From NCBI RefSeq assembly GCF_039534915.1, contig NZ_BAAAWE010000001.1:2666001-2730000 (forward strand): 64,000 bases of DNA, read 5' to 3'. Below, piece after piece: positions 1 through 64,000 of the stretch. The position numbers were made by a program, and so were the translations under genes. The DNA is from Streptomyces roseofulvus. Lineage in GTDB: Bacteria > Actinomycetota > Actinomycetes > Streptomycetales > Streptomycetaceae. Below the pieces are notes generated by a model. That model ran no database searches, was not told the DNA's origin, and worked only from the letters and a program-made list of their open reading frames with translations. The first letter of the stretch is position 1. Each line of letters starts with the position of its first letter.

Positions 1-1
1 G

Positions 2-814
2 CGCGGGCGGCACGGCGTGGAGCCCACCCCGCTCGGCGAGTTCGTGCTCTCCAAGGCCCGGCTGGTGCTCGGCGAGATGGACGCGATCGCGGCCGGGGCG
101 CGGGCCGTCGCCCCCGACACCCCGCTGCGGCTCGGCTGCATCCTGCTGGTCCTGGTCGACACGCTGCTCGGGCGGCTCGAACAGGTGCTGGCCGGGCGGG
201 AGATCGCGGTCTCGGTGGAGCACTCGGCGACCACCCTGACCCGGCAGCTCGGCGCGGGCCGCTACGACGCGGTGCTGTACGGGGAGGTCAACGACCACGA
301 GGTGCCGCTGCCGGAGGGGACGACGGCCCGGACGCTGATCCCCAGGGAGCCGTTCTGCGTCCGGCTCTCGGCGGAGCACCCGCTGGCCGAGAAGGAGCGG
401 ATCGCGCTGGCCGAGCTGGCGGGCGAGTCCTGGATGACGCTGGTGGAGGACGACGACGGCGGCCCGGAGGCGCTGGTCGCGGCCTGCGAGCGGGCCGGCT
501 TCACCCCGTCGCTGCGGCACCGGGTCGCCGACCGGAAGATCCACTACGGCCTGATCGCCTCCGGCCGGGCGATCTCGCTGAGCCAGCCGACCGCCCCGGC
601 CGCCGAGGGCACCGTGCTCCGCCCCCTGGAGGGCGACCCGGTGACCGGGCGCATCCGCCTCGCCTGGAACCGCTCGACGGTCGCCGCCCGGCACGCGGAA
701 CTCCTGTACCGGGCGGCGGCCGAGGCGTACCTGGCGAACGTCGCCAACAACCCCTTCCACCAGGAGTGGTGGTCCGCCCGCCCGGAACTCCACCCGATCC
801 TGACACCCGAATGA
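2..814 (+). CDS. LysR-family transcriptional regulator, 5' end outside window
   Basis: The frame is open to the left edge. The first residues read through a Gly-Val-Glu-Pro-Thr-Pro-Leu-Gly segment that is typical of the end of a LysR winged helix-turn-helix, so the GTG at 17 is not the true start and the DNA-binding domain lies mostly outside. What remains is the linker helix and a periplasmic-binding-like effector domain of about 200 residues. That domain has the usual 'LRLGCI' first strand, a 'YDAVLYGEV' segment and an 'EPFCVRLSAEHPLA' hinge. Family members are DNA-binding activators or repressors that respond to a small ligand. The ligand and target cannot be read from this fragment. It is convergent with the pectate lyase gene. 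Confidence 0.85.
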   Translation, partial: RGRHGVEPTPLGEFVLSKARLVLGEMDAIAAGARAVAPDTPLRLGCILLVLVDTLLGRLEQVLAGREIAVSVEHSATTLTRQLGAGRYDAVLYGEVNDHEVPLPEGTTARTLIPREPFCVRLSAEHPLAEKERIALAELAGESWMTLVEDDDGGPEALVAACERAGFTPSLRHRVADRKIHYGLIASGRAISLSQPTAPAAEGTVLRPLEGDPVTGRIRLAWNRSTVAARHAELLYRAAAEAYLANVANNPFHQEWWSARPELHPILTPE

Positions 815-821
815 CCCCCGC

Positions 822-884
822 CCCGACCCGGGACCGGTGCCGCGCGTGGCGGCCGTGGCACCGACCGTGCCGCACCGGGTCGGG
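822..884. terminator. Bidirectional stem-loop between convergent genes
   Basis: Perfect 10-bp arms CCCGACCCGG (822-831) and CCGGGTCGGG (875-884) enclose a second stem, GGTGCC/GGCACC. It sits between the converging stops of the LysR gene and the pectate lyase gene. No T-run is present, as is usual for Streptomyces terminators. Confidence 0.6.
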
Positions 885-911
885 ACGGCCCGTGAACGGG
901 AAGGCCGGGGG

Positions 912-1733
912 TCAGTCGTAGGTGAGGTCGGAAGCGGTGTAGCGGCAGGCGGTGGCGTCGGGGCCGGTGCCGAGCCGGGTGGGCTCCTTGCCGGTGTCGT
1001 TGCCGGTGAAGCGGGTGCAGGGCTTGATCTTCTTCTTGGTGTCGCCGTGCACGCGGACGTTCCGGAGCGACGCGGTGTCGCCGTAGTTGGCGTTGACGCC
1101 GACGATCGACGTGCCGGGGGCGGTGACGTCGACGTCGTTGACGATGATCGTGCGCTTGTACTGCTTCCTGCAGTTGCCGCAGGAGCGGACCAGCTTGCCG
1201 AAGTCGGAGACCTGGAACCTGGTCACCACGAGCTTGCCGGCGCCGTTGAACTGGAAGACCTTGTCGGAGGCGCCCCGCGCCCCGCCGCCGTACACCGCGT
1301 AGACGGCGTTGGCGGAGGTGCCCTTGAAGGTGGCGGCGTCCTCGCCGACGTCCTCCCACCAGACGTTCTGGAGGGTGCAGCTGCCGAGGCAGTGGACGCC
1401 GTCGGCGGCGGGGGTGCCGAGGACGACGTTCTTGAGGGTGGCGCCGTCCTCGATGACGAACAGCGGCCGCTGGCTCTCGTCCTGGCCGTCGGAGCCGAGG
1501 GCCCCGGTGCCGGAGAAGCGCTTCAGCTTGCCGTCGTAGGTGCCGGAGACCTCGATGGTCGCGGCGACCGGCTTGTCGCCCTTGGCGGCCGGCCAGGCGG
1601 GGACGGCGGCGGGGGCCGCGCCCGCCTGGGCGAGCAGGCTGGTGGTGACGAGGGCCGCGCCGGTGATGCCGACCGCGGCCAGACCGCCGGCGAGCGCCCT
1701 GCGGCGGCCCGTCCTGCGCTTGTGTGACGTCAT
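912..1733 (-). CDS. Secreted pectate lyase, PL3 family
   Basis: This 273-residue protein starts MTSHKRRTGRRRALAGG, a twin-arginine-like basic region followed by a hydrophobic stretch to about residue 40. It should be exported. The mature part has the PL3 signatures: an asymmetric 'VIEDGATLKNVVLG', then 'DGVHCLGSCTLQNVWWEDVGEDAATFKG', then an 'SCGNC' motif. These belong to a right-handed parallel beta-helix. The known reaction is beta-elimination of polygalacturonate, often calcium dependent, for plant cell wall breakdown. The start codon overlaps the stop codon of the upstream EI24 gene (ATGA at 1730-1733), and a GGAAAG Shine-Dalgarno lies just upstream inside that gene, so the two are likely translationally coupled. 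Confidence 0.9.
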   Translation of the reverse strand: MTSHKRRTGRRRALAGGLAAVGITGAALVTTSLLAQAGAAPAAVPAWPAAKGDKPVAATIEVSGTYDGKLKRFSGTGALGSDGQDESQRPLFVIEDGATLKNVVLGTPAADGVHCLGSCTLQNVWWEDVGEDAATFKGTSANAVYAVYGGGARGASDKVFQFNGAGKLVVTRFQVSDFGKLVRSCGNCRKQYKRTIIVNDVDVTAPGTSIVGVNANYGDTASLRNVRVHGDTKKKIKPCTRFTGNDTGKEPTRLGTGPDATACRYTASDLTYD

Positions 1734-2578
1734 GAGTGGTCTTTCCTGAGGGGGATGCGGTACACCCCCTGGTCGCCGCCCGGGGAGGAAAGGTTGCCGC
1801 CTTCCTGATCGTTCTCCTCGGCGTCCTCGGCCCGGTCGCCCTGCTCGCCGCGCAGGTCGCGGACCATCAGCGTGGCGCCGGCCACCGCGCCGGGCATCAG
1901 GAAGACCGCCACGAAGGGGACGAGGAAGGCGAGGGTGAGCGGGACGCCGAAGCCGAGGGCGACGCCGCGCCGGCCGCGCAGCAGCGTCAGGCGCTCCCTG
2001 AGCTCGACGCCCCGGCGCTGGAGGGCGACCGCGGTCAGTTCCTCGGCGAGGAAGAAGCCGGAGACGCAGAAGCCGAGGGCGGGCACGACGGTCTGGCCGA
2101 CGACCGGGATGAAGCCGCAGGCGAAGAGCAGCACGCCGTAGAGGGCGACCCGGAGCACCACCCGCAGGCTGTCGCGGGCCGAGATCCACAGCTCGCGCCA
2201 GAGCGGGTGGCCGGACTCGGGGACGTCGCCGCCCTCGCTGCGGTCGACGTCCTCGGAGAGCGACTCGTAGAAGGGCTGGCCGATGAGGAGGGTGACGGCG
2301 GTGAAGGTGATGACGGCGAGGAAGAGGCCGAAGACGAAGACGAGCGCCGTCAGCGCGTTGCGGAAGAGGCCGAGCCACGGGGAGGACCAGTCGTCGGCGA
2401 ACGGCGTCGCCCAGGCCACCAGGTCGTCCGCGCCGAACCCGAGGCCGACCAGGGCCCCGGCGTAGAGGACGAGGGTGACGAGCCCCGGCAGCAGTCCGAA
2501 GCCGAACTGCCGGCCGTGCCGTGCCACCCACTTCTGGCCCTGGACCAGATAACCGAAACCCACCCCGAAATCGCGCAT
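1730..2578 (-). CDS. EI24/CysZ-like membrane protein
   Basis: The 282-residue product has about five to six hydrophobic segments (around residues 25-55, 75-105, 135-165, 165-185 and 200-230) and begins with a soluble 'FGVGFGYLVQGQKWV' helix typical of the EI24 family. In proteobacteria CysZ of this family transports sulfate. The role in actinomycetes is not established. The C-terminal 40 residues are acidic and hydrophilic. No Shine-Dalgarno is visible before the ATG, but TAGGCT lies six bases upstream in the position of a -10 box, so the message may be leaderless. It overlaps the pectate lyase start by 4 bp. Confidence 0.8.
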   Translation of the reverse strand: MRDFGVGFGYLVQGQKWVARHGRQFGFGLLPGLVTLVLYAGALVGLGFGADDLVAWATPFADDWSSPWLGLFRNALTALVFVFGLFLAVITFTAVTLLIGQPFYESLSEDVDRSEGGDVPESGHPLWRELWISARDSLRVVLRVALYGVLLFACGFIPVVGQTVVPALGFCVSGFFLAEELTAVALQRRGVELRERLTLLRGRRGVALGFGVPLTLAFLVPFVAVFLMPGAVAGATLMVRDLRGEQGDRAEDAEENDQEGGNLSSPGGDQGVYRIPLRKDHS

Positions 2579-2608
2579 GCGCGCAGCCTAACGGCGCCGG
2601 TCACGCGT

Positions 2609-2644
2609 GCGGGCCGCACCCCGGTCGGTCGGGGTGCGGCCCGC
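2609..2644 (-). terminator. Strong stem-loop terminator downstream of ohr
   Basis: A perfect 14-bp stem (2609-2622 with 2631-2644) has an 8-base loop GGTCGGTC. It lies 35 bases after the stop of the leftward ohr gene and just upstream of the EI24 gene, separating the two transcription units. Confidence 0.75.
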
Positions 2645-2679
2645 TACGTGCGGTGTGTCCGGCCGGATCGGGATCCGGA

Positions 2680-3102
2680 TCAGACGGCGAGCTCGACCGT
2701 GATGTTGCCGCGGGTCGCCTTGGAGTACGGGCAGACCTGGTGGGCCTTCTCGATCAGGCTCTTGGCGGTCTCGGCGTCCACGTTCGGAAGGGAGGCCGAG
2801 ATCTTGACGATGAGGCCGAAGCCGTCGTCGTTCTTGCCGATGCCGACCTCGGCGGTGACCGTCGAGCCGGAGATGTCCGCGTTCTCGTTCCGCGCGACGA
2901 CGCCGAGGGCGCCCTGGAAGCAGGCGCTGTAGCCGGCCGCGAAGAGCTGCTCGGGGTTGGTGCCCTCGCCGGAGCCGCCCATGGCCTTGGGCGGGTTGAC
3001 GACGACGTCGAGCTTGCCGTCGTCGGTGGCGACACGGCCGTCACGGCCGTTCTCCGCGGTGGCGACGGCGGTGTAGAGAACGTCGGAGTGCTGGATGGAC
3101 AT
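2680..3102 (-). CDS. ohr: Organic hydroperoxide resistance protein (Ohr), first copy
   Basis: At 140 residues it has the usual Ohr length. The two redox cysteines are visible in 'GYSACFQGALGVVA' and 'HQVCPYSKATRGN', along with the conserved Arg-rich/Glu pocket segments 'GGSGEGTNPEQLFAAGY'. Ohr reduces lipid and other organic hydroperoxides in the cytosol, with electrons from lipoylated proteins. It has its own terminator. No OhrR-type repressor is adjacent, unlike the second copy at 13993. It follows the oxidoreductase gene in the same direction, but a stem-loop (3124-3154) lies between them, so it probably has its own promoter. Confidence 0.93.
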   Translation of the reverse strand: MSIQHSDVLYTAVATAENGRDGRVATDDGKLDVVVNPPKAMGGSGEGTNPEQLFAAGYSACFQGALGVVARNENADISGSTVTAEVGIGKNDDGFGLIVKISASLPNVDAETAKSLIEKAHQVCPYSKATRGNITVELAV

Positions 3103-3123
3103 GCTGGTTCCGCTTTCTTCTCC

Positions 3124-3154
3124 CCGCCGCGACTCGCGCCCACGATCGCGGCGG
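3124..3154 (-). terminator. Stem-loop after the MDR oxidoreductase gene
   Basis: Arms CCGCCGCGA (3124-3132) and TCGCGGCGG (3146-3154) form a 9-bp perfect stem just past the stop of the leftward oxidoreductase gene. Confidence 0.55.
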
Positions 3155-3165
3155 CTGAGGGCAGA

Positions 3166-4188
3166 CTACCGGTCCAGCGAGACGATCATCTTTCCGGTGT
3201 TGTCGCCGCGGAGCATGCCGAGGAAGGCGTCCACGCCGTTCTCGATCCCGGTGGCGAAGGTCTCGCGGTACTTCAGCTCGCCGGCGCGCAGCCGGCCGCC
3301 GACCTCCTCGACGAACTGCTGCTGGAGGCCGTAGTGGTCGCCGACCAGGACGCCCTGGAGGCGGAGCCGCTTGCCGATGATCATCGCCATGTTGCGCGGG
3401 CCGGGGACCGGCTCCGTGTCGTTGTACTGCGCGATCATGCCGCAGATGGCGGCGCGGCCGTGCACGTTGAGCGAGGAGATCGCGGCCTCCAGGTGCTCGC
3501 CGCCCACGTTGTCGAAGTAGACGTCGATGCCGTCCGGGGCGGCCTCGCGCAGCTGGTCCCGGACGGAGCGCCCGCTCTTGTAGTTGAAGGCGGCGTCGAA
3601 GCCGAGCTCCTCGACCAGCCACTTCACCTTCTCGTCGGAGCCGGCCGAGCCGATGACCCGGGAGGCGCCGTTGAGCTTGGCGAGCTGGCCGACCTGGCTG
3701 CCGACCGCGCCGGCCGCGCCGGAGACGAAGACGGCGTCGCCCGCCTTGAAGGAGGCGGTCTCGAAGAGGCCCGCGTAGGCGGTCAGGCCGGTCATGCCGA
3801 GCACGCCGAGGTACGTGGAGAGCGGGGCGAGCTCCGGGTCCACCTTGGTGGCGTGCTCGGCCGGGACGCCGGCGTACTCACGCCAGCCGAGGCCGTGCAG
3901 GACGTGGTCGCCCTCGGCGAAGCCCGCCGCGTTCGACGCCACGACCACGCCCACCGCGCCGCCGTCCATCGGGTGGTCCAGCTTGAACGGCGGGATGTAG
4001 GACTTCACGTCGTTCATCCGGCCGCGCATGTACGGGTCGACCGAGAAGTGGAGGTTCCGGACCAGGATCCGGCCCTCGGCGGGGGCCTCGACCGGGACCT
4101 CGCGCAGGGCGAAGTCGGCGGGGACGGGCCAGCCGTGCGGGCGGGCGACGAGGTGCCATTCACGGCTGGTGGCGGGCAGAGCGGTCAT
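3166..4188 (-). CDS. NADP-dependent medium-chain oxidoreductase (prostaglandin reductase/CurA type)
   Basis: This 340-residue protein belongs to the zinc-free leukotriene B4 12-hydroxydehydrogenase branch of the MDR superfamily. 'VDPYMRGRMND' near residue 55 and 'GMTGLTAYAGLF' near 130 are family hallmarks. 'VSGAAGAVGSQVGQLAK' is the Rossmann nucleotide-binding loop, and 'DVYFDNVGGEHL' follows. Enzymes of this type reduce alkenal/one double bonds with NADPH and often serve in detoxification. It is divergent from a MarR regulator across an 80-bp gap holding a palindrome (4237-4258), so it is the likely target of that regulator. A GGAGG sits at the right distance from the ATG. Confidence 0.88.
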   Translation of the reverse strand: MTALPATSREWHLVARPHGWPVPADFALREVPVEAPAEGRILVRNLHFSVDPYMRGRMNDVKSYIPPFKLDHPMDGGAVGVVVASNAAGFAEGDHVLHGLGWREYAGVPAEHATKVDPELAPLSTYLGVLGMTGLTAYAGLFETASFKAGDAVFVSGAAGAVGSQVGQLAKLNGASRVIGSAGSDEKVKWLVEELGFDAAFNYKSGRSVRDQLREAAPDGIDVYFDNVGGEHLEAAISSLNVHGRAAICGMIAQYNDTEPVPGPRNMAMIIGKRLRLQGVLVGDHYGLQQQFVEEVGGRLRAGELKYRETFATGIENGVDAFLGMLRGDNTGKMIVSLDR

Positions 4189-4236
4189 GGGGGGGACCTC
4201 CAGAAAAAAGCTTCACCTGATGAAACAACCATGCGC

Positions 4237-4258
4237 CTTGATATTTCATGTTGTCAAG
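4237..4258. promoter_or_regulatory. Probable MarR operator and divergent promoters
   Basis: An imperfect palindrome CTTGA-N12-TCAAG lies in an unusually AT-rich patch between the divergent MarR and oxidoreductase genes. On the minus strand its outer half supplies TTGACA, a consensus -35 for the oxidoreductase gene. On the plus strand TAGGAT (4267-4272) lies seven bases before the MarR ATG. Repressor bound here would cover both promoters. Confidence 0.6.
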
Positions 4259-4279
4259 CATCGGAGTAGGATGGGGCCC

Positions 4280-4714
4280 ATGCCCACCTCACACACCGAC
4301 CCCGTGACCCTCGAAGTCGTCGAGCTGATCGGCACGGTCGTGGCGCGCTACCACCAGGAGTACGAGGAGGCGGCCGCCGCCCACTCCCTCACCGGCGCGC
4401 AGGCCCGCGTCCTCGGGCTGCTCACCCTGGAGCCCACACCGATGCGGAAGATCGCCGAGAAGCTCAAGTGCGAGCCGTCCAACGTCACGGGGATCATCGA
4501 CCGCCTGGAGTCCCGGGGCCTGGTCGAGCGGCGCCCCGACCCGGCCGACCGCCGGGTCAAGCTGGCCGCCCCCACGGACGAGGGCCGGGACACCGCCCGC
4601 CGGCTGCGCGAGTCCCTGCACTTCGCGCGCGAGCCGCTCGGCGAGCTGACCGTCGTGGAGCGCACCCTGCTGCGGGACCTGCTGCGCCGGATGCTCGGCG
4701 AGGACCCGGCCTGA
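4280..4714 (+). CDS. MarR-family transcriptional regulator
   Basis: The 144-residue protein has the MarR layout: a dimerisation helix, then a winged helix-turn-helix with 'MRKIAEKLKCEPSNVTGIIDRLESRGLVERRPDPADRR' around residues 55-92, then a C-terminal dimerisation helix. I prefer ATG 4280 over the in-frame ATG 4271, because TAGGAT seven bases upstream fits a leaderless start. One cysteine, in the recognition-helix region, could be redox-sensitive, but that is inference. The divergent gene is an NADPH oxidoreductase, so sensing of an electrophile or antibiotic-like compound is plausible. Autoregulation through the intergenic palindrome is likely. Confidence 0.9.
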   Translation: MPTSHTDPVTLEVVELIGTVVARYHQEYEEAAAAHSLTGAQARVLGLLTLEPTPMRKIAEKLKCEPSNVTGIIDRLESRGLVERRPDPADRRVKLAAPTDEGRDTARRLRESLHFAREPLGELTVVERTLLRDLLRRMLGEDPA

Positions 4715-4730
4715 CGGCTTCCGCGACTCC

Positions 4731-5801
4731 CTAGACGCACCACCACAGGAACGGGGTGCAGGTCTCGGAGGGTTCCGGGGCCGGGGTCGTCGCGGGCGGC
4801 GTCGTGGCGCTCGCGGACGGGGAGGGGGTCGCGTCGCCCGAGGCGGGGGCGGTGGGCGAGCCCGAGGCGCTCGGCGTCGCACCCGACCCGTCGCCCTGCG
4901 GCTCCGGGGTGACCTCCGGCGCGGACGGCGCCGGGGAGGAGGGCGCGGCGGAGGTGGCGGCCGGACCCGCGGTCGCGCCGCCCGTACCCGTACCGGAGCC
5001 CGCACCCACTCCCGTACCGGATCCCTCGCCGGAGCCCGGCGCGGGCGTGACGCCCGTGCCGGACCCGCCGCCGGAGCCCGTGCTGATCCGGCGCGGGCGC
5101 CCGGTCGGCGTGGCCGGGCCCGCGGTGCTCTCGGCCGCCCGGTCGCCGCCCTCGCCGTCCCCGTCCGCGCGCTCGCCCGGATCACGGGTCGGCAGCGCGG
5201 GCGCCGGCGGGGTCTCGGTGACCTCCAGCTCCTCCACGGACAGCGCGGGCCCCGTGTCGTCCGGCTCCTCCAGCGCCGCCTTCGCCAGGCCCAGCGACCC
5301 CGCCGCGAGCACCAGCCCCAGCGTGCTCACCGCGACCGTCCGGCCCCGGCCGAACCTCCCCCGCTTCCGGCGCCGCGCCCCGGACCGGCCCGCCGCGCGC
5401 CCCTCGCTCCTCGGCGGCACCACCACGTCCAGCTCGTAGACGTGCTCGGGCGCGAGCGGCGCGCCGACGCCCGCGCCGGCTTCCGCGCCTGCTTCCGGCC
5501 CGACCTCCGGCCCGGTGTCCGGCCCGGGCTCCGGCGCGTACTCCGGCGCGTACTCCGGAACGACGGCGTGCCCGTACGGCTCGGCCTCGTACGCCGGGGC
5601 GACATGAGGCTGCCGCGGGTACGGCTCGGGTGCGTACGGCCGACCGGTCGGATACGGCTCGGGCGCCTCGACGCCCTCGTGAGGCGCGGAGTGAGGCAGG
5701 GCGTGGGGGGTGTCGTACCGCAGCCGCTCGACAGAGGTCCCGCACCCGGCACAGGCGAGGGCCCCGTTGAGATACCGCCGGCACGCGTGGCAGTAGTCCA
5801 T
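4731..5801 (-). CDS. Zinc-ribbon, proline/serine-rich single-span membrane protein (SCO2400-like)
   Basis: The 356-residue protein opens with MDYCHACRRYLNGALACAGC, two CxxC pairs that form a probable zinc ribbon. A Pro/Glu/Tyr-rich region to about residue 120 and a basic 'RRRKRGRFGRGR' patch follow. A single membrane helix (about 153-173) comes next, then a long Ser/Thr/Pro/Gly-rich tail that ends CTPFLWWCV. It resembles the Streptomyces family called SCO2400 in databases, whose function is unknown. Topology is inferred from the positive patch: ribbon inside, tail outside. The low-complexity tail suggests a wall-spanning stalk with a short aromatic, disulfide-capable tip. It ends 17 bases from the MarR stop, convergently. 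Confidence 0.75.
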   Translation of the reverse strand: MDYCHACRRYLNGALACAGCGTSVERLRYDTPHALPHSAPHEGVEAPEPYPTGRPYAPEPYPRQPHVAPAYEAEPYGHAVVPEYAPEYAPEPGPDTGPEVGPEAGAEAGAGVGAPLAPEHVYELDVVVPPRSEGRAAGRSGARRRKRGRFGRGRTVAVSTLGLVLAAGSLGLAKAALEEPDDTGPALSVEELEVTETPPAPALPTRDPGERADGDGEGGDRAAESTAGPATPTGRPRRISTGSGGGSGTGVTPAPGSGEGSGTGVGAGSGTGTGGATAGPAATSAAPSSPAPSAPEVTPEPQGDGSGATPSASGSPTAPASGDATPSPSASATTPPATTPAPEPSETCTPFLWWCV

Positions 5802-6096
5802 GGGGCTCGCACGCTAGGACGAGCGGCCCGACCCCGGGGAGTCGAGGGTGTGAGGATCCTGTGAGGAAACCGCAGGTGAAGCCCGTGGCGCCGCGATTCT
5901 CCCGGTTCGCCACCCCTTCCCCCACGCCGCTCCGGAACCCCTCCCCCCGCCGGCCCGGCCGCCGTACCGCCGCCCCGCCCCCGGCCCCGGGCGGCGCAGC
6001 CCAGCGCGCGCGGCGGGCCCTGCGGTCGCACGATGCGAACAGGACACCGCCCGCGACACCTCGCCCGTGTCAGCACCGCACCCCGGAGGATCCGCC

Positions 6097-7212
6097 GTGA
6101 CCGTCAGCCTCGATCAGCTGCGCCGTTGCCATGTCGCCGTCGACCTGGGCGCCGCCCGCACCCGGGTCTTCGTCAAGGGGGCCGGGCTCGTCGTCGACGA
6201 GCCGAGCGTCGCCGCCGTCAACACCCGTACCGGAGCGCTGATCGCGGTCGGCGCGCTCGCCGAGAAGATGACCGGCCGCACCCCGGACTACATCCGGGTC
6301 GTGCGCCCGGTCTCCGGCGGCACGGTCGTCGACATCGAGATGGCGCAGCGGATGCTCCGTCACCTCCTCGGCGAGAAGCTGCGCCGCCAGCTCCGCCGCA
6401 AGCCCCGGCTGCGCGCCGCCGCCTGCACCCCGCACGACAGCGACCCGCTCGCCCAGCGGGCGGCCGTGGAGACCCTGGTGGGGCTCGGGGCGCGCCGGGT
6501 CGAGCTGGTCGACACGCTGATCGCGGCGGCCGTCGGCTGCGGTCTGCCGGTGGAGCAGCCCACCGCGACCATGATCATGGTGTGCGGGGCGGCGACGACC
6601 CAGGTGGCGGTGCTCTCGCTCGGCGCGATCGTGACGGCCGAGCGGATCCCGGTCGGCGGTGACGCCATCGACCACGCGATCATCCAGCACCTGCGCCACC
6701 ACCACGAGCTGATGCTGCCGAGCCAGTCGGTGCGCCCGCTCCAGCTCGCGCTGAGCGGCAACGGCCTGACGCCGCACGGCCCGGCGTCCACCGAGATCCA
6801 CGGCCGGGACGTGGCCACCGGGCTGGCCCGCTCGGTGACCGTCGACACGGCGGCCGTGCGGGAGGCGATCCACACCCCGCTGACGGCGGTGCTCGACGGC
6901 ATCGGGAAGGTGCTGCGGGACTGCCCGCCGGACCTGGTGGCCGACCTCGCCGACCGCGGGATCATGATGGTCGGCGGCAGCGCGCTGCTGCCGGGTCTGG
7001 ACCAGATGCTGCGGGACGCCACCGGCATGCCGGTGCACATCGCCGAACGGCCGGACGTGTGCGCCGTGCTGGGTCTCGGCGCGATGCTGGAGGGCAAGGT
7101 CCAGCCGATGGTCCTCGACCCGCTGGGCGACCACCGCGGCCTGGCCGACGACGACGGCCGGGACCGTGGCCGGGACCGGGACCGCGCCTTCGCGGACGAT
7201 CTGACGGAGTGA
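6097..7212 (+). CDS. MreB-like rod-shape protein (Mbl type)
   Basis: The 371-residue actin-fold protein starts at GTG 6097, chosen because GGAGGA lies six bases upstream. Visible actin/Hsp70 motifs are phosphate-1 'VAVDLGAARTRVFVKG' (residues about 13-28), phosphate-2 'MIMVCGAATTQVAVLS' (about 158) and the adenosine motif 'GIMMVGGSALLPGLDQML' (about 288). The C-terminus has an extra acidic/Arg-Asp-rich tail. Canonical MreB phosphate-1 is DLGTANT; here Ala-Ala replaces Thr-Ala, as in divergent actinobacterial Mbl-like proteins. In Streptomyces these proteins contribute to aerial hyphae and spore wall formation. The GAF kinase gene follows within 40 bp. Confidence 0.82.
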   Translation: MTVSLDQLRRCHVAVDLGAARTRVFVKGAGLVVDEPSVAAVNTRTGALIAVGALAEKMTGRTPDYIRVVRPVSGGTVVDIEMAQRMLRHLLGEKLRRQLRRKPRLRAAACTPHDSDPLAQRAAVETLVGLGARRVELVDTLIAAAVGCGLPVEQPTATMIMVCGAATTQVAVLSLGAIVTAERIPVGGDAIDHAIIQHLRHHHELMLPSQSVRPLQLALSGNGLTPHGPASTEIHGRDVATGLARSVTVDTAAVREAIHTPLTAVLDGIGKVLRDCPPDLVADLADRGIMMVGGSALLPGLDQMLRDATGMPVHIAERPDVCAVLGLGAMLEGKVQPMVLDPLGDHRGLADDDGRDRGRDRDRAFADDLTE

Positions 7213-7251
7213 CCAATCCCGACATCGCCCGATTCGTATGCCGATGAGACC

Positions 7252-8673
7252 ATGGTGATCATGGACGAGGACGTGGAGCGGGAGCAGGCCCGCCTGCCCA
7301 TGCTGCTCGAAGCCGTCCTCGGCGTCGGCACGGACCTCGAACTCCGCGCCACCCTCCAGCACCTGGTGGACTCGGCGACGGAGCTGGTCGGGGCCCACCA
7401 GGGGGCGCTGCGGGTCGTGGACCCCGAGCGCCCCCGGCTCACCGGGCTGTTCACCACCGGGATGACCGACGAGGAGCGGGCCCGCGCGGGACGGCTCCCC
7501 GGCGGGCCGTCCGGGGAGCTCGGCGTGCCGATCCGGGTGTACGACCAGGTCTTCGGCCATCTCCACCTCTCCGGGAAGCCGGGCGGCTTCACCGAGGAGG
7601 ACCTGGCCCTGCTGCGGGTCCTCGCCGCCCAGGCAGGCATCGCGATCGGCAACGCCCGGCTCTACGAGACGGCCCGGCAGCGCGAGCGGTGGATCGAGGG
7701 CGCGGCGGCCGTTACGACGGCGCTGCTCACCGGCGAGTCCGCCGAGGACGCCCTGATGACCGTCGCCGAGCAGGCCCGGATCCTCGCCGGGGCGGCCGCC
7801 GGGGTGATCCTCCAGCCCACCCCCGAGGGCGGGATGGAGATCGTCACGGCCTCCACCTCGGAGGACCCCGGCGATCTGGTCGGCACCACGATCCGGCCCG
7901 GCTCCGCGGTGCTCGTGCAGCTCCTGGGCGGGGAGCCGGTGTTCGTCGAGGACTCGTCGACCGACCCGCGCATGACGACGCCGGTCCGGTCGCGGTTCGG
8001 GCCGTCGATGATGCTGCCGCTGCGCAGCGGCGGGAAGCTGATCGGCACCCTGGCCCTCCCCCGGCGCCGGGGCGACGAGCCGTACTCGGCGGTGGACCGG
8101 CTGCTCGCCTCGCAGTTCGCCTCGCAGGCGGCGCTGGCGCTGGTCCTGGCGGACGCGCAGCACGACCGGGAGCGGCTCGCGGTCTTCGAGGACCGCGACC
8201 GGATCGCCCGTGACCTGCACGACCTCGTCGTCCAGCGGCTGTTCGCCACCGAGATGATGCTGGAGTCGACCCGCCGCCGCGCCGGCGAGGGGTCCGAGGA
8301 GGACGAGCTGCTCGGGAGGGCGGTGGACGAGCTGGACTCGACGATCCAGGAGGTGCGGACGACGATCTTCGCCCTCCAGCAGCCGCCGGCGGAGGCCCCG
8401 ACGACCTTCCGGGGGCGGGTGCTGCGCGAGACCGGCGGGGCGGGGGTGCTGCTGGGCTTCCAGCCGTCGGTGCGGTTCACCGGCGCGGTGGACACGCTGG
8501 TGGACGAGCCGGAGGCGGGCAAGCTGCTGGCCGCGCTGCGCGGGGCGCTCGCGGCGGCGCACCGGCGGCCGGGGGTCGGTCGGATCCAGGTGGACGTGGG
8601 CGTCGGCGAGGAGGGCGCCTGGCTGCGCGTCGAGGACGACGGCACCCCGCCGACGACGGTGACCTTCCCGTAG
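7252..8673 (+). CDS. GAF-GAF histidine kinase with eroded ATPase domain
   Basis: The 473-residue protein resembles DevS/DosS kinases. It has two GAF domains (about residues 18-145 and 150-305) and a HisKA_3 dimerisation helix 'DRDRIARDLHDLVVQRLF' with the phosphoacceptor His at 323. The ATP-binding part is short. The N-box position reads 'ALRGALAAAHRR' without the conserved Asn, and the protein ends just after 'RVEDDG', so the second glycine box is missing. It may bind or pass phosphate but probably cannot use ATP itself. The ATG at 7252 or 7261 could be the start. It sits directly downstream of the MreB-like gene and no response regulator is adjacent. Confidence 0.83.
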   Translation: MVIMDEDVEREQARLPMLLEAVLGVGTDLELRATLQHLVDSATELVGAHQGALRVVDPERPRLTGLFTTGMTDEERARAGRLPGGPSGELGVPIRVYDQVFGHLHLSGKPGGFTEEDLALLRVLAAQAGIAIGNARLYETARQRERWIEGAAAVTTALLTGESAEDALMTVAEQARILAGAAAGVILQPTPEGGMEIVTASTSEDPGDLVGTTIRPGSAVLVQLLGGEPVFVEDSSTDPRMTTPVRSRFGPSMMLPLRSGGKLIGTLALPRRRGDEPYSAVDRLLASQFASQAALALVLADAQHDRERLAVFEDRDRIARDLHDLVVQRLFATEMMLESTRRRAGEGSEEDELLGRAVDELDSTIQEVRTTIFALQQPPAEAPTTFRGRVLRETGGAGVLLGFQPSVRFTGAVDTLVDEPEAGKLLAALRGALAAAHRRPGVGRIQVDVGVGEEGAWLRVEDDGTPPTTVTFP

Positions 8674-8718
8674 CGGTGCCCCGGACGGAGCAGTCCGGCG
8701 CGCCGGGCCGCGGCACCG
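8674..8718. terminator. Two-part stem-loop between kinase and nitrate transporter
   Basis: The outer arms CGGTGCC/GGCACCG (8674-8680, 8712-8718) enclose CCGGAC/GTCCGG (8681-8686, 8693-8698). The structure begins immediately after the kinase stop and probably separates the transporter from the upstream unit. Confidence 0.5.
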
Positions 8719-8722
8719 GATC

Positions 8723-9970
8723 TTGACTGAGGGGGTGAACTCCGACGCCAAGCCCCCGACCGCTGCGGCCTACCGCAACCTGGTGATGGCCACCATCGGC
8801 TTCACGCTCACCTTCTGGGCGTGGGACCTGATCGCCCCCCTCGGCAGCTGGTACGGCGAGCGCCTGGGCCTCAGCTCGTTCCAGCAGTCCTTCCTCGTCG
8901 CCGTGCCGGTGCTCGTCGGCTCGCTGGGCCGCATCCCGGCCGGCGCGCTGACCGACAAGTACGGCGCGAAGCTGATGTTCCCCCTGGTCTCCGCGCTGAC
9001 GATCATCCCGGTGCTGCTGCTGATCGTGGTGAAGGACTCGTACGGCCTGATGATCGTGGTCGGTTTCCTCCTGGGGCTCGGCGGCACGACCTTCGCGATC
9101 GGCATCCCGCTGGTCAACTCCTGGTTCCCGCCGGAGAAGCGGGGTCTGGCGCTCGGCGTCTTCGGCATGGGCATGGGCGGTGTGGCGCTCTCCGGCTACT
9201 TCACGCCGCGGATCGCGAAGCACGGCGAGAACCTGCCGTTCGTCGTGGTGGCGATCGCGCTCGCCGTCTACGCGGTGCTCGCCGCCGTCCTCATCACGGA
9301 CCGGCCCGACCGGCCCGTGCCGACGGCCTCGCTGGCGAGCCGGCTGGGCTCGGCCGGCCGGCTGCGGGTGACGTGGGAGCTGTCGGCGCTGTACGCGATC
9401 GGTTTCGGCGGCATCGTGGCCTTCGGCGTGTACCTGCCGACGTACCTGAAGACCTGGTACGAGCTGGACCCGACCGACGCGGGCACCAAGGCGGCCGGGT
9501 TCGCGCTGGTCACGGTGGTCTTCCGGCCGATCGGCGGCTGGCTCTCGGACCGCGTGCACCCGGCGGTCGTCACCGCGTGGGCGCTCGGCGTCGTCGCCCT
9601 CTTCGCGATCGTCCAGGCGTTCGACCCGAAGCTGAACCCGGGCGGCACGATCGCCCTGCTGGTGATGGCGGCCGGTCTGGGCACCGCGAGCGGCTCGGTC
9701 TTCGCGCTGGTCTCGCAGGTCACCCCGCAGGCCAAGGTGGGCTCGGTGACCGGCATCGTCGGCGCGATGGGCGGCCTCGGCGGCTTCGTCCCGCCGCTGG
9801 TCATGGGCGCGATCTACAGCGCCAAGGACTCGTACTCGATCGGCTTCATGCTCCTGTCCGACCTGGCGCTCGCCGGCTGTGTGTACGCGTACGGGCGGAT
9901 GCGCGGGCTGCGGCCGGACGGCGAGGCGGCGGACGCCGGAGCGGCGAAGGTGACCGCCGGCGGCCGCTGA
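8723..9970 (+). CDS. MFS nitrate/nitrite transporter (NarK/NasA-permease type)
   Basis: The 415-residue protein has about 12 membrane helices. 'RIPAGALTDKYGAKLMF' after helix 2 is the MFS loop motif and carries the arginine that binds nitrate in NNP transporters. 'GLGGTTFAIGIPLVNSWFPPEKRGLALGVFGMGMGG' is the glycine-rich nitrate signature, and 'GTASGSVFALVSQVTPQAKVGSVTGIVGAMGGLGG' is its second copy. It should import nitrate for the assimilatory reductases encoded further along (nasA at 46.5 kb, nirBD at 55.5 kb). The start is uncertain: TTG 8723 or GTG 8735. I see no GlnR box immediately upstream. Confidence 0.88.
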   Translation: MTEGVNSDAKPPTAAAYRNLVMATIGFTLTFWAWDLIAPLGSWYGERLGLSSFQQSFLVAVPVLVGSLGRIPAGALTDKYGAKLMFPLVSALTIIPVLLLIVVKDSYGLMIVVGFLLGLGGTTFAIGIPLVNSWFPPEKRGLALGVFGMGMGGVALSGYFTPRIAKHGENLPFVVVAIALAVYAVLAAVLITDRPDRPVPTASLASRLGSAGRLRVTWELSALYAIGFGGIVAFGVYLPTYLKTWYELDPTDAGTKAAGFALVTVVFRPIGGWLSDRVHPAVVTAWALGVVALFAIVQAFDPKLNPGGTIALLVMAAGLGTASGSVFALVSQVTPQAKVGSVTGIVGAMGGLGGFVPPLVMGAIYSAKDSYSIGFMLLSDLALAGCVYAYGRMRGLRPDGEAADAGAAKVTAGGR

Positions 9971-10028
9971 CGCCCCGGCAGAATGCTCCCGGCAGCACCC
10001 CTCGCCCCCGACCCGAGGAGTACGACCG

Positions 10029-11498
10029 GTGAACGCGCCGCTCTCCCGCCCGTCCGTCCCGCCGCTGTTCCCGGCCCTCGCCGCGCCGACCGCCCGGCCC
10101 GCCCTGCGCTGCGGCCCGGACGCGCTCTCGTACGAGGAGCTGGCCCGGGCCGCCGGTGCGCTCGCCGCCCGGCTCGCCGGGGCCCGGCGGGTCGCCGTGT
10201 GGGCCGTGCCGACCGCGCGGACGGCGGTGGCCACGGTGACGGCGCTGCTCGCGGGCGTCGCCGCCGTCCCGCTGAACCCGCGCTCCGGGGAGCGGGAGCT
10301 GGCGCACATCCTCGGCGACAGCGCGCCGGACCTGGTGCTGGCGGGACCGGACGACGAGCTGCCGGCCGCGCTCGGCGGCCTCCCCCGCGTCGACGTGCCG
10401 CTCGACGGGCCGGCCGGACCGCCGCTGTCGCGGGACGTCGATCCCGAGGCGACCGCCCTGGTCGTCTACACCTCCGGCACCACCGGCCCCCCGAAGGGCG
10501 TGCTGCTCTCCCGCCGGGCGGTCGCCGCCTCGCTCGACGCGCTCGCGGAGGCGTGGTCCTGGACGGCGGACGACGTCCTGGTGCACGGGCTGCCGCTGTT
10601 CCACGTCCACGGTCTCGTCCTCGGGATCCTGGGGCCGCTGCGGCGCGGCGGCGAGGTCCGGCACCTGGGCGCCTTCTCGGCCGAGGGCGTCGCCCGCGAA
10701 CTGGCCGGCGGCGGCACGATGCTGTTCGGCGTCCCCACCATGTACCACCGGCTCGCCGACGCCCTGCCCGACGACCCGGCGCTGGTCGAGGCCCTGTCCG
10801 GAGCGCGGCTGCTGGTGTCGGGGTCGGCGGCGCTGCCGGTCCACGACCACGAGCGGATCGCGGCGGCGACGGGCCGGACGGTGGTGGAGCGGTACGGCAT
10901 GAGCGAGACGCTGATGAACACCAGCGTGCTGCCGGGCGGCCCGCCGCGGCCCGGGACGGTGGGGCTGCCGCTGCCGGGCGTGGCGGTGCGGCTGGTGGAG
11001 GAGGACGGCACGGTGCTCGCCGGGTCCGACGGGGAGACCGTCGGCGAGGTGCAGGTGCGCGGCCCGAACCTCTTCTCCGGCTATCTGAACCGCCCGGACG
11101 CGACCGCGGCGGCGTACGACGGCGACTGGTTCCGCACCGGCGACATGGCCGTCCGGGAGTCCGACGGGACGATCCGGCTGGTGGGCCGCAAGGCCACCGA
11201 CCTGATCAAGAGCGGCGGCTACAAGATCGGCGCGGGCGAGATCGAGAACGCGCTGCTCGACCACCCGGAGGTGCGGGAGGCCGCCGTCACCGGGGAGCCC
11301 GACCCGGATCTGGGCGAGCGGATCGTGGCCTGGGTGGTGCCGGCCGACCCGGCCCGGCCGCCGGCGGACGCGGAGCTGGCGGACCACGTGGCCCGGCTGC
11401 TCGCCCCGCACAAGCGGCCCAGGACGGTCCGGCTGCTCGACGCCCTCCCCCGCAACGACCTGGGCAAGGTGCTGAAGAAGCGGCTGCCGCGGGGGTAG
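10029..11498 (+). CDS. matB: Malonyl/methylmalonyl-CoA synthetase
   Basis: The 489-residue ANL-superfamily enzyme has the P-loop-like 'VVYTSGTTGPPKG' (about 146-158), the 'RYGMSETLMNTS' A5 motif and 'WFRTGDM'. It ends with the catalytic-lysine region 'PRNDLGKVLKK'. The sequence closely follows what I remember of S. coelicolor MatB (SCO2444), including 'GARLLVSGSAALPVHDHERIAAATGR', so the assignment is firm. It adenylates malonate or methylmalonate and transfers it to CoA, which yields extender units for fatty acid and polyketide synthesis. No matA or matC neighbour is present. Confidence 0.92.
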   Translation: MNAPLSRPSVPPLFPALAAPTARPALRCGPDALSYEELARAAGALAARLAGARRVAVWAVPTARTAVATVTALLAGVAAVPLNPRSGERELAHILGDSAPDLVLAGPDDELPAALGGLPRVDVPLDGPAGPPLSRDVDPEATALVVYTSGTTGPPKGVLLSRRAVAASLDALAEAWSWTADDVLVHGLPLFHVHGLVLGILGPLRRGGEVRHLGAFSAEGVARELAGGGTMLFGVPTMYHRLADALPDDPALVEALSGARLLVSGSAALPVHDHERIAAATGRTVVERYGMSETLMNTSVLPGGPPRPGTVGLPLPGVAVRLVEEDGTVLAGSDGETVGEVQVRGPNLFSGYLNRPDATAAAYDGDWFRTGDMAVRESDGTIRLVGRKATDLIKSGGYKIGAGEIENALLDHPEVREAAVTGEPDPDLGERIVAWVVPADPARPPADAELADHVARLLAPHKRPRTVRLLDALPRNDLGKVLKKRLPRG

Positions 11499-11500
11499 GC

Positions 11501-11565
11501 CCTGTCGTCGAACTCCCGCCTGCCCCGCGACGCCGTGCGGGCAACGGCGGGAGTTTGACGACAGG
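11501..11565. terminator. Long near-perfect palindrome between matB and MFS gene
   Basis: Left arm 11501-11520 (CCTGTCGTCGAACTCCCGCC) pairs with 11546-11565 with a single G-T wobble. The stem continues with TGCCC/GGGCA (11521-11525, 11539-11543), giving about 25 paired bases and a 13-base loop. It starts two bases after the matB stop and ends 13 bases before the convergent MFS stop. It can serve as a bidirectional terminator, but it is longer and less G/C-only than the others in the window. Confidence 0.75.
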
Positions 11566-11578
11566 ACCTGGCGGCGCG

Positions 11579-12853
11579 TCACGGGGTCGGGTTCTCGGCG
11601 TCGTAGCGCCGGAAGCCGCGGGCGAAGACGGCGAAGACGCCGACGGCGAGGACGCAGAGGAGCCCGCCGCCGGTGATGGCGACGAGCGGCGAGGTGAGGT
11701 CGGCGACCGAGCCGGACACGAAGTCGCCGAGCCGGGGGCCGCCCGCGACGACCACGATGAAGACGCCCTGGAGCCGGCCGCGCATCTCGTCCGGTGCGGC
11801 GACCTGCATCATCGTGTTCCGGAAGATCATCGACGAGGTGTCGGCGTAGCCGGCGGCGGCGAGGCAGAGCAGGCCGATCCAGAGGTTCCGGCTGAGGCCG
11901 AAGGCGGCGATGGCGAGGCCCCAGGCCGCGACGGAGATCAGGATGGCCTGCCCGTGCCGGCGGATCCGGCTCTGCCAGCCCGAGACCACCCCGCCCATCA
12001 GCGCGCCGAAGGCGGGCGCGGCGACGAGGAGCCCGGTGGTCTTGGCGTCGCCGTCGAACCAGAGGACGGCGACGGCCGGGAAGAGCGCCTTCGGCTGGGC
12101 GAGGATCATCGCGAACAGGTCCGAGACGAAGGTGGCGCGCAGATTGGGGCGGGTGCCGAGGAACCGGAGCCCGTCGAGGACGGAGGCCCTCCCCTGAGCG
12201 ACCCCCACCGCCCCCGTGCGCTCCGGCGGCATGGAGGGCAGCCGCCACATCGCGTAGAGGCTCGCGAAGAAGGCGAGGGCGTCGATGGTGTACGCGGTCT
12301 GGTAGCCGGCGAAGCCCACGATCACGCCGCCGAGGCTGGGGCCGACCAGCGTGCCGAAGGTCATGACCATCGAGTTCAGCGCGTTGGCGGCGCGCAGCTG
12401 CTCGGGCGGGAGGAGGCGGGGGATCATCGCGCTGCGGGCGGGCGAGTTGAGGGCGCCGCAGACCGCCTGGAGGGCGACGATCGCGTAGAGGAACCAGACG
12501 CGGTGGAAGCCGGCGAAGGCGGCGGCGGCCAGCGCGGCGGAGAGCGCGGCGGCGCCGGCCGCGCCGACGAGGCCGAGGGTGCGCCGGTCGACGGTGTCGG
12601 CGATCGCGCCGCCGTACAGGCCGAAGACGACGAGCGGCACGAGGGAGAAGAGGCCGACGAGGCCGACGGAGAACGCCGAGCCGGTGATCTCGTACACCTG
12701 GAGCGAGATCGCGAGGGTGGTCATGCCCTGGCCGACCCAGGAGACGCTGCTGCCGAACCAGAGGCGGCGGTAGTCGGCGGAGGTGCGCAGCGGGGTGAGG
12801 TCGGCGAAGATGCGCCGCTTCTCCTCCTCCCGCGGCGGCTCGACGGCGGTCAC
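11579..12853 (-). CDS. MFS efflux transporter (EntS/MFS_3 type)
   Basis: The 424-residue protein has about 12 hydrophobic helices. The N-terminal segment 'FADLTPLRTSADYRRLWFGSSVSWVGQGMTTLAISLQVYEIT' and loop 'LYGGAIADTVDRRTLGL' are characteristic of the enterobactin-exporter-like branch. 'SPARSAMIPRLLPPEQLRAANALNSM' follows helix 4. It probably exports a small hydrophobic compound by proton antiport, but the substrate is unknown. The GTG start overlaps the stop of the upstream GNAT gene by four bases, so the two genes form a coupled operon. Confidence 0.88.
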   Translation of the reverse strand: MTAVEPPREEEKRRIFADLTPLRTSADYRRLWFGSSVSWVGQGMTTLAISLQVYEITGSAFSVGLVGLFSLVPLVVFGLYGGAIADTVDRRTLGLVGAAGAAALSAALAAAAFAGFHRVWFLYAIVALQAVCGALNSPARSAMIPRLLPPEQLRAANALNSMVMTFGTLVGPSLGGVIVGFAGYQTAYTIDALAFFASLYAMWRLPSMPPERTGAVGVAQGRASVLDGLRFLGTRPNLRATFVSDLFAMILAQPKALFPAVAVLWFDGDAKTTGLLVAAPAFGALMGGVVSGWQSRIRRHGQAILISVAAWGLAIAAFGLSRNLWIGLLCLAAAGYADTSSMIFRNTMMQVAAPDEMRGRLQGVFIVVVAGGPRLGDFVSGSVADLTSPLVAITGGGLLCVLAVGVFAVFARGFRRYDAENPTP

Positions 12854-13308
12854 GCGGCGGCCGCGGCGAGGTCGTAGCTGAGCTCGGGGCGGTCCCAGTG
12901 GACGCGTCCGGCGGCGGCGACGGTGCCGGTGCGGCGGGCGCCGGTGCGGAGGTAGAACTCCTCGGCCGGCGGGTGGGCGACGACCCGGACGGCGTCGAGC
13001 CCGGCGGCGCGGGCCTCGGCGGTCATGTGGGCCATCAGCAGGCGTCCGATGCCGAGGCCCTGGGCGGAGTCGGCGACGAAGGCCAGGTCGAGTTCGGCCT
13101 CGTCGAGGAGGAGGGCGTAGAAGCCGAGGACGCGGTCGTCGGCGTCGACGGCGGCGTAGACCGGGTGGTGCTCGATGTAGGCGCCGCCGACCTGGTAGCC
13201 GTCGACCATGACGGCGTACGCGCCCCGGTAGGCGGCGGAGCGGCGGACCAGCTGGGTCAGACGTGCGGAGTCGGCGGCCGTGGCGCGGCGGACGGTGATC
13301 TCGGACAT
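12850..13308 (-). CDS. GNAT-family N-acetyltransferase
   Basis: The 152-residue protein has the GNAT fold order, with 'VLGFYALLLDEAELDLAFVADSAQGLGIGRLLMAHMTAEARAAG' at about 60-105. This contains the acetyl-CoA pyrophosphate loop (Q-G-L-G-I-G) and the following helix. Substrate is unknown. Coupling to an efflux pump suggests an acetylate-and-export resistance pair, which is inference. A TATACT box ends six bases before the ATG and no Shine-Dalgarno is visible, so translation is probably leaderless. Confidence 0.85.
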   Translation of the reverse strand: MSEITVRRATAADSARLTQLVRRSAAYRGAYAVMVDGYQVGGAYIEHHPVYAAVDADDRVLGFYALLLDEAELDLAFVADSAQGLGIGRLLMAHMTAEARAAGLDAVRVVAHPPAEEFYLRTGARRTGTVAAAGRVHWDRPELSYDLAAAAA

Positions 13309-13312
13309 GGGG

Positions 13313-13339
13313 CGAGTATAGGAATGCTTTTCATACTCG
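13313..13339 (-). promoter_or_regulatory. Promoter and inverted repeat for GNAT-MFS operon
   Basis: CGAGTAT (13313-13319) and ATACTCG (13333-13339) form a perfect 7-bp inverted repeat with a 13-base spacer. Read leftward, TATACT (13320-13315) is a near-consensus -10 placed six bases before the ATG at 13308. A repressor bound to the repeat would cover it. No matching -35 is evident. Confidence 0.55.
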
Positions 13340-13382
13340 GCCCTTACATTGTGGCCGGGTGGGCGGCCGCCTGACCGCCGGC

Positions 13383-13868
13383 TCAGCCGCAGGCGGGGCG
13401 GAGCGCGGCGGGGTCGGCGGCGTCGAGGCGGGCGGCGAGGACGCCGAGCCGTTCGCGCAGCTCGCCGATGTCCGCGAGGTCGAGTCCGGTGGCGGCGGCG
13501 ATCCGGCGGGGCACGCCGAGCGCCTGCTCGCGGAGGGCGGTGCCGGTCGCGGTGACCCGGACGGTGACGGACCGCTCGTCCTCCGGGCTGCGGCGGCGCT
13601 CCACGTATCCGGCCGCCTCCAGCCGCTTGAGCAGCGGCGACAGGGTGCCGGAGTCGAGCCGCAGCCGCTCCCCGATGCCCTTCACGGGCAGCTCGCCGTG
13701 CTCCCAGAGGACGAGCATGACGAGGTACTGGGGGTAGGTGAGCCCGAGCTCCTTGAGCGCCTCGCGGTAGACGCCGTTGAAGGCGCGGGCGGCGGCGTGG
13801 AGCGAGAAGCAGATCTGCCGGTCGAGCCGGAGGAACTCTTCGTCGGGGAGTGTGTCGGGCGTCTCCAT
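13383..13868 (-). CDS. ohrR: OhrR, organic-peroxide-sensing MarR repressor
   Basis: The 161-residue protein begins METPDTLPDEEFLRLDRQIC. Cys20 in 'RQICFSLHAA' matches the reactive cysteine of OhrR. The winged helix is 'LPVKGIGERLRLDSGTLSPLLKRLEAAGYVERRRSPEDERSV'. Oxidation of this cysteine by organic peroxide releases the repressor from DNA. A second cysteine is the penultimate residue (ending Ala-Cys-Gly), which is not where two-cysteine OhrR proteins usually carry their partner. It is divergent from ohr at 13993 across a 124-bp region with a perfect palindrome. Confidence 0.92.
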   Translation of the reverse strand: METPDTLPDEEFLRLDRQICFSLHAAARAFNGVYREALKELGLTYPQYLVMLVLWEHGELPVKGIGERLRLDSGTLSPLLKRLEAAGYVERRRSPEDERSVTVRVTATGTALREQALGVPRRIAAATGLDLADIGELRERLGVLAARLDAADPAALRPACG

Positions 13869-13893
13869 GCCTCCAGGGTACGCGAGCCCCCGA

Positions 13894-13927
13894 TTCAGTT
13901 GTGCACAACTCAATGGTGCGCTATCAA
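13894..13927 (+). promoter_or_regulatory. OhrR operator and ohr promoter
   Basis: A perfect 14-bp palindrome AGTTGTGCACAACT (13897-13910) is flanked by TT and AA one base further out. TTGTGC (13899-13904) and TATCAA (13922-13927) give -35 and -10 boxes with a 17-bp spacer for ohr. OhrR bound here would block the promoter. Confidence 0.75.
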
Positions 13928-13992
13928 TAGAGGGGCGGCACGCCACCGCCCCTCGCCTCCCGAGGACCCCTCTTCCGAGACTGGAGACCCCC

Positions 13993-14409
<417 letters not shown>

Positions 14410-14628
14410 TCCTCCGCGCAGCCCCTCCGCCGATCGCCGCCCCGTCCGCCGTCTCCACCCCGCCCGGTCCGCCCCGTCCGCCGATCACGCCCGGGCGCCC
14501 GCCCGTCTCCGGGGGGGAAGGATCGGCCCACGGGGTGGCGACGGCTCCGGCCCGCGCCATACCCTGGACGACAGGGCGGCGGCGCCCGAACTGCCGGTTC
14601 CCGCTCGGGAGTCGGGACCACAGGAGCC

Positions 14629-16176
14629 GTGACGGGGGGGCTTTTGTTCGACGAGGGCCATGGCGCTCACGCACCCGAGTTCCGGCGTGAGCTGGTCGAT
14701 CAGCTGTGCGCGGTGCCGGGGCTCGACGTCCCGGGCAGCCGCGACCTCCTGATCAGCATGCTCGCGGAACGGCTGCCCGAGGTGGGCGACGTCCCGCGGC
14801 ACGGGCGCACCCGGCTGGACATCCTGGAGATCGTCCGCAGCTGTCTGCGCGAACCGCACGGCCTGCGCGAACTCGCCGACGCCCTCACCCTCTACGCCCC
14901 CGGCGCCACCCCCGTCCTCAGGATCCGGGAGCTCGCCGACTCCGTCCCCGCCCCCTCCCCCGGCCCGGACGTCCTCCCGGTGCTGCCCGAGGCCGAGTTA
15001 CGCGCCGTCCGCGCGCGGCTGGCCTCGCTCCGGCACCTCGACGCGCACGGACTGCTGCACGCCGCCGCCGGCGAACTCCCCCTTCCCCCGGCCCCGGTGA
15101 CCGGACTCGGCGAGGCGTTCGACCTCCTCGCCCGGGCCAACGCCCGGCCCGACGGACTCCTCCCGGTGAACGTCCTGATCGAGCACGTGATCACCGCGCT
15201 CGGCGGCTCCGACACCCACCGGAGCGCCGCGGACGAACTGCGCGCCTGGAACGACGACCGGGCCGCCGCGCTCCACCTCGCCCCGCGACTGGCCGCCCTC
15301 CGCGCGGAGCTCGCCCGCGAGGCCGCCGCACAACCCGCACCCGCCTGTCTCGTTGTCCAGTTGTGCAGAAGCGGAATGGACCCGGACCGGTATCTGCTCT
15401 CCCACTGGCGCCAGATCCGCCCCGGCCCCTGGCGGCCCGAGCGCGGCGAGGACCGGCTCGTGACCCTGGCCGAGGTCCCGGCCGCCGTGGGCGAGCTGGT
15501 CGACCGGGCGGAGAAGGAGTGGGCCGGCCGCCCCGGCCGCCCCGTCCTGGAGTTCGTCCTCCCCTTCCACCTGCTCAACCATCCGATGGAGTGGCTGACG
15601 TCCGGATCGGACCTCACCACCGCCCTCTGCCTCACCTACCCGGTGGTCCTGCGCAGTCTGGAGCGGATGCGGGCCAGGGAGCACCACCGCAAGTGGCACA
15701 ACCGCTGGCAGCAGATGCTCGACAGCCCGGACACCGTCTGCCACTGGGACACGGCCGGCCGGCGCGGCCACGACGCCGTCCGGTGGAGCAGCACGCTCAT
15801 CGCCGACGAGCGGCTCGTCTCCGTCGCGCTCGGCGCGCCCCCGCTGCGGGGCCCGGCCGGCCGGCCCTCCTCCCTGGAGACCGCGCTGCGCGCCGGGGTA
15901 CCGCTGGCGGTCTGGGACCGGCGGCCCGAGCCGCCCCCCGAGTTCCGCAGGCGCGCCAAGCGCCTCCTGAAGGGAAAGGCGATCGAACTCCCGCAACGGG
16001 TCAAGAAGTTGCGGAGCGAGGCCGCCACCGCCGCCGCCGGCCAGCGGGACGTCCACGTGGGGCGGCACCTCGCCGTCCTCTTCGACGACCCGAACCGGCT
16101 CGTCGACTGGCCCGGATCGCCGGGGCCGGCCGCCGAGAGCGCACGCGGCGGACACGACGACGAGGGGGAAACATGA
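14629..16176 (+). CDS. VMAP-like adaptor: EAD2 domain plus VMAP C-terminal domain
   Basis: The 515-residue product has an effector-associated domain (EAD2) at about residues 18-103, with the motif PRHG-x2-R-x-DI-x2-IVR-x-C followed by GLR-x-L-x-DALTL. The C-terminal half (about 240-490, containing 'VLEFVLPFHLLNHPMEWL') resembles the VMAP C-terminal domain. VMAP proteins are proposed adaptors in vWA-MoxR conflict systems that recruit effectors through like EAD domains. The next gene is indeed a MoxR ATPase, overlapping by ATGA. Codon 124 is TTA (14998-15000), the rare bldA-read leucine codon. GTG 14629 has GGAG only two bases away; TTG 14644 is an alternative start. Confidence 0.8.
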   Translation: MTGGLLFDEGHGAHAPEFRRELVDQLCAVPGLDVPGSRDLLISMLAERLPEVGDVPRHGRTRLDILEIVRSCLREPHGLRELADALTLYAPGATPVLRIRELADSVPAPSPGPDVLPVLPEAELRAVRARLASLRHLDAHGLLHAAAGELPLPPAPVTGLGEAFDLLARANARPDGLLPVNVLIEHVITALGGSDTHRSAADELRAWNDDRAAALHLAPRLAALRAELAREAAAQPAPACLVVQLCRSGMDPDRYLLSHWRQIRPGPWRPERGEDRLVTLAEVPAAVGELVDRAEKEWAGRPGRPVLEFVLPFHLLNHPMEWLTSGSDLTTALCLTYPVVLRSLERMRAREHHRKWHNRWQQMLDSPDTVCHWDTAGRRGHDAVRWSSTLIADERLVSVALGAPPLRGPAGRPSSLETALRAGVPLAVWDRRPEPPPEFRRRAKRLLKGKAIELPQRVKKLRSEAATAAAGQRDVHVGRHLAVLFDDPNRLVDWPGSPGPAAESARGGHDDEGET

Positions 16177-17291
16177 GCGGTGTCCGTCACCCGGTCGACA
16201 ACAGCCGGAACGGAGGGCACGTCAGCAGCCGCAGCTGGTGGATCTACCGGGGCACCGGCCGGCCGCTGACCGACATCCGCCTCGGCGACGTCCTGCCGCC
16301 GCCGCCCGGCTGGCGGAACTTCGACGGCGGCCCCGTCCTGCCGCCCGTCCCGGCCGAGAGCGCCGAGACCGACCGCCGCCTCGGCGCCGTCGGCCGCGCC
16401 ACCCCCCGGCAGGACGCGCACGACATCGACCTGATCAACACCGCCCTGCTGCTCCGCCGGCCGCTGCTCGTCACCGGCCGCCCCGGCATCGGCAAGTCCA
16501 CCCTCGCCTACCTCGTCGCCCGCGAGCTGGGCCTCGGCCGCGTGCTGCACTGGGGCATCACCTCCCGCAGCACCCTGCGCTCCGGCCTGTACGAGTACGA
16601 CGCCATCGGCCGCGCCCAGGCGTCCCTCGGCGCCCGCGCCCGGGCCGCCGCCGTGCCCGTCCCCGCCCAGCCGGCCGACCCGACGGCGGCGGCCCCCGAC
16701 GCCGTCGCCGGCCCCCGCATCGGCGACTTCGTCCGGCTCGGCCCGCTGGGCACCGCGCTGCTGCCGTACGAACTGCCCCGCGTCCTGCTCATCGACGAGC
16801 TCGACAAGAGCGACATCGACCTGCCCAACGACCTCCTGCACGTCCTGGAGAACGGCTCCTACGACATCCCCGAGCTGGTCCGCGCCCGTCACCAGGAGGG
16901 CACGGCCCGGGTGTTCACCGACGACCCCGACGGCACGGCGCCCGTCACCGACGGGCTCGTGCGCTGCCGCGCCTTCCCGTTCGTCGTCATCACCAGCAAC
17001 GGCGAGCGGCAGTTCCCCGCCGCCTTCCTGCGCCGCTGCGTCCGCCTCGACGTCTCCCCGCCGCGCGAGGACCAGCTCGCCGCCATGATCGCCGCCCACT
17101 TCCGGGACCAGGGCGGCCGGCACGACGCCATGATCCAGACCTTCATGGAGCGCAGCCGGGAGAACGGCGGGCTCGCCGCCGACCAGCTGCTGAACGCCGT
17201 CTACCTGCGGTCGGCGGGCGTCCGGGACGACGACGAGACCTGGGGCGAGCTGCTCGACGCGCTCTGGCGGCGGCTGTCGGGGGCACCCTGA
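16173..17291 (+). CDS. MoxR-type AAA+ ATPase
   Basis: The 372-residue protein has Walker A 'GRPGIGKST' (102-110), Walker B 'VLLIDELDKSD' (about 204-214), sensor 1 'PFVVITSNGER' and the arginine-finger segment 'AFLRRCVRLD'. An N-terminal extension of about 70 residues includes 'RSWWIYRGTGRPL'. MoxR ATPases remodel vWA-domain partners in a chaperone-like way. It is the middle gene of a three-gene overlapping operon: ATGA with the VMAP-like gene before it and TGATG with the vWA-like/NB-ARC gene after it. Such coupling suggests fixed stoichiometry in one complex. Confidence 0.88.
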   Translation: MSGVRHPVDNSRNGGHVSSRSWWIYRGTGRPLTDIRLGDVLPPPPGWRNFDGGPVLPPVPAESAETDRRLGAVGRATPRQDAHDIDLINTALLLRRPLLVTGRPGIGKSTLAYLVARELGLGRVLHWGITSRSTLRSGLYEYDAIGRAQASLGARARAAAVPVPAQPADPTAAAPDAVAGPRIGDFVRLGPLGTALLPYELPRVLLIDELDKSDIDLPNDLLHVLENGSYDIPELVRARHQEGTARVFTDDPDGTAPVTDGLVRCRAFPFVVITSNGERQFPAAFLRRCVRLDVSPPREDQLAAMIAAHFRDQGGRHDAMIQTFMERSRENGGLAADQLLNAVYLRSAGVRDDDETWGELLDALWRRLSGAP

Positions 17292-20200
17292 TGGACGACG
17301 ACGCCGACGACGCCCGCCCGCTCCCCGAGCCGTTCGAGGTCGCGGAGGCGCTGTGGCTGCACGCGTACCAGACGCTCGCGGCCCGCCTCCCGTCCTCCGA
17401 TCCGCCGCGCCCCAGACCGGTGAACCTGCCCGGGCTCCCCGTGCTCGGCCAGGACCCGCCCGCCCCGCCCCTCGACCTCCCCCGCACACCCGGAACCCCC
17501 GGCGAGCCCGCGGCGGGCGGTCCCCGGCCCGACGGCACTGCCGACGGCGCGCCGCCCGGCGCGGCCCACCCGGCCGGACCACCGGGCCTGTTCGCCCGGG
17601 AGTTCGCGCTGGCCCGGGAGCTCCACCGGACGCCCGTGCGGGCCGAACCGCTGCCGGACCTGCGCGACGCCCCCGGCATCGCCCGCCGGCTGCGGCCCCT
17701 CAAGCAGGTCGTCCCCTCCCCGTTCGACGTCGAACTCGACGAGGAGGCCACCGCCGAGCACGCCGCGGAGGACGGCCTCTGGCTGCCCTACACCCGAGCC
17801 GCGGACGAACGCCGCTTCGACCTGGTCCTCGTCGTCGACGACCACGCCACCATGGCGATCTGGGACCAGACGATCGCCGAGTTCACCGCCGTGCTCGAAC
17901 AGCTGGGCGCCTTCCGGGACGTCCGGCTCCGCCGGATGGGAGTCCGCGCGACCCCTCACGGCGACGAGGCCGTGCTCCACGGCCCGGTCGCCGGACACGG
18001 CCCGGCCGGCACGCCCGCCGAACTCCTCGACCGGACCGGCCGCCGCATCGTCCTCGTCCTCACCGACGCCCTCGGACCGCTCTGGCGCGCCGGCGCCGGC
18101 ACCGGGGCGCTGGAGCTGTGGGCGTCGGCCGGGCCGACCGCCGTGGTCCACCTCCTCTCCCAGCGGGACTGGCACCGCACCGCCCTCACCCCCCGGCGGG
18201 TGCGGCTCGGCAGTCCCCGCTCCGGCGCCCCCAACACCGAACTCGCCGTCTCCTTCCCGCCGGAGGAGTACGACCCCTTCGACCCGCCGCCCCCCACCTG
18301 GACCGCGCCCGTCCCCGTCCTGGAACTCGACGCCGACTGGCTCGGCCGCTGGGCCGCCCTGGTGGCCGGCGAGGCCGGCGACTGGACGGACGCCTCCGCC
18401 CTGCTGCTCGGCGCGCCCGCCCCGGAGCCGCCGGAGGATCCCGGACCGCCCGACGACCCCCCGGCCCCGACCGTGCAGGAACGCCTCCGCCGCTTCCGCA
18501 GCCACGCCACCCCCACCGCCTTCCGCCTCGCCACCCATCTGGCCGCCGCCGTCCTCGACCCCCGGCTGGTCAGGGACGTCCGGCACCGGCTCGTCCCGGA
18601 GGCCCAACCGGTGCACGTGGCCGAGCTGTTCCTCAGCGGACTGGTCGAACAGCCCCCGGCCGACGCCCCCTCGGCCGGGGCGCCCGGCACCCCCCTGGAG
18701 TTCGTCGACGGAGCCCGCGAGGCCCTGCTGGCCGGCGCCCTGCGGGCGGACACCGCACGCGTCGCGCACTCGGTCTCGGACTTCTTCGGCGACCGCTCCG
18801 AGGCGGCCCGCCGGCTGCACGGCGCCCTCCTCGCCCCGGAGGACGTACCCGATCCGCCGCTGACGGAGGAGAGCCTGCCGTTCGTCCGCGTCGAACTGGC
18901 GATCCTCCGCGCCCTGTCCGGGCCCTACCTGCGCCGCGCGCACCGGATCAGCACCGCCCTGTCGGGCGGTTCGCCGGGAGAGTCGCTCATGCCCGGCACC
19001 GTGCGTTTGGTCCACGATATCCGCGATACCCCCGTACATCCCGACACGGACGGCTCTTCCATGACCGAGGACACCACCATCCGTCAGCCCGCGCGCGAGG
19101 AGGGGACCGCCCGGCGCACCCCGGTCCCGCACCCCTCCACCGCGCCGACCCCGGCCTCCGGCACCCCGATTCCCGGCTCCGCCACCGGGTCGGTCCCGGT
19201 CCCCGCCCGGCCGCGTCCCTCCGTACCCGCCATCTGGGGCAACGTCCCCCCGAACAACCCCAACTTCGTGGGCCGGGAGGACCTGCTCGCGCAGATCCGG
19301 GACCAGCTGCTGACCGGCGACACCTCGGCCGTACTCCCGCACACCCTGCACGGCATGGGCGGCGTCGGGAAGTCGCAGATCGCCATCGAGTACGTCTACC
19401 GGTACGCCGCCGACTACGACATCGTCTGGTGGATCCCCGCCGAGCAGCCGACGATGATCCTCACCGCCCTCACCGAACTCGCCCAGCGGATGGGCCTGAA
19501 CGTGAGCGACGAGGCCAACCGGGCCGTCCCCGCCGTCCGCGAGGCGCTGCGCCGCGGCGAACCGTACGACCGCTGGCTGCTGGTCTTCGACAACGCGGAG
19601 AACGTGGAGGCCGTCCGCCCCTACTTCCCCACCGGCGGCACCGGGAAGATCCTCATCACCTCCCGGAACCAGGAGTGGGACCGGGTCGCCCGCACCCTCT
19701 CCGTCGACGTCTTCACCCGCGAGGAGAGCAAGGCGCTGCTCCGCCGCCGCGCCCGCGACCTCAGCGACTCCGACGCCGACCGGCTGGCCGAGGCGCTCGG
19801 CGACCTGCCGCTCGCCATCGAGCAGGCGGCGGCCTGGCAGGCCGTCACCGGCATGACCGTCCCCGACTACCTGCGGCTGATCAACGAGAAGATCGCCGAG
19901 CTGATGCTCGAACTCGTCCCCTCCCCCGACTACCCCATGTCGGTCGCCGCCGCCTGGGACGTCTCGCTGCGCCAGCTGGAGCAGCGCAACCCGGCCGCGC
20001 TCCAACTCCTCCAGGTCTGCTCGTTCTTCGCCCCCGAGCCGATCTCCCGCTCGCTCTTCAACAACGCGCGCTCCACCACCATCGCCCCCGAACTCGACGA
20101 GGCCCTGCGGCACCCGATCAAACTCGGCCGCGCCATCCGCGAGATCAACATCTACGCCCTGGCCCGGATCGAGCACCGGCACGACACCATCCAGCTCCAC

Positions 20201-21709
20201 CGCCTGGTCCAGGCCGTGCTGGTCAACCGCATGTCCCCGCAGCAGCAGGCCGACATGCGGCACGGCGCCCACCTGCTGCTCGCCGACGCCAACCCCGGCA
20301 GCCCCAGCACCCGCGCGCTCTGGCCGCGCTACCAGGAGCTGCTGCCGCACGTGGTGGTCTCCCGGACCGTCGAGTGCGAGTCCCCGTGGGCGCGCCGCCT
20401 CATCCGCGAGATGGCCGAGTTCCTGTACGCCTGGGGCGACCACGCGGGCTCCGCCCGGATGGCCCGCGAGGCGCTGGAGATCTGGACGGAGAAGTTCGGC
20501 GCCGAGGACCAGCTCACGCTGGAGATGGCGAAGTGGCTGGCCTTCATCCTCCGGGTGCTCGGCCAGTACGAGGAGGCGGCGGCGATGATGGAGCACACCG
20601 CCGAGGTCTACCTGCGGACCGCGGGCGAGGACGACGAGGGCACCCTCGACGCCCTGATCCAGCACACCAGCGGGCTGCGGCTGCGGGCCGAGATGGCCAA
20701 GGGCCTGGAGATCAACCGGCAGGTGTACGACCGCGCGCTGCGGGCCTTCGGCGAGGACGACCCGGCCACCCTCCGCGCCGCCCACAGCCTCGGCGTCGGC
20801 CTGCGGCTCATGGGCCTCTACCGGGAGGCGCGGGAGTACGACACGGAGACCGCCCGGCTGCGCGCGCTCGCCCTCGGCGACGACCACGTCGAGACCCTGA
20901 ACACCCTCGTCGGCCTGGCCATCGACATCCGCGAGACCGGTGACTACCTGGAGGCCGTCGCCCACCTGGAGGACGTCTACGGCCGCTACCTCACCACCTT
21001 CGGCGAGGACAACCACCGCACCCTCGGCTGCGCCCGCGTCCTCTCCGTCTCCCGGCGCCGCGCCGGCGACCACGCGGGGGCGCTGGCGCTCTGCGAGACG
21101 GCCTGGTCGACGTTCGAGGGCCGGTACGGCCCCGACCACCCGGACGCGGTGGCCTGCGCCGCCAACCTGGTGGTGGACCTGCGCCAGGACGGGCAGCTGC
21201 GCCGCTCCCGGGAGCTGGGCGAGGCGACGCTGGCGCGGTACGCGGCGCAGCTCGGCGCCGGCCACCCGTACACCCTCTCGGCCCGGGTCAACCTGGCGAT
21301 CACCCTGCGCCACCTGGGCGACCTGGACGCCGCCCGGACCCACATCGAGGTGGCGTGGCCGGGGCTGCGCGAGTCGCTGGGCGACGACCACGTGCTCACC
21401 CTGACGGCCGCGATCGGCGCCGCCAGCCAGTACGCCGCCGACGGGCGGCACGAGGAGGCCCTGGAGCTGGACCGGCGGACGCTGGAGGCGCTGGTCCGCG
21501 ACTTCGGCGAGGACCACCCGACCGCGCTGGCCTGCGCGACCAACGTGGTCCTGGACCTGCGGGCGCTGGACCGCGCCACCGAGGCCACCGCCCTGCACAC
21601 CGACACCCTGGCCGGCTTCCGCCGCCGGCTCGGCGAGGACCACCCGGCGACCGCGGCCTCCGCCGCCGGTCGGCGGGCCGACGTCGACATCGCGCCCGTC
21701 CCCTTCTAG
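17291..21709 (+). CDS. vWA-like/NB-ARC/TPR signalling protein (SAV_2336-like N-terminus; FxSxx-COOH-system TPR type)
   Basis: This 1472-residue protein joins three parts. A vWA-like region at about 173-340 has 'FDLVLVVDDHATM' and 'IVLVLTDALGPLW', but the MIDAS Ser-x-Ser is not canonical. A linker follows, then an NB-ARC NTPase with 'NFVGRE' near 658, P-loop GMGGVGKS at 688-695, Walker B 'WLLVFDNAEN', 'ILITSRNQEW', 'LGDLPLAIEQAAAW' and an MHD-equivalent 'LHRLVQ' near 968. From about 1045 to the end are TPR_10/12-type repeats marked by recurring 'G-E/D-D-H/D-P/x-x-T'. It looks like a STAND sensor that oligomerises on ligand recognition. It is the last gene of the operon, starting on the A of the MoxR stop. 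Confidence 0.85.
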   Translation: MDDDADDARPLPEPFEVAEALWLHAYQTLAARLPSSDPPRPRPVNLPGLPVLGQDPPAPPLDLPRTPGTPGEPAAGGPRPDGTADGAPPGAAHPAGPPGLFAREFALARELHRTPVRAEPLPDLRDAPGIARRLRPLKQVVPSPFDVELDEEATAEHAAEDGLWLPYTRAADERRFDLVLVVDDHATMAIWDQTIAEFTAVLEQLGAFRDVRLRRMGVRATPHGDEAVLHGPVAGHGPAGTPAELLDRTGRRIVLVLTDALGPLWRAGAGTGALELWASAGPTAVVHLLSQRDWHRTALTPRRVRLGSPRSGAPNTELAVSFPPEEYDPFDPPPPTWTAPVPVLELDADWLGRWAALVAGEAGDWTDASALLLGAPAPEPPEDPGPPDDPPAPTVQERLRRFRSHATPTAFRLATHLAAAVLDPRLVRDVRHRLVPEAQPVHVAELFLSGLVEQPPADAPSAGAPGTPLEFVDGAREALLAGALRADTARVAHSVSDFFGDRSEAARRLHGALLAPEDVPDPPLTEESLPFVRVELAILRALSGPYLRRAHRISTALSGGSPGESLMPGTVRLVHDIRDTPVHPDTDGSSMTEDTTIRQPAREEGTARRTPVPHPSTAPTPASGTPIPGSATGSVPVPARPRPSVPAIWGNVPPNNPNFVGREDLLAQIRDQLLTGDTSAVLPHTLHGMGGVGKSQIAIEYVYRYAADYDIVWWIPAEQPTMILTALTELAQRMGLNVSDEANRAVPAVREALRRGEPYDRWLLVFDNAENVEAVRPYFPTGGTGKILITSRNQEWDRVARTLSVDVFTREESKALLRRRARDLSDSDADRLAEALGDLPLAIEQAAAWQAVTGMTVPDYLRLINEKIAELMLELVPSPDYPMSVAAAWDVSLRQLEQRNPAALQLLQVCSFFAPEPISRSLFNNARSTTIAPELDEALRHPIKLGRAIREINIYALARIEHRHDTIQLHRLVQAVLVNRMSPQQQADMRHGAHLLLADANPGSPSTRALWPRYQELLPHVVVSRTVECESPWARRLIREMAEFLYAWGDHAGSARMAREALEIWTEKFGAEDQLTLEMAKWLAFILRVLGQYEEAAAMMEHTAEVYLRTAGEDDEGTLDALIQHTSGLRLRAEMAKGLEINRQVYDRALRAFGEDDPATLRAAHSLGVGLRLMGLYREAREYDTETARLRALALGDDHVETLNTLVGLAIDIRETGDYLEAVAHLEDVYGRYLTTFGEDNHRTLGCARVLSVSRRRAGDHAGALALCETAWSTFEGRYGPDHPDAVACAANLVVDLRQDGQLRRSRELGEATLARYAAQLGAGHPYTLSARVNLAITLRHLGDLDAARTHIEVAWPGLRESLGDDHVLTLTAAIGAASQYAADGRHEEALELDRRTLEALVRDFGEDHPTALACATNVVLDLRALDRATEATALHTDTLAGFRRRLGEDHPATAASAAGRRADVDIAPVPF

Positions 21710-21726
21710 GCGGGGCGGGTACGCGC

Positions 21727-21758
21727 GAGCCGGCCGGTCCCGGGGGACCGGCCGGCTC
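21727..21758. terminator. Perfect 14-bp stem-loop between convergent genes
   Basis: 21727-21740 pairs perfectly with 21745-21758 around a CGGG loop. It lies between the stop of the NB-ARC/TPR gene and that of the leftward antiporter, and can end transcription from both sides. Confidence 0.8.
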
Positions 21759-21771
21759 CGCCGTGCGCCCG

Positions 21772-23097
21772 TCAGGGGCTGGGGGCGGCCTCCGCGTCGG
21801 CGGCGACCGGCGAGGCGGCGCCCGCCCCCGACCGCCCTTCCGGCACCCTCCGCTCGACCGGCGGCCGGGGCGGCGTCCCGTCCGGGCGGTGCAGCACCCG
21901 GATCAGCGGCCCGGTGGCGGCCGTGGTGAGGAGCGCCATCACGACGAGCAGCGCGTAGAGCCGGGGGCCGATCACGCCGGCCTGGAGGCCGACGTTGAGC
22001 ACGATCAGCTCGGTCAGGCCGCGGGTGTTGAGCAGGACGCCGATCAGCAGCGCGTCCCGCCACGACCGGCGGGCGCCCCGGGCCGAGACCGTCCCTGCCC
22101 CCACCTTGCCCGCCACCGCCGCGGCGCATATCACCGCGAGGACGAGCAGGTCGGAGGCGCGCAGTCGGCCGAGCACGACGGCCGTCCCGGAGATCGCGAA
22201 GAACATCGGCAGCAACAGCCCGCCGATGTCCTGGAGCGGGCCGAGGATCCGGGCGTCCGGGGAGCCGTCGGGCAGCCGGGGCATCACCAGCCCGGCGAGC
22301 AGCGCGCCGAAGATGACGTGCAGGCCGAGGGCGCTGGTCGCCCCCGCGGAGGCGAGGGCGAGGGTGACCGCGAGCGGGACGCGGGCCGCCGTGCCGCCCG
22401 TCCGCCGGAACCACCGGGCCAGCAGGGGCCGTACGGCGAAGAGCATGACCAGCACGTAGCCGGCGAGCAGGACGGCCTTGAGCGCCCACTCGCGCGCCGA
22501 GCCGTGCGCGCCGCCGACCAGGACGACCGCGAGCACCGGCCAGCTCAGGGCGTCGATGATGCCCGCCGCGGCCATGGCGATCGTGCCGGGTCCGGTCCGG
22601 GCGATCCCCTGGTCCTTGATGATGCTGGCGAGGACGGGCACGGCCGTGATGGAGAGCGCGACCGCCATGTAGAGCACGAAGGTGGCGTCGACCGGGCGGC
22701 CGTCGTTGACCTCGGCGAAGGCGTCCGGGAGGGCCAGGACGATGCCCGCGCCGAGCAGCATGGGGAGGACGAATCCGGTCACCGAGACGGCGGTGACGGC
22801 CTTCTGGTGGCGGAGCAGCCCGAGGTCGAGCTCGTATCCGACGGCGAAGAGGAAGAAGACCAGGGCGACTTGGGCCAGCGAGGTGAGGACGGGCTGGATC
22901 TGCTCCGGGAACAGCTTCTCGTACACCCCGCCGGGCAGCAGGCCGAGCAGACTCGGACCGAGCGCGATGCCCGCGAACAGCTGTCCGATGACGGGGGGTT
23001 GGCCGAGTCTCCGGGCCAGCGCGCCGGCGGCGTGCGACGCGGCGATCACCACGGCGAGAGCGGCGACGACATGCGTGACGACAGAGTCCGTGCTCAC
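21772..23097 (-). CDS. Cation:proton antiporter (CPA2 family)
   Basis: The 441-residue protein has about 12-13 membrane segments. It has the family's 'RRLGQPPVIGQLFAGIALGPSLLG' first repeat unit, 'FFLFAVGYELDLGLLR', and 'LLNTRGLTELIVLNVGLQAGVI' near the C-terminus. It exchanges Na+ or K+ for H+. There is no fused RCK/TrkA domain; the tail of about 45 residues is Pro/Arg-rich. GTG 23097 is preferred to GTG 23103 because of GGAAGG spacing. It sits on the opposite strand between the two halves of the EAD2 system. Whether it belongs to that system is unknown. Confidence 0.88.
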   Translation of the reverse strand: MSTDSVVTHVVAALAVVIAASHAAGALARRLGQPPVIGQLFAGIALGPSLLGLLPGGVYEKLFPEQIQPVLTSLAQVALVFFLFAVGYELDLGLLRHQKAVTAVSVTGFVLPMLLGAGIVLALPDAFAEVNDGRPVDATFVLYMAVALSITAVPVLASIIKDQGIARTGPGTIAMAAAGIIDALSWPVLAVVLVGGAHGSAREWALKAVLLAGYVLVMLFAVRPLLARWFRRTGGTAARVPLAVTLALASAGATSALGLHVIFGALLAGLVMPRLPDGSPDARILGPLQDIGGLLLPMFFAISGTAVVLGRLRASDLLVLAVICAAAVAGKVGAGTVSARGARRSWRDALLIGVLLNTRGLTELIVLNVGLQAGVIGPRLYALLVVMALLTTAATGPLIRVLHRPDGTPPRPPVERRVPEGRSGAGAASPVAADAEAAPSP

Positions 23098-23141
23098 CGG
23101 CACACCCCTTCCGAGGCATGCGCGACCTTGCGCCCGGCCCC

Positions 23142-23154
23142 CTACACAGTGTAG
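23142..23154. promoter_or_regulatory. Palindrome in divergent promoter region
   Basis: CTACAC-a-GTGTAG lies between the antiporter (leftward) and the hydrolase-caspase unit (rightward). Leftward, TACACT inside it could be the antiporter -10. The region marks the start of a separate rightward transcription unit beginning near 23160. Confidence 0.4.
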
Positions 23155-23222
23155 CCGTCGGAGCGGCAAGTGCCTTATCGTGAGAGCCATTTGGGGTATG
23201 CCACCGCGGACGGGGGTCAGCA

Positions 23223-24437
23223 GTGACGACGGTGCTCTTCGTACACGGGACGGGGGTGCGCGAGCCCGGGTACTCCGAGGGGCTGGAGCGGGTGCGGGCC
23301 GGGCTGCGGCCGTCACGGCCCGACGTCACCGTCACTCCCTGTTACTGGGGCGGACGGGCGGGCTCCGCGCTGCGCTCCGGGGGCCTGTCGGTGCCGGGGT
23401 ACGGGACCGGGCGCGACGTGGCGGACCGGGGTGCCCGGGGGACGGACGGCGGCGACGAGGACGTCGAGCTGTGGGGGCTGCTCTATCTCGATCCGCTGCT
23501 CGAACTGCGGCTGCTCGCCGCGGAGTCCGGCGGCCGCCGGGAGCTGCCCCCGGGCGCCGTGCCGCCGGGCGAGGCGCTCTCCGCGGCCGCCCTGGCGCTC
23601 GGCGCGGACGAGCGGCTGCGGGGACTGCTCGACTCCGCGGGGATCGGCGGGGAGTTCGCCGCCGCGGTGGCCTCCGTCGTCACCTCGCCGGACGGCCGGG
23701 GCTTCCTGCGCTCCCCCGCCGCCGCCGACGGACCGGACGTCCTGGCCCGGGCGTTCGCCGCCGAGGCGGTACGCCGCCGGGCCGAGCGGAGCGGATCGGC
23801 CGCGGCCTTCGACGGGACCGCCCGCGACGAGGCCGTCGAGCGGATCGCCGCCCTGCTCGCCGCCGCCCTCACGGACGGGGCCGGGACCCACCGGGGGCCG
23901 GTGACCCGGGGGGTGAAGCGGCTCGCCGGGCGGCTGGCGCTCGGCCTGGCCTCCGCGCAGGCGGTGAAGCGGCGGTCCGCCCTCACCGACGCCGCGCATC
24001 CGGCGGCCGGGGACGTCCTGCTCTATCTGGCCCGGGGCGGCGCGATCCGCGAGATCGTGGCGGAGGCGGTGCGGGCCGCCGAACCGCCGGTGGTGCTCCT
24101 CGCGCACAGCCTCGGCGGCATCGCCTGCCTGGACCTGCTGGTCGAACGGGCGCTGCCGGAGGTCGCCCTGCTGGTGACGGTCGGCTCGCAGGCACCGTTC
24201 CTGTACGAGCTGGGGGCGCTGCCGAGCCTGGAGCACGGCCGGCCGCTGCCCGCCCACGTACCGCGCTGGATCAACGTGTACGACCCCCGGGACCTGCTCG
24301 GCTACATCGGCGCCGGGGTCTTCCCCGGCCGGGTCGAGGACGTCGCCGTGGACGGCCGGCAGCCGTTCCCGCTCGCGCACAGCGCCTACTGGGGCAATCC
24401 GGAGCTGTACCGGCTCCTCGCGGCGGAGCTGCCGTGA
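23223..24437 (+). CDS. Alpha/beta hydrolase (lipase/PGAP1-like), putative effector
   Basis: The 404-residue protein has the oxyanion segment 'VLFVHGTGV' at the N-terminus and a nucleophile elbow 'LLAHSLGGIACLDLL' (about 295-308). A candidate acid is in 'WINVYDPRDLLGYI' and a candidate base is His in 'PLAHSAYWGN'. About 190 residues inserted between the first strand and the elbow are Ala/Arg-rich and could form a lid. It likely hydrolyses an ester or amide of a lipid or peptide. The stop overlaps the caspase-like gene start (GTGA), tying it to the EAD2 system, where alpha/beta hydrolases are known effector types. Confidence 0.78.
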   Translation: MTTVLFVHGTGVREPGYSEGLERVRAGLRPSRPDVTVTPCYWGGRAGSALRSGGLSVPGYGTGRDVADRGARGTDGGDEDVELWGLLYLDPLLELRLLAAESGGRRELPPGAVPPGEALSAAALALGADERLRGLLDSAGIGGEFAAAVASVVTSPDGRGFLRSPAAADGPDVLARAFAAEAVRRRAERSGSAAAFDGTARDEAVERIAALLAAALTDGAGTHRGPVTRGVKRLAGRLALGLASAQAVKRRSALTDAAHPAAGDVLLYLARGGAIREIVAEAVRAAEPPVVLLAHSLGGIACLDLLVERALPEVALLVTVGSQAPFLYELGALPSLEHGRPLPAHVPRWINVYDPRDLLGYIGAGVFPGRVEDVAVDGRQPFPLAHSAYWGNPELYRLLAAELP

Positions 24438-25573
24438 CCGGGGCCCGCCCGGAGCGGACGTACGCGGTCGTCGTCGGCGCGGAGCGGTACGCGGCCGGCC
24501 CGTCCTGGGACCTGCCGGGGCCCGCCGCCGACGCCCGCCGCTTCACCGCCTGGCTGCGCGGGCGCGGGGTGCCCGCGTCGCACATCGCGCTGCTGCTGGC
24601 GCCGCTGCCGGGGGCGGGCGGGCCGGAGGTCGACGTACCGGAGGGGGCCGCCGGGCGGGAGGCCGTGCAGGAGGTGCTCACCCGGCGGCTGCCGGGGCTG
24701 GAGGGCGACCTGCTGTGGGTGTTCTGGGGCGGGCACGGGGTCACCGACCCGCAGGGGCACCGGCGGCTCTTCTACGCCGACGCCGGCCCGGACGACCGGC
24801 GCAACCTCGACCTGGACGCGTGGCTGACCGCCTTCTCCACCGACCTCGTGCCCGGCTTCCGGCGGCAGATCTGGCTGGTGGACTCCTGCCAGACCTTCGT
24901 CGAGGACCTGATGCTCGCGCGCTCGCTGCCCCAGGAACTCCCGCCGGGCGGCGACCGGTTGCCGGGCCGGGAGCAGTTCGTGCTGCTGGCCTCCGGGCGG
25001 GGGCAGCGGGCGGCCAACGATCCGGTGCGGCAGACCGGGGCGTTCTCCCGCGCCGTGCTCGCGGCGCTGGCCGCTGCGGACGGCACGGGCGCCTGGCCGC
25101 CGGACATGGCGGCGCTCGCGGACACCGTGCTGCGGGAGTTCACCGGCGGCGGCCAGCGGCCGACCTCGCTCTGGCACCGCTCCTGGGCGGGCGACGAGCA
25201 CCGCTTCGACGGCTCCCCCGCGCCCGCGCCGACCGTGCCCGCCCCGCGGCGGGCCGTGGAGGAGCCGGTGCCGGACGCGGCCCTGGCCGCGCTGATCGGC
25301 CTGCTCGCCGACTGGCCCGGCGTCACCGACCAGAACCAGCGGCAGCTCGTCCTCGGGATGCTCCCCGGCGACCTGGCCGGGTCCATCCCCCGGCACGGGG
25401 CCGCCCGGCCCGACATCATCAGCATCGTCCGGACCTGCCGACGCCATCCCGGCGGCCTCCGCGCCCTGGTCGACGCCCTCACCCTGCTCGAACCGGGCTC
25501 GCGGGAGCAGCTCCTGCTCGCGGAGTGGGCGGAGTGCTGGCTGGGGCCCGCACCAGGGGGCGCACCCGGCTGA
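24434..25573 (+). CDS. Caspase-like protease with C-terminal EAD2 domain
   Basis: The 379-residue protein begins with a caspase-fold domain: 'TYAVVVGAERYA', catalytic His101 in 'FWGGHGVT' and catalytic Cys152 in 'LVDSCQTF'. A Pro/Ala linker (about 262-280) leads to an EAD2 domain at about 282-372. That domain shares PRHG, DI-x2-IVR-x-C, GLR-x-L-x-DALTL and PG with the N-terminus of the VMAP-like protein at 14629. Like EADs are thought to bind each other, so activated VMAP complex could recruit and trigger this protease. Family members cleave after basic or acidic residues; specificity here is not readable. It overlaps the hydrolase gene by four bases. Confidence 0.87.
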   Translation: MTGARPERTYAVVVGAERYAAGPSWDLPGPAADARRFTAWLRGRGVPASHIALLLAPLPGAGGPEVDVPEGAAGREAVQEVLTRRLPGLEGDLLWVFWGGHGVTDPQGHRRLFYADAGPDDRRNLDLDAWLTAFSTDLVPGFRRQIWLVDSCQTFVEDLMLARSLPQELPPGGDRLPGREQFVLLASGRGQRAANDPVRQTGAFSRAVLAALAAADGTGAWPPDMAALADTVLREFTGGGQRPTSLWHRSWAGDEHRFDGSPAPAPTVPAPRRAVEEPVPDAALAALIGLLADWPGVTDQNQRQLVLGMLPGDLAGSIPRHGAARPDIISIVRTCRRHPGGLRALVDALTLLEPGSREQLLLAEWAECWLGPAPGGAPG

Positions 25574-25651
25574 TCACGCCCTTCCGGAACCCCACGGGCT
25601 GCGCCATCATGAAAGGCCAACGGGGTTCAGGGCAGGGCAAGGGGGATGTCG

Positions 25652-25939
25652 ATGCACACGTCCGACGCCTACACGGGGCCGGAGCGCACGGCACACGAGC
25701 ACACGGGCCACGACGGCCCGACGTACCACCACACGGCACACGAACGCCCGGAAGCGGAGCACGCGGCACCGGCGTACCTGGGATCGGAGCTGGTCGATCT
25801 CAGCGACGTCCCGCTGTCCGCCCTCCGGTCGCGGCATCCGCGGCTGCACGCGGGGTCGCTGGAGCGGCTGCTCCGCCAGGTCGAGCGGCCGCGGGTGAAC
25901 TTCGCCGGCGGGTCCGAGCCGCCCAAGCGGTTCGACTGA
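25652..25939 (+). CDS. Small histidine-rich peptide, candidate RiPP precursor related to FxsA
   Basis: The 95-residue product starts at ATG 25652, which has AGGGGG six bases upstream; ATG 25646 is too close. The first 40 residues hold eight histidines. The second half, 'SELVDLSDVPLSALRS' then 'LERLLRQVERPRV', resembles the leader of FxSxx-COOH peptides. The C-terminus ends Pro-Lys-Arg-Phe-Asp and does not show the FxSxx pattern. The hydroxylase homologue starts 21 bases downstream behind its own GAGGAG. The peptide is probably its substrate, with Asn-Phe-Ala-Gly-Gly-Ser and the Phe-Asp end as candidate sites, which is inference. Confidence 0.7.
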   Translation: MHTSDAYTGPERTAHEHTGHDGPTYHHTAHERPEAEHAAPAYLGSELVDLSDVPLSALRSRHPRLHAGSLERLLRQVERPRVNFAGGSEPPKRFD

Positions 25940-25960
25940 CGGTCCGCCGGGAGGAGATCC

Positions 25961-27739
25961 GTGCAGACCGACGCAGGTCACCCGCCGGCCCGTGCCGCGC
26001 ACCATCTCGTCCCCTCGGCGGACTTCGACGCCCTGGCCGCCGGCCGGGGCGGCCCGGACACCGTCCGCTTCCTGCGGACGACCGAGTACAGCAGGCGGCT
26101 CCTGCTGCTCCGGGCGCTGCTCGACACGGCGGCGCGGACCCCCGGCGCGCTGGGGCCGCTGCCGTCCGTGGACAGCGCGTGGGCGGCGCTGGCGGCCGCC
26201 CAGGAGCGGGCCCCGGAGGAGTTCCGGGAGCTGCTGCTCCATCCGCAGGTGGGCAGCTGGCTCGGCCACGGGCTGCGCCGGCTGCGGCACACCGCCTGGG
26301 GCGACGGGCCGCTCTGGACCGACCTCGGGCAGGTGTACGCGCTCTGCGCCGTCGCCGCGCTGCGCGCCGGGCTGCCGCTGTCCACCACCGTGCCGCTGCG
26401 GGACGGCACCGTGATGTTCCCGGGCCTCGGGCTCGCGGTGCTGCCGGGGCGCCCGGCCCTGGGGACGGCGGAGGTGGCGGTGGCGGCGGGCCGGCTGACG
26501 GTCGAGCCGCACCGGGAGGCCGTGGGCCCGCCCGCCGCGCCGGGGGGCGACGCCCCCGGCTGGCTGGCGCTGCGCGGGCTGCACGCGCGCGTGGCGGGGC
26601 GGCCGGTGGGCTGCCTCCTGGATGACGTCGATCCCTACCGTGACCTGGGGGACCCGCTGCCGCCGGCCCGGCTCGCCCCGGCGGCGGCGGCCGGCTGGCA
26701 GGACGGGTTCCGGGGGGCGTTCGAGGTCCTGGAGGCGTGCGACCCGGAGGCGGCGGAGGCGCTGGCGGTGGGGTTACGGAGCCTGACGCCGGTGGACCCG
26801 TCGCCGACCGGGGTGGTGCTCAGCGCCTCGTCCGGCGACGCCTTCGGCGGTCTGCTGACCTCGCTGCCGCCGGACCCGGTGACCTTCGCGGTCACCCTGG
26901 TCCACGAGTTCCAGCACACCAAACTGGGCGCGCTGCTGCACCTGCTGACGCTGGAGCGGGACGGCGGCGAGGAACGGCACCACGCCCCCTGGCGGGACGA
27001 CCCCCGCCCGCTGAGCGGCCTGCTCCAGGGGGCGTACGCCTTCCTGGGCATCACCGACTTCTGGGCCCGGCACCTGGACCGCGCCCCCGCGGCCGAACGG
27101 GCTTCGGCCGCCTTCGAGTTCGCGTTCGCCCGCCGGCAGACCCGGGAGGCCGTCCGGACCCTCGCCGCCGACCCCGCGCTCACGGCCCACGGGCGCCGTT
27201 TCGTGGCCGGCATGAGCGCCCGCCTCGACACCTGGGAGTCCGACGGCCGGGTGGGCCCGGAGGTGGACGCGTGGGCGGCGCTGGCCGCCGACGACCACCG
27301 CACCGAGTGGCGGATCCGCCATCTGGCCCCGGCGCCCGCCGACGTCCGCGCCCTGGCCGAGTCCTTCGTCGCCGGGGCCCCGCCCCCCGACCTCCCGCCG
27401 CCCGTCCTCACTCCCGACCCGACCCCGCGCTGGTCCCACACCCGCGTCCGTCTGATCCGCCACCTCCTCACCCCGTCGGCCACCGCCCGCCCCGCCGCCC
27501 CGGCCGCCGACCACGCCCTGCTCGCCGGCGACCCCGCGGCCGCCGCGGCCTACACCGGCCTGCTGGCCGAGGACCCGGACTCCCCGGAGGCGTGGACGGG
27601 CCTGGTCCTCGCCGTCACCAGGGCCGCCCCGCCGCCCCGCGGCCTCCTCGACCGCCCGGAACTCCTCCGCCCCCTCCACCGCGAGCTCCGCACGACCTCC
27701 CCCCACGCCCTCGCCCGCTGGCTCGCGGCCGCCCGGTGA
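25961..27739 (+). CDS. HExxH-motif peptide beta-hydroxylase homologue
   Basis: The 592-residue protein carries 'VTLVHEFQHTKLGALLHLL' with HEFQH at 315-319, and 'LSGLLQGAYAFLGITDFW' about 55 residues later. Both match the TIGR04267 family (alpha-ketoglutarate HExxH peptide beta-hydroxylases) that accompanies FxSxx-COOH peptides. Such enzymes hydroxylate side chains of a precursor peptide. Usually a radical-SAM maturase (FxsB) sits beside it; none is present here. Codon 272 is TTA (26774-26776), so translation should need the bldA tRNA. GTG 25961 has GAGGAG four bases upstream. Confidence 0.82.
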   Translation: MQTDAGHPPARAAHHLVPSADFDALAAGRGGPDTVRFLRTTEYSRRLLLLRALLDTAARTPGALGPLPSVDSAWAALAAAQERAPEEFRELLLHPQVGSWLGHGLRRLRHTAWGDGPLWTDLGQVYALCAVAALRAGLPLSTTVPLRDGTVMFPGLGLAVLPGRPALGTAEVAVAAGRLTVEPHREAVGPPAAPGGDAPGWLALRGLHARVAGRPVGCLLDDVDPYRDLGDPLPPARLAPAAAAGWQDGFRGAFEVLEACDPEAAEALAVGLRSLTPVDPSPTGVVLSASSGDAFGGLLTSLPPDPVTFAVTLVHEFQHTKLGALLHLLTLERDGGEERHHAPWRDDPRPLSGLLQGAYAFLGITDFWARHLDRAPAAERASAAFEFAFARRQTREAVRTLAADPALTAHGRRFVAGMSARLDTWESDGRVGPEVDAWAALAADDHRTEWRIRHLAPAPADVRALAESFVAGAPPPDLPPPVLTPDPTPRWSHTRVRLIRHLLTPSATARPAAPAADHALLAGDPAAAAAYTGLLAEDPDSPEAWTGLVLAVTRAAPPPRGLLDRPELLRPLHRELRTTSPHALARWLAAAR

Positions 27740-27764
27740 GGGAGCAATCCGCGGTGGGGCGCCG

Positions 27765-28607
27765 TCAGGCGCCGAGGGCCTCGCGGAGGTGCGCGCCGAA
27801 CGCGGCGGGGTGGGTGGTGAGGCCGGTGTGCCCGCCGGGGAAGTGCCGGAGCTCCGAGCCGAGGCGGTCGGCCAGGAAGGCGGCCGCACGGTACGGGAGT
27901 TCGCCGCGCGAGTCCTCGCCGCCGGCGAGGACGAGCCGGCCGGAGAGTCCCGCCAGGCGGTCTGCATCCGGGGTGTAGGCCATGAAGCTCGGCACGATGC
28001 GCCCGACGAAGTACGGCAGGTCGGCCATGGTGCGCTCCCGCCGCGCGGCCGCCCGCGGCGGCAGTTCGGTGACGCCCCGCGGCCCGGCGGTGTCGCCCCC
28101 GCCCTCCTTCCGCAGCCCCTCGGCGAACACGCTCATCGCCGGCATGAGCCCCCGGGTCCTCAGCGTCTCCTGGACGCGTGCGACGAGCGCGCGGTGCACG
28201 GCGGCGTCCGGCAGGACCTCCACCACCGGCGGCTCGTGCGCGACGACGCGCTCGACCCGGTCGGGGCGGGTGGCGAGCAGGTGGAGGGCGGCGATCGCCC
28301 CCGAGCTGGCGCCGAACACCCGGGCGGGCTCGCCGGGCGACACCTCGTCCAGCAGGCGCAGGGCGTCGTCGGCGTGCTCGGACACCCGCTGCTCGGCCTC
28401 GGGGTCGTCCAGGGGGCTGCCGCCCATGCCGCGCGGGTCGTAGGAGACGACGGTGTGGTCGGCGGCGAAGGCGTCGGCGATCTCCTCGACGGCGGCCGCG
28501 CCGCCCGCGCCGCCGGGGATCAGCAGCAGGAGCGGGCCCCGGCCGCGGACCTCGTAGCGCAGGGCCGCGCCGGGCACGCGCAGGCTTCCGACGGTGGGCT
28601 CGGTCAT
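27765..28607 (-). CDS. Alpha/beta hydrolase
   Basis: The 280-residue protein has an HG-equivalent 'LLLIPGGAGG', 'VVSYDPRGMGGS', nucleophile elbow 'VFGASSGAIAAL' (about 97-108), an acid near 'LVLAGGEDSRG' and a catalytic His in 'FPGGHTGLT'. This is a typical single-domain hydrolase, and substrate is unknown. It starts on the last base of the tetR stop (TGATG), so it is in the same operon as, and co-regulated with, the TetR repressor through the operators at 29213-29249. Confidence 0.85.
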   Translation of the reverse strand: MTEPTVGSLRVPGAALRYEVRGRGPLLLLIPGGAGGAAAVEEIADAFAADHTVVSYDPRGMGGSPLDDPEAEQRVSEHADDALRLLDEVSPGEPARVFGASSGAIAALHLLATRPDRVERVVAHEPPVVEVLPDAAVHRALVARVQETLRTRGLMPAMSVFAEGLRKEGGGDTAGPRGVTELPPRAAARRERTMADLPYFVGRIVPSFMAYTPDADRLAGLSGRLVLAGGEDSRGELPYRAAAFLADRLGSELRHFPGGHTGLTTHPAAFGAHLREALGA

Positions 28608-29197
28608 CAGGAGTCTCCTTCTCGGGCGGTCGGCCAGTGCTCCAGGAGGGTGTGCAGGGCGTCGAGGGCGCGCTCCCAGGACCGCTGCGGCGTGCGCGCG
28701 TGGGCGAAGCCGCCCGCCGCCTCCAGGGCGACGAAGCCGTGGAAGGTGCTGCGCAGCAGCCGGACCGCGTCGGTCAGATCGGGCTCGGACAGCCGGTAGC
28801 CGCGCAGCATCCCGTACGTCAGCTCCACCGCGCGGCGCGGTCCGGGCGCGTCGGCCGCCAGTCGTGGGTCGATCTCGATCGCGGCCTGCGTCGCCGCGTA
28901 ACGCCCCGGGTGCTCGTGGGCGTACGCCCGCCATGCGTCGGCGAACGCCACCAGCGCGTCCCGGCCCGACAGCCCCGCCGTCGCCTCGGCGATGCGGACG
29001 GTCTTCTCGTCCGCCGCCAGCAGCGCGATCCGGCCGCGCAGGTCCTCCAGGCTCCGCACGTGCGCGTAGAGGCTCGCGTCCTTCACCCCGAGCCGCCGCG
29101 CCACCCGCGACATGGACACCCGGTCGAACCCGACCTCGTCCGCCACCTCGGCCCCCGCGACCGTCACCCGATCCGCCGTCAACCCGGCCCGCACCAT
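28607..29197 (-). CDS. TetR-family regulator (TetR_C_33-like)
   Basis: The 196-residue protein has the HTH 'VADEVGFDRVSMSRVARRLGVKDASLYAHVRSLEDLR' at about 18-54 and an all-helical ligand domain with 'AYAHEHPGRYAATQAA' and 'LRSTFHGFVALEAAGGF'. I prefer ATG 29197; GTG 29206 also has a usable ribosome-binding site. Strong palindromes lie just upstream, so it very likely represses itself and the coupled hydrolase gene. The ligand is unknown, and the hydrolase may degrade it. Confidence 0.9.
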   Translation of the reverse strand: MVRAGLTADRVTVAGAEVADEVGFDRVSMSRVARRLGVKDASLYAHVRSLEDLRGRIALLAADEKTVRIAEATAGLSGRDALVAFADAWRAYAHEHPGRYAATQAAIEIDPRLAADAPGPRRAVELTYGMLRGYRLSEPDLTDAVRLLRSTFHGFVALEAAGGFAHARTPQRSWERALDALHTLLEHWPTAREGDS

Positions 29198-29212
29198 CGA
29201 CCTCACCCCATT

Positions 29213-29249
29213 CCTAGGACCCCTAGGCTAAAACTAGGGCTCCTAGTTT
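29213..29249 (-). promoter_or_regulatory. Tandem TetR operators
   Basis: The promoter-proximal site is CCTAGG-ACC-CCTAGG (29213-29227). The distal site is a perfect palindrome AAACTAGG-gct-CCTAGTTT (29231-29249). Both contain the core CCTAG, and the sites are 16-20 bases from the tetR start. Two dimers could bind side by side. Confidence 0.75.
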
Positions 29250-29385
29250 CGTCAACCCCGCACCCGCGCGGGCCCCGCGGGTGCGGCTACCCGAACGGCG
29301 GTTTCACCCGATATGACGGCGTTTTAGGCTGCCGGAACACGGAACGGATGCGGTCCGTTCCGACAGCCCCGGATCGGGAGGCGCC

Positions 29386-30213
29386 ATGCGCGGCCGGACG
29401 ACGCGTCGTCGGAGCAGGACCAGGGGGGCGCTCCTCGCGCTCGTCCTCCTCTGCACCGGGGCCGCCCCGCTGACCGGCTGCTCCTCCGGGTCGGAGGAGG
29501 CGGACCGGACCTCCGGGACCGACACCTCCCCGGACCCCACCGACGCCTCGACGACCGGCGGGACGACGGGGGGAGGCGACACGGACGAGGACGCGCGGGA
29601 GCGGCGGAGGCAGGAGAAGGACAGCGGAAGCTTCAGCCGCGCGGGCCGGCTCTCCGACGACTTCGACGGCTTCTTTCCGGAGATCTACGAGAAGTTCGTG
29701 GAGAACCCCTCGTCCGAACCCTATGTGGGCACGGTCACGGCCGTGGACTGCTCGCCGGACGGGAACCCCCAGCCCATGGCCCCGTCGAGCCAGACCGTCA
29801 CCGTCCCGCCGAACACGGAGGGGAACGTCTTCCGGGTGTCCTTCGACTTCCCTCAGGGCCAGGGCGACGTGACCTCCAACACGTCGCGCATCATCTGCGT
29901 GACCCTCCGGGACGAGGGCGGGGTCAGGGGCGAGGACAAGGACCCGCTCTCCGTCCAACTGAGCCCCACCGGCGAAGAGACCGGGGAGACGACCACCGGG
30001 GAGACGACGACCGGGGAAACGACCACGGGCGAGACGACGACCGGGGAAACGACGACTGGGGAAACGACCACCGGCGAGACGACCACCGGCGAAACGACCA
30101 CCGGCGAGACCACCACCGGGGAAACGACCACAGGCGAGACCACCACCGGTGAGACCACCGACGGGGGCACCGGCGAGTCCGGTGAGTCCGGCGACTCCGG
30201 CGGGCTCGGCTGA
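29386..30213 (+). CDS. Lipoprotein with C-terminal TGETT repeats
   Basis: The 275-residue protein has a basic N-terminus, a hydrophobic core and the lipobox 'LTGC' (Cys about 32), so it is a lipid-anchored extracellular protein. A middle domain of about 120 residues ('FSRAGRLSDDFDGFFPEIYEKFVENPSSEPYVGTVTAVDC') has two cysteines, near 120 and 171, that could pair. I do not recognise its family. The last third is a twelve-fold Thr-Gly-Glu-Thr-Thr repeat and a Gly/Ser-rich end, probably a flexible or glycosylated stalk. The integral membrane protein gene follows after 23 bp. Confidence 0.75.
   Translation: MRGRTTRRRSRTRGALLALVLLCTGAAPLTGCSSGSEEADRTSGTDTSPDPTDASTTGGTTGGGDTDEDARERRRQEKDSGSFSRAGRLSDDFDGFFPEIYEKFVENPSSEPYVGTVTAVDCSPDGNPQPMAPSSQTVTVPPNTEGNVFRVSFDFPQGQGDVTSNTSRIICVTLRDEGGVRGEDKDPLSVQLSPTGEETGETTTGETTTGETTTGETTTGETTTGETTTGETTTGETTTGETTTGETTTGETTTGETTDGGTGESGESGDSGGLG
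29980..30159 (+). repeat. Twelve tandem 15-bp units encoding TGETT
   Basis: Each unit encodes Thr-Gly-Glu-Thr-Thr. The copies differ mainly at synonymous third positions (GGG/GGC/GGT, GAG/GAA, ACG/ACC), so selection for the amino-acid repeat is likely and the array is not a fresh slippage product. In-frame length variation between strains is expected. Confidence 0.95.
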
Positions 30214-30236
30214 GCCGCCCGAGCGAAGGGGGTCGT

Positions 30237-31166
30237 ATGGCGGCCGAAGGGAACGGGCGGAACGACGAGAACCCCACGGCCGAGGCACCCCCCACGACCG
30301 AGGGGGGTTCCGACGGCGGCGGGCACACCTGGAGCAACTGGGCCGTCACGCTCGCCACGCTGCTCGCCCCGACCACCTTCATCGGCGCCCTGCTGCTGTA
30401 CTTCGGCTTCGCCTACACCGACGCCCTCTACGGGCACTTCGGCGTCGACGCGGCGACCCTCGGCTTCTCCACCCAGGACTACGCGCTGCGCAGCGCGGGC
30501 GCCCTCTACGTACCCGCCGGCGCCGCGCTCACCGTCGCGCTGGCCGCCGTCCTGGTCTACTACGCGGCACGCGCGCTGGGAGCCAGGAGCGGCCCCCTGC
30601 CGCCCGGCGGCCGGTTCGCGCCGTACCTGCTCTCGGTCTGCGGTCTGGTTCTCTTCGCTCTCGGCATGCTCGGCGGGCTCGGCGTGTGGGACGCCGGGGC
30701 GATGGACACGCCGCTGCTGCTGGGCGGCGGACTGGTGCTGGTCGTGTACGGCAGGGCGCTGTTCTTCAAGCTGAGGGGCGCCGACTACCCCGTGGCGCGC
30801 GAGCGGCTGGCGCTGGCGCTCGTCGCCGCGCTGGTCGGCCTGTCGTCCTTCTGGGCGGTCCACGCGTACGCGAAGCGGCACGGCGACGACGACGCCCGGT
30901 ATCTGGCGCGCCATCTGTGGCTGCGCCCGGCGGTGACCGTCGACACGGCGGAACGGCTCCACTTCCCGCCCCGGCAGGCGCGCGAGACGGTCCTGCCCGT
31001 CGCCGACCACCCGCAGCGGTACCGGTACCGGTACGAGGGCCTGCGCCTCCTCGCGGAGGTGAACGGCCGGATGTTCCTGATCCCGGAGCACTGGTCCGAG
31101 ACGGGCGGCAGCGTGCTCGTGGTCCCGACGGGCGACGCGGTCCGCGTCGCCTTCCGCGCGGACTGA
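30237..31166 (+). CDS. Four-helix membrane protein of unknown function
   Basis: The 309-residue protein has a hydrophilic N-terminus of about 32 residues, then probable helices at about 35-60, 88-112, 128-150 and 158-178, and a further one at about 188-206. A C-terminal soluble domain of about 100 residues contains 'YRYRYEGLRLLAEVNGRMFLIPEHW'. I do not recognise the family. It follows the lipoprotein gene closely, so the two may act together at the membrane. Confidence 0.65.
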   Translation: MAAEGNGRNDENPTAEAPPTTEGGSDGGGHTWSNWAVTLATLLAPTTFIGALLLYFGFAYTDALYGHFGVDAATLGFSTQDYALRSAGALYVPAGAALTVALAAVLVYYAARALGARSGPLPPGGRFAPYLLSVCGLVLFALGMLGGLGVWDAGAMDTPLLLGGGLVLVVYGRALFFKLRGADYPVARERLALALVAALVGLSSFWAVHAYAKRHGDDDARYLARHLWLRPAVTVDTAERLHFPPRQARETVLPVADHPQRYRYRYEGLRLLAEVNGRMFLIPEHWSETGGSVLVVPTGDAVRVAFRAD

Positions 31167-31238
31167 GGCGTCCGGGTGACTCCGGGCGTTTCGCTGCCGT
31201 GATGCGGGTCACCGCGGGTGCACCGTGGAAGCAAGAAG

Positions 31239-31274
31239 CCCGTGGCCGCGGAGAAACCTTCCTTCGGCCACGGG
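31239..31274. terminator. Stem-loop terminator downstream of tRNA(CAT)
   Basis: CCCGTGGCCG (31239-31248) pairs perfectly with CGGCCACGGG (31265-31274). On the minus strand it is followed by CTTCTTGCTT, which fits termination of the leftward tRNA gene. It can also serve the membrane-protein gene from the left. Confidence 0.7.
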
Positions 31275-31277
31275 CGG

Positions 31278-31354
31278 TGGTGGGGCGGGTGGGACTCGAA
31301 CCCACGGCCGACGGATTATGAGTCCGCTGCTCTAACCGGCTGAGCTACCGCCCC
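31278..31354 (-). tRNA. tRNA with CAT anticodon (elongator Met or Ile2), CCA encoded
   Basis: The cloverleaf is complete. The acceptor stem GGGGCGG/CCGCCCC is 31354-31348 with 31288-31282. The D-arm is TAGCTCAGCCGGTTAGAGC, the anticodon loop CTCATAA gives CAT, and the T-arm is GTGGGTTCGAGTCCCAC. The 3' CCA is encoded at 31280-31278. It is not an initiator, because the acceptor stem is fully paired. Whether TilS converts it to Ile2 cannot be decided by eye. Confidence 0.93.
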
Positions 31355-31498
31355 TCGCGTCGACGCGCGTACAAGTGTGCGCGCCGTCCTGCCGCAGCAT
31401 AGCCGCTCATACGATCTCCTGCTCCGGATGATCGGCATGACCGGGTCTGCTCGACCATGAAGACCGCGGTGGGGAACGGATGGTTCCCGGGAACGCGA

Positions 31499-31522
31499 AA
31501 AAGGACCCCTGAGGGTCCTTTT
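31499..31522 (-). terminator. Intrinsic terminator after the tRNA-Asn pair
   Basis: AAAAGGACCC-ctga-GGGTCCTTTT is a perfect 10-bp stem with a 4-base loop. On the minus strand the stem ends in a T-run, a classical rho-independent terminator rarely seen in this GC-rich DNA. A second small hairpin, GGGAAC/GTTCCC (31472-31488), follows. Confidence 0.88.
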
Positions 31523-31530
31523 CCGATCTG

Positions 31531-31603
31531 CTCCCCCGACTGGACTCGAACCAGTAACCCTCCGGTTAACAGCCGAATGCTCTGCCAATTGAGCTACAGG
31601 GGA
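31531..31603 (-). tRNA. tRNA-Asn (GTT), copy 1
   Basis: A 73-base cloverleaf begins TCCCCTG and ends CGGGGGA plus discriminator G. The anticodon loop CTGTTAA gives GTT. The anticodon stem includes one T-G wobble pair (TTCGG with CCGGA). CCA is not encoded. It lies five bases downstream of copy 2. Confidence 0.95.
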
Positions 31604-31608
31604 TCGCG

Positions 31609-31681
31609 CTCCCCCGACTGGACTCGAACCAGTAACCTGCCGGTTAACAGCCGGCTGCTCTGCCAATTGAGCTACAGGGGA
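31609..31681 (-). tRNA. tRNA-Asn (GTT), copy 2
   Basis: It is identical to copy 1 except for four positions in or next to the anticodon stem, which here is fully Watson-Crick paired (GCCGG with CCGGC). It is first in the transcript. The pair share the terminator at 31499-31522. Confidence 0.95.
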
Positions 31682-31827
31682 TTGCTGCGGTGCACCGAAC
31701 GGTCCTGCCCGGGTTGTCCCGGGCGGCGGGCGCTCGCTGCGAGACATACATTAGCGCAAGCAGGGGGGTGCTCCGCCAATCGGTATCCCGAGGACATCCC
31801 CAGGGCCCACCAGGGAAGGATCGCAGC

Positions 31828-32142
31828 GTGCGGTACAAGCTGACGTTCGCCGCGGGTCTCGCGCTCGGTTACGTGATCGGAACGCGCGCCGGGCGCGAGC
31901 GGTACGAGCGGATGAAGAAGGCCGCCCAGGACTTCGCGCAGAACCCGGCCGTGCGGAACGCGGCCGAGTCCGCCGCGCAGACCGGCCGGCAGTACGCGGG
32001 GAAGGCGGCGCACGTGGTCGGCGACAAGGTGGGCGACCACCTGCCGTCCTCCGTCACCGACCGGGTGGCCGCCCTGCGCGGACGCGCCCACGCCAACGGG
32101 CAGGTCGCCGAGGACGACGACTGGGGCACCAGCAACACCTGA
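31828..32142 (+). CDS. YtxH-like small membrane-associated protein
   Basis: The 104-residue protein starts at GTG 31828 with AGGGAAGGA upstream. The N-terminus 'LTFAAGLALGYVIGTRAGRERYERM' is the YtxH hydrophobic-GxxxG segment followed by a basic turn. The rest is an amphipathic Ala-rich helix with an acidic tail. The family is linked to envelope stress in other bacteria, but its role here is unknown. Confidence 0.8.
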   Translation: MRYKLTFAAGLALGYVIGTRAGRERYERMKKAAQDFAQNPAVRNAAESAAQTGRQYAGKAAHVVGDKVGDHLPSSVTDRVAALRGRAHANGQVAEDDDWGTSNT

Positions 32143-32178
32143 CCCGTACCGGCCCCGCGTGCGGCAGAATCGGGTGTC

Positions 32179-33618
32179 ATGGGGATAGTCGCCGGACTGG
32201 ACAGTTCTTCGGACGCCACGCGCATCGTCGTCTGTGACACCGACACGGGAGCCGTACTGAGGCAGGGGCATGCCCCGCACCCGGTCGACGCCAAGGCCAC
32301 CGACGTCGACCCGCAGGCATGGCTGCTCTCGCTCGGGGAGGCCGCGACCGGCGGTCTCCTCGAAGGCGTGGAGGCCATCGGCGTGTGCGCGCAGGCGCAC
32401 GGCGTCGTGCCGCTCGACGCCCAGGGCGGCCTGGTGCGGCCGGCGCTGGTCGGCAACGACAAGCGGGCCCAGGTCGCCGCCGCCGACCTCGTCGACGCGC
32501 TCGGCGGGCGCGACGCGTGGGCCGAGGCCGTCGGCACCGTCCCCCAGTCCGGGCTGCCGATCGCCAAGCTGCGCTGGCTGGCCCGTACCGAACCCGAGCA
32601 CGCGGCCAGGGTCGCCGCCGTGCTCCAGCCGCACGACTGGCTGGTCTGGCAGCTCCTCGGCCGCCCCGCCCGCCGCACCACCGACCGCGGCGCCGCCTCC
32701 GGCACCGGCTACTGGTCGGCCCGCACCGGCGCCTACCGCCCCGACCTCGTCGAGCTGGCCCTCGGGCAGGCCGTCGCGCTGCCCGAGGTGCTCGGCCCCG
32801 CCGAGCCCGCCGGCACCACCCCCGAGGGGCTGCTGATCTCCGCCGGCACCGGTGAGACCATGGCCGCCGCCTTCGGGCTCGGGCTCGGCGCCGGCGACGC
32901 CGTCGTCTCGCTCGGCGCCTCCGGCTCCGTCATGGCCGTCCACCACCAGGCCGTCGACCGGCCCGGCGCCGCCGTCACCTCGTACGCCGACGCCACCGGC
33001 ATGCACCTGCCGGTCGTCTCCGTCACCAACGCGGTCCGGACCCTGCGCGGCACCGCCGAGATGCTGGGCCTGGAGTCGCTGGACGAGCTGTCCGCGCTCG
33101 CCCTGAAGTCCACCCCCGGCTCCTCCGGTCTCGTGCTCCTCCCCTACCTGGAGGGCGAGCGGACCCCGCACCTGCCGCACACCGCCGGCACCCTCACCGG
33201 GCTGCGCCGCGAGGCGATGAAGCCCGAGCACCTGGCGCGGTCCGCCTTCGAGGGCATGCTGTGCGGCCTCGGCGACGCCCTGGACGTGGTGCGCGGCCGG
33301 GGCGTCGAGGTCCGGCGGATCTTCCTGCTCGGCGCGGCGGCCGCGCTGCCCGCCGTCCAGGCCCTGGCGCCCGCGCTGTTCGGCGCGCAGGTCGTCGTCC
33401 CCCAGCCGGCCGACTACGCGGCGCTGGGCGCGGCCCGGCAGGCCGCCTGGGCGCTGGGCGTGGCCCGCGGGACGCTCGCCCCGTCCGCCCCGCCGGCCTG
33501 GCAGGGCGCCGCCGCGCAGATCCTGGAGCCGGGCGAGGAGCTGGCGGTGGGCCAGGCGGTGCGCCAGCAGTACGTGGCGGCGCGGGAACAGATCCACCCG
33601 GGGGCGTTCGACGCCTGA
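32179..33618 (+). CDS. FGGY-family sugar kinase (xylulokinase-like)
   Basis: The 479-residue actin-fold kinase has an N-terminal phosphate loop 'AGLDSSSDATRIVV', 'GVCAQAHGVVPLDAQG' and 'PHDWLVWQL'. The C-terminal ATP part has 'GAGDAVVSLGASGSVMAV' and the FGGY-type signature 'LLPYLEGERTPHLPHTAGTLTGL'. It phosphorylates a pentulose, most likely D-xylulose, in the cytosol. No xylose isomerase or transporter is adjacent, so the substrate is inferred from family resemblance only. Confidence 0.85.
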   Translation: MGIVAGLDSSSDATRIVVCDTDTGAVLRQGHAPHPVDAKATDVDPQAWLLSLGEAATGGLLEGVEAIGVCAQAHGVVPLDAQGGLVRPALVGNDKRAQVAAADLVDALGGRDAWAEAVGTVPQSGLPIAKLRWLARTEPEHAARVAAVLQPHDWLVWQLLGRPARRTTDRGAASGTGYWSARTGAYRPDLVELALGQAVALPEVLGPAEPAGTTPEGLLISAGTGETMAAAFGLGLGAGDAVVSLGASGSVMAVHHQAVDRPGAAVTSYADATGMHLPVVSVTNAVRTLRGTAEMLGLESLDELSALALKSTPGSSGLVLLPYLEGERTPHLPHTAGTLTGLRREAMKPEHLARSAFEGMLCGLGDALDVVRGRGVEVRRIFLLGAAAALPAVQALAPALFGAQVVVPQPADYAALGAARQAAWALGVARGTLAPSAPPAWQGAAAQILEPGEELAVGQAVRQQYVAAREQIHPGAFDA

Positions 33619-33662
33619 CACGCGCAAAACCGGGTCGTAACGGTCCGGGCCCGAGGGCGATA

Positions 33663-35405
33663 GTGGGAACCGTGCTCATAAGACTTCTCCGAACCCACCT
33701 GCGGCCCTATCGAAAACCCATCGCCCTGCTCGTCCTGCTCCAGTTCCTGGCGACCTGCGCGAGCCTCTATCTGCCCACCCTGAACGCCGACATCATCGAC
33801 GAGGGCGTCGTCAACGGGGACACCGGCTACATCCTGCGGTTCGGCGCGCTGATGATCGGCGTGTCCGTGATCCAGGTGCTGTGCAACATCGGTGCCGTGT
33901 ACTACGGCGCGCGGACCGCCTCCGCGGTCGGCCGCGACGTGCGCGGCGCCGTCTACGACCGGGTCCAGTCCTTCTCGGCGCGCGAGCTGGGCCAGTTCGG
34001 CGCGCCGTCGCTGATCACCCGGACGACCAACGACGTCCAGCAGGTCCAGATGCTGGTGCTGATGGGCTTCACCCTGATGGTCTCCGCGCCCATCATGTGC
34101 GTCGGCGGCATCGTGATGGCCCTCGGCCAGGACGTGCCGCTCTCCGGGGTGCTGCTCGCCGTGGTGCCGGTGCTCGGCGTCTCCGTCTCGCTGATCGTGA
34201 AGCGGATGCGGCCGCTCTTCCGGACCATGCAGGAGCGCCTCGACACGGTGAACCGGGTGCTGCGCGAGCAGATCACCGGCAACCGGGTGATCCGCGCCTT
34301 CGTGAAGGACGGGTACGAGGAGGAGCGCTTCCGGGGCTCCAACGCCGAACTGACCGACGTCTCGATGGCGACGGGCCGGCTGATGGCGCTGATGTTCCCG
34401 ACCGTGATGACGGTCGTGAACGTGTCCAGCGTGGCCGTGGTCTGGTTCGGCGCGCACCGCATCGACAGCGGCGGGATGGAGATCGGCGCGCTGACCGCCT
34501 TCCTCGCCTATCTGATGCAGATCGTGATGGCGGTCATGATGGCCACCTTCATGTTCATGATGGTGCCGCGCGCCGAGGTCTGCGCCGAGCGGATCGAGGA
34601 GGTCCTGGCGACCTCGACGAGCGTGGTGCCGCCGGCCGAGCCGGTGACGGCGCTCGACCGGCGCGGCCACCTGGAGGTCAGGGCGGCGGACTTCCGCTAC
34701 CCGGGCGCCGAGGAGTCCGTGCTCCGGGACGTGGAGCTGGTGGCCCGCCCCGGCGAGACCACCGCGATCATCGGCTCGACCGGCTCCGGCAAGTCGACCC
34801 TGCTGGGTCTGGTGCCGCGGCTGTTCGACGTGACCGGCGGCGAGGTCCTGGTCGACGGGGTCGACGTGCGGAAGCTGGACCCGTCGCTGATGGCGCGGAC
34901 CGTCGGGCTCGTCCCGCAGAAGCCGTACCTGTTCTCGGGGACGGTGGCGTCGAACCTGCGGTACGGCAACCCGGACGCGACCGACGAGGAGTTGTGGCAC
35001 GCCCTGGAGGTGGCGCAGGCGGCCGACTTCGTACGGAAGCTGGAGCGCGGCCTGGAGGCGCCGGTGGCGCAGGGCGGCACCAATGTGTCCGGTGGTCAGC
35101 GGCAGCGGCTCGCGATCGCGCGGACGCTGGTCCAGCGGCCGGAGATCTACCTCTTCGACGACTCGTTCTCCGCGCTCGACTACGAGACGGACGCCCGGCT
35201 GCGGGCGGCGCTCGCGGAGGAGACCTCGGACGCGACCGTGGTGATCGTCGCCCAGCGGGTGTCGACCATCCGGGACGCCGACCGGATCGTGGTCCTCGAC
35301 GAGGGCCGGGTCGTCGGCACCGGGCGGCACCACGAGCTGATGGCGGGGAACGAGACGTACCGGGAGATCGTGCTCTCCCAGCTGACCGAGGCGGAGGCAG
35401 CCTGA
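33663..35405 (+). CDS. ABC exporter half-transporter A (degenerate-site Walker B)
   Basis: The 580-residue protein has six TM helices in the first 320 residues, then an ATPase with Walker A 'GSTGSGKSTL', Q-loop 'VPQKPYLFSG' and canonical signature 'NVSGGQRQRLAIA'. In Walker B, 'IYLFDDSFSALD', the catalytic Glu is Asp. GTG 33663 is chosen because GAGGG lies five bases upstream; GTG 33672 is possible. It forms a heterodimer with the next gene, which starts on its stop codon. Such pairs export lipids, peptides or drugs. Confidence 0.9.
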   Translation: MGTVLIRLLRTHLRPYRKPIALLVLLQFLATCASLYLPTLNADIIDEGVVNGDTGYILRFGALMIGVSVIQVLCNIGAVYYGARTASAVGRDVRGAVYDRVQSFSARELGQFGAPSLITRTTNDVQQVQMLVLMGFTLMVSAPIMCVGGIVMALGQDVPLSGVLLAVVPVLGVSVSLIVKRMRPLFRTMQERLDTVNRVLREQITGNRVIRAFVKDGYEEERFRGSNAELTDVSMATGRLMALMFPTVMTVVNVSSVAVVWFGAHRIDSGGMEIGALTAFLAYLMQIVMAVMMATFMFMMVPRAEVCAERIEEVLATSTSVVPPAEPVTALDRRGHLEVRAADFRYPGAEESVLRDVELVARPGETTAIIGSTGSGKSTLLGLVPRLFDVTGGEVLVDGVDVRKLDPSLMARTVGLVPQKPYLFSGTVASNLRYGNPDATDEELWHALEVAQAADFVRKLERGLEAPVAQGGTNVSGGQRQRLAIARTLVQRPEIYLFDDSFSALDYETDARLRAALAEETSDATVVIVAQRVSTIRDADRIVVLDEGRVVGTGRHHELMAGNETYREIVLSQLTEAEAA

Positions 35406-37333
35406 TGGCCGGTCCTGGCGGACGCATGATGGCCGGGGGCGCCCCGGGTGAGCGGTCGATGGACTTCAAGGGGTCGTCGAGGCGGCTGCTGCGGCAGCTG
35501 GCGCCGGAGCGGACCGCGCTGTGGCTGATGCTGCTCGCGGGCGTGCTGTCGGTGGCGGGCGCGGTGGTCGGCCCCAAGATCCTCGGCCGGGCGACCGACC
35601 TGGTCTTCGCCGGCGTGGTCGGGCGGCAGATGCCCGAGGGCGTGACGAAGGCACAGGCCCTGGAGAAGCTGCGGGCGGACGGCGACGGCGGGATGGCCGA
35701 CATGCTGTCCGGGGTCGACTTCACGCCCGGGCAGGGCATCGACTTCGGCGCGGTCGGCGAGGTGCTGCTGCTCGCGCTGGCGGTGTACGTGGCGGCGGGG
35801 CTGCTGATGCTCGTCTCCACCCGGATGTCGATCAAGGTGATCAACCGGACCGTGTACCGGATGCGCGAGGACGTCCAGACGAAGCTGGCGCGGCTGCCGC
35901 TGTCCTACTTCGACCGGGCGAAGCGCGGCGAGGTGCTGTCCCGGGCGACCAACGACATCGACAACATCTCGCAGACGCTCCAGCAGTCGATGGGCCAGCT
36001 CATCAACTCGCTGCTGACGATCGTCGGCGTGCTGGCGATGATGTTCTGGATCTCGCCGCTGCTCGCGCTCGTCGCCCTGGTGACGGTGCCGGTGTCGGTG
36101 GTGGTCGCGGCGCGGATCGGCAAGCGCTCGCAGCCGCACTTCGTGCAGCAGTGGAAGTCCACGGGCGCGCTCAACGCGCACGTGGAGGAGATGTACACCG
36201 GGCACACGCTGGTGAAGGTCTTCGGCCGGCAGGACGAGGCGGCGAAGGGCTTCCGGGAGCAGAACGAGGCGCTGTACGAGGCCGGTTTCCGGGCGCAGTT
36301 CAACAGCGGCATGATGCAGCCGGTGATGTTCTTCGTCTCGAACATCAACTACGTGCTGGTGGCGGTGGTCGGCGGTCTGCGGGTGGCGAGCGGCACGCTC
36401 TCCATCGGTGACGTGCAGGCGTTCATCCAGTACTCGCGCCAGTTCTCGATGCCGCTGACGCAGGTGGCGTCGATGGCGAACCTGGTGCAGTCGGGCGTCG
36501 CCTCGGCGGAGCGGATCTTCGAGCTGCTCGACGCGGAGGAGCAGGAGCCGGACGCGCCGGTCTCCGAGAAGCCGCGCGACTTCAAGGGCAAGGTGACCCT
36601 GGAGCACGTGTCCTTCCGCTACGAGGCCGACAAGCCGCTCATCGAGGACCTGTCGCTCACCGTGGAGCCGGGCCAGACGGTCGCGATCGTCGGCCCGACG
36701 GGCGCGGGCAAGACGACGCTGGTCAACCTCCTCATGCGGTTCTACGAGGTGACCGGCGGCCGGATCACGCTGGACGGCACGGACATCGCGTCGATGTCCC
36801 GGGAGGAGCTGCGGGCCGGGATCGGCATGGTGCTCCAGGACACCTGGCTGTTCGGCGGGACGATCGCCGACAACATCGCGTACGGCGCCACCCGCGAGGT
36901 GACCCGGGCGGAGGTCGAGGAGGCCGCGCGGGCGGCCCACGCCGACCGGTTCGTCCGCACCCTGCCGGACGGGTACGACACGGTGGTGGACGACGACGGG
37001 GCGGCGGTCAGCGCGGGCGAGAAGCAGCTGATCACCATCGCCCGGGCGTTCCTGTCGGACCCGGTGATCCTGGTCCTCGACGAGGCGACGAGCTCGGTGG
37101 ACACCCGGACCGAGGTCCTGATCCAGAAGGCGATGGCCCGGCTGGCCCAGGGCCGCACCTCCTTCGTGATCGCGCACCGGCTCTCCACCATCCGGGACGC
37201 GGACGTGATCCTGGTGATGGAGAACGGCTCGATCGTGGAGCAGGGCACGCACGAGGAGCTGCTCGTCGCGGGCGGCGCCTACGCCCGCCTGTACGCGGCG
37301 CAGTTCGCGGAGGCGGTCGCCGAGGTCGACTGA
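35405..37333 (+). CDS. ABC exporter half-transporter B (degenerate signature)
   Basis: The 642-residue protein has a longer N-terminus and an extra loop of about 50 residues between helices 1 and 2. Its ATPase domain has Walker A 'GPTGAGKTTL', Walker B with true Glu 'VILVLDEATSSVD' and H-loop 'IAHRLST'. The signature reads 'AAVSAGEKQLITIA' instead of LSGGQ. With subunit A, the site made from A's Walker motifs and this signature is degenerate and the other is canonical, as in TM287/288-type asymmetric exporters. TGATG coupling ensures equal expression. Confidence 0.9.
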   Translation: MAGPGGRMMAGGAPGERSMDFKGSSRRLLRQLAPERTALWLMLLAGVLSVAGAVVGPKILGRATDLVFAGVVGRQMPEGVTKAQALEKLRADGDGGMADMLSGVDFTPGQGIDFGAVGEVLLLALAVYVAAGLLMLVSTRMSIKVINRTVYRMREDVQTKLARLPLSYFDRAKRGEVLSRATNDIDNISQTLQQSMGQLINSLLTIVGVLAMMFWISPLLALVALVTVPVSVVVAARIGKRSQPHFVQQWKSTGALNAHVEEMYTGHTLVKVFGRQDEAAKGFREQNEALYEAGFRAQFNSGMMQPVMFFVSNINYVLVAVVGGLRVASGTLSIGDVQAFIQYSRQFSMPLTQVASMANLVQSGVASAERIFELLDAEEQEPDAPVSEKPRDFKGKVTLEHVSFRYEADKPLIEDLSLTVEPGQTVAIVGPTGAGKTTLVNLLMRFYEVTGGRITLDGTDIASMSREELRAGIGMVLQDTWLFGGTIADNIAYGATREVTRAEVEEAARAAHADRFVRTLPDGYDTVVDDDGAAVSAGEKQLITIARAFLSDPVILVLDEATSSVDTRTEVLIQKAMARLAQGRTSFVIAHRLSTIRDADVILVMENGSIVEQGTHEELLVAGGAYARLYAAQFAEAVAEVD

Positions 37334-37351
37334 CGGGCGTCGGTCCGTCGT

Positions 37352-37392
37352 GCGGAGGGGCCCGTGCCGGGAGCGGCGCGGGCCCCTTCCGC
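37352..37392. terminator. Bidirectional stem-loop between ABC genes and hrdA
   Basis: GCGGA-GGGGCCCG pairs with CGGGCCCC-t-TCCGC, with one bulged T (37352-37364 with 37379-37392). It lies between convergent stops. Confidence 0.7.
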
Positions 37393-37408
37393 GTCCCCGG
37401 GCGGCGGC

Positions 37409-38425
37409 TCAGTCCAGATAGCCGCGCAGCTGGTCCGCGTAGGCGTGGTCGCGGAGTTTGGAGAGGGTCTTGGACTCGATCTGGCGGATGCGTTCGCGGG
37501 TGACGCCGAAGAGGCGGCCGATCTCCTCCAGGGTGCGGGGGCGGCCGTCGTCGAGGCCGTAGCGGAGCTGGACGACCTTGCGCTCCCGCTCGCCGAGGGT
37601 GGAGAGGACGTCCTCCAGGTGGCGGCGGAGCAGCAGGAAGGCGGCGGACTCGACGGGCGAGGCGGCGTCGCCGTCCTCGATGAGGTCGCCGAGGTCGACG
37701 TCCTCCTCCTCGCCGACGGGGGTGTGCAGGGAGACGGGCTCCTGGGCGAGGCGGAGGACGTCGAGGACCCGTTCGGGGGTGAGGTCGAGGTGGGCGGCGA
37801 CCTCCTCCGCGGTGGGCTCGGCGCCGCGCTCCTGGAGGAGGTGGCGCTGGACGCGGATGACCCGGTTGATGAGTTCGACGACGTGGACGGGGACGCGGAT
37901 GGTCCGGGCCTGGTCGGCGAGGGCCCGGGACATCGCCTGGCGGATCCACCAGGTGGCGTAGGTGGAGAACTTGTAGCCGCGGGCGTAGTCGAACTTCTCG
38001 ACGGCCCGGATGAGGCCCAGGTTGCCCTCCTGGACGAGGTCGAGCATGGTCAGGCCGCGGCCGACGTACCGCTTGGCGACGGAGACGACGAGCCGGAGGT
38101 TGGCCTCGATCAGCTTCCGCTTGGCGATCCGGCCGAGGACGACGAGCCGGTCGAGGTCGTAGGCGAGCTGGGAGTCGAGGTCGGGGGTGCGGGCGAGCTT
38201 CTCCTCCGCGAAGAGGCCGGCCTCGACCCGGCGGGCCAGTTCGACCTCCTCCTCGGCGGTGAGGAGGGGGATGCGGCCGATCTCGCGGAGGTACTGGCGG
38301 AAGAGGTCGGCGGAGGGGCCGTTGCCGCCGGTGTCGGCGGCGCGGCGCCGCTGGGCCGGGACCTCCGGGAGTTCGGGGAGCGGGGGGAGTTCGTCCGGGT
38401 CGGTGGTCTGGATCTCGGTCTGCAC
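37409..38425 (-). CDS. hrdA: Principal-type sigma factor, HrdA
   Basis: The 338-residue sigma-70 group 2 protein lacks the long N-terminal region of HrdB. Region 1.2 is '[31 protein letters not shown]', region 2 is '[34 protein letters not shown]' with '[13 protein letters not shown]', and region 4.2 is '[28 protein letters not shown]'. GTG 38425 has GGAGG nine bases upstream. From memory, the position next to dnaG and dgt matches hrdA (SCO2465) rather than hrdC or hrdD. It directs RNA polymerase to promoters similar to those of HrdB; the conditions are not known from sequence. Confidence 0.88.
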
Positions 38426-38506
38426 GGTGGGCGACCTCCAGGAAGGGCGGAACGGCTCCGTCACCCCGCCCAGTGTGGGGTACGACACATCGCCGCCACG
38501 AGGGGC

Positions 38507-38537
38507 GTGCGGTGACTTTTTGGTTCCGTGCGGTGAC
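38507..38537 (-). promoter_or_regulatory. Direct repeat in the hrdA leader
   Basis: GTGCGGTGAC occurs at 38507-38516 and 38528-38537, exactly 21 bases apart start to start (two helical turns), with an A/T-rich CTTTTTGGTT region between them. It lies upstream of hrdA and just downstream of dnaG. An activator binding on one DNA face is plausible. Confidence 0.5.
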
Positions 38538-38548
38538 CGACCGTGCCC

Positions 38549-40450
38549 TTACAGGGCGGCGGCGCCGTGGTTGCGGAGGGACTGGCCGTACTGGGTGAGG
38601 ACCCACAGCTCGTTCTGGACGGCGGCCAGCCGCTCCGGGTCGCCGTGGGCGCCGAGCCGGGCGAGGCTGCCCTGCACGTCGCGGATGCGCCGGTCGACGG
38701 CGCGGAGGCGGACCTGGACCAGCTGGGCGCCGGCGTACACCTCGTCGATGGTCTTGGCGAAGATCGTCTCGACGGCGAGTTCGGTGACGAGGGCGCGGAC
38801 GGTGTCGTCGGGCGCGGCCTCGCGGACGGCGTCGAGGTAGTCGGCGGGGGCTCCGTCGGCGCCGCCGGCGTCCTGGATGCACTGGCGGACGGCGGCGTAG
38901 GGCGGGGCGGTGAACTCGTCGATGCCGTAGGCGTCGAAGGCCGGGGAGACCAGCGCCGGGTACTGGAGGGCGAGCTTGAGGAGTTCGCGCTCGGTGCGGT
39001 GGGCGGGGCTGCGCAGGTTGAGCGCGGGCCCGGCGGGGCCGCGGGGGGCCTGGACCTCGCCGTACGAGCGCTGCGCCCGGCCGTCGCCGCGCTGGGGGCC
39101 GCCCTGCTCCTTGCCGCCGCCGCGCTGCCAGCGGGCGATCTGGGCGACCCGGCGGACGACGAACTGGGTGTCGAGGATGCCGACGAGTCCGGCGAGCTGG
39201 ACGGCGACCTCGTGCTGGGAGGCGACGTTCTTGATCTTGGCGACGACGGGGGCGGCCTCGTCGAGGGCGGCGGCCCGGCCGGCCGGGGTGTCCAGGTCGT
39301 AGCGGTTCACGATCTGGCGGAGGGCGAACTCGAAGAGCGGGGTGCGGGGCTCGACGAGGTCGGCGACGGCGTCGTCGCCCTTGGCGAGGCGCAGCTCGCA
39401 GGGGTCCATGCCGTCGGGGGCGATGGCGATGTACGTCTCGGCGGCGAACTTCTGGTCGTCCTCGAAGGCGCGCAGGGCGGCCTTCTGGCCGGCGGCGTCG
39501 CCGTCGAAGGTGAAGATGACGCGGGCCGAGCCGTTGTCCATGAGGAGCCGGCGGAGGATCTTGATGTGCTCGCCGCCGAAGGCGGTGCCGCAGGTGGCGA
39601 TGGCGGTGGTGACGCCGGCCAGGTGGCAGGCCATGACGTCGGTGTAGCCCTCGACGACGACGGCCCGGCTGGTCTTGGCGATCTCCTTCTTGGCGAGGTC
39701 GATGCCGTAGAGGACCTGGGACTTCTTGTAGACCGGGGTCTCGGGGGTGTTGAGGTACTTGGGGCCGGTGTCGTCGTCGCGGAGGCGGCGGGCGCCGAAG
39801 CCGACGATCTCGCCGCCGACGTCCCGGATCGGCCACATCAGGCGGCCGCGGAAGCGGTCGATGGGGCCGCGGCGGCCCTCCTGGGAGAGGCCGGAGACGA
39901 TCAGTTCCCGGTCGGAGAAGCCCTTGCCGCGCAGGAAGCGGGTGAGGTGGTCCCAGCCGGCCGGGGAGTAGCCGACGCCGAAGTGTTCTGCGGCGGCCTG
40001 GTCGAAGCCGCGCTCGGCGAGGAACCGGCGGCCGATCTCGGCCTCGGGGGAGGCGAGTTGGCCGGCGTAGTACTCGGCGGCGATCTTGTGGGCCTCGATC
40101 AGGCGGATGCGCTCGCCGCGCTGGTGGCCGGGGTTGTAGCCGCCCTCCTCGTAGCGGAGGGTGATGCCGGCCTTGGCGGCGAGGCGCTCGACCGTCTCCG
40201 AGAAGGAGAGGTGGTCGATCTTCATCACGAAGGCGATGGTGTCGCCGCCCTCCTGGCAGCCGAAGCAGTGGAAGAGTCCCTTGCTGGGGCTGACCTGGAA
40301 GGAGGGCGACTTCTCGTCGTGGAAGGGGCAGAGTCCCTTGAGGTTCCCGCCGCCGGCGTTGCGGAGCTGGAGGTACTCGGACACCACGGAGTCGATCGGG
40401 ACCGCGTCCCGGACCGCCTTCACGTCGTCATCGTTGATCCTGCCTGCCAC
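38549..40450 (-). CDS. dnaG: DNA primase DnaG
   Basis: The 633-residue protein has its zinc-binding domain at the N-terminus (CPFH at about 41-44 and CFGC at about 62-65). The primase core has 'FRGRLMWPIRDVGGEIVGFGARRL', and TOPRIM motifs 'VVVEGYTDVMACH' and 'RVIFTFDGDAAGQKA' follow. A C-terminal helicase-interacting region comes after a Gln/Gly/Arg-rich linker. It makes RNA primers for DNA replication. A dgt-dnaG-sigma gene order is an echo of the macromolecular synthesis operon in other bacteria. The start is GTG. Confidence 0.97.
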   Translation of the reverse strand: MAGRINDDDVKAVRDAVPIDSVVSEYLQLRNAGGGNLKGLCPFHDEKSPSFQVSPSKGLFHCFGCQEGGDTIAFVMKIDHLSFSETVERLAAKAGITLRYEEGGYNPGHQRGERIRLIEAHKIAAEYYAGQLASPEAEIGRRFLAERGFDQAAAEHFGVGYSPAGWDHLTRFLRGKGFSDRELIVSGLSQEGRRGPIDRFRGRLMWPIRDVGGEIVGFGARRLRDDDTGPKYLNTPETPVYKKSQVLYGIDLAKKEIAKTSRAVVVEGYTDVMACHLAGVTTAIATCGTAFGGEHIKILRRLLMDNGSARVIFTFDGDAAGQKAALRAFEDDQKFAAETYIAIAPDGMDPCELRLAKGDDAVADLVEPRTPLFEFALRQIVNRYDLDTPAGRAAALDEAAPVVAKIKNVASQHEVAVQLAGLVGILDTQFVVRRVAQIARWQRGGGKEQGGPQRGDGRAQRSYGEVQAPRGPAGPALNLRSPAHRTERELLKLALQYPALVSPAFDAYGIDEFTAPPYAAVRQCIQDAGGADGAPADYLDAVREAAPDDTVRALVTELAVETIFAKTIDEVYAGAQLVQVRLRAVDRRIRDVQGSLARLGAHGDPERLAAVQNELWVLTQYGQSLRNHGAAAL

Positions 40451-40479
40451 GCGTAGAGTCTACGGCTCACCCGTACGGA

Positions 40480-41739
40480 TCAGAGCAGGCTCTCCAGGGC
40501 GACGGAGGGGTCGCAGAGGGCGTCCGGGTCCACGGTGGCGCGGGAACGGATGAGCTTCTGGATCGGCTCTGTGACGTCCCACACGTTCACGTTCATCCCG
40601 GCGGTCACCCGGCCCTCGCGCAGCCAGAAGGCGATGAACTCGCGCTTGCCGGTGTCGCCGCGGACCACGACCTGGTCGTACGAGCCCGGGGGCGCCCAGC
40701 CGGAGTACTCCATGCCGAGGTCGTACTGGTCGGTGAAGAAGTACGGGATCCGGTCGTAGGAGACCTCCTGGCCGAGCATGGCGCGGGCGGCGGCGGGGCC
40801 GCCGTTGAGGGCGTTGGCCCAGTGCTCGACGCGGATGCGGTGGTGGAGGAAGGGGTGGTCGAAGGCGGCGACGTCGCCGGCCGCGTAGATGTCGGGGTCG
40901 GAGGTGCGCAGGGAGGCGTCGACGGCGACGCCGCCGCCGTCGGCGCGGTCGACGAGGGCGAGGCCGGCGTTCTCGGCGAGGGCGGCGCGGGGGGCGGCGC
41001 CGATGGCGATGAGGACGGCGTGGGCGGGGTGCTCCTCTCCGTCGTCGGTGCGGACGGCGAGGACCATGCCGTCCTGGCCGGTGATCTCGGTGATGCGGGC
41101 GCCGAAGTGGAAGCGGACGCCGTGCTCGGTGTGGAGGTCGGCGAAGAGCTGGCCGAGCTCGGGGCCGAGGACGCGGTGGAGGGGGGTGGGGTCGGCCTCG
41201 ACGACGGTGACCTCGGCGCCGTAGGTGCGGGCGGCGGCGGCGACCTCCAGGCCGATCCAGCCGGCGCCGGCGATGACGAGGTGGCCGTTGTCCCGGCCGA
41301 GGGCCTTGAGCTCGTCGCGGAGCCGCTCGGAGTGGGAGAGGCGGCGCAGGTGGTGGACGCCGGCGAGGCCGGTGCCGGGGATGTCGAGGCGGCGAGGCTC
41401 GGAGCCGGTGGCGAGGAGCAGCTTGTCGTAGTGGATGACGGTGCCGTCGCCGAGGCGGACGGTGTGGGCGTCCCGGTCGACCGCGGTGACGGTCTGGCCG
41501 AGGCGGAGCTCGACGTCGTGGGCCGCGTACCAGGCGGGCTCGTGGACGAGGGCGGAGTCCCGGTCCTTCTTGCCGAGGAGGTAGTCCTTGGAGAGCGGCG
41601 GCCGTTCGTAGGGGTGGTCGCGTTCGTCGCCGATGAGGATCACCCGGCCGTTGAAGCCCTCGGCGCGGAGCGTCTCCGCCGCCTTGGCGCCGGCCAGGCC
41701 CCCGCCGACGATGACAAAGGTCTGATCTGCGTCGACCAC
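40480..41739 (-). CDS. FAD/NAD(P)-dependent ferredoxin (rubredoxin) reductase-like protein
   Basis: The 419-residue protein has an FAD dinucleotide-binding fold 'FVIVGGGLAGAKAAETLR', 'YERPPLSKDYLLGK', an NAD-binding fold 'LVIAGAGWIGLEVAAAARTYGAEVTVVEA' and the FAD/C-terminal 'DIYAAGDVAAFDHPF'. The C-terminal reductase domain is of the BphA4/ferredoxin reductase type. It passes electrons from NAD(P)H to a ferredoxin or rubredoxin, for example for a P450 or oxygenase; none is adjacent. GTG 41739 has a strong GAGGAGGAA. Confidence 0.9.
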   Translation of the reverse strand: MVDADQTFVIVGGGLAGAKAAETLRAEGFNGRVILIGDERDHPYERPPLSKDYLLGKKDRDSALVHEPAWYAAHDVELRLGQTVTAVDRDAHTVRLGDGTVIHYDKLLLATGSEPRRLDIPGTGLAGVHHLRRLSHSERLRDELKALGRDNGHLVIAGAGWIGLEVAAAARTYGAEVTVVEADPTPLHRVLGPELGQLFADLHTEHGVRFHFGARITEITGQDGMVLAVRTDDGEEHPAHAVLIAIGAAPRAALAENAGLALVDRADGGGVAVDASLRTSDPDIYAAGDVAAFDHPFLHHRIRVEHWANALNGGPAAARAMLGQEVSYDRIPYFFTDQYDLGMEYSGWAPPGSYDQVVVRGDTGKREFIAFWLREGRVTAGMNVNVWDVTEPIQKLIRSRATVDPDALCDPSVALESLL

Positions 41740-41867
41740 GTTGATTCCTCCTCGTTGCGACCGGTTCTCTACGCTACGCCCCCGGGCCGGGCCCGGGCGG
41801 CAGCGCCCCAGGACGTGCATGCGAGGGTCCCGCACGGCGCGGGAAGGCGAAAGGGGGCGAACGGCCC

Positions 41868-43169
41868 CTACCCGCGTGGGGTGCGGAGGCGGTGGTGGAG
41901 GGCTCGGGCGGAGGCGTCGGTGAGGTTGGCGATCTGGTCGACGATCACCCGCTTGCGGGAACGGTCGTCGGGCGCGGCGACGAACAGGGCGCGGAACTGC
42001 GGTTCGAGGCCGTCGGGGGCGCGGGCGACGAGCGCCTCGGCGAGTTCGGCGACGACGATCCGCTGGTCGGCGCGGAGCGCCTCCTGTTCGGCGCGCTGCA
42101 TCACGTACCGGTCGGCGACGGCCTTGAGGACGGCGCACTCGTTGCGGGTGGCGCGGGGGACGACGAGTTCGGCGCCGTAGCGGGTGAGGCGGCCGGAGCC
42201 GTACGCCTGGCGGGTGGCGCCCTCGGCGGCGAGGCAGAAGCGGCCGATGAGCTGGCTGGTGGCGTCCTTGAGGCGGGCCTGGGCGGCGGCGGAGCCGTCG
42301 TAGCCGTGCGGCCACCACTTCTGGTCGATGAGCCGGTCGAGGGCTTCGGCGAGTTCGGCGGGGTCGGTGTCGTCGGGGACGTAGCGGCCGATGGCGACGG
42401 CGAAGACGTCGGCGCGCTCGGGTTCGGCGTAGAGGAGGTTGGGGTCGATGTGGCCGGCGTGCAGGCCGTCCTCGAAGTCGTGGACGGAGTAGGCGACGTC
42501 GTCGGACCAGTCCATGACCTCGGCCTCGAAGCACTTGCGCTGCTCGGGGGCGCCGCGCCGGATCCACTCGAAGACGGGCAGGTCGTCCTCGTACACGCCG
42601 AACTTGGAGGAGCCGGGGTCGGTGGGGTGGCCGCCGCGCGGCCAGGGGTACTTGGTGGCGGCGTCGAGCGCGGCGCGGGTGAGGTTGAGGCCGACGCTGG
42701 CCGGTTCGCCGTCGGGGCCGGTGACGAAGCGCTTGGGCTCGATGCGGGTGAGGAGGCGGAGCGACTGGGCGTTGCCCTCGAAGCCGCCGCAGTCCTTGGC
42801 GACGTCGTTGAGCGCCTGTTCGCCGTTGTGCCCGAAGGGCGGGTGGCCCATGTCGTGGGAGAGGCAGGCGGCTTCGACGAGGTCGGGGTCGCAGCCGAGG
42901 GCGGCGCCGAGCTCGCGGCCGACCTGGGCGCATTCGAGGGAGTGGGTGAGCCGGGTGCGGGGGCTGGCGTCCCAGGCGTGTCCCCGGGTGCCGGGGGTGA
43001 CGACCTGGGTCTTCCCGGCGAGCCGGCGCAGCGCCGCGGAGTGCAGCACGCGGGCGCGGTCGCGCTGGAAGGCGGTGCGGCCGGGGCGCTTGTCGGGCTC
43101 GGCCGCCCAGCGCTCGGTGGCGGTCGGGTCGTACCCGGGGGTCTCGCTGGTGCCGTCGTAGCCTGCCAT
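41868..43169 (-). CDS. dgt: Deoxyguanosine triphosphate triphosphohydrolase
   Basis: The 433-residue HD-domain enzyme has metal-binding residues visible in '[16 protein letters not shown]', '[16 protein letters not shown]' and '[16 protein letters not shown]'. It hydrolyses dNTPs (typically dGTP) to the nucleoside and tripolyphosphate, which helps to balance dNTP pools. It lies upstream of the ferredoxin reductase, dnaG and hrdA in the same direction. Confidence 0.95.
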
Positions 43170-43204
43170 GTCTCGACGGTAACCGGAGGGGCCGACAAAA
43201 GGGT

Positions 43205-43987
43205 TCAGATGGACGCGAGTTCCCGCGCGGGGGTGGCGGGGAGGGCGGTGCGGGCCCGGGCGGCACCGTCGTAGCGATGCAGGACGAGCCGGGCGAGGGC
43301 CGGGTGGGCGCCGAGCGGTTCGGCGGCGGTCCAGGGGGCATGGGCGGCGGAGCGGGCGGCGAAGAGGCCGGGGGCGGTGAAGCAGGAGGCGACGGCGATC
43401 CGGTGGCGGCCGCGGGCGGTGAGGGCGGCGACGGCCTCGGGGACGGTGGGTGCGGCGGCGGAGGCGTAGGCGGCGACGACGGGGGTGCCGCCGAGGCGTT
43501 CGCCGAGGTCGGCGGCGATCCGGCGGAGGGTGGCGGCGGAGCGGGGGTCGCGGGAGCCGGCGGAGGCGAGGACGACGCCGGTGGCGGCGGAGGCGGAGTC
43601 GGCGGGCGTCCAGCCGGCCTCGGCGAGCCGGTCGGCGAGGGCCTCGACGAGCAGGGGGTGCGGGCCGAGGGGTTCGGCCACGCGGGCGCGGAGCCGGGGG
43701 GCCGCGGCGAGGGCGGCGGGCAGGTCGTGGGTGACGTGGTGGCCGGGTGCGAGGAGGAGGGGGACGAGTACGGCCTCGCGTCCTTCGGCGGCGAGGGCCG
43801 CGAGGGTGTCGTCGAGGAGCGGCGTGTTCAGCTCGATGTGGGCGAGGCGGACGTCGAGGCCGGGTCGCAGTTCGCGCACCCGGTCGAGGAGCCGGGTGAG
43901 GGTGGCACGCGCGCGGGGGTCGCGGCTGCCGTGCCCGACGGCCACGAGGGCGGGGCGGTGGCCGGGGTGCTGTGCGAACGGCTGCAT
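43205..43987 (-). CDS. Sirohydrochlorin chelatase (CbiX/SirB type)
   Basis: The 260-residue protein has a tandem CbiX-like arrangement. The first half has '[14 protein letters not shown]' and '[18 protein letters not shown]', carrying the metal-site histidines, and the second half has '[15 protein letters not shown]'. It inserts Fe2+ (or Co2+) into sirohydrochlorin. Siroheme is the cofactor of the nitrite reductase NirB encoded at 55.5 kb, so nitrogen assimilation is a likely reason for its place here. AGGAGG lies ten bases before the ATG, inside the small upstream frame. Confidence 0.9.
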
Positions 43988-44124
43988 GGGCGGCGTACCT
44001 CCTGCTCGGTCTTCCCCGCCGGGGCCTCGTACGGACGCACCCGGCGGAGCTGGAGTCCGAGCTGATCCACGATCCGCCCCAGCAGGGCGGTGGCGTCCGC
44101 GAACGTGCTGTCCGGCTCCGTCAT
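43828..44124 (-). CDS. Possible small ORF overlapping the chelatase start
   Basis: An ATG at 44124 has AGGA seven bases upstream. The first 46 residues ([22 protein letters not shown], then '[20 protein letters not shown]') look like real coding sequence of unknown family. From there the frame runs inside the chelatase gene in another register and loses coding character. It could be a leader ORF, or a gene whose natural stop was lost. Its only firm support is the ribosome-binding site and the good first half. Confidence 0.35.
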
Positions 44125-44236
44125 GGACCGATCCTGGCGGGGGCACGTTGCCTGCCCGTTGCGCGGTGGTCACGTCTGGTGTCCATGACCCGCACGCCGG
44201 TGTTTCGCCGGGCTCACGCGCGCGTGGGGGCGCCTG

Positions 44237-44959
44237 TCAGGCGGCGAGCCAGACGCGGAGGGGGCCGAGCCGGTCGAAGCCGGCGGCGAGGGCGGCGGTC
44301 AGGTCGTCGCCGGACTCGTAGCCGACGACGGGGAGGGCGGGGTCGGCGGCGGCCAGCACGGCGGTCCAGACGAGCGCCGGGTCGGTGCCGTCGGCGGCGA
44401 ACAGGTTGGAGACGCCGGTGGCGCCGGCGGCGGTGGAGAGGACGGCGCCGCCGAGGATCCGCCCGTCGGGGCCGGGGACGGTGAGGACGGTGACGGCCGG
44501 GTCGTCGAGGAGGGCGGGGTGGAAGAGGGCGGTCTCGTCGGCGTCGCCGCCGCTCCAGGCGTCGGCCCAGGCGGCGAGCGCCTCGGGGGTGGCGGCGCGG
44601 GTCCAGGCGGGGCCGGGGCCGGCCGGGGTCCCGGCCCGGCGGCCGATCCAGGTGGCGTCGAAGAGCGGCCGGAAGCCGTCGGGCGCGAGGTCGAGGCGGG
44701 CGTAGGAGTCCTTGACGGAGGCGCCGGGCGCGGTCAGGTCGATGCCCGCGAGGACGTCGGCGGCGGTGGCGTCCCCGGCGAGGGAGACGGCGTCGGGGTA
44801 GTAGAGCGGGGTGCGCCGGGGACTGGTCCAGGCCCGGGGGCCGGTGGCGGTGGTGAGGCCGTGGGCCCGGCACATGCTCGCGCACCACCCGGCGTTGTTC
44901 CGTACCGCGGCGGTCAGCAGGTCGTCGTTGATCACCGCCGGATCGTACGGAACGCGCAC
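44237..44959 (-). CDS. GNAT-like acetyltransferase, divergent
   Basis: The 240-residue protein has an N-terminal half 'NDDLLTAAVRNNAGWCASMCRAHGLTT' and a GNAT-like C-terminal part 'VTVLTVPGPDGRILGGAVLSTAAGATGVSNLFA' ending 'AALAAGFDRLGPLRVWLAA'. The acetyl-CoA loop is weak, so catalytic activity is not certain. GTG 44959 follows a run of AGGGG triplets. It is divergent from the aquaporin gene. Confidence 0.65.
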   Translation of the reverse strand: MRVPYDPAVINDDLLTAAVRNNAGWCASMCRAHGLTTATGPRAWTSPRRTPLYYPDAVSLAGDATAADVLAGIDLTAPGASVKDSYARLDLAPDGFRPLFDATWIGRRAGTPAGPGPAWTRAATPEALAAWADAWSGGDADETALFHPALLDDPAVTVLTVPGPDGRILGGAVLSTAAGATGVSNLFAADGTDPALVWTAVLAAADPALPVVGYESGDDLTAALAAGFDRLGPLRVWLAA

Positions 44960-44982
44960 CCCTCCCCTCCCCTCTTTTTTGG

Positions 44983-45003
44983 TTCCGAATCACGGAATAT
45001 CTT
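44983..45003 (+). promoter_or_regulatory. Palindrome and -10 box for the aquaporin gene
   Basis: TTCCG-N5-CGGAA (44983-44997) is followed at once by TATCTT (44998-45003), seven bases before ATG 45011. There is no Shine-Dalgarno in the gap, so the message is probably leaderless and controlled by a dimeric regulator at the palindrome. Confidence 0.5.
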
Positions 45004-45010
45004 TTCCACT

Positions 45011-45733
45011 ATGAGAATGTCCCCCGCGTCGCTCCCCCGGCGCGCCGCCGCCGAGTTCACCGGCACCGCCGCCCTCGTCGCCGTGATCGTCGGCTCCGGC
45101 ATCCGCGCCGACTCCCTCAGCCAGGACGTCGGGGTCCGGCTGCTCGCCAACGCCGCCGCCTCCGCCCTCGGCCTCGGGCTGCTCATCGCGCTCCTCGGGC
45201 CGCTCTCCGGCGCCCACTTCAACCCGGTCGTCACGCTCTCCGAGTGGTGGACCCGCCGCCGCGAGCGGGGCGGCGGGGAGGTCCTCGCCTATGTCGCCGC
45301 CCAGGTGGCCGGCGCCGTCGCCGGGGCGCTGCTCGCCGAGGCGATGTTCGGCCGCCCGCCCGGCTCCTGGTCGACAGAGCCGCGCGCCGCGCTCCATCTG
45401 CTGCTCGGCGAGGCGGTCGCCACCGCCGGGCTCGTCCTCGTCGTGCAGGGCCTGCGGCACATCGGGCGGCCCCAGCTGGCGCCGGTCGCGGTCGCCGGCT
45501 ACATCGGCGCGGCGATCTGGTTCACCTCCTCCGGCTCCTTCGCCAACCCGGCGGCCACCGTCGGCCGCTCCCTCACCGACTCGTTCACCGGCATCGCCCC
45601 CGCCTCGGTGCCCGCCTACGCCGCCGCGCAGCTGCTCGGGATGCTGCTCGGGATGGGCCTGGCGGGTGTGCTGTACGGCACTCGGCGGGGCGCCGCCGAA
45701 CCGGAGGCCGCGCCCGCGCGTCGAACGGGGTGA
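45011..45733 (+). CDS. Aquaporin/MIP-family channel
   Basis: The 240-residue protein has six membrane helices and two half-helix motifs: 'SGAHFNPVVTLSEWW' (NPV instead of NPA) and 'SGSFANPAATVGRSL' (canonical NPA). The Arg that normally follows the second NPA by two residues is replaced by Thr-Val-Gly before Arg, as in several actinobacterial members. It should conduct water or a small neutral solute. It is followed by the SanA-like gene after 33 bp. Confidence 0.88.
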   Translation: MRMSPASLPRRAAAEFTGTAALVAVIVGSGIRADSLSQDVGVRLLANAAASALGLGLLIALLGPLSGAHFNPVVTLSEWWTRRRERGGGEVLAYVAAQVAGAVAGALLAEAMFGRPPGSWSTEPRAALHLLLGEAVATAGLVLVVQGLRHIGRPQLAPVAVAGYIGAAIWFTSSGSFANPAATVGRSLTDSFTGIAPASVPAYAAAQLLGMLLGMGLAGVLYGTRRGAAEPEAAPARRTG

Positions 45734-45766
45734 CCGCCCTCTCCCCGACCCCCGGAGGCACAGCCG

Positions 45767-46468
45767 ATGCAGGTCCGGTACCCCCGCACCGTCCGGGCCC
45801 GCCGCCGCGCCGTCCAGGCCCTGATGGCGGCCGCCGTCGTCGCCCTGGCGCCCGCCACCTGGATGCACACGGCCGCCGCCGGCAAGCTGCGGACGACCGC
45901 CGACGTGCCCGCCCGGGACGTCGCCGTGGTCTTCGGCGCCGGCCTCTGGAAGGGGCGCCCGACCCCGTACCTCGCCCACCGGCTCGACACCGCCGCCGAG
46001 CTGTACCGCACCGGCAAGGTGAAGGTCCTCCTCGTCACCGGCGACAACAGCCGGACCTCGTACGACGAGCCCAGCGCCATGCGCGCCTACCTGGCGGCCC
46101 GGGGCGTCCCGGACGGGAAGGTCGTCAGCGACTACGCCGGCTTCGACACCTGGGACAGCTGCGTGCGGGCCCGCAAGGTCTTCGGCGTCGACCGGGCCGT
46201 CCTCGTCACCCAGGACTTCCACATCAAGCGGGCCGTCGCCCTGTGCGAGCGGGCCGGGGTGGCCTCGTACGGCGTCGGGGTCGCCGAACCCCACGACACC
46301 ACCTGGTACTACGGCACCACCCGGGAGCTCTTCGCCGCCGGCAAGGCCGCGCTCGACGCGGCCGTCCGCCCCGACCCGCGCTTCCTCGGGCCGCGCGAGA
46401 CCGGCGTCGGCGAGGCCCTGGCGGGCGGCGCCCCCACCGCCCCCGCCTCACCCGGCGCGACCCCGTGA
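45767..46468 (+). CDS. SanA/YdcF-like DUF218 membrane protein
   Basis: The 233-residue protein has an N-terminal membrane anchor (about 15-33) and the DUF218 domain with 'DVAVVFGAGLWKGRPTPYLAHRLDTAAELY', 'VLLVTGDNSRTSYDEPSAM' and 'AVLVTQDFHIKRAVALCERAG'. SanA proteins affect envelope integrity and vancomycin sensitivity in enterobacteria; the biochemical activity is not settled. CGGAGG precedes the ATG. It may be co-transcribed with the aquaporin. Confidence 0.85.
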   Translation: MQVRYPRTVRARRRAVQALMAAAVVALAPATWMHTAAAGKLRTTADVPARDVAVVFGAGLWKGRPTPYLAHRLDTAAELYRTGKVKVLLVTGDNSRTSYDEPSAMRAYLAARGVPDGKVVSDYAGFDTWDSCVRARKVFGVDRAVLVTQDFHIKRAVALCERAGVASYGVGVAEPHDTTWYYGTTRELFAAGKAALDAAVRPDPRFLGPRETGVGEALAGGAPTAPASPGATP

Positions 46469-46491
46469 CCTGAGCGGAGAGCACCGCGCCC

Positions 46492-46529
46492 GTAATACGG
46501 GACGCCCCCGCCCGTAACAAGGACGACGC
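46492..46529 (+). promoter_or_regulatory. Candidate GlnR box upstream of nasA
   Basis: Four pentamers at six-base intervals read GTAAT-n6-CGCCC-n6-GTAAC-n6-GACGC. The third matches the GlnR a-site well; the b-sites are poor. The position, 12-50 bases before the nasA ATG, and the pathway fit GlnR control, but the match is weaker than at nirB. Confidence 0.45.
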
Positions 46530-46541
46530 ACGCTGGGCGGC

Positions 46542-48629
46542 ATGTCCGACGCCACCGCGGTCCCCACCCACTGCCCCTACTGCGCCCTGCAGTGCGGGAT
46601 GCGGCTCCGCCCGACCGGCACGGCGGAACTGCCCGCCGAGGTGGTCGAGCGGACCGACTTCCCGGTCAACCGGGGCGCCCTGTGCGGCAAGGGCCGCACC
46701 GCCCCCTCCGTACTCTCCTCCCGGGTCAGGCTCACCGAGCCCCTGGTCCGCCGCCCTGACTCCGGGGCGCTCGAGCCGGCCTCCTGGGAGGAGGCGCTCT
46801 CCGCCGTCGCCGAAGGACTGCGCCGGACCCGCGCCGACCACGGCCCCGACGCGGTGGGGGTCTTCGGCGGCGGCGGACTCACCAACGAGAAGGCGTACAC
46901 GCTCGGCAAGTTCGCCCGGCTGGTCCTCGCCACCTCGCAGATCGACTACAACGGGCGCTTCTGCATGTCCTCGGCGGCCGCCGCCCACCAGCGGGCCTTC
47001 GGCCTCGACCGGGGGCTGCCGTTCCCGCTGGAGGACATCCCGAGGACCGGCTGCGTGATCCTCGTCGGCTCCAACCTGGCCGAGACCATGCCGCCGGCGC
47101 TGCGCTACCTCACCGAGCTGCGGGAGAACGGCGGCAAGCTGATCGTCGTCGACCCGCGCCGCACCCGCACCGCCGACCAGGCCGACCTGCACCTCGCCCC
47201 CCGCCCCGGCACCGACCTCGCGCTCGCCCTCGGCCTGCTGCACCTGGTGGTCGCCGAGGGCCGGGTCGACGAGGAGTTCGTCGCGGAGCGCACCACCGGC
47301 TGGGCGGAGGCCCGGGCCGGGGCGATGGCCCACTGGCCCGAGCACGTCGAGCGGATCACCGGCGTCCCGGTGCCGGACCTGCGCGCCGCGGTCGGCCTCT
47401 TCTGCGACGCCGAGAACTCCATGGTGCTCACCGCGCGCGGCCCCGAGCAGCAGTCCAAGGGCACCGACACCGTCGGCGCCTGGATCAACCTCTGCCTCGC
47501 CACCGGGAGGGCCGGCCGGCCGCTCTCCGGCTACGGCTGCCTCACCGGCCAGGGCAACGGCCAGGGCGGCCGCGAGCACGGCCAGAAGGCCGACCAGCTG
47601 CCCGGCTACCGCAAGCTCGACGACCCCGCCGCCCGCGCCCACGTCGCCGGCGTGTGGGGCGTCGCCCCCGAGACCCTGCCGGGGCCGGGGCGGAGCGCGT
47701 ACGAACTCCTCGACGCGCTCGGCGGGGAGGTGCGGTCGCTGCTGCTGATGGGCTCCAACCCGGTCGTCTCCGCCCCGCACGCCGCCCACGTCGAGGAGCG
47801 GCTGCGGTCGCTCGACTTCCTCGCCGTCGCCGACGTGGTGCTCTCGGAGACCGCCGCGCTCGCCGACGTCGTCCTGCCGGTGACCCAGTGGGCCGAGGAG
47901 ACCGGCACCATGACCAACCTGGAGGGGCGGGTGCTGCTGCGCCGGCGCGCCCTCACCCCGCCCGAGGGGGTGCGCAGCGATCTGGAGGTGCTGCACGCGC
48001 TCGCCGGGCTGCTCGGCTGGGAGAAGGGCTTCCCCACCGACCCGGAGGAGGTCTTCGAGGAGCTGCGCCGCGCCTCCGCCGGCGGGCCCGCCGACTACTC
48101 CGGCATCAGCTACCGGCGGATCGAGGAGGAGCAGGGCGTCTTCTGGCCCTGCCCCGGGGAGAGCCACGGGGGCACCCCCCGGCTCTTCCTCGACCGCTTC
48201 GCGACCGCGGACGGGCGGGCCCGGTTCGTGCCGGTGACGCACCGGCCGGCCGCCGAGGAGACCGACGCCGACTACCCGGTGGTGCTCACCACCGGCCGGG
48301 TGGTCTCCCAGTACCAGTCCGGGGCGCAGACCCGGCGGGTGGCGGAGCTGAACGCCGCCGCGCCCGGCCCCTTCGTGGAGCTGCACCCGCGGCTCGCGGA
48401 CCGGCTCGGGGTCGCGGAGGGAGAGCCGGTCGCCGTCGTGTCGCGGCGCGGGCGGGCGGTGGCGCCGGCCCGGATCACCGGCGCGATCCGCCCGGACACC
48501 GTCTTCATGCCCTTCCACTGGTACGGGGAGGGCAGAGCGAACACGCTGGTGAACCCGGCGCTCGACCCGGTCTCCCGGATGCCCGAGTTCAAGGTGTGCG
48601 CGGTCCGCCTGGAACGGGTCGCCGGGTGA
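46542..48629 (+). CDS. nasA: Assimilatory nitrate reductase, molybdopterin subunit
   Basis: The 695-residue molybdopterin oxidoreductase binds a [4Fe-4S] cluster at its N-terminus, with 'HCPYCALQCGM' and 'GALCGKG'. It has 'GKFARLVLATSQIDYNGRFCMSSAAAA' carrying the Cys that would ligate Mo, 'GYGCLTGQGNGQGGREHGQK', and a C-terminal MopB-binding barrel 'VLTTGRVVSQYQSGAQTRR'. No C-terminal BFD [2Fe-2S] domain is fused. It reduces nitrate to nitrite in the cytosol, probably with electrons from the FAD protein at 54314. It is convergent with, and only three bases from, the CutA-fusion gene. Confidence 0.92.
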   Translation: MSDATAVPTHCPYCALQCGMRLRPTGTAELPAEVVERTDFPVNRGALCGKGRTAPSVLSSRVRLTEPLVRRPDSGALEPASWEEALSAVAEGLRRTRADHGPDAVGVFGGGGLTNEKAYTLGKFARLVLATSQIDYNGRFCMSSAAAAHQRAFGLDRGLPFPLEDIPRTGCVILVGSNLAETMPPALRYLTELRENGGKLIVVDPRRTRTADQADLHLAPRPGTDLALALGLLHLVVAEGRVDEEFVAERTTGWAEARAGAMAHWPEHVERITGVPVPDLRAAVGLFCDAENSMVLTARGPEQQSKGTDTVGAWINLCLATGRAGRPLSGYGCLTGQGNGQGGREHGQKADQLPGYRKLDDPAARAHVAGVWGVAPETLPGPGRSAYELLDALGGEVRSLLLMGSNPVVSAPHAAHVEERLRSLDFLAVADVVLSETAALADVVLPVTQWAEETGTMTNLEGRVLLRRRALTPPEGVRSDLEVLHALAGLLGWEKGFPTDPEEVFEELRRASAGGPADYSGISYRRIEEEQGVFWPCPGESHGGTPRLFLDRFATADGRARFVPVTHRPAAEETDADYPVVLTTGRVVSQYQSGAQTRRVAELNAAAPGPFVELHPRLADRLGVAEGEPVAVVSRRGRAVAPARITGAIRPDTVFMPFHWYGEGRANTLVNPALDPVSRMPEFKVCAVRLERVAG

Positions 48630-48632
48630 GGG

Positions 48633-49352
48633 TCAGGGCCGGTCGAACCAGTCGCCGCTCTCGATGACCGGGCCGAGGGGCGCGTCCGGTGCCGCCACGA
48701 ACACCCAGGCGGACACCTGCGCCCCGTCGTCCGTCCGGACCACGTCCATGGCCACCCGCTCGTAGCCGACGGGCAGCTCCAGCCGGTCGAGCAGGCCGAA
48801 CAGCTCGCCGTAGTCGCCGGACGAGGGCGTGAGCAGCGAGCCGATCACCCGGCCGCCGGCCTGCGGGACGACGTACGGGTAACCGGGGCCGTCGTGCAGG
48901 ACCGCGCCGGGCAGCACGGCGGCCGCCTCGGTGCCGATCCGGCCGGCGAGGAAGCGGTCGTGGTTGTACCCGCCCGGGCGCAGCGTCCCGTACACGAAGA
49001 ACGGCCGCTCCTCCCGGGCCGTGGTCTCCGGCTCGACGGCGCCCGCCGTCTCGTCCTCGACCCAGCGGGCGTACCGCTCGGCCACCCGGGTCACCCGGGT
49101 GGCGAGGATCTCCGGCGTCTCGTAGTCGTGGGCGGCGGTGAGGTGGGCCTCCAGGGCCTGGTAGCGGGCCTCGGTGGTCTTGAAGACCACCTCCCACTCC
49201 TCGGTGGTCTCGATCGCCCCCCGCCAGTGGTAGACGGAGGTGACGGGCCCCGAGATCTGCGCGCAGGCGGCGAGCCGGGCCTCGACGGCGCCGCGCGCCA
49301 GGGCGTCGGCCTTGGCGCGGGCGTCGGTGGTGGTGCGGACGGTGACGATCAC
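48633..49352 (-). CDS. CutA-like domain fused to gamma-glutamylcyclotransferase-like domain
   Basis: The 239-residue protein has residues 1-105 matching CutA1: 'VRTTTDARAKADALARGAVEARLAACAQI', 'SVYHWRGAIETTEEWEVVFKT' and 'HDYETPEILATRV'. From about 117, 'FFVYGTLRPGGYNHDRFL' begins a GGCT/AIG2 fold, with a probable Glu/Asp in 'YGELFGLLDRLE'. CutA trimers are linked to metal tolerance, and GGCT-fold enzymes act on gamma-glutamyl amines. The combined role is unknown. GTG 49352 follows GGAGG. Confidence 0.87.
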   Translation of the reverse strand: MIVTVRTTTDARAKADALARGAVEARLAACAQISGPVTSVYHWRGAIETTEEWEVVFKTTEARYQALEAHLTAAHDYETPEILATRVTRVAERYARWVEDETAGAVEPETTAREERPFFVYGTLRPGGYNHDRFLAGRIGTEAAAVLPGAVLHDGPGYPYVVPQAGGRVIGSLLTPSSGDYGELFGLLDRLELPVGYERVAMDVVRTDDGAQVSAWVFVAAPDAPLGPVIESGDWFDRP

Positions 49353-49451
49353 CCCTCCACCGTACGGGCGGACCGGTCCGCGTGCAGCCGGGCGTAGGCC
49401 GTTCCCCCGGCCCCGGCCGCCGCCGGTCCGTCCGCGGGGCGCGGGCGGGTC

Positions 49452-50060
49452 TCAGGCGGCGTACGGGCGGACCGACTTGGCGTCCTTGAGGGCGCGTCCC
49501 CACCAGGCGAGCTGGTCGAGCATGAGCTTGGCGCCGTTCTCGGGGCCGGTCGGGTCCTTGAAGGTGCCGTCCTCGTCGAACAGGCCGTGGGCGTTGGGCA
49601 GGACGACGCCGTCGCGGACGGTGACGGCGTGCATCTCGGCGTAGACCTGGCGCAGTTGCTCGACGGCCCGGATGCCGCCGGAGATGCCGCCGTAGGAGAC
49701 GAAGCCGACCGGCTTGGCGCGCCACTCGGTGTAGTGGCGGTCGATGAGGTTCTTCAGGGAGGCCGGGAAGGAGTGGTTGTACTCGGGGGTGAGGACGACG
49801 TAGGCGTCGGCGGCCTCCAGGACGGGGGTGACGCGGGCGAGTTCGGCGCGGACGTCGGGGTCGGGATCGTAGGAGAGGGAGGTGGGGAGGGTGATCTCGG
49901 CGAGGTCGAGGACGGTGAGGTCGAAGTCGGAGCGCTCGGCGACCCGGGTGCGGAACCAGTCGGCGACGACGGGGGCGAAGCGGCCTTCGCGGTCGCTGGC
50001 GACGACGAGGGCGAGGGTCAGGGGGGCGGCGGCCTGGGCGGCGGAGTTCGTGATGTCCAT
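49452..50060 (-). CDS. NADPH-dependent FMN reductase, SoxR-controlled
   Basis: The 202-residue flavodoxin-like protein has 'SDREGRFAPVVADWF' (phosphate loop), 'YVVLTPEYNHSFPASLKNLIDRHY' (the FMN_red signature) and 'FVSYGGISGGIRAVEQLR'. It reduces FMN or quinones with NADPH. A SoxR box lies 16 bases upstream of the ATG. From memory, the equivalent gene SCO2478 is a known SoxR target in S. coelicolor, so induction by redox-active compounds such as actinorhodin-like pigments is expected. Confidence 0.92.
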   Translation of the reverse strand: MDITNSAAQAAAPLTLALVVASDREGRFAPVVADWFRTRVAERSDFDLTVLDLAEITLPTSLSYDPDPDVRAELARVTPVLEAADAYVVLTPEYNHSFPASLKNLIDRHYTEWRAKPVGFVSYGGISGGIRAVEQLRQVYAEMHAVTVRDGVVLPNAHGLFDEDGTFKDPTGPENGAKLMLDQLAWWGRALKDAKSVRPYAA

Positions 50061-50075
50061 GCCGAGAAGAGTGGT

Positions 50076-50095
50076 ACCTCAAGTTTGGTCGAGGT
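50076..50095 (-). promoter_or_regulatory. SoxR box in the FMN reductase promoter
   Basis: ACCTCAAGTTTGGTCGAGGT matches the SoxR consensus CCTCAAgttaacTTGAGG in both arms with one change in the right arm. On the minus strand CTTGAC (-35) overlaps its outer edge. SoxR sites usually lie between -35 and -10, as here. Confidence 0.85.
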
Positions 50096-50148
50096 CAAGC
50101 GCGGACGGGAGGAATCTTCCGCGCGGTCGCCGGGACTACCGTGAGCCC

Positions 50149-50961
50149 ATGACGACTTCGCCCTCCCCCGCCCCCGTGCACATCGAGATCGACGGGGTCC
50201 CGGTGGCCGATCCCGGGCCGCTCGCCGCCGTGATGGGCGGCTACGGCCACTTCACCGCGATGCAGGTGCGGGACGGCCGGGTGAAGGGCCTGGGCCTGCA
50301 CCTCGACCGCCTCGACCGGGCCACCCGGGAGCTGTTCGGCGGGCCGCTGCCCGGCGGACGGGTCCGGGAGCTCCTGGCGCGGGCCGTCGGGGCGTCGGGC
50401 CGGCGGGACTGCTCGGCGCGGGTGTACGTGTACGAGGGCGGGTCCCGGTTCCTGGTGGCGGTCACCGTCCGGGAGGCCGCGCCCGACGGCCCCGGCGCCC
50501 CGCAGCGGCTGACGGCCGTCGGCTATCTGCGTCCGGCGGCGCACCTGAAGCACCTGGGCGGCTTCGGGCAGCGGTACCACGGGGACGCGGCCCGCCGGGC
50601 CGGCTTCGACGAGGCGCTGCTGACCTCCCCGGCGGGCGAGGTCGCCGAGGGCGCGGTCGCCAACGTCGCCTTCTGGGACGGCACTTCGGTGGTGTGGCCG
50701 ACGGCGCCGCAGCTCACCGGGATCACCATGGCGCTGCTCGCTCCGCGCCTGCCGTCGGTCCACCGCCCGGTCGCGCTGACCGAACTGCCCTCCTTCCGGG
50801 CGGCGTTCACCGCCAACGCGCGGTCGATCGCGCCGGTGACGGCGGTCGACGGGGTGGCGTACCCGGTGGACGAGGCGCTGATGGAGCGGGTCCTGGGCGC
50901 CTACGCGGAGGTGCCGGGCGAGAAGATCGTTTCCGGTGACGGGACGGGTTCCGCCGATTAG
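50149..50961 (+). CDS. Class IV aminotransferase (branched-chain/4-amino-4-deoxychorismate lyase-like)
   Basis: The 270-residue PLP enzyme of fold type IV has a probable Schiff-base lysine in 'YLRPAAHLKHLGGFGQRY'. Downstream are 'GFDEALLTSPAGEVAEGAVANVAFW' (the Glu and Asn of the family) and the phosphate-binding 'PQLTGITMALL'. It may be an amino-acid transaminase or an aminodeoxychorismate lyase; residues do not decide between them. It is divergent from the FMN reductase, so the same intergenic region serves both. Confidence 0.87.
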   Translation: MTTSPSPAPVHIEIDGVPVADPGPLAAVMGGYGHFTAMQVRDGRVKGLGLHLDRLDRATRELFGGPLPGGRVRELLARAVGASGRRDCSARVYVYEGGSRFLVAVTVREAAPDGPGAPQRLTAVGYLRPAAHLKHLGGFGQRYHGDAARRAGFDEALLTSPAGEVAEGAVANVAFWDGTSVVWPTAPQLTGITMALLAPRLPSVHRPVALTELPSFRAAFTANARSIAPVTAVDGVAYPVDEALMERVLGAYAEVPGEKIVSGDGTGSAD

Positions 50962-50970
50962 CCTGCGGCC

Positions 50971-51783
50971 ATGGTGTTCAAGAGACTCTTCGGCAACGAC
51001 GGCGGCCCGGCACTGGAGATCGACACGATCCTTCCCGACGAGCCGGTCCGCCCCGGCGGGAAGCTGCGCGGCGAGGTCGTGGTCCGCGCGCCGGAACGCG
51101 ACCTGAAGATCGAGTCGATACGCATGCGGATGGCCGTCAACGTGTCCCTCACGCACAAGGGCGACGGCGACGGCGAGAACGACGGCACGACCCTCTGCTA
51201 CCCCACCGCCAGCGGCTGGTTCGAGCTGAAGAAGGGCGAAGAGAGGCGCGTCCCGTTCTCCGAGCGCCTGAAGTGGGAGACGCCGCCGAACGAGACGCGC
51301 GGCGAGCGGCTCGGCGTCTCGATCGGCGTCCGGACCGAGGTCCACGCGCCCGGCGTCAAGGCGGCGACCGACCTGGACCCGGTGCGGGTGGAGACGCTGC
51401 CGCTCCACGAGGCGGTCCTCGACGCCTTCGCGGCCGACGGGTACGCCCTCGAGAGCTCCCGGGTCCACGAGTCCTCGCCCCCGCGCCCCGAGTACCACCT
51501 CTACGTGTGGCAGGGCTTCCGGCTCGTCGACCGGCGCGGCGGGGAGGGACGCCCGCCCCGGGTGGAGCTGGCCTTCCACACCAACGCGGTCGGCTCCGAG
51601 ATCTTCCTGCGCCGGTTCCGGGAGGGCGGCGATCACTACTGGGACAACCAACCGAAGGCCCTGCGCTTCGTGGCCGCGCACCACGAGGTCGGCAGCCGCG
51701 ACTTCGGCGCCGACGCCCGCCAGTGGCTGGAGAGCCTCGCCCGGCTGAAGCACGGCAAGGGCAGCGAGGAGGACGAGGACTGA
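50971..51783 (+). CDS. Spo0M-family sporulation-control protein
   Basis: The 270-residue protein begins 'MVFKRLFGNDGGPALEIDTIL' and has an arrestin-like beta-sandwich N-half ('PVRPGGKLRGEVVV', 'IRMRMAVNVSL', 'RVPFSERLKWETP'). Spo0M proteins affect sporulation and division in Bacillus and are common in Streptomyces. The start is nine bases after the aminotransferase stop, with no clear Shine-Dalgarno. Confidence 0.88.
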   Translation: MVFKRLFGNDGGPALEIDTILPDEPVRPGGKLRGEVVVRAPERDLKIESIRMRMAVNVSLTHKGDGDGENDGTTLCYPTASGWFELKKGEERRVPFSERLKWETPPNETRGERLGVSIGVRTEVHAPGVKAATDLDPVRVETLPLHEAVLDAFAADGYALESSRVHESSPPRPEYHLYVWQGFRLVDRRGGEGRPPRVELAFHTNAVGSEIFLRRFREGGDHYWDNQPKALRFVAAHHEVGSRDFGADARQWLESLARLKHGKGSEEDED

Positions 51784-52023
51784 CGGCCGGGGCGGGACGG
51801 CCCCCTGCGCGGGCCCTGCTCTCCGGGCCCCCTCCCTCCAGGCCCTCCCCTCCGGACCCTCCTCCGGGCCCCCTCCGCCGGGGCCCCCTCCCGGGCCCGC
51901 TCACCCGTTCGGCACGACACGTCAGCTGACGCCTCGTAACCGGCTCTGACCTGCGGAAACGACTCGATTCCAGTCGACGCGCCGTATCGGACGGAGCAAT
52001 CCTGACGCACCATCAGCAGGCGG

Positions 52024-52087
52024 GGGGCGCGCCGGGGTCGTTACCTCGGTCCTACGGAAGACCGAACGACCGCGCGCCCCGGAGGAA
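52024..52087 (+). promoter_or_regulatory. Long 5' leader hairpin abutting a Shine-Dalgarno
   Basis: Three stacked stems GGGGCGCG/CGCGCCCC (52024-52031, 52073-52080), GGTCGTT/AACGACC (52036-52042, 52065-52071) and CGGTC/GACCG (52047-52051, 52060-52064) end exactly where GGAGGAA (52081-52087) begins. Positions 51784-52023 hold no gene I can support, only a C/T-rich run and no clear motif. Confidence 0.55.
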
Positions 52088-52094
52088 CCCCACC

Positions 52095-52619
52095 ATGCGC
52101 CCCACTGCCCGCCTGCTCACCGGAACCGCGCTGACGGTCGTCGCGCTCGGCGCGTTCGCCGCGCCGACGGCGTACGCGAACGAGAACGAGAACGACGGCC
52201 GCCCCCAGACGCTGGAGATCTACCCCTCCACCGCCTCGCCCGGCACCACCGTCACCGTGAACACCCTGGCCTGCGGCAAGAACGGGCACGGGGTCGGGGA
52301 CGCGAACTCGGTCGGCGCCGGGGAGTTCCAGCTGAGCCCGAGCACCCACAAGGAGGTCGTGGTCGGACAGTTCACGCTGCCCCAGCACGCCAAGCCGGGC
52401 ACCCACTGGATCGCCGTCGCCTGCGACAACGGCCGGACCGCCCGCGGCGAGCTGACCGTGAAGCACCGCGAGCCCAGCGGTCACGTCAAGACCGGTGTCG
52501 GCGGCAGCATCGGCCCCGACACCGCCCAGGTCACGGCGGGCGCGGCGGTGCTGGCCGCGGCTGCCGTCGGCGGTGTGTGGCTCATGCGGCGCCGGGCGAG
52601 CGGCGCCCAGGGCCACTGA
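52095..52619 (+). CDS. Secreted, C-terminally anchored protein; candidate sortase substrate
   Basis: The 174-residue protein has a signal peptide (cleavage likely after 'APTAYA', about residue 28) and a mature domain with two cysteines ('NTLACGKN' and 'IAVACDNG') that could form a disulfide. At the end is 'HVKTGVGGSIGPD', then a hydrophobic helix and RRR. That tripartite end looks like a cell-wall sorting signal with a non-LPxTG motif. The next gene, 97 bp on, is a class F sortase. The extracellular domain is beta-rich and of unknown function. Confidence 0.75.
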   Translation: MRPTARLLTGTALTVVALGAFAAPTAYANENENDGRPQTLEIYPSTASPGTTVTVNTLACGKNGHGVGDANSVGAGEFQLSPSTHKEVVVGQFTLPQHAKPGTHWIAVACDNGRTARGELTVKHREPSGHVKTGVGGSIGPDTAQVTAGAAVLAAAAVGGVWLMRRRASGAQGH

Positions 52620-52716
52620 TCACACCGCCCGTCCCGCCCCCGCCCGGCTCCCGCACACGGCCGGCCGGGGGCGGGACCCTCGCCGTCCCCCGCCGCAGCG
52701 ACCCCGAGGAACCGAC

Positions 52717-53337
52717 GTGAGCAACAGGAGCAAGGGCTGGGGCCTGGCGGTGGCCGCCTGCGTCGGCCTCTGGCTCGTCCAGAACGGCTCGCAGGACGTC
52801 ACCCCGCCCGTGCCGTCCGCCGCCCAGGCGTTCGCCGCCGGGCCGAGCGTGCACACCGACGCCGCCGCCGACCCGCTGCCCTCCTCCCCGCCGGTGCGGC
52901 TGCGCATCCCGGAGACGGACGTGGACGCCCCGATGACCCGGCTCGGCCTGGCCCCGAACGGCTCCCTGGAGGTGCCGCCGGCCGAGGACCGCAATCTGGC
53001 CGGCTGGTACGCCGACGGCGTCACGCCCGGCGCCAAGGGCACCGCGATCGTCGCCGGCCACGTCGACAACGCCGGCGGCCCGGCCGTCTTCTACACGCTG
53101 GGCGCCCTGCGGAAGGGCCACCGGATCGAGATCGACCGGGAGGACGGGAAGACCGCGGTCTTCACCGTCGACGCCGTCGAGGTCTACGACAACGACGCCT
53201 TCCCCGACGAGAAGGTGTACGGGGCGACCGACCGCGCCGAACTCCGGGTGATCACCTGCGGCGGCGGCTTCTCCGCGAAGAGCGGCGGCTACCAGGGGAA
53301 CGTGGTCGCCTTCGGGCACCTCATCGGGGTGCGCTGA
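52717..53337 (+). CDS. Class F sortase
   Basis: The 206-residue protein has an N-terminal membrane anchor (about 6-24). The sortase beta-barrel has 'VRLRIPETDVDAPM', catalytic His115 in 'IVAGHVDNAGGPAVFY' and catalytic Cys181 in 'RVITCGGGF'. The stretch where the catalytic Arg is expected reads 'GGYQGNVVAFGHL' without Arg. Sortases link secreted proteins to the wall or to each other. GTG 52717 is preceded by GAGGAA. The preceding gene is the probable substrate. Confidence 0.87.
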   Translation: MSNRSKGWGLAVAACVGLWLVQNGSQDVTPPVPSAAQAFAAGPSVHTDAAADPLPSSPPVRLRIPETDVDAPMTRLGLAPNGSLEVPPAEDRNLAGWYADGVTPGAKGTAIVAGHVDNAGGPAVFYTLGALRKGHRIEIDREDGKTAVFTVDAVEVYDNDAFPDEKVYGATDRAELRVITCGGGFSAKSGGYQGNVVAFGHLIGVR

Positions 53338-53346
53338 GCCGGCCGG

Positions 53347-54132
53347 TCAGCCCCACTGGTCGTAGGCGAGCTTCGCGACCATGGAGAGGACCACCACGAG
53401 CAGCACCCCGCGGACGAACTCCGAGCCCTTGCTCAGCGCCATCCGGGCGCCGATCGTCCCGCCGGCCAGGTTGAAGGCCGCCATCAGGGCGGCCAGCTGC
53501 CAGTAGACCGTGCCGCTCAGCGCGAAGGTGACGAGGGCGCCCGCGTTGGTGCAGACGTTGACGATCTTGGCGGTGGCGGAGGCCGTCACCAGGTCGAGGT
53601 GGAGGACGGCGGTCAGGGCCAGCACCAGGAAGGTGCCGGTGCCGGGTCCGAACAGGCCGTCGTAGAAGCCGATCCCGCCGCCGACCAGGACGATCGCGGT
53701 GACGATCCGGGCCCGGGTGAGCGGCGCCCGGTCCTCTCCCTCGGGCCGCACTCCGAAGGAGGGCTTCAGGATGACGAAGGCCGCCACCGCCACGAGGACC
53801 ACGATGATCAGCGGCCGGAGCACCTCCCGGCTGATCATGGTCACGAAGAGGGCGCCGAACGAGGAGCCCACGAGGGCCGCGAGCCCGACCCGTACCGCCG
53901 TCCACACCGGCACCCTCGTCTTGCGGGCGTAGGTGATCGCCGCGCCCGTGGTGCCGACGATCGCGACCGCCTTGTTGGTGCCGAGGACATAGCCGTTCGG
54001 GGCGGTCGGGAAGGCGATCAGCAGCGCCGGCAGGAGCAGCAGCCCGCCTCCCCCGACCACGGCGTCGATCCAGCCCGCGACGAGCGCGGCGAGACAGAGC
54101 AGGACCAGCGTGGTCAGGGTGATGTCAGGCAT
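53347..54132 (-). CDS. TSUP (TauE/SafE) family permease
   Basis: The 261-residue protein has about eight membrane helices. It has the two duplicated family motifs 'AGWIDAVVGGGGLLLLPALL' and 'GFYDGLFGPGTGTFLVLAL', plus 'NVCTNAGALVTFALSG'. Family members move sulfite, sulfonates or other organic anions; the substrate is not readable. Direct repeats GATCGTTG at 54153-54160 and 54180-54187 lie just before its start. It is divergent from the nitrite reductase operon, and nitrite or sulfite export would fit siroheme chemistry, which is inference. Confidence 0.88.
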   Translation of the reverse strand: MPDITLTTLVLLCLAALVAGWIDAVVGGGGLLLLPALLIAFPTAPNGYVLGTNKAVAIVGTTGAAITYARKTRVPVWTAVRVGLAALVGSSFGALFVTMISREVLRPLIIVVLVAVAAFVILKPSFGVRPEGEDRAPLTRARIVTAIVLVGGGIGFYDGLFGPGTGTFLVLALTAVLHLDLVTASATAKIVNVCTNAGALVTFALSGTVYWQLAALMAAFNLAGGTIGARMALSKGSEFVRGVLLVVVLSMVAKLAYDQWG

Positions 54133-54252
54133 GGCAGCGACCCTAGGGAGGAGATCGTTGGCCCGTCCATCGATCCCGTGATCGTTGAGGAAGCTCTGAG
54201 CTTGCGGCGGCCCGTCGCCTCACAGCCCGCCCCGGACCCGGCGGAGATCAGC

Positions 54253-54290
54253 GTTCCGTACGGGAAACAGACGGGATGCCACCGGGAAAC
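54253..54290 (+). promoter_or_regulatory. GlnR box upstream of the nasB-like/nirBD operon
   Basis: GTTCC-n6-GAAAC-n6-GATGC-n6-GAAAC follows exactly the gTnAC-n6-GaAAC-n6-GtnAC-n6-GaAAC layout of Streptomyces GlnR sites. Both GAAAC half-sites are perfect. It lies 24-61 bases before the first gene. GlnR activates nirB in S. coelicolor, which is established knowledge. Confidence 0.8.
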
Positions 54291-54313
54291 ACCGGCGCCG
54301 CACCCTTCCGGGT

Positions 54314-55504
54314 ATGAGTACACGGATCGTGGTGGTCGGAGGCGGAACGGCGGGCCTCCGCCTCGCCCAGCGCCTGCCGGTCACCCTCCTCGGCGAGGAG
54401 CCGCACGCACCGTACAACCGGGTGCTGCTCGCCGACGTCCTCGCCGGACGGTACGCCCCCGAGGTCGTCGCCCTGCCCGAGCCCCGCGAGCCGGCGCGCC
54501 GCGGGGTGCGGGTGGTGGGCATCGACCGGGCGGCCCGCACGGTCGAGTGCGCCGACGGCTCGCTGGTCGGCTACGACCGGCTGGTCCTCGCCACCGGCTC
54601 CAACCCGGTGCTGCCGCCGCTGCGCGGACTGCGCGGGGCGGAGCTCCCCGAGGGCGTGCACTCCTTCCGCACCCTCGACGACTGCCTCGCCCTGCGGGAG
54701 GCCGTGCGCCCGGGCATCCGGGCGGTCGTCATCGGCGGCGGGCTGCTCGGCGTGTCCGCGGCGCGGGCGCTGGCCGCGCTGGGCGCCGAGGTGGTCCTCA
54801 CCCAGCAGGGCGAGGCCCTGATGGAACGGCACCTGGACCCGCACGCCTCCGCGCTGCTGCGGGAGCACCTGGACGGGCTCGGCGTCGAGACCCACACCGA
54901 GTGCCGGGTCAGCGGGCTGCGGCAGCGGGACGGGGCGGTGACGGCGGTCGAGCTGGCCGACGGCTTCGTCCTGGACGCCCAGGTCGTGGTCCTGGCCTGC
55001 GGGGTGCGCCCCCGGGTCGCGCTGGCCCGCGAGGCCGGGCTCGACGTGCGGACCGGCATCGTCGTCGACGACGAGCTGCGGACCTCGGACCCGTACATCC
55101 ACGCGATCGGCGACTGCGCCGAGCACGACGGCCGGGTCTACGGCCTGGCCGGCCCGGCGCTGGAGCAGGCCGACGTCCTCGCCGACGTGCTGTCCGGCAC
55201 CGCCGGGCCCCGCTACACCGGCACCCGGGCGCTGACCCGGCTCACCCTCGGCGGGGCCCGGCCGCTGGACCTCGCCGCCTTCGGCGAGGCCACGCCCCTG
55301 CCGGGCGACGACGTCGTCCAGCTGGCCGACGCGACCCGGGGCGCGTACCGCAAGGTCGTCGTCCGCGACAACCGGCTCGTCGGGGGCGTCCTCCTCGGCG
55401 ATCTGGCCGCGGTCGGCGCGCTCGCCCGGGCCTGGGAGGGCGACGAAGCCCTGCCGGAGGCCCCCCTGCTGCACCTGCTCACCCACGACGGAGGCTCCTC
55501 ATGA
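54314..55504 (+). CDS. FAD/NAD(P)H oxidoreductase, nitrate-assimilation electron donor (NasB-like)
   Basis: The 396-residue protein has an FAD fold 'IVVVGGGTAGLRLAQRL', 'PYNRVLLADVLAGR', a second nucleotide fold 'AVVIGGGLLGVSAARALAALGAEVVL' and 'YIHAIGDCAEHDG'. This is equivalent to the NirB reductase half without siroheme domains. It probably feeds NADH electrons to the nitrate reductase NasA. Its stop overlaps the nirB start (ATGA), and a GlnR box precedes it. Confidence 0.85.
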   Translation: MSTRIVVVGGGTAGLRLAQRLPVTLLGEEPHAPYNRVLLADVLAGRYAPEVVALPEPREPARRGVRVVGIDRAARTVECADGSLVGYDRLVLATGSNPVLPPLRGLRGAELPEGVHSFRTLDDCLALREAVRPGIRAVVIGGGLLGVSAARALAALGAEVVLTQQGEALMERHLDPHASALLREHLDGLGVETHTECRVSGLRQRDGAVTAVELADGFVLDAQVVVLACGVRPRVALAREAGLDVRTGIVVDDELRTSDPYIHAIGDCAEHDGRVYGLAGPALEQADVLADVLSGTAGPRYTGTRALTRLTLGGARPLDLAAFGEATPLPGDDVVQLADATRGAYRKVVVRDNRLVGGVLLGDLAAVGALARAWEGDEALPEAPLLHLLTHDGGSS

Positions 55505-58023
55505 CCACCCCCACCATCGTCCTGGTCGGCCACGGAATGGTTGGCCAGCGGTTCCTGGAGGCGCTCGCCGACCGGGGCGTCACCGAGCGGGCCCGGATCG
55601 TGGTGCTCTGCGAGGAGCCCCGCCCGGCGTACGACCGGGTCCAGCTGACCTCGTACTTCTCCGGGAAGACGCCCGACGACCTGTCGATGGTCGAGGACGG
55701 CTTCATGGAGCGGCACGGCATCGAGCTGTACACGGACGAGCCCGTCGTGGCCGTGGACCGCGCGGCGCGGACGGTGACCGCCCGGTCGGGGCGGGTCGTC
55801 GCCTACGACCACCTGGTGCTCGCCACCGGCTCGTACCCCTTCGTCCCGCCGGTCCCCGGCAAGGACGCCGCCGGCTGCTTCGTCTACCGCACCATCGAGG
55901 ACCTGCTCGCGATCGAGGAGTACGCCAAGACGGCGACGACCGGCGCGGTGGTCGGCGGCGGTCTGCTCGGCCTGGAGGCGGCCGGCGCGCTCAAGGGCCT
56001 CGGGCTCGACACCCACATCGTCGAGTTCGCGCCGCGGCTGATGCCGGTGCAGGTCGACGAGGGCGGCGGCGCCGCGCTGCTGCGGACGATCGAGCAGATG
56101 GGGCTGACCGTGCACACCGGCACGGGCACCCAGGAGGTCGTGACCGCCGACGGGTCCGTGACCGGCATGCGGCTGTCGGACGGCACCGAACTCGCCACCG
56201 ACCTGGTGGTCTTCTCGGCCGGCGTGCGCCCCCGGGACCAGCTGGCCCGCGACTGCGGGCTCGACGTGGGCGAGCGCGGCGGCATCGCCGTCGACGAGCA
56301 CTGCCGCACCTCCGACCCGGCGGTCTTCGCGATCGGCGAGTGCGCGCTCGCCTCCGACGGGCGGGTCTACGGCCTGGTCGCGCCGGGCTACGAGATGGCG
56401 CAGACGGTCGCCGCGGTCCTCGCCGACGAGGCGGGCGACGACACCGGCTTCACCGGCGCCGACCTCTCCACCAAGCTGAAGCTGCTCGGCGTCGACGTGG
56501 CCTCCTTCGGCGACGCCCACGGCACCGCCGAGGGCTGCCTCGACGTCGTCTACGCGGACTCCCGCGCCGGCGTCTACAAGAAGCTGGTGGTGGACGCCGA
56601 GGGCCGGCTCCTCGGCGGCGTCCTGGTCGGCGACGCCGAGTCGTACGGGCTGCTGCGCCCGCTGACCGGCACCAGGCCCCCCGTCTCCCCCGAGCAGCTG
56701 GTGCTCCCGGCGGGGGCGGGCGCGCCGGTGGCGCTCGGCCCGTCGGCGCTGCCGGACGACGCCGTCATCTGCTCCTGCCACAACGTGACCAAGCACGCCA
56801 TCACCCAGTGCACCTCGCTGCCCGAGGTGAAGAAGTGCACCAAGGCCGGTACGGGCTGCGGCAGTTGCGTGAAGGTGATCGAGAAGCTGCTGCCGAAGGC
56901 GGCCGACAAGGGGCTCTGCGGCTGCTTCTCCTACACGCGCAGCGAGCTGTACGAGATCGCCCGCACCCTGCGGGTGACCTCCTTCGCCGCGCTCCTCGAC
57001 TCGCACGGGCGGGAGTCCGCGAAGGGCGGCGAGGGCTGCGAGGTGTGCAAGCCGACCGTCGGCTCGATCCTGGCGTCGCTCAACAACGGCTACATCCTCG
57101 ACGGCGAGCAGGCCGCGCTGCAGGACACCAACGACCACCACCTGGCCAACCTCCAGCGCAACGGCTCCTATTCGGTGGTCCCCCGCATCCCCGGCGGCGA
57201 GATCACCCCGGAGAAGCTGATCGTGATCGGCGAGGTGGCCCGCGACTACGGCCTCTACACGAAGATCACCGGCGGGCAGCGGATCGACCTCTTCGGCGCC
57301 CGCGTCGACCAGCTGCCGGCGATCTGGACCCGGCTCGTGGACGCCGGATTCGAGTCCGGGCACGCCTACGGCAAGGCGCTGCGCACGGTGAAGTCCTGCG
57401 TGGGGCAGACCTGGTGCCGCTACGGCGTGCAGGACTCGGTGAAGATGGCGATCCAGCTGGAGCTGCGCTACCGCGGCCTGCGCGCCCCGCACAAGCTGAA
57501 GTCGGCGGTCTCCGGCTGCGCCCGCGAGTGCGCCGAGGCCCAGTCGAAGGACTTCGGCGTGATCGCCACGGCGAACGGCTGGAACCTGTACGTCGGCGGC
57601 AACGGCGGCGCGACCCCGCGCCACGCGGACCTGCTCGCGCAGGACCTGTCGGACGCCGAACTGGTCCGGCTCATCGACCGGTTCCTGATGTTCTACATCC
57701 GGACGGCGGACCGCCTGGAGCGGACCTCCGTGTGGCTGGAGCGCCTGGAGGGCGGCCTCGACCACCTGCGGGACGTGATCGTGAAGGACTCGCTGGGCCT
57801 CTGCGACGAGCTGGAGGCGCTGATGGCGGCGCACGTCGCCGACTACCAGGACGAGTGGGCGCAGACCCTCGACGACCCGGAGCGGCTGCGGCGCTTCGTC
57901 TCCTTCGTGAACGCGCCCGAGACGCCGGACCCGACGGTGCGGTTCGTGCCGGAGCGGGACCAGATCAAGCCGGACCTCACGATCCTGACGATCGGCACCC
58001 TGGAAGGAGCCCTGTCCCGATGA
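55501..58023 (+). CDS. nirB: Nitrite reductase (NADH) large subunit
   Basis: The 840-residue protein has an FAD/NAD reductase part (1-400) with 'VVGGGLLGLEAAGALKGLGLDTHIVE'. A BFD-type [2Fe-2S] domain at about 420-460 has 'CSCHNVTKHA' and 'CTKAGTGCGSC'. The siroheme/[4Fe-4S] C-terminal half has 'SCVGQTWCRYG' (C-x5-C) and 'SGCARECAEA' (C-x3-C). It reduces nitrite to ammonium with NADH in the cytosol. It is overlapped by ATGA on both sides, so all three genes are coupled. Confidence 0.96.
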   Translation: MTTPTIVLVGHGMVGQRFLEALADRGVTERARIVVLCEEPRPAYDRVQLTSYFSGKTPDDLSMVEDGFMERHGIELYTDEPVVAVDRAARTVTARSGRVVAYDHLVLATGSYPFVPPVPGKDAAGCFVYRTIEDLLAIEEYAKTATTGAVVGGGLLGLEAAGALKGLGLDTHIVEFAPRLMPVQVDEGGGAALLRTIEQMGLTVHTGTGTQEVVTADGSVTGMRLSDGTELATDLVVFSAGVRPRDQLARDCGLDVGERGGIAVDEHCRTSDPAVFAIGECALASDGRVYGLVAPGYEMAQTVAAVLADEAGDDTGFTGADLSTKLKLLGVDVASFGDAHGTAEGCLDVVYADSRAGVYKKLVVDAEGRLLGGVLVGDAESYGLLRPLTGTRPPVSPEQLVLPAGAGAPVALGPSALPDDAVICSCHNVTKHAITQCTSLPEVKKCTKAGTGCGSCVKVIEKLLPKAADKGLCGCFSYTRSELYEIARTLRVTSFAALLDSHGRESAKGGEGCEVCKPTVGSILASLNNGYILDGEQAALQDTNDHHLANLQRNGSYSVVPRIPGGEITPEKLIVIGEVARDYGLYTKITGGQRIDLFGARVDQLPAIWTRLVDAGFESGHAYGKALRTVKSCVGQTWCRYGVQDSVKMAIQLELRYRGLRAPHKLKSAVSGCARECAEAQSKDFGVIATANGWNLYVGGNGGATPRHADLLAQDLSDAELVRLIDRFLMFYIRTADRLERTSVWLERLEGGLDHLRDVIVKDSLGLCDELEALMAAHVADYQDEWAQTLDDPERLRRFVSFVNAPETPDPTVRFVPERDQIKPDLTILTIGTLEGALSR

Positions 58024-58349
58024 CAAGTGTGCAGCTCAGCCCCGCCCCCGACTCCTGGATGACGGTCTGCGACGAGGCCCGGCTGACCCCGGGCCGCGGC
58101 CTGGCGGCACTGCTGCCGGACGGCCGGCAGGCCGCGGTCTTCCGGGACCGGGCGGGGCGGGCGTACGCGATCGACAACCGCGATCCGTTCACCGGGGCGC
58201 AGGTGCTGTCCCGGGGGCTGATCGGGACGGCGGGCGGGCGTCCGTACGTGGCCTCGCCGCTCCTGAAGCAGCGCTTCGACCTGGAGACCGGGCGGTGCCT
58301 GGACGACGACGAGGTGGCGGTGGCGGTCTATCCCGTACGCACGGTCTAA
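58020..58349 (+). CDS. nirD: Nitrite reductase (NADH) small subunit
   Basis: The 109-residue Rieske-fold protein has 'AVFRDRAGRAYAIDNRDPFTGAQVLSRGLIG' and 'YVASPLLKQRFDLETGRCLDDDEVAV'. The CxH and CxxH cluster ligands are absent, as usual in NirD. It partners NirB. Its stop lies within the first base of the TetR-type site at 58349. Confidence 0.93.
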   Translation: MTSVQLSPAPDSWMTVCDEARLTPGRGLAALLPDGRQAAVFRDRAGRAYAIDNRDPFTGAQVLSRGLIGTAGGRPYVASPLLKQRFDLETGRCLDDDEVAVAVYPVRTV

Positions 58350-58369
58350 CTTGACCGGTCGTTCCAGAA
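58349..58369 (-). promoter_or_regulatory. TetR site 1 (upstream of tetR)
   Basis: ACTTGACCG-GTCG-TTCCAGAA is, in inverse orientation, the same sequence as the site at 59022-59042 except for the four central bases. It lies 19 bases before the tetR GTG and overlaps the nirD stop. TTGACC can act as a -35 for tetR. Confidence 0.7.
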
Positions 58370-58387
58370 AGGGGTAGCGTCCGGGGC

Positions 58388-58972
58388 GTGGCCAGGACCA
58401 AGGAATTCGATCCCGAGGCCGCGCTCCAGGCGGCGCTCGACCTGTTCTGGGCGCGCGGCTACGAGGCGACGTCGATGGCGGACCTCGTGGAGCACCTCGG
58501 CATCGGCCGGGCCAGCATCTACGCGACCTTCGGCAACAAGCACGAGCTGTACCTGAAGGCCATGGACCGCTACCTGGAGACCCGGGACCCGAGGCTCGTC
58601 GAGGAACTGTCCGCGCCGGGCCCGGCGCTGCCGGCCGTGCGGGCGCTCGTCCGCCGCTTCGCCGCCGAGGCGACGGCGGAGCACGAGCGCCTGAACGGCT
58701 GTTTCGTCACCAACTCGGCGGCGGAGCTGGCCCCGCGCGATCCTCTGGTGGCCCACCGGGTCGAGCTGAGCTGGGAGCAGATCGAGACCCTGCTCCACGC
58801 GGCGCTCACCCGGGCCCGCGCCCAGGGGGAACTGCCGGAGGGCCGCGATCCGCGGACCCTCTCCCGGATGCTCCTGGTGCTGCTGCAGGGGATCCGGGTG
58901 GTCGGCAAGGCGTCGACGGACCCGGCCAGGGTCCGGGACGCGGCGGAGGAGGCCCTGCGGCTGCTCGACTGA
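58388..58972 (+). CDS. TetR-family repressor (AefR/YafC-like)
   Basis: The 194-residue protein has the HTH 'FDPEAALQAALDLFWARGYEATSMADLVEHLGIGRASIYATFGNKHELY' and a TetR_C_16-like C-terminal half 'RLNGCFVTNSAAEL' with a conserved Cys. Two near-identical sites flank the gene, one before it and one before the MFS gene, so it likely controls itself and the MFS-SDR pair. Ligand unknown. Confidence 0.9.
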   Translation: MARTKEFDPEAALQAALDLFWARGYEATSMADLVEHLGIGRASIYATFGNKHELYLKAMDRYLETRDPRLVEELSAPGPALPAVRALVRRFAAEATAEHERLNGCFVTNSAAELAPRDPLVAHRVELSWEQIETLLHAALTRARAQGELPEGRDPRTLSRMLLVLLQGIRVVGKASTDPARVRDAAEEALRLLD

Positions 58973-58985
58973 GCGGCCGCCGGAC

Positions 58986-59010
58986 GGGCGCCCTGCGAGG
59001 GTGCCCTTTT
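58986..59010 (+). terminator. Terminator after tetR
   Basis: GGGCGCCC-tgcga-GGGTGCCC (8-bp stem with one G-T pair) is followed by TTTT. Confidence 0.75.
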
Positions 59011-59021
59011 CTCGGGGCTCA

Positions 59022-59042
59022 TTCTGGAATGTACGGTCAAGT
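59022..59042 (+). promoter_or_regulatory. TetR site 2 (upstream of MFS gene)
   Basis: TTCTGGAA-TGTA-CGGTCAAGT is the inverted copy of site 1 at 58349-58369, with 17 of 21 bases identical. It lies 20 bases before the MFS ATG. GTAC-n6-GTAC is nested inside it and its right flank. Confidence 0.72.
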
Positions 59043-59062
59043 ACAGATGACGGGGGGACGGC

Positions 59063-60430
59063 ATGACGACGTACGAGGGAACGGCGGCACCGAGCACGCC
59101 CACGGCGGGCCACGGGGGTGCCCGCCGGGGGTTCGCGCTGCTCGGGACCGTGCAGGCGACGCTCATCTTCACGCTCGCCGCGCTCGCCGTGCCGCTCCCC
59201 CGGATCGCCGCCGAACTCGGCCTGGACCAGGGGCAGTTGATGCTGCTCAGCGCCGCGTACGGACTGACCTTCGCGGGGCTCCTGCTGCTCGGCGGACGGC
59301 TCGCCGACCGGTACGGCGCCCGGCGGGCGCTCACCGCCGGGCTGCTCCTCTTCGCCGCCGCCTCCGCGCTCGCCCCGCTCGCCACCGGTTACGCCGGGCT
59401 GCTCGGCGCCCGCTTCGCCCAGGGCGCCGGCGCCGCGCTCGTCGCCCCGGCCGCGATGGGCGCGCTGCGCGCCCTGTACCCCGAACCCGCCGCGTACGGA
59501 CGGGCGATGGGCACCTGGGGCGGCCTCTCCGTCCTCGGCGCCACCGCCGGGAACCTGCTCTCCGGCGCCATCACGGCCGCCGCCTCCTGGCGTGCCTCCT
59601 TCGCCGTGCCGGTCGTCGTGGCGCTCGCCGCGCTGCTCCTCGCGCCCCGGCTGCTGCCCGCCACCCCGCCCGGCGCCGACCGCGCCCTCGACCTGCCGGG
59701 CGCGCTGCTCGCCACCGCCGGGATCGTGCTCGCCAGCACCGGCCTGGTGCTGACCGACGCCCACCCGTGGGGCTCCGCGCCCGTCCTCGTCCCGCTGCTC
59801 GGCGGGCTCGCGCTGCTGGCCGGCTTCGCCCGCGCCGAACGCCGGGCCGCCGACCCGCTGCTCCCGCCCGACTTCCTGCGGGACCGGCGCCGCCTCCTCG
59901 GGCTCGCCGGGGTCGCGCTCACCTCCGCCGGCACGGCCACCGCCTTCGTCCTGCTCTCGCTCGACCTCCAGCGGGAGCGCGGCTACTCGGCGGCGCTCAC
60001 CTCGGCCGCCTTCGTGCCCTTCGCCGCCGCGCTGCTCGGCGCCGGCCGGCTCGCGGGGCCGCTGATCGGCCGGTACGGGCCCGGCCGGGTCACCGCCGCC
60101 GGACTCGGCACGGCGGGCGCCGGGCTCGCGCTGCTCGCGGCCGGCTCGGGCGACCCGACCGTCCCGTACGCGTACGGGCTGCTGCCCGGGCTGCTCCTGC
60201 TGCCCGCCGGCGGGGCGCTCTCCTTCGCGGGCGCCGCCGTCCTCGCCACCGAGCGGGTCCCGGCCGGCCGGGCCGGACTCGCCGGCGGCGTCCTGAACAC
60301 GGCGATGGAGCTCGGGCCGACCGTGGTCTTCGCCGCACTGCTCACCCTCGGCGGCTCCGCCGCGCCGCTCGCCGCGGCGGCCGGGCTCTTCGCCGCCCTC
60401 GCCCTTCTCACCGTCCGTCTCGCCAAGTGA
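59063..60430 (+). CDS. MFS drug-efflux transporter (DHA2-like)
   Basis: The 455-residue protein has about 12-14 helices. 'LGLDQGQLMLLSAAYGLTFAGLLLLGGRLADRYGARRALTAG' contains motif A, and 'GALRALYPEPAAYGRAMGTWGGLSVLGATAGNLLSGAI' contains motif C. It should export a hydrophobic drug or metabolite. It is followed by an SDR gene 23 bp on, so modify-and-export of one compound is plausible. Confidence 0.88.
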   Translation: MTTYEGTAAPSTPTAGHGGARRGFALLGTVQATLIFTLAALAVPLPRIAAELGLDQGQLMLLSAAYGLTFAGLLLLGGRLADRYGARRALTAGLLLFAAASALAPLATGYAGLLGARFAQGAGAALVAPAAMGALRALYPEPAAYGRAMGTWGGLSVLGATAGNLLSGAITAAASWRASFAVPVVVALAALLLAPRLLPATPPGADRALDLPGALLATAGIVLASTGLVLTDAHPWGSAPVLVPLLGGLALLAGFARAERRAADPLLPPDFLRDRRRLLGLAGVALTSAGTATAFVLLSLDLQRERGYSAALTSAAFVPFAAALLGAGRLAGPLIGRYGPGRVTAAGLGTAGAGLALLAAGSGDPTVPYAYGLLPGLLLLPAGGALSFAGAAVLATERVPAGRAGLAGGVLNTAMELGPTVVFAALLTLGGSAAPLAAAAGLFAALALLTVRLAK

Positions 60431-60453
60431 CCCACGATCCCAGGGGAGTTCCC

Positions 60454-61221
60454 ATGTCCGTCTCCGCCCGCTTCACCGGCCGCACCGTCCTCGTCACCGG
60501 TGCCGGCTCCGGCCTCGGCCGGGAGATCGCCCGCGCCTTCGCCGCCGAGGGCGCGCGGGTGGTGGCCGCCGGCCGCACCGCCGCCGCCCTCGACGCCACC
60601 GTGGCCCTGATCGAGGCCGAGGGCGGGACCGCGACCGCCGTCACCGCCGACGTCACGAGCCGCGCCTCCACCCGCGAGCTGGTCCGCCGCACGGTGGAGA
60701 CGTACGGCGGGCTCGACGTCGCCGTGAACAACGCGGGGATCTTCCGGGGCGGCCACAGCGCCGCCGACTTCCCCCTCGACGACTGGCAGGCCCTGCTCGA
60801 CACCAACGTCACCGGCGTGCTGAACGCCCTCCAGGCCGAGGTCGCCCACATGCGGGCGCACGGCGGCGGCGCGATCGTCAACATCTCGTCCAACCTGGGC
60901 CCGCACGTCCGGATCCCCGGCGTCTTCGGCTACCAGGTCTCCAAGGCGGCCGTCTCGGCGCTCACCCGCGCCGCGGCCCGCGACCACATCGCCGACGGGG
61001 TGCGGATCAACGCGGTCAGCCCCGGCGCCGCGGAGTCCACGATGTCGCTGCTGCCCGGCGAGACGGAGGCCGAGCGGGAGGTCCGGATGAAGGAGCAGTC
61101 GCCGCTCGGCCGGATCTCCTCGGCCGCCGAGGTCGCGGCGGCCGTCCTCTACCTCGCGTCGGACGCGGCGGGCTCCGCCGTCGGCACGGACCTGGTGGTC
61201 GACGGCGGCGTCTCCGCCTGA
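60454..61221 (+). CDS. Short-chain dehydrogenase/reductase
   Basis: The 255-residue classical SDR has the NAD(P) loop 'VLVTGAGSGLGREIARAFA', 'VNNAGIF', catalytic Ser in 'IVNISSNLG', Tyr-x3-Lys in 'FGYQVSKAAVSAL' and the C-terminal 'GTDLVVDGGVSA'. It oxidises or reduces an alcohol/ketone; substrate unknown. It has AGGGGAG eight bases before the ATG. Confidence 0.92.
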   Translation: MSVSARFTGRTVLVTGAGSGLGREIARAFAAEGARVVAAGRTAAALDATVALIEAEGGTATAVTADVTSRASTRELVRRTVETYGGLDVAVNNAGIFRGGHSAADFPLDDWQALLDTNVTGVLNALQAEVAHMRAHGGGAIVNISSNLGPHVRIPGVFGYQVSKAAVSALTRAAARDHIADGVRINAVSPGAAESTMSLLPGETEAEREVRMKEQSPLGRISSAAEVAAAVLYLASDAAGSAVGTDLVVDGGVSA

Positions 61222-61236
61222 GCCCCCTCCCGGGGG

Positions 61237-61650
61237 TCAGCCCTGCGTGGCGGCCGGGTCCATCCAGAAGACCTCCCAGTGGTGGCCGTCCGGGTCGGCG
61301 AAGGAGCGGCCGTACATGAAGCCCATGTCCATCGGCTCCTTCGCCGGACCGCCGCCCACCTCCAGCGCCCGGTCGGCCAGCTCGTCGGTCTTCTCACGGC
61401 TCTCGGCGCTCAGCGTGAGCAGCACCTGGGTGGTGGCGGAGGCGTCGGCGATCGTCTTGCCGGGGGCGGTGAACGTGCCGAACTTCTCCTCGGTGAGCAG
61501 CATGACGAAGATGGTGTCGCTGATCACCACACAGGCCGCGGTCTCATCGCTGAACTGCGGGTTGATCGTGTACCCGAGCTTCTCGTAGAAGGCCTTGCTG
61601 ACGTCGAGGTCCTTCACGGGCAGGTTCACGAAGATCATCTGCGGGGCCAT
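61237..61650 (-). CDS. VOC-family (glyoxalase-like) protein
   Basis: The 137-residue protein has tandem beta-alpha-beta-beta-beta units: 'MIFVNLPVKDLDVSKAFYEKLGY' opens the first and 'GFMYGRSFADPDGHHWEVFWMDP' closes the second. The His in the first strand of a metal-binding VOC protein is not obvious, so it may be a binding protein rather than an enzyme. It is convergent with the SDR gene. Confidence 0.9.
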   Translation of the reverse strand: MAPQMIFVNLPVKDLDVSKAFYEKLGYTINPQFSDETAACVVISDTIFVMLLTEEKFGTFTAPGKTIADASATTQVLLTLSAESREKTDELADRALEVGGGPAKEPMDMGFMYGRSFADPDGHHWEVFWMDPAATQG

Positions 61651-61745
61651 GGTGTGCTCTCTCTCTTCTCCGTCGTGCGGTGCTGTCGAGAGGTAAGACG
61701 GGCCGCCCGGGCCGGACTCATCGCTCCCCGGAGAAGTTTTTTCGA

Positions 61746-62213
61746 TCAGGCGGCCGAGCGCAGGGTGAGCGCCGCCAGCGGGACGAAACCGCCGGTCCCG
61801 CCGGCCGCCGCCACGGCCTCCGTGCCGGGGCCGCCGAGCCGCTTCATCATCGAGACGGCGATCCGCTCCCCCATCGCCTTGGCCCGGTCCGCCAGCGGCC
61901 CCCGGTGCAGGCCGTCGACCGTGGCGTGCCAGAGCTGCACCCAGCGCCCGAAGTGGGCGGGGGTCAGGGCCCGGGCGGAGTGCAGCGCCGCGTGCGGGGC
62001 GAACGCGTCCCGGGCGTACGCGGTGGTGCGGAACAGGGCCCGCTCCCAGAAGTCGGCGATGCGCGGGAGGTGGACCTCCAGGTCGGTGCCGGCGACCTCG
62101 GTGAAGAACGGGCCGATCAGGGGGTCGGCGAAGGCGGCCGCGTAGAAGCGGCGCAGCAGCACGTCGAGGTCGTCGCGGCCGCCGATGTCGGTGAGCTCCC
62201 GGGTCTCGCGCAT
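61746..62213 (-). CDS. Group III truncated haemoglobin
   Basis: The 155-residue protein has the short B/E-helix arrangement 'LLRRFYAAAFADPLIGPFF', then 'LPRIADFWERALFRT', and a probable proximal His in 'FGRWVQLWHATVDGL'. Group III haemoglobins bind O2 or NO and are linked to nitrosative stress, which would suit nearby nitrite reduction, although that is inference. An extra 25-residue Gly/Ala tail is present. Confidence 0.88.
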   Translation of the reverse strand: MRETRELTDIGGRDDLDVLLRRFYAAAFADPLIGPFFTEVAGTDLEVHLPRIADFWERALFRTTAYARDAFAPHAALHSARALTPAHFGRWVQLWHATVDGLHRGPLADRAKAMGERIAVSMMKRLGGPGTEAVAAAGGTGGFVPLAALTLRSAA

Positions 62214-62271
62214 GCGCCCAGTCTGCCGGGCGGAACCCCCCGCCCGGCAGTGCCGAAGGTCCCGCCCGCGC

Positions 62272-63318
62272 TCAGGGCGCCGCCCGGGTCCAGCGGCTGA
62301 GGGTGTCGCTCGCCCGGTCGTGGGTGAGCCAGGTGCCGTCGCCGAGGGGGCGGACGTAGCCGGTGACGGGGCCGGGGTAGTCGAGCTGCCCCAGGTGCTC
62401 CAGGGTCTTCGCGTCCAGGAGCGAGTGGCGTACGGGGTCGTCGTCGCCGTACTCGTGGCCGGTGGAGGCGAGGACGGTGTCCGCGTCGACGAAGCCGGCG
62501 CACCAGTCCCAGCGGTCCGGGCCGGGACCGGCGGGCTCCGCCTCGGCGAGCAGGGTGCCGTCCAGGTCGTGGAGCTGGAGGTCGGCGCCGTAGTGCTCGA
62601 CCGTCAGAAACCGGCCGTTCTCGGGGTGGACGTCGAGCAGGATCCGGTCCAGGCCCTCGTTGAGGTCCCGCACGACGACGCCCTCGCCGTCCCGGCGGGC
62701 CCAGTACAGCAGGATCCCGTCCTGACCCATGCCGACGCAGAGCGCCATGTGCACGCCGTCGGGCAGCGACTGGTGGTGGGATCCCGAGGCGTAGCTGTCG
62801 GTCAGCGGGACGCGGGCCAGCTCGCGGCCGTCGCGCGCGTCGAGGACGACCCAGAGCTCCTGGTAGTCCGCGTCCGCGGCGACCACGTGCGCCCAGACCA
62901 GCCGGCCGTCGTCCGAGACCCGGACGGACCCGTGCTCGCTGCCGGGACACACCTGCTGGTCGTCGCCGCTGTGCTCGTGGCCGAGCTCGGGGCCCCAGCA
63001 GCCGTGCCGGTACTCCCACAGCGTGCCCCCGCCGACGGCCACGGCCCGGACCGACCGCTGCCCCGAGAAGACGACGAAGGAGCCGTCGGGAGCGGCCGAG
63101 TGCACGCCCGCGTCCCAGCCGGGCCAGGGCACGGGGACCACGGCGAGCGGCGAGACCTCCCCGGCGCACAGCGCCGCCACGTCGTGGACCTCCAGGCCGG
63201 CACCCCGTCGCAGAAGAAGTCGCCGGGTCCCGTCGGCGCGGGCCTCGTGGAAGTCGTCGACCACGGCCCTCCCACCCGGCAGCCGTACCGATCCGAGCAA
63301 CTGTGCGGTGATCGTCAT
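62272..63318 (-). CDS. Beta-propeller-like protein of unknown function
   Basis: The 348-residue protein lacks a signal peptide. Repeating beta-rich units such as 'DGSFVVFSGQRSVRAVAVGGGTLWEY', 'DGRLVWAHVVAADADYQELWVVLDARDG' and 'NGRFLTVEHYGADLQLHDLDGT' suggest a seven-blade WD40-like or quinoprotein-like propeller. No catalytic motif is visible. It is divergent from the PhoX-like gene. Confidence 0.7.
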   Translation of the reverse strand: MTITAQLLGSVRLPGGRAVVDDFHEARADGTRRLLLRRGAGLEVHDVAALCAGEVSPLAVVPVPWPGWDAGVHSAAPDGSFVVFSGQRSVRAVAVGGGTLWEYRHGCWGPELGHEHSGDDQQVCPGSEHGSVRVSDDGRLVWAHVVAADADYQELWVVLDARDGRELARVPLTDSYASGSHHQSLPDGVHMALCVGMGQDGILLYWARRDGEGVVVRDLNEGLDRILLDVHPENGRFLTVEHYGADLQLHDLDGTLLAEAEPAGPGPDRWDWCAGFVDADTVLASTGHEYGDDDPVRHSLLDAKTLEHLGQLDYPGPVTGYVRPLGDGTWLTHDRASDTLSRWTRAAP

Positions 63319-63389
63319 GGCGTGAACCTAGCGCCCGGCTCCGACACCGACTCCCCCGCCCCGCGCCCGCCCCTTCCCCGTCACCGTTT

Positions 63390-63406
63390 GTTGATGCACA
63401 GTCAAC
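63390..63406 (+). promoter_or_regulatory. Inverted repeat before the PhoX-like gene
   Basis: GTTGA-tgcacag-TCAAC lies in a short A/T-richer patch about 80 bases before the GTG. It also overlaps loosely spaced GTCACC-like and TCAACTCC-like elements that could be PHO-box-like, but the fit is poor. Confidence 0.35.
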
Positions 63407-63484
63407 TCCGCCCTCCTAGATTCCCCTCGCGCGGCCCCGCCGCTGACCGTGCGGCGGGCGGTCTCACACCCCTGGAGAGAAGAC

Positions 63485-64000
63485 GTGGAGCGACGCAGTT
63501 TCCTGCGTGGAGCGGTCATCGGCACGTCGGCGGCCGCCTTCGGCGGCACCCTGATGCGGGGCGCGGCCTACGCGGCCCCCGCCCAGCCCGGCGCCGGCCC
63601 CTACGGCGCGCTCGGCGCGGCGAACGCGAACGGCATCATGCTGCCCGCCGGCTTCACCAGCCGGATCGTCGCCCGCTCGGGACAGACCGTCCCCGGCACC
63701 TCGTACACCTGGCACAACGCCCCCGACGGCGGCGCCTGCTACGCCGACGGCACCGGCTGGATCTACGTCTCCAACTCGGAGATCAACCCGGGCGGCGGCG
63801 CGAGCGCCCTGCGCTTCGACTCGTCCGGCACCGTCACGAGCGCCTACCGCGTCCTGTCGAACACCCGGCAGAACTGCGCCGGCGGCAAGACCCCGTGGAA
63901 CACCTGGCTCTCCTGCGAGGAGGTCAGCCTCGGGTACGTCTACGAGACCGACCCGTACGGCGTGAACGCGGCCGTCCGCCGGGACGCCATGGGCCGCTTC
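63485..64000 (+). CDS. Secreted PhoX/DUF839-type phosphatase, 3' end outside window
   Basis: The visible 172 residues begin 'MERRSFLRGAVIGTSAAAFGG', a twin-arginine signal, with GGAGAG eight bases before GTG 63485. The mature part starts near residue 35 and contains 'GIMLPAGFTSRIVARSGQTV', 'TWHNAPDGGACYAD', 'IYVSNSE' and 'GGKTPWNTWLSCEEV', which match the start of PhoX-like beta-propellers including the conserved Cys. PhoX enzymes release phosphate from monoesters outside the cell. The frame is open at the window edge. Confidence 0.85.
   Translation, partial: MERRSFLRGAVIGTSAAAFGGTLMRGAAYAAPAQPGAGPYGALGAANANGIMLPAGFTSRIVARSGQTVPGTSYTWHNAPDGGACYADGTGWIYVSNSEINPGGGASALRFDSSGTVTSAYRVLSNTRQNCAGGKTPWNTWLSCEEVSLGYVYETDPYGVNAAVRRDAMGRF

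What the first reader, a model, noticed from the sequence alone, without database searches (positions are those of the whole stretch)
25652..27739. Orphan HExxH hydroxylase and precursor peptide without a radical-SAM partner
The peptide has an FxsA-like leader but ends Lys-Arg-Phe-Asp instead of FxSxx. The adjacent 592-residue protein has the HEFQH motif of alpha-ketoglutarate peptide hydroxylases. FxSxx-COOH loci normally include the cyclophane-forming maturase FxsB, and often FxsC; neither is in the window. Hydroxylation may be the only modification here, giving a reduced or new RiPP type tied to a conflict system.
Basis: partly seen in the sequence, partly recalled or inferred. Interest (0 to 1): 0.85.

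Follow-up and report, generated by a model that had tools for sequence, protein, structure and literature searches.

The report
Peptide and oxygenase in immunity operon
A small precursor peptide and the iron enzyme next to it form a standard part of a widespread predicted immune operon of Streptomyces and related bacteria; the 'missing' partner enzyme is normally missing in this type, and what remains open is which chemical change the enzyme makes near the peptide's conserved end.

Summary
In detail: a 95-97 aa FxsA-like peptide ending KRFD is followed 21 bp later by a 592 aa HEFQH protein, and the single-contig genome shows no FxsB, no FxsC and no second aKG-HExxH enzyme. 'Orphan' and 'reduced' are wrong. 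The pair sits in a VMAP-MoxR-vWA ternary conflict operon whose vWA protein is fused to an NB-ARC/TPR (FxSxx_TPR) region. This matches the RxD-type peptide-processing system of Kaur et al. 2020, which is described without radical SAM. In 100 same-genus and 80 wider actinobacterial loci, FxsB-less pairs form a coherent group with their own operon architecture, and R-x-[DE] ends exactly at the C-terminus in 61 of 122 distinct peptides (shuffled mean 1.7). The enzyme models onto solved HExxH oxygenases (SjiH Z 32; ChlB Z 24), so it is most likely an Fe/2-oxoglutarate oxygenase rather than the 'metallopeptidase' of 2020. Possibly new is the parallel between R-x-D tails and the ARMD and R(V/T)DN tails of peptides modified by other aKG-HExxH enzymes. 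That suggests tail-directed oxidation, perhaps oxidative trimming where Gly or Ala precedes the tail. This locus, with Lys there, should only be hydroxylated. No chemistry has been shown.

The parts
14629..16176 (+). VMAP: EAD2 + VMAP-M0 + VMAP-C, core of the ternary conflict system (start approximate)
   Evidence: Pfam VMAP-C 169.8 bits, EAD2 72.9, VMAP-M0 68.1
16164..17291 (+). MoxR-type AAA+ ATPase (start approximate)
   Evidence: frame read; AAA 23.9 bits with cut-off 21.2; the MoxR label follows from its place beside VMAP and vWA, not from a MoxR model
17297..21709 (+). vWA (SAV_2336 N-terminal) - NB-ARC (AP-ATPase) - TPR fusion, FxSxx_TPR/FxsT type (start approximate)
   Evidence: NF041121 387 bits and NF040586 893 bits; NB-ARC and TPR
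23223..24437 (+). alpha/beta-hydrolase-like protein, 404 aa
   Evidence: weak Ser_hydrolase match, 15.1 bits, below its cut-off; neighbour kept in orthologues L148-L154
24434..25573 (+). caspase-like peptidase with C-terminal EAD2
   Evidence: EAD2 80.7 bits; caspase_w_EACC1 28.1 bits, below its cut-off; PADLOC caspase 6.7e-07; start GTG read from sequence
25652..25939 (+). precursor peptide (alternative start 25646): leader with SELVDLSDVPLSALR..., tail NFAGGSEPPKRFD-COOH
25961..27739 (+). aKG-HExxH peptide oxygenase, 592 aa: oxygenase core about 14-444, C-terminal helical extension about 450-592

Best explanation
This is an RxD-type peptide-processing module built into a VMAP-MoxR-vWA ternary conflict operon. 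The leader of the small precursor (SELVDLSDVPLSALR...) docks on the neighbouring HExxH enzyme. That enzyme, an Fe(II)/2-oxoglutarate oxygenase, oxidises one or more residues of the short C-terminal segment next to the conserved R-x-D-COOH tail (here N-F-A-G-G-S-E-P-P-K-R-F-D), most likely by beta-hydroxylation, with no radical-SAM step. The finished peptide most likely serves the operon's own vWA-NB-ARC-TPR protein as a signal or partner, while VMAP-EAD2 recruits caspase-EAD2 as effector or signalling protease. Supported by computation here: operon composition, family and fold of the enzyme, absence of FxsB and FxsC, conservation of leader and tail. Inferred: leader docking (from a cis-linked AlphaFold2 model), the reaction and its site, EAD-mediated recruitment (the coupling principle of Kaur et al.), and the role in immunity.
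For: Operon: VMAP, AAA, vWA-NB-ARC-TPR fusion, caspase-EAD2, matching the RxD description in PMC7159879. Enzyme family TIGR04267, 178 bits. AF2 model pLDDT 93.0: SjiH Z 32.3 over 403 residues, ChlB HExxH oxygenase Z 23.8 over 316, next row 8.8. H315, E316, H319, W344, R345, P348, R349 invariant in 65 of 65 enzymes (this one plus the 64 of 69 FxsB-less ones of fitting length), D347 in 64; the W-R-x-D-x-R block is also in both solved relatives. FxsB-less loci: vWA and FxSxx_TPR in one ORF in 55 of 69, against 2 of 31 FxsB loci. The FxsB label needs 4 changes on a 121-row enzyme tree, shuffled mean 29 (quick tree without bootstrap). Tail R-x-[DE]-COOH in 61 of 122 distinct peptides, shuffled mean 1.72, maximum 6. 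Peptide dN/dS 0.23-0.65. Cis-linked AF2: leader 41-80 at mean pLDDT 91-96 per block, and enzyme residues 14-18 change from coil to strand. Literature: aKG-HExxH enzymes are reported to hydroxylate His, Asp, Phe, Gln and Pro in peptides, including standalone ones acting on peptides ending ARMD.
Against: No chemistry is shown for any enzyme of this subfamily. Kaur et al. call it a peptidase, and PflC shows proteolytic activity without the leader (PMC12636437 abstract and discussion), so proteolysis is not excluded. In the cis-linked model residues 87-114, which hold the tail, are under pLDDT 50, so the modified residue is unknown. 61 of 122 tails lack terminal R-x-[DE]; orthologue L149 ends GPGGGN beside an intact enzyme gene. 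A peptide was not found upstream in 7 of 69 FxsB-less same-genus loci nor by the profile in 16 of the 80 wider loci, of which three were then found by eye. The 2-oxoglutarate site and third metal ligand were not mapped.
Confidence: 0.72

Rival explanations
1. The enzyme is a zincin-like metallopeptidase that cuts the precursor and frees a C-terminal signal or toxin peptide, as Kaur et al. 2020 proposed; no oxidation occurs.
For: HExxH motif; stated in PMC7159879; PflC shows hydrolytic cleavage when the leader is missing; aminopeptidase N chains appear in the structural list at Z 5.0-5.3.
Against: The two strongest structural matches belong to the HExxH oxygenases (Z 32.3 and 23.8); the W-R-x-D-x-R block shared with them is invariant or nearly so; NCBI's curated family names it aKG-HExxH.
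Confidence: 0.15
2. The enzyme cleaves oxidatively before the R-x-D tail, leaving an amidated shortened peptide, like PflC/PosC before ARMD (this overlaps with the best explanation: same enzyme class, other outcome).
For: Tail resemblance; residue before R is Gly or Ala in 30 of 61 R-x-[DE] tails; PosC cleaves at Ala of ARMD.
Against: Here the residue before R is Lys; PosA A91Q and A91S were not cleaved. That residue varies among orthologues (PKRFD, TRRVD, PGRAD).
Confidence: 0.12
3. A degenerate FxSxx system that lost FxsB and now makes nothing.
For: No FxsB or FxsC in the genome; no FxSxx tail.
Against: The FxsB-less state is widespread and clustered on the enzyme tree; catalytic residues invariant; peptide under purifying selection; both ORFs open.
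Confidence: 0.02
4. An FxsB-like radical SAM enzyme acts in trans on this peptide.
For: Other genomes of the genus carry FxsB, many at other loci.
Against: This genome has no FxsB: best 28.8 bits, cut-off 370; 23 of 51 genomes with such a system have none at E 1e-40.
Confidence: 0.03

Closest known systems
RxD-type peptide-processing system of VMAP-ternary conflict systems (Kaur et al. 2020, eLife, PMC7159879)
   Same: HExxH protein plus small variable protein ending R-x-D, no radical SAM, AP-ATPase/TPR fused to vWA, VMAP and MoxR partners
   Different: They read the enzyme as a metallopeptidase; here family, motifs and fold point to a 2-oxoglutarate oxygenase. An alpha/beta-hydrolase-like gene and an antiporter also sit in this operon
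FxSxx-COOH / FxsB cyclophane RiPP system (TIGR04268, TIGR04269)
   Same: Similar leader, an aKG-HExxH enzyme, an FxSxx_TPR protein
   Different: No FxSxx end, no FxsB, no FxsC; the enzyme has a C-terminal extension of about 140 aa that most FxsB-associated enzymes of the set lack
ChlB HExxH domain and SjiH (PDB 8s5f, 22ob/22nu)
   Same: Fold, HExxH, W-R-x-D-x-R
   Different: 8s5f is the HExxH domain of a fused radical SAM-HExxH protein, and 22nu is named 'Radical SAM core domain-containing protein'; ours is standalone
PflC/PosC (PMC12636437) and PesO (PMC13060819)
   Same: Standalone aKG-HExxH enzymes whose peptides end ARMD or R(V/T)DN
   Different: Other leader (PflA is NHLP-type), partner MNIO enzymes, no conflict operon mentioned; the similarity of tails may be convergent or chance

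Membership tests
aKG-HExxH peptide beta-hydroxylase (TIGR04267/IPR026337) | score above curated cut-off | tested here: met
   178.1 bits vs 40
aKG-HExxH peptide beta-hydroxylase (TIGR04267/IPR026337) | HExxH and W-R-x-D-x-R blocks | tested here: met
aKG-HExxH peptide beta-hydroxylase (TIGR04267/IPR026337) | fold of solved members | tested here: met
   SjiH Z 32.3, rmsd 2.6, 403 aligned; ChlB HExxH Z 23.8, rmsd 3.2, 316 aligned
aKG-HExxH peptide beta-hydroxylase (TIGR04267/IPR026337) | 2-oxoglutarate/Fe(II)-dependent oxidation of a peptide | not testable with these tools
   needs enzyme assay
RxD-type peptide-processing system (Kaur et al. 2020) | small variable protein with C-terminal R-x-D | tested here: met
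   KRFD
RxD-type peptide-processing system (Kaur et al. 2020) | no radical SAM-SPASM partner | tested here: met
   no FxsB in the genome
RxD-type peptide-processing system (Kaur et al. 2020) | AP-ATPase with TPRs fused to the vWA protein | tested here: met
   one ORF with SAV_2336_NTERM, NB-ARC, TPR
RxD-type peptide-processing system (Kaur et al. 2020) | VMAP and MoxR partners | tested here: met
   VMAP-C and VMAP-M0; AAA; MoxR identity from position, not from a MoxR model
RxD-type peptide-processing system (Kaur et al. 2020) | peptide released by the enzyme | not testable with these tools
   needs biochemistry
FxSxx-COOH / FxsB RiPP | C-terminal FxSxx | tested here: not met
   ends KRFD; 15.2 bits vs cut-off 28
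FxSxx-COOH / FxsB RiPP | FxsB maturase | tested here: not met
FxSxx-COOH / FxsB RiPP | FxsC | tested here: not met
   none here, present in 4 of 6 genomes of the same call
FxSxx-COOH / FxsB RiPP | FxSxx-system TPR protein | tested here: met
   NF040586 893 bits vs 300
PflC/PosC oxidative-cleavage enzymes | peptide with Ala before R-x-D and a Gln run | tested here: not met
   Lys before RFD, no Gln run
zincin metallopeptidase | peptidase fold and hydrolysis | tested here: inconclusive
   HExxH present; aminopeptidase N only at Z 5.0-5.3; hydrolysis not testable

The most novel reading that the evidence does not exclude
The C-terminal R-x-[DE]-COOH tail is a recognition tag used by several distant lineages of aKG-HExxH oxygenases (VMAP RxD peptides, Pseudomonas ARMD, Bacillus-related R(V/T)DN). 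In actinobacterial immune operons the residue before the tag sets the outcome. With Gly or Ala there (30 of 61 tails) the enzyme trims the tag oxidatively and leaves a C-terminal amide; with Lys, Gln, Glu or Ser (this locus) it only hydroxylates. The product is an oxidised peptide ligand that gates an NB-ARC/TPR immune protein: a bacterial immune receptor licensed by an O2- and 2-oxoglutarate-dependent RiPP modification.
Probability: 0.15. Interest if true: 0.78.

Novelty: new member of a known kind. Interest (0 to 1): 0.42.

Why it matters
It resolves an apparent anomaly: the missing FxsB is the rule for RxD-type systems, not a loss. It also ties the enzyme of these conflict systems, filed as a metallopeptidase in 2020, to a family since found to oxidise peptides, which makes an open guess (a processed peptide acting as signal or toxin in VMAP systems) testable with two genes in E. 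coli and mass spectrometry.

Tried and rejected
Rejected: 'orphan' or decayed FxSxx locus; FxsB in trans; chance ORF. The idea that R-x-D is a universal tag of aKG-HExxH substrates is weakened by the 61 of 122 tails without it, by orthologue L149, and by BpmA, described in the passages read as carrying AFHAFRF followed by Arg and Ser with no such tail mentioned (its whole sequence was not seen).

Led nowhere or limited: the cis-linked AlphaFold2 model left the tail unmodelled. No coordinates could be inspected, so pairing of leader and enzyme strands is inferred from secondary-structure strings only. PADLOC gave only a weak caspase hit. The paper on the fused radical SAM-HExxH enzyme (doi 10.1038/s41557-024-01596-9) is not held; what I say of it comes from how other papers cite it. 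A search for FxsC in this genome alone rang in no control, so it was repeated with genomes that carry FxsB. Papers seen: PMC7159879 section 24 whole plus passages; PMC12636437 abstract, introduction, discussion and two of three parts of results; PMC13060819, PMC12257519, PMC12707348, PMC12452194, PMC8195603 passages only; others only as search listings. The listings showed no paper that joins RxD peptides to oxygenases, but they cover open-licence PMC papers only and few of the papers were opened.

Limits of counts: the 100 loci are the top 100 matches after this gene itself, all one genus, found with this enzyme as query; several are cut by contig ends. FxsB in a locus was called at more than 150 bits by tblastn with 13 FxsB seeds. 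The 80 loci are the best 80 of 532 confirmed, with 7 kb flanks. In one search the peptide was sought only directly upstream of the enzyme, so its 0 of 31 peptides for FxsB loci is an artefact of that window (there the peptide lies before FxsB). joins both sets after dropping loci with FxsB near the enzyme and peptides above E 1e-4, and adds the window's peptide and three orthologue peptides (L150, L153, L154) that the ORF filter had missed. Some loci of the two sets are the same contig (for example L032 and L148); identical 45-residue ends were merged. Orthologue L151 has an FxsB match about 4 kb beyond the enzyme gene on the other strand and was kept as FxsB-less for this pair.
Full report
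What is there. The window (from an 8.2 Mb genome in one contig) holds a 95-97 aa ORF ending NFAGGSEPPKRFD (25646 or 25652 to 25939) and, 21 bp later, a 592 aa ORF with HEFQH (25961-27739). The enzyme is a strong member of TIGR04267 (178 bits, cut-off 40); the peptide reaches only 15.2 bits on TIGR04268 FxSxx-COOH (cut-off 28), over model positions 1-39 of 44. Orthologues keep the ATG at 25652. Between the SEL motif and the stop, dN/dS against seven orthologues (L148-L154 in order) is 0.23, 0.64, 0.40, 0.34, 0.46, 0.65 and 0.45, so the small ORF is a gene.

Surroundings. Upstream on the same strand lie a VMAP protein with EAD2 (14629-16176), an AAA protein (MoxR-type by position), a vWA (SAV_2336) - NB-ARC - TPR fusion ending at 21709 (NF041121 387 bits, NF040586 FxSxx_TPR 893 bits), an alpha/beta-hydrolase-like protein (23223-24437) and a caspase-like protein with EAD2 (24434-25573). 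A KefB-like antiporter (21772-23316) lies on the other strand in between.

FxsB and FxsC. FxsB is not found in the genome (best 28.8 bits, cut-off 370), although 129 of 199 same-genus genomes match at E 1e-40 and 123 are over the cut-off. FxsC is not found here nor in the nearest relative's genome (G076), and is found in 4 of the 6 genomes searched together (the first search had no positive control). The genome has one aKG-HExxH match, this gene; the fused FxsBH model matches only this same gene, below its cut-off.

Comparison set. I took the top 100 matches of the enzyme in the genus after the gene itself. 69 loci have no FxsB in the stretch fetched and 31 have it. In the 69, a leader-type peptide lies directly upstream of the enzyme in 62; vWA and FxSxx_TPR share one ORF in 55, not in 9, and FxSxx_TPR was not found in 5. 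In the 31, they share an ORF in 2, not in 28, not found in 1. On a tree of 121 enzymes the FxsB label needs 4 changes (shuffled mean 29, quick method). 23 of 51 genomes with an FxsB-less system (enzyme over 195 bits, this genome included) have no FxsB at E 1e-40. A second set of 80 loci from named Actinobacteria (Streptomyces, Actinoplanes, Amycolatopsis, Lentzea, Micromonospora and others) gives the same picture: 3 of 80 loci hold an FxsB match, and 40 of 80 have a peptide with R-x-[DE] in its last eight residues.

The tail. Over both sets, 122 distinct peptides: R-x-[DE] is the very C-terminus in 61 (shuffled last 15 residues: mean 1.72, maximum 6), R-x-D in 44; after clustering at 70% identity 46 of 96. 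The residue before R is G 20, A 10, E 9, K 8, Q 8, S 4, M 1, R 1; a Pro lies within the five residues before R in 42 of 61. None ends FxSxx. The orthologues end NFAGGSEPPKRFD (L148, as here), NFAGDPGPGRAD, NFAGGENPTRRVD, NFATDPGPGRAD, NFAGGDGQPGRAD (two) and, as an exception, HFGEQEGPGGGN. So N-F-A-G and R-x-D are kept in most; Ser, Lys and Phe are not. Other FxsB-less peptides have unrelated ends (SCVS, GSC, AGSDGS).

The enzyme. AlphaFold2 gives pLDDT 93.0, pTM 0.92. Foldseek and VIA-align put SjiH (22ob; Z 32.3, 403 residues, 31% identity) and the ChlB HExxH oxygenase domain (8s5f; Z 23.8, 316 residues) far above all other rows (next 8.8). H315, E316, H319, W344, R345, P348 and R349 are invariant in 65 of 65 enzymes compared (this one and the 64 of 69 FxsB-less ones of fitting length), D347 in 64, and the W-R-x-D-x-R block is present in both solved relatives. 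FxsB-associated enzymes mostly lack a C-terminal extension of about 140 residues that FxsB-less ones carry (gaps in 27-31 of 31 at six conserved positions). A cis-linked model (peptide stop read as Trp; alignment of 23 linked and 23 enzyme-only rows) gives the leader 41-80 block means of 91-96 with a strand at 44-50, and turns enzyme residues 14-18 from coil to strand; residues 87-114, tail included, stay under 50. I read this as leader docking by strand addition; the linkage in cis makes it suggestive only.

Known kind. Kaur et al. 2020 (PMC7159879; section 24 read whole) describe peptide-processing systems in VMAP-ternary loci, with four peptide types including RxD. They place the SPASM radical SAM gene with the FxSxx type and a different radical SAM domain with the FtsH-associated type, and state that the AP-ATPase/TPR is fused to the vWA protein in the RxD and acidic types. 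The locus meets each point that can be tested. They call the enzyme a metallopeptidase. Since then aKG-HExxH enzymes have been shown to hydroxylate peptides; PflC and PosC hydroxylate Gln and cut oxidatively before ARMD, leaving an amide (PMC12636437), and PesO hydroxylates a Pro in a peptide family with a C-terminal R(V/T)DN motif (PMC13060819). I therefore file the locus as a new member of a known kind, with the chemistry re-read as oxygenation.

How it most likely works. The leader docks, the tail enters the iron site, and one or more residues beside R-F-D are hydroxylated. With Lys in the place of the Ala that PosC needs for cleavage (A91Q and A91S variants were not cut), I expect no trimming here. 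The product then serves the vWA-NB-ARC-TPR protein, the component whose architecture follows the peptide type. The classification is well supported (about 0.9), oxygenase chemistry is likely (about 0.75), and the ligand role is a guess (about 0.35). The parallel of R-x-D tails across three enzyme lineages may be chance or convergence: half of the tails here lack it, and none is mentioned for BpmA in the passages read.

Noticed in passing
21772-23316 (-): KefB/CPA2-like antiporter on the opposite strand between the vWA-NB-ARC-TPR gene and the hydrolase gene. A homologue is found in 6 loci of the first set and 9 of the second (two pairs of these are the same contig), including all seven close orthologues L148-L154, so it may belong to this operon type.
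   Followed up: partly
25652-25780: The leader's N-terminus carries a His/Thr-rich repeat-like stretch (TAHEHTGHDGPTYHHTAHERPEAEH) that close orthologues (L032/L148, L150) lack.
   Followed up: no
L153 and L154, enzyme gene from 7001: Two orthologous enzymes (S. narbonensis, S. pyxinicus) carry a low-complexity insertion of over 100 residues (Pro/Gly/Asp-rich or Asp/Gly/Thr/Ala-rich) inside the oxygenase.
   Followed up: no
L039, L043, L049 (unnamed same-genus genomes G159, G196, G101): Two divergent peptide-HExxH pairs on opposite strands near one FxSxx_TPR gene, with different tails (for example AERYD and QRDEA): possibly paired or diversifying peptides.
   Followed up: no
L036-L038, L042, L047 and relatives: FxsB-less enzymes with HEAQH whose peptides mostly end in SCVS or a similar Cys-containing tail instead of RxD; others end GSC or AGC. 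These tails are not among the four types of Kaur et al. as worded in their section 24.
   Followed up: no
29386-30213 (+): Lipoprotein-like ORF with a long Glu-Thr-Thr-Thr-Gly repeat tract near its end.
   Followed up: no
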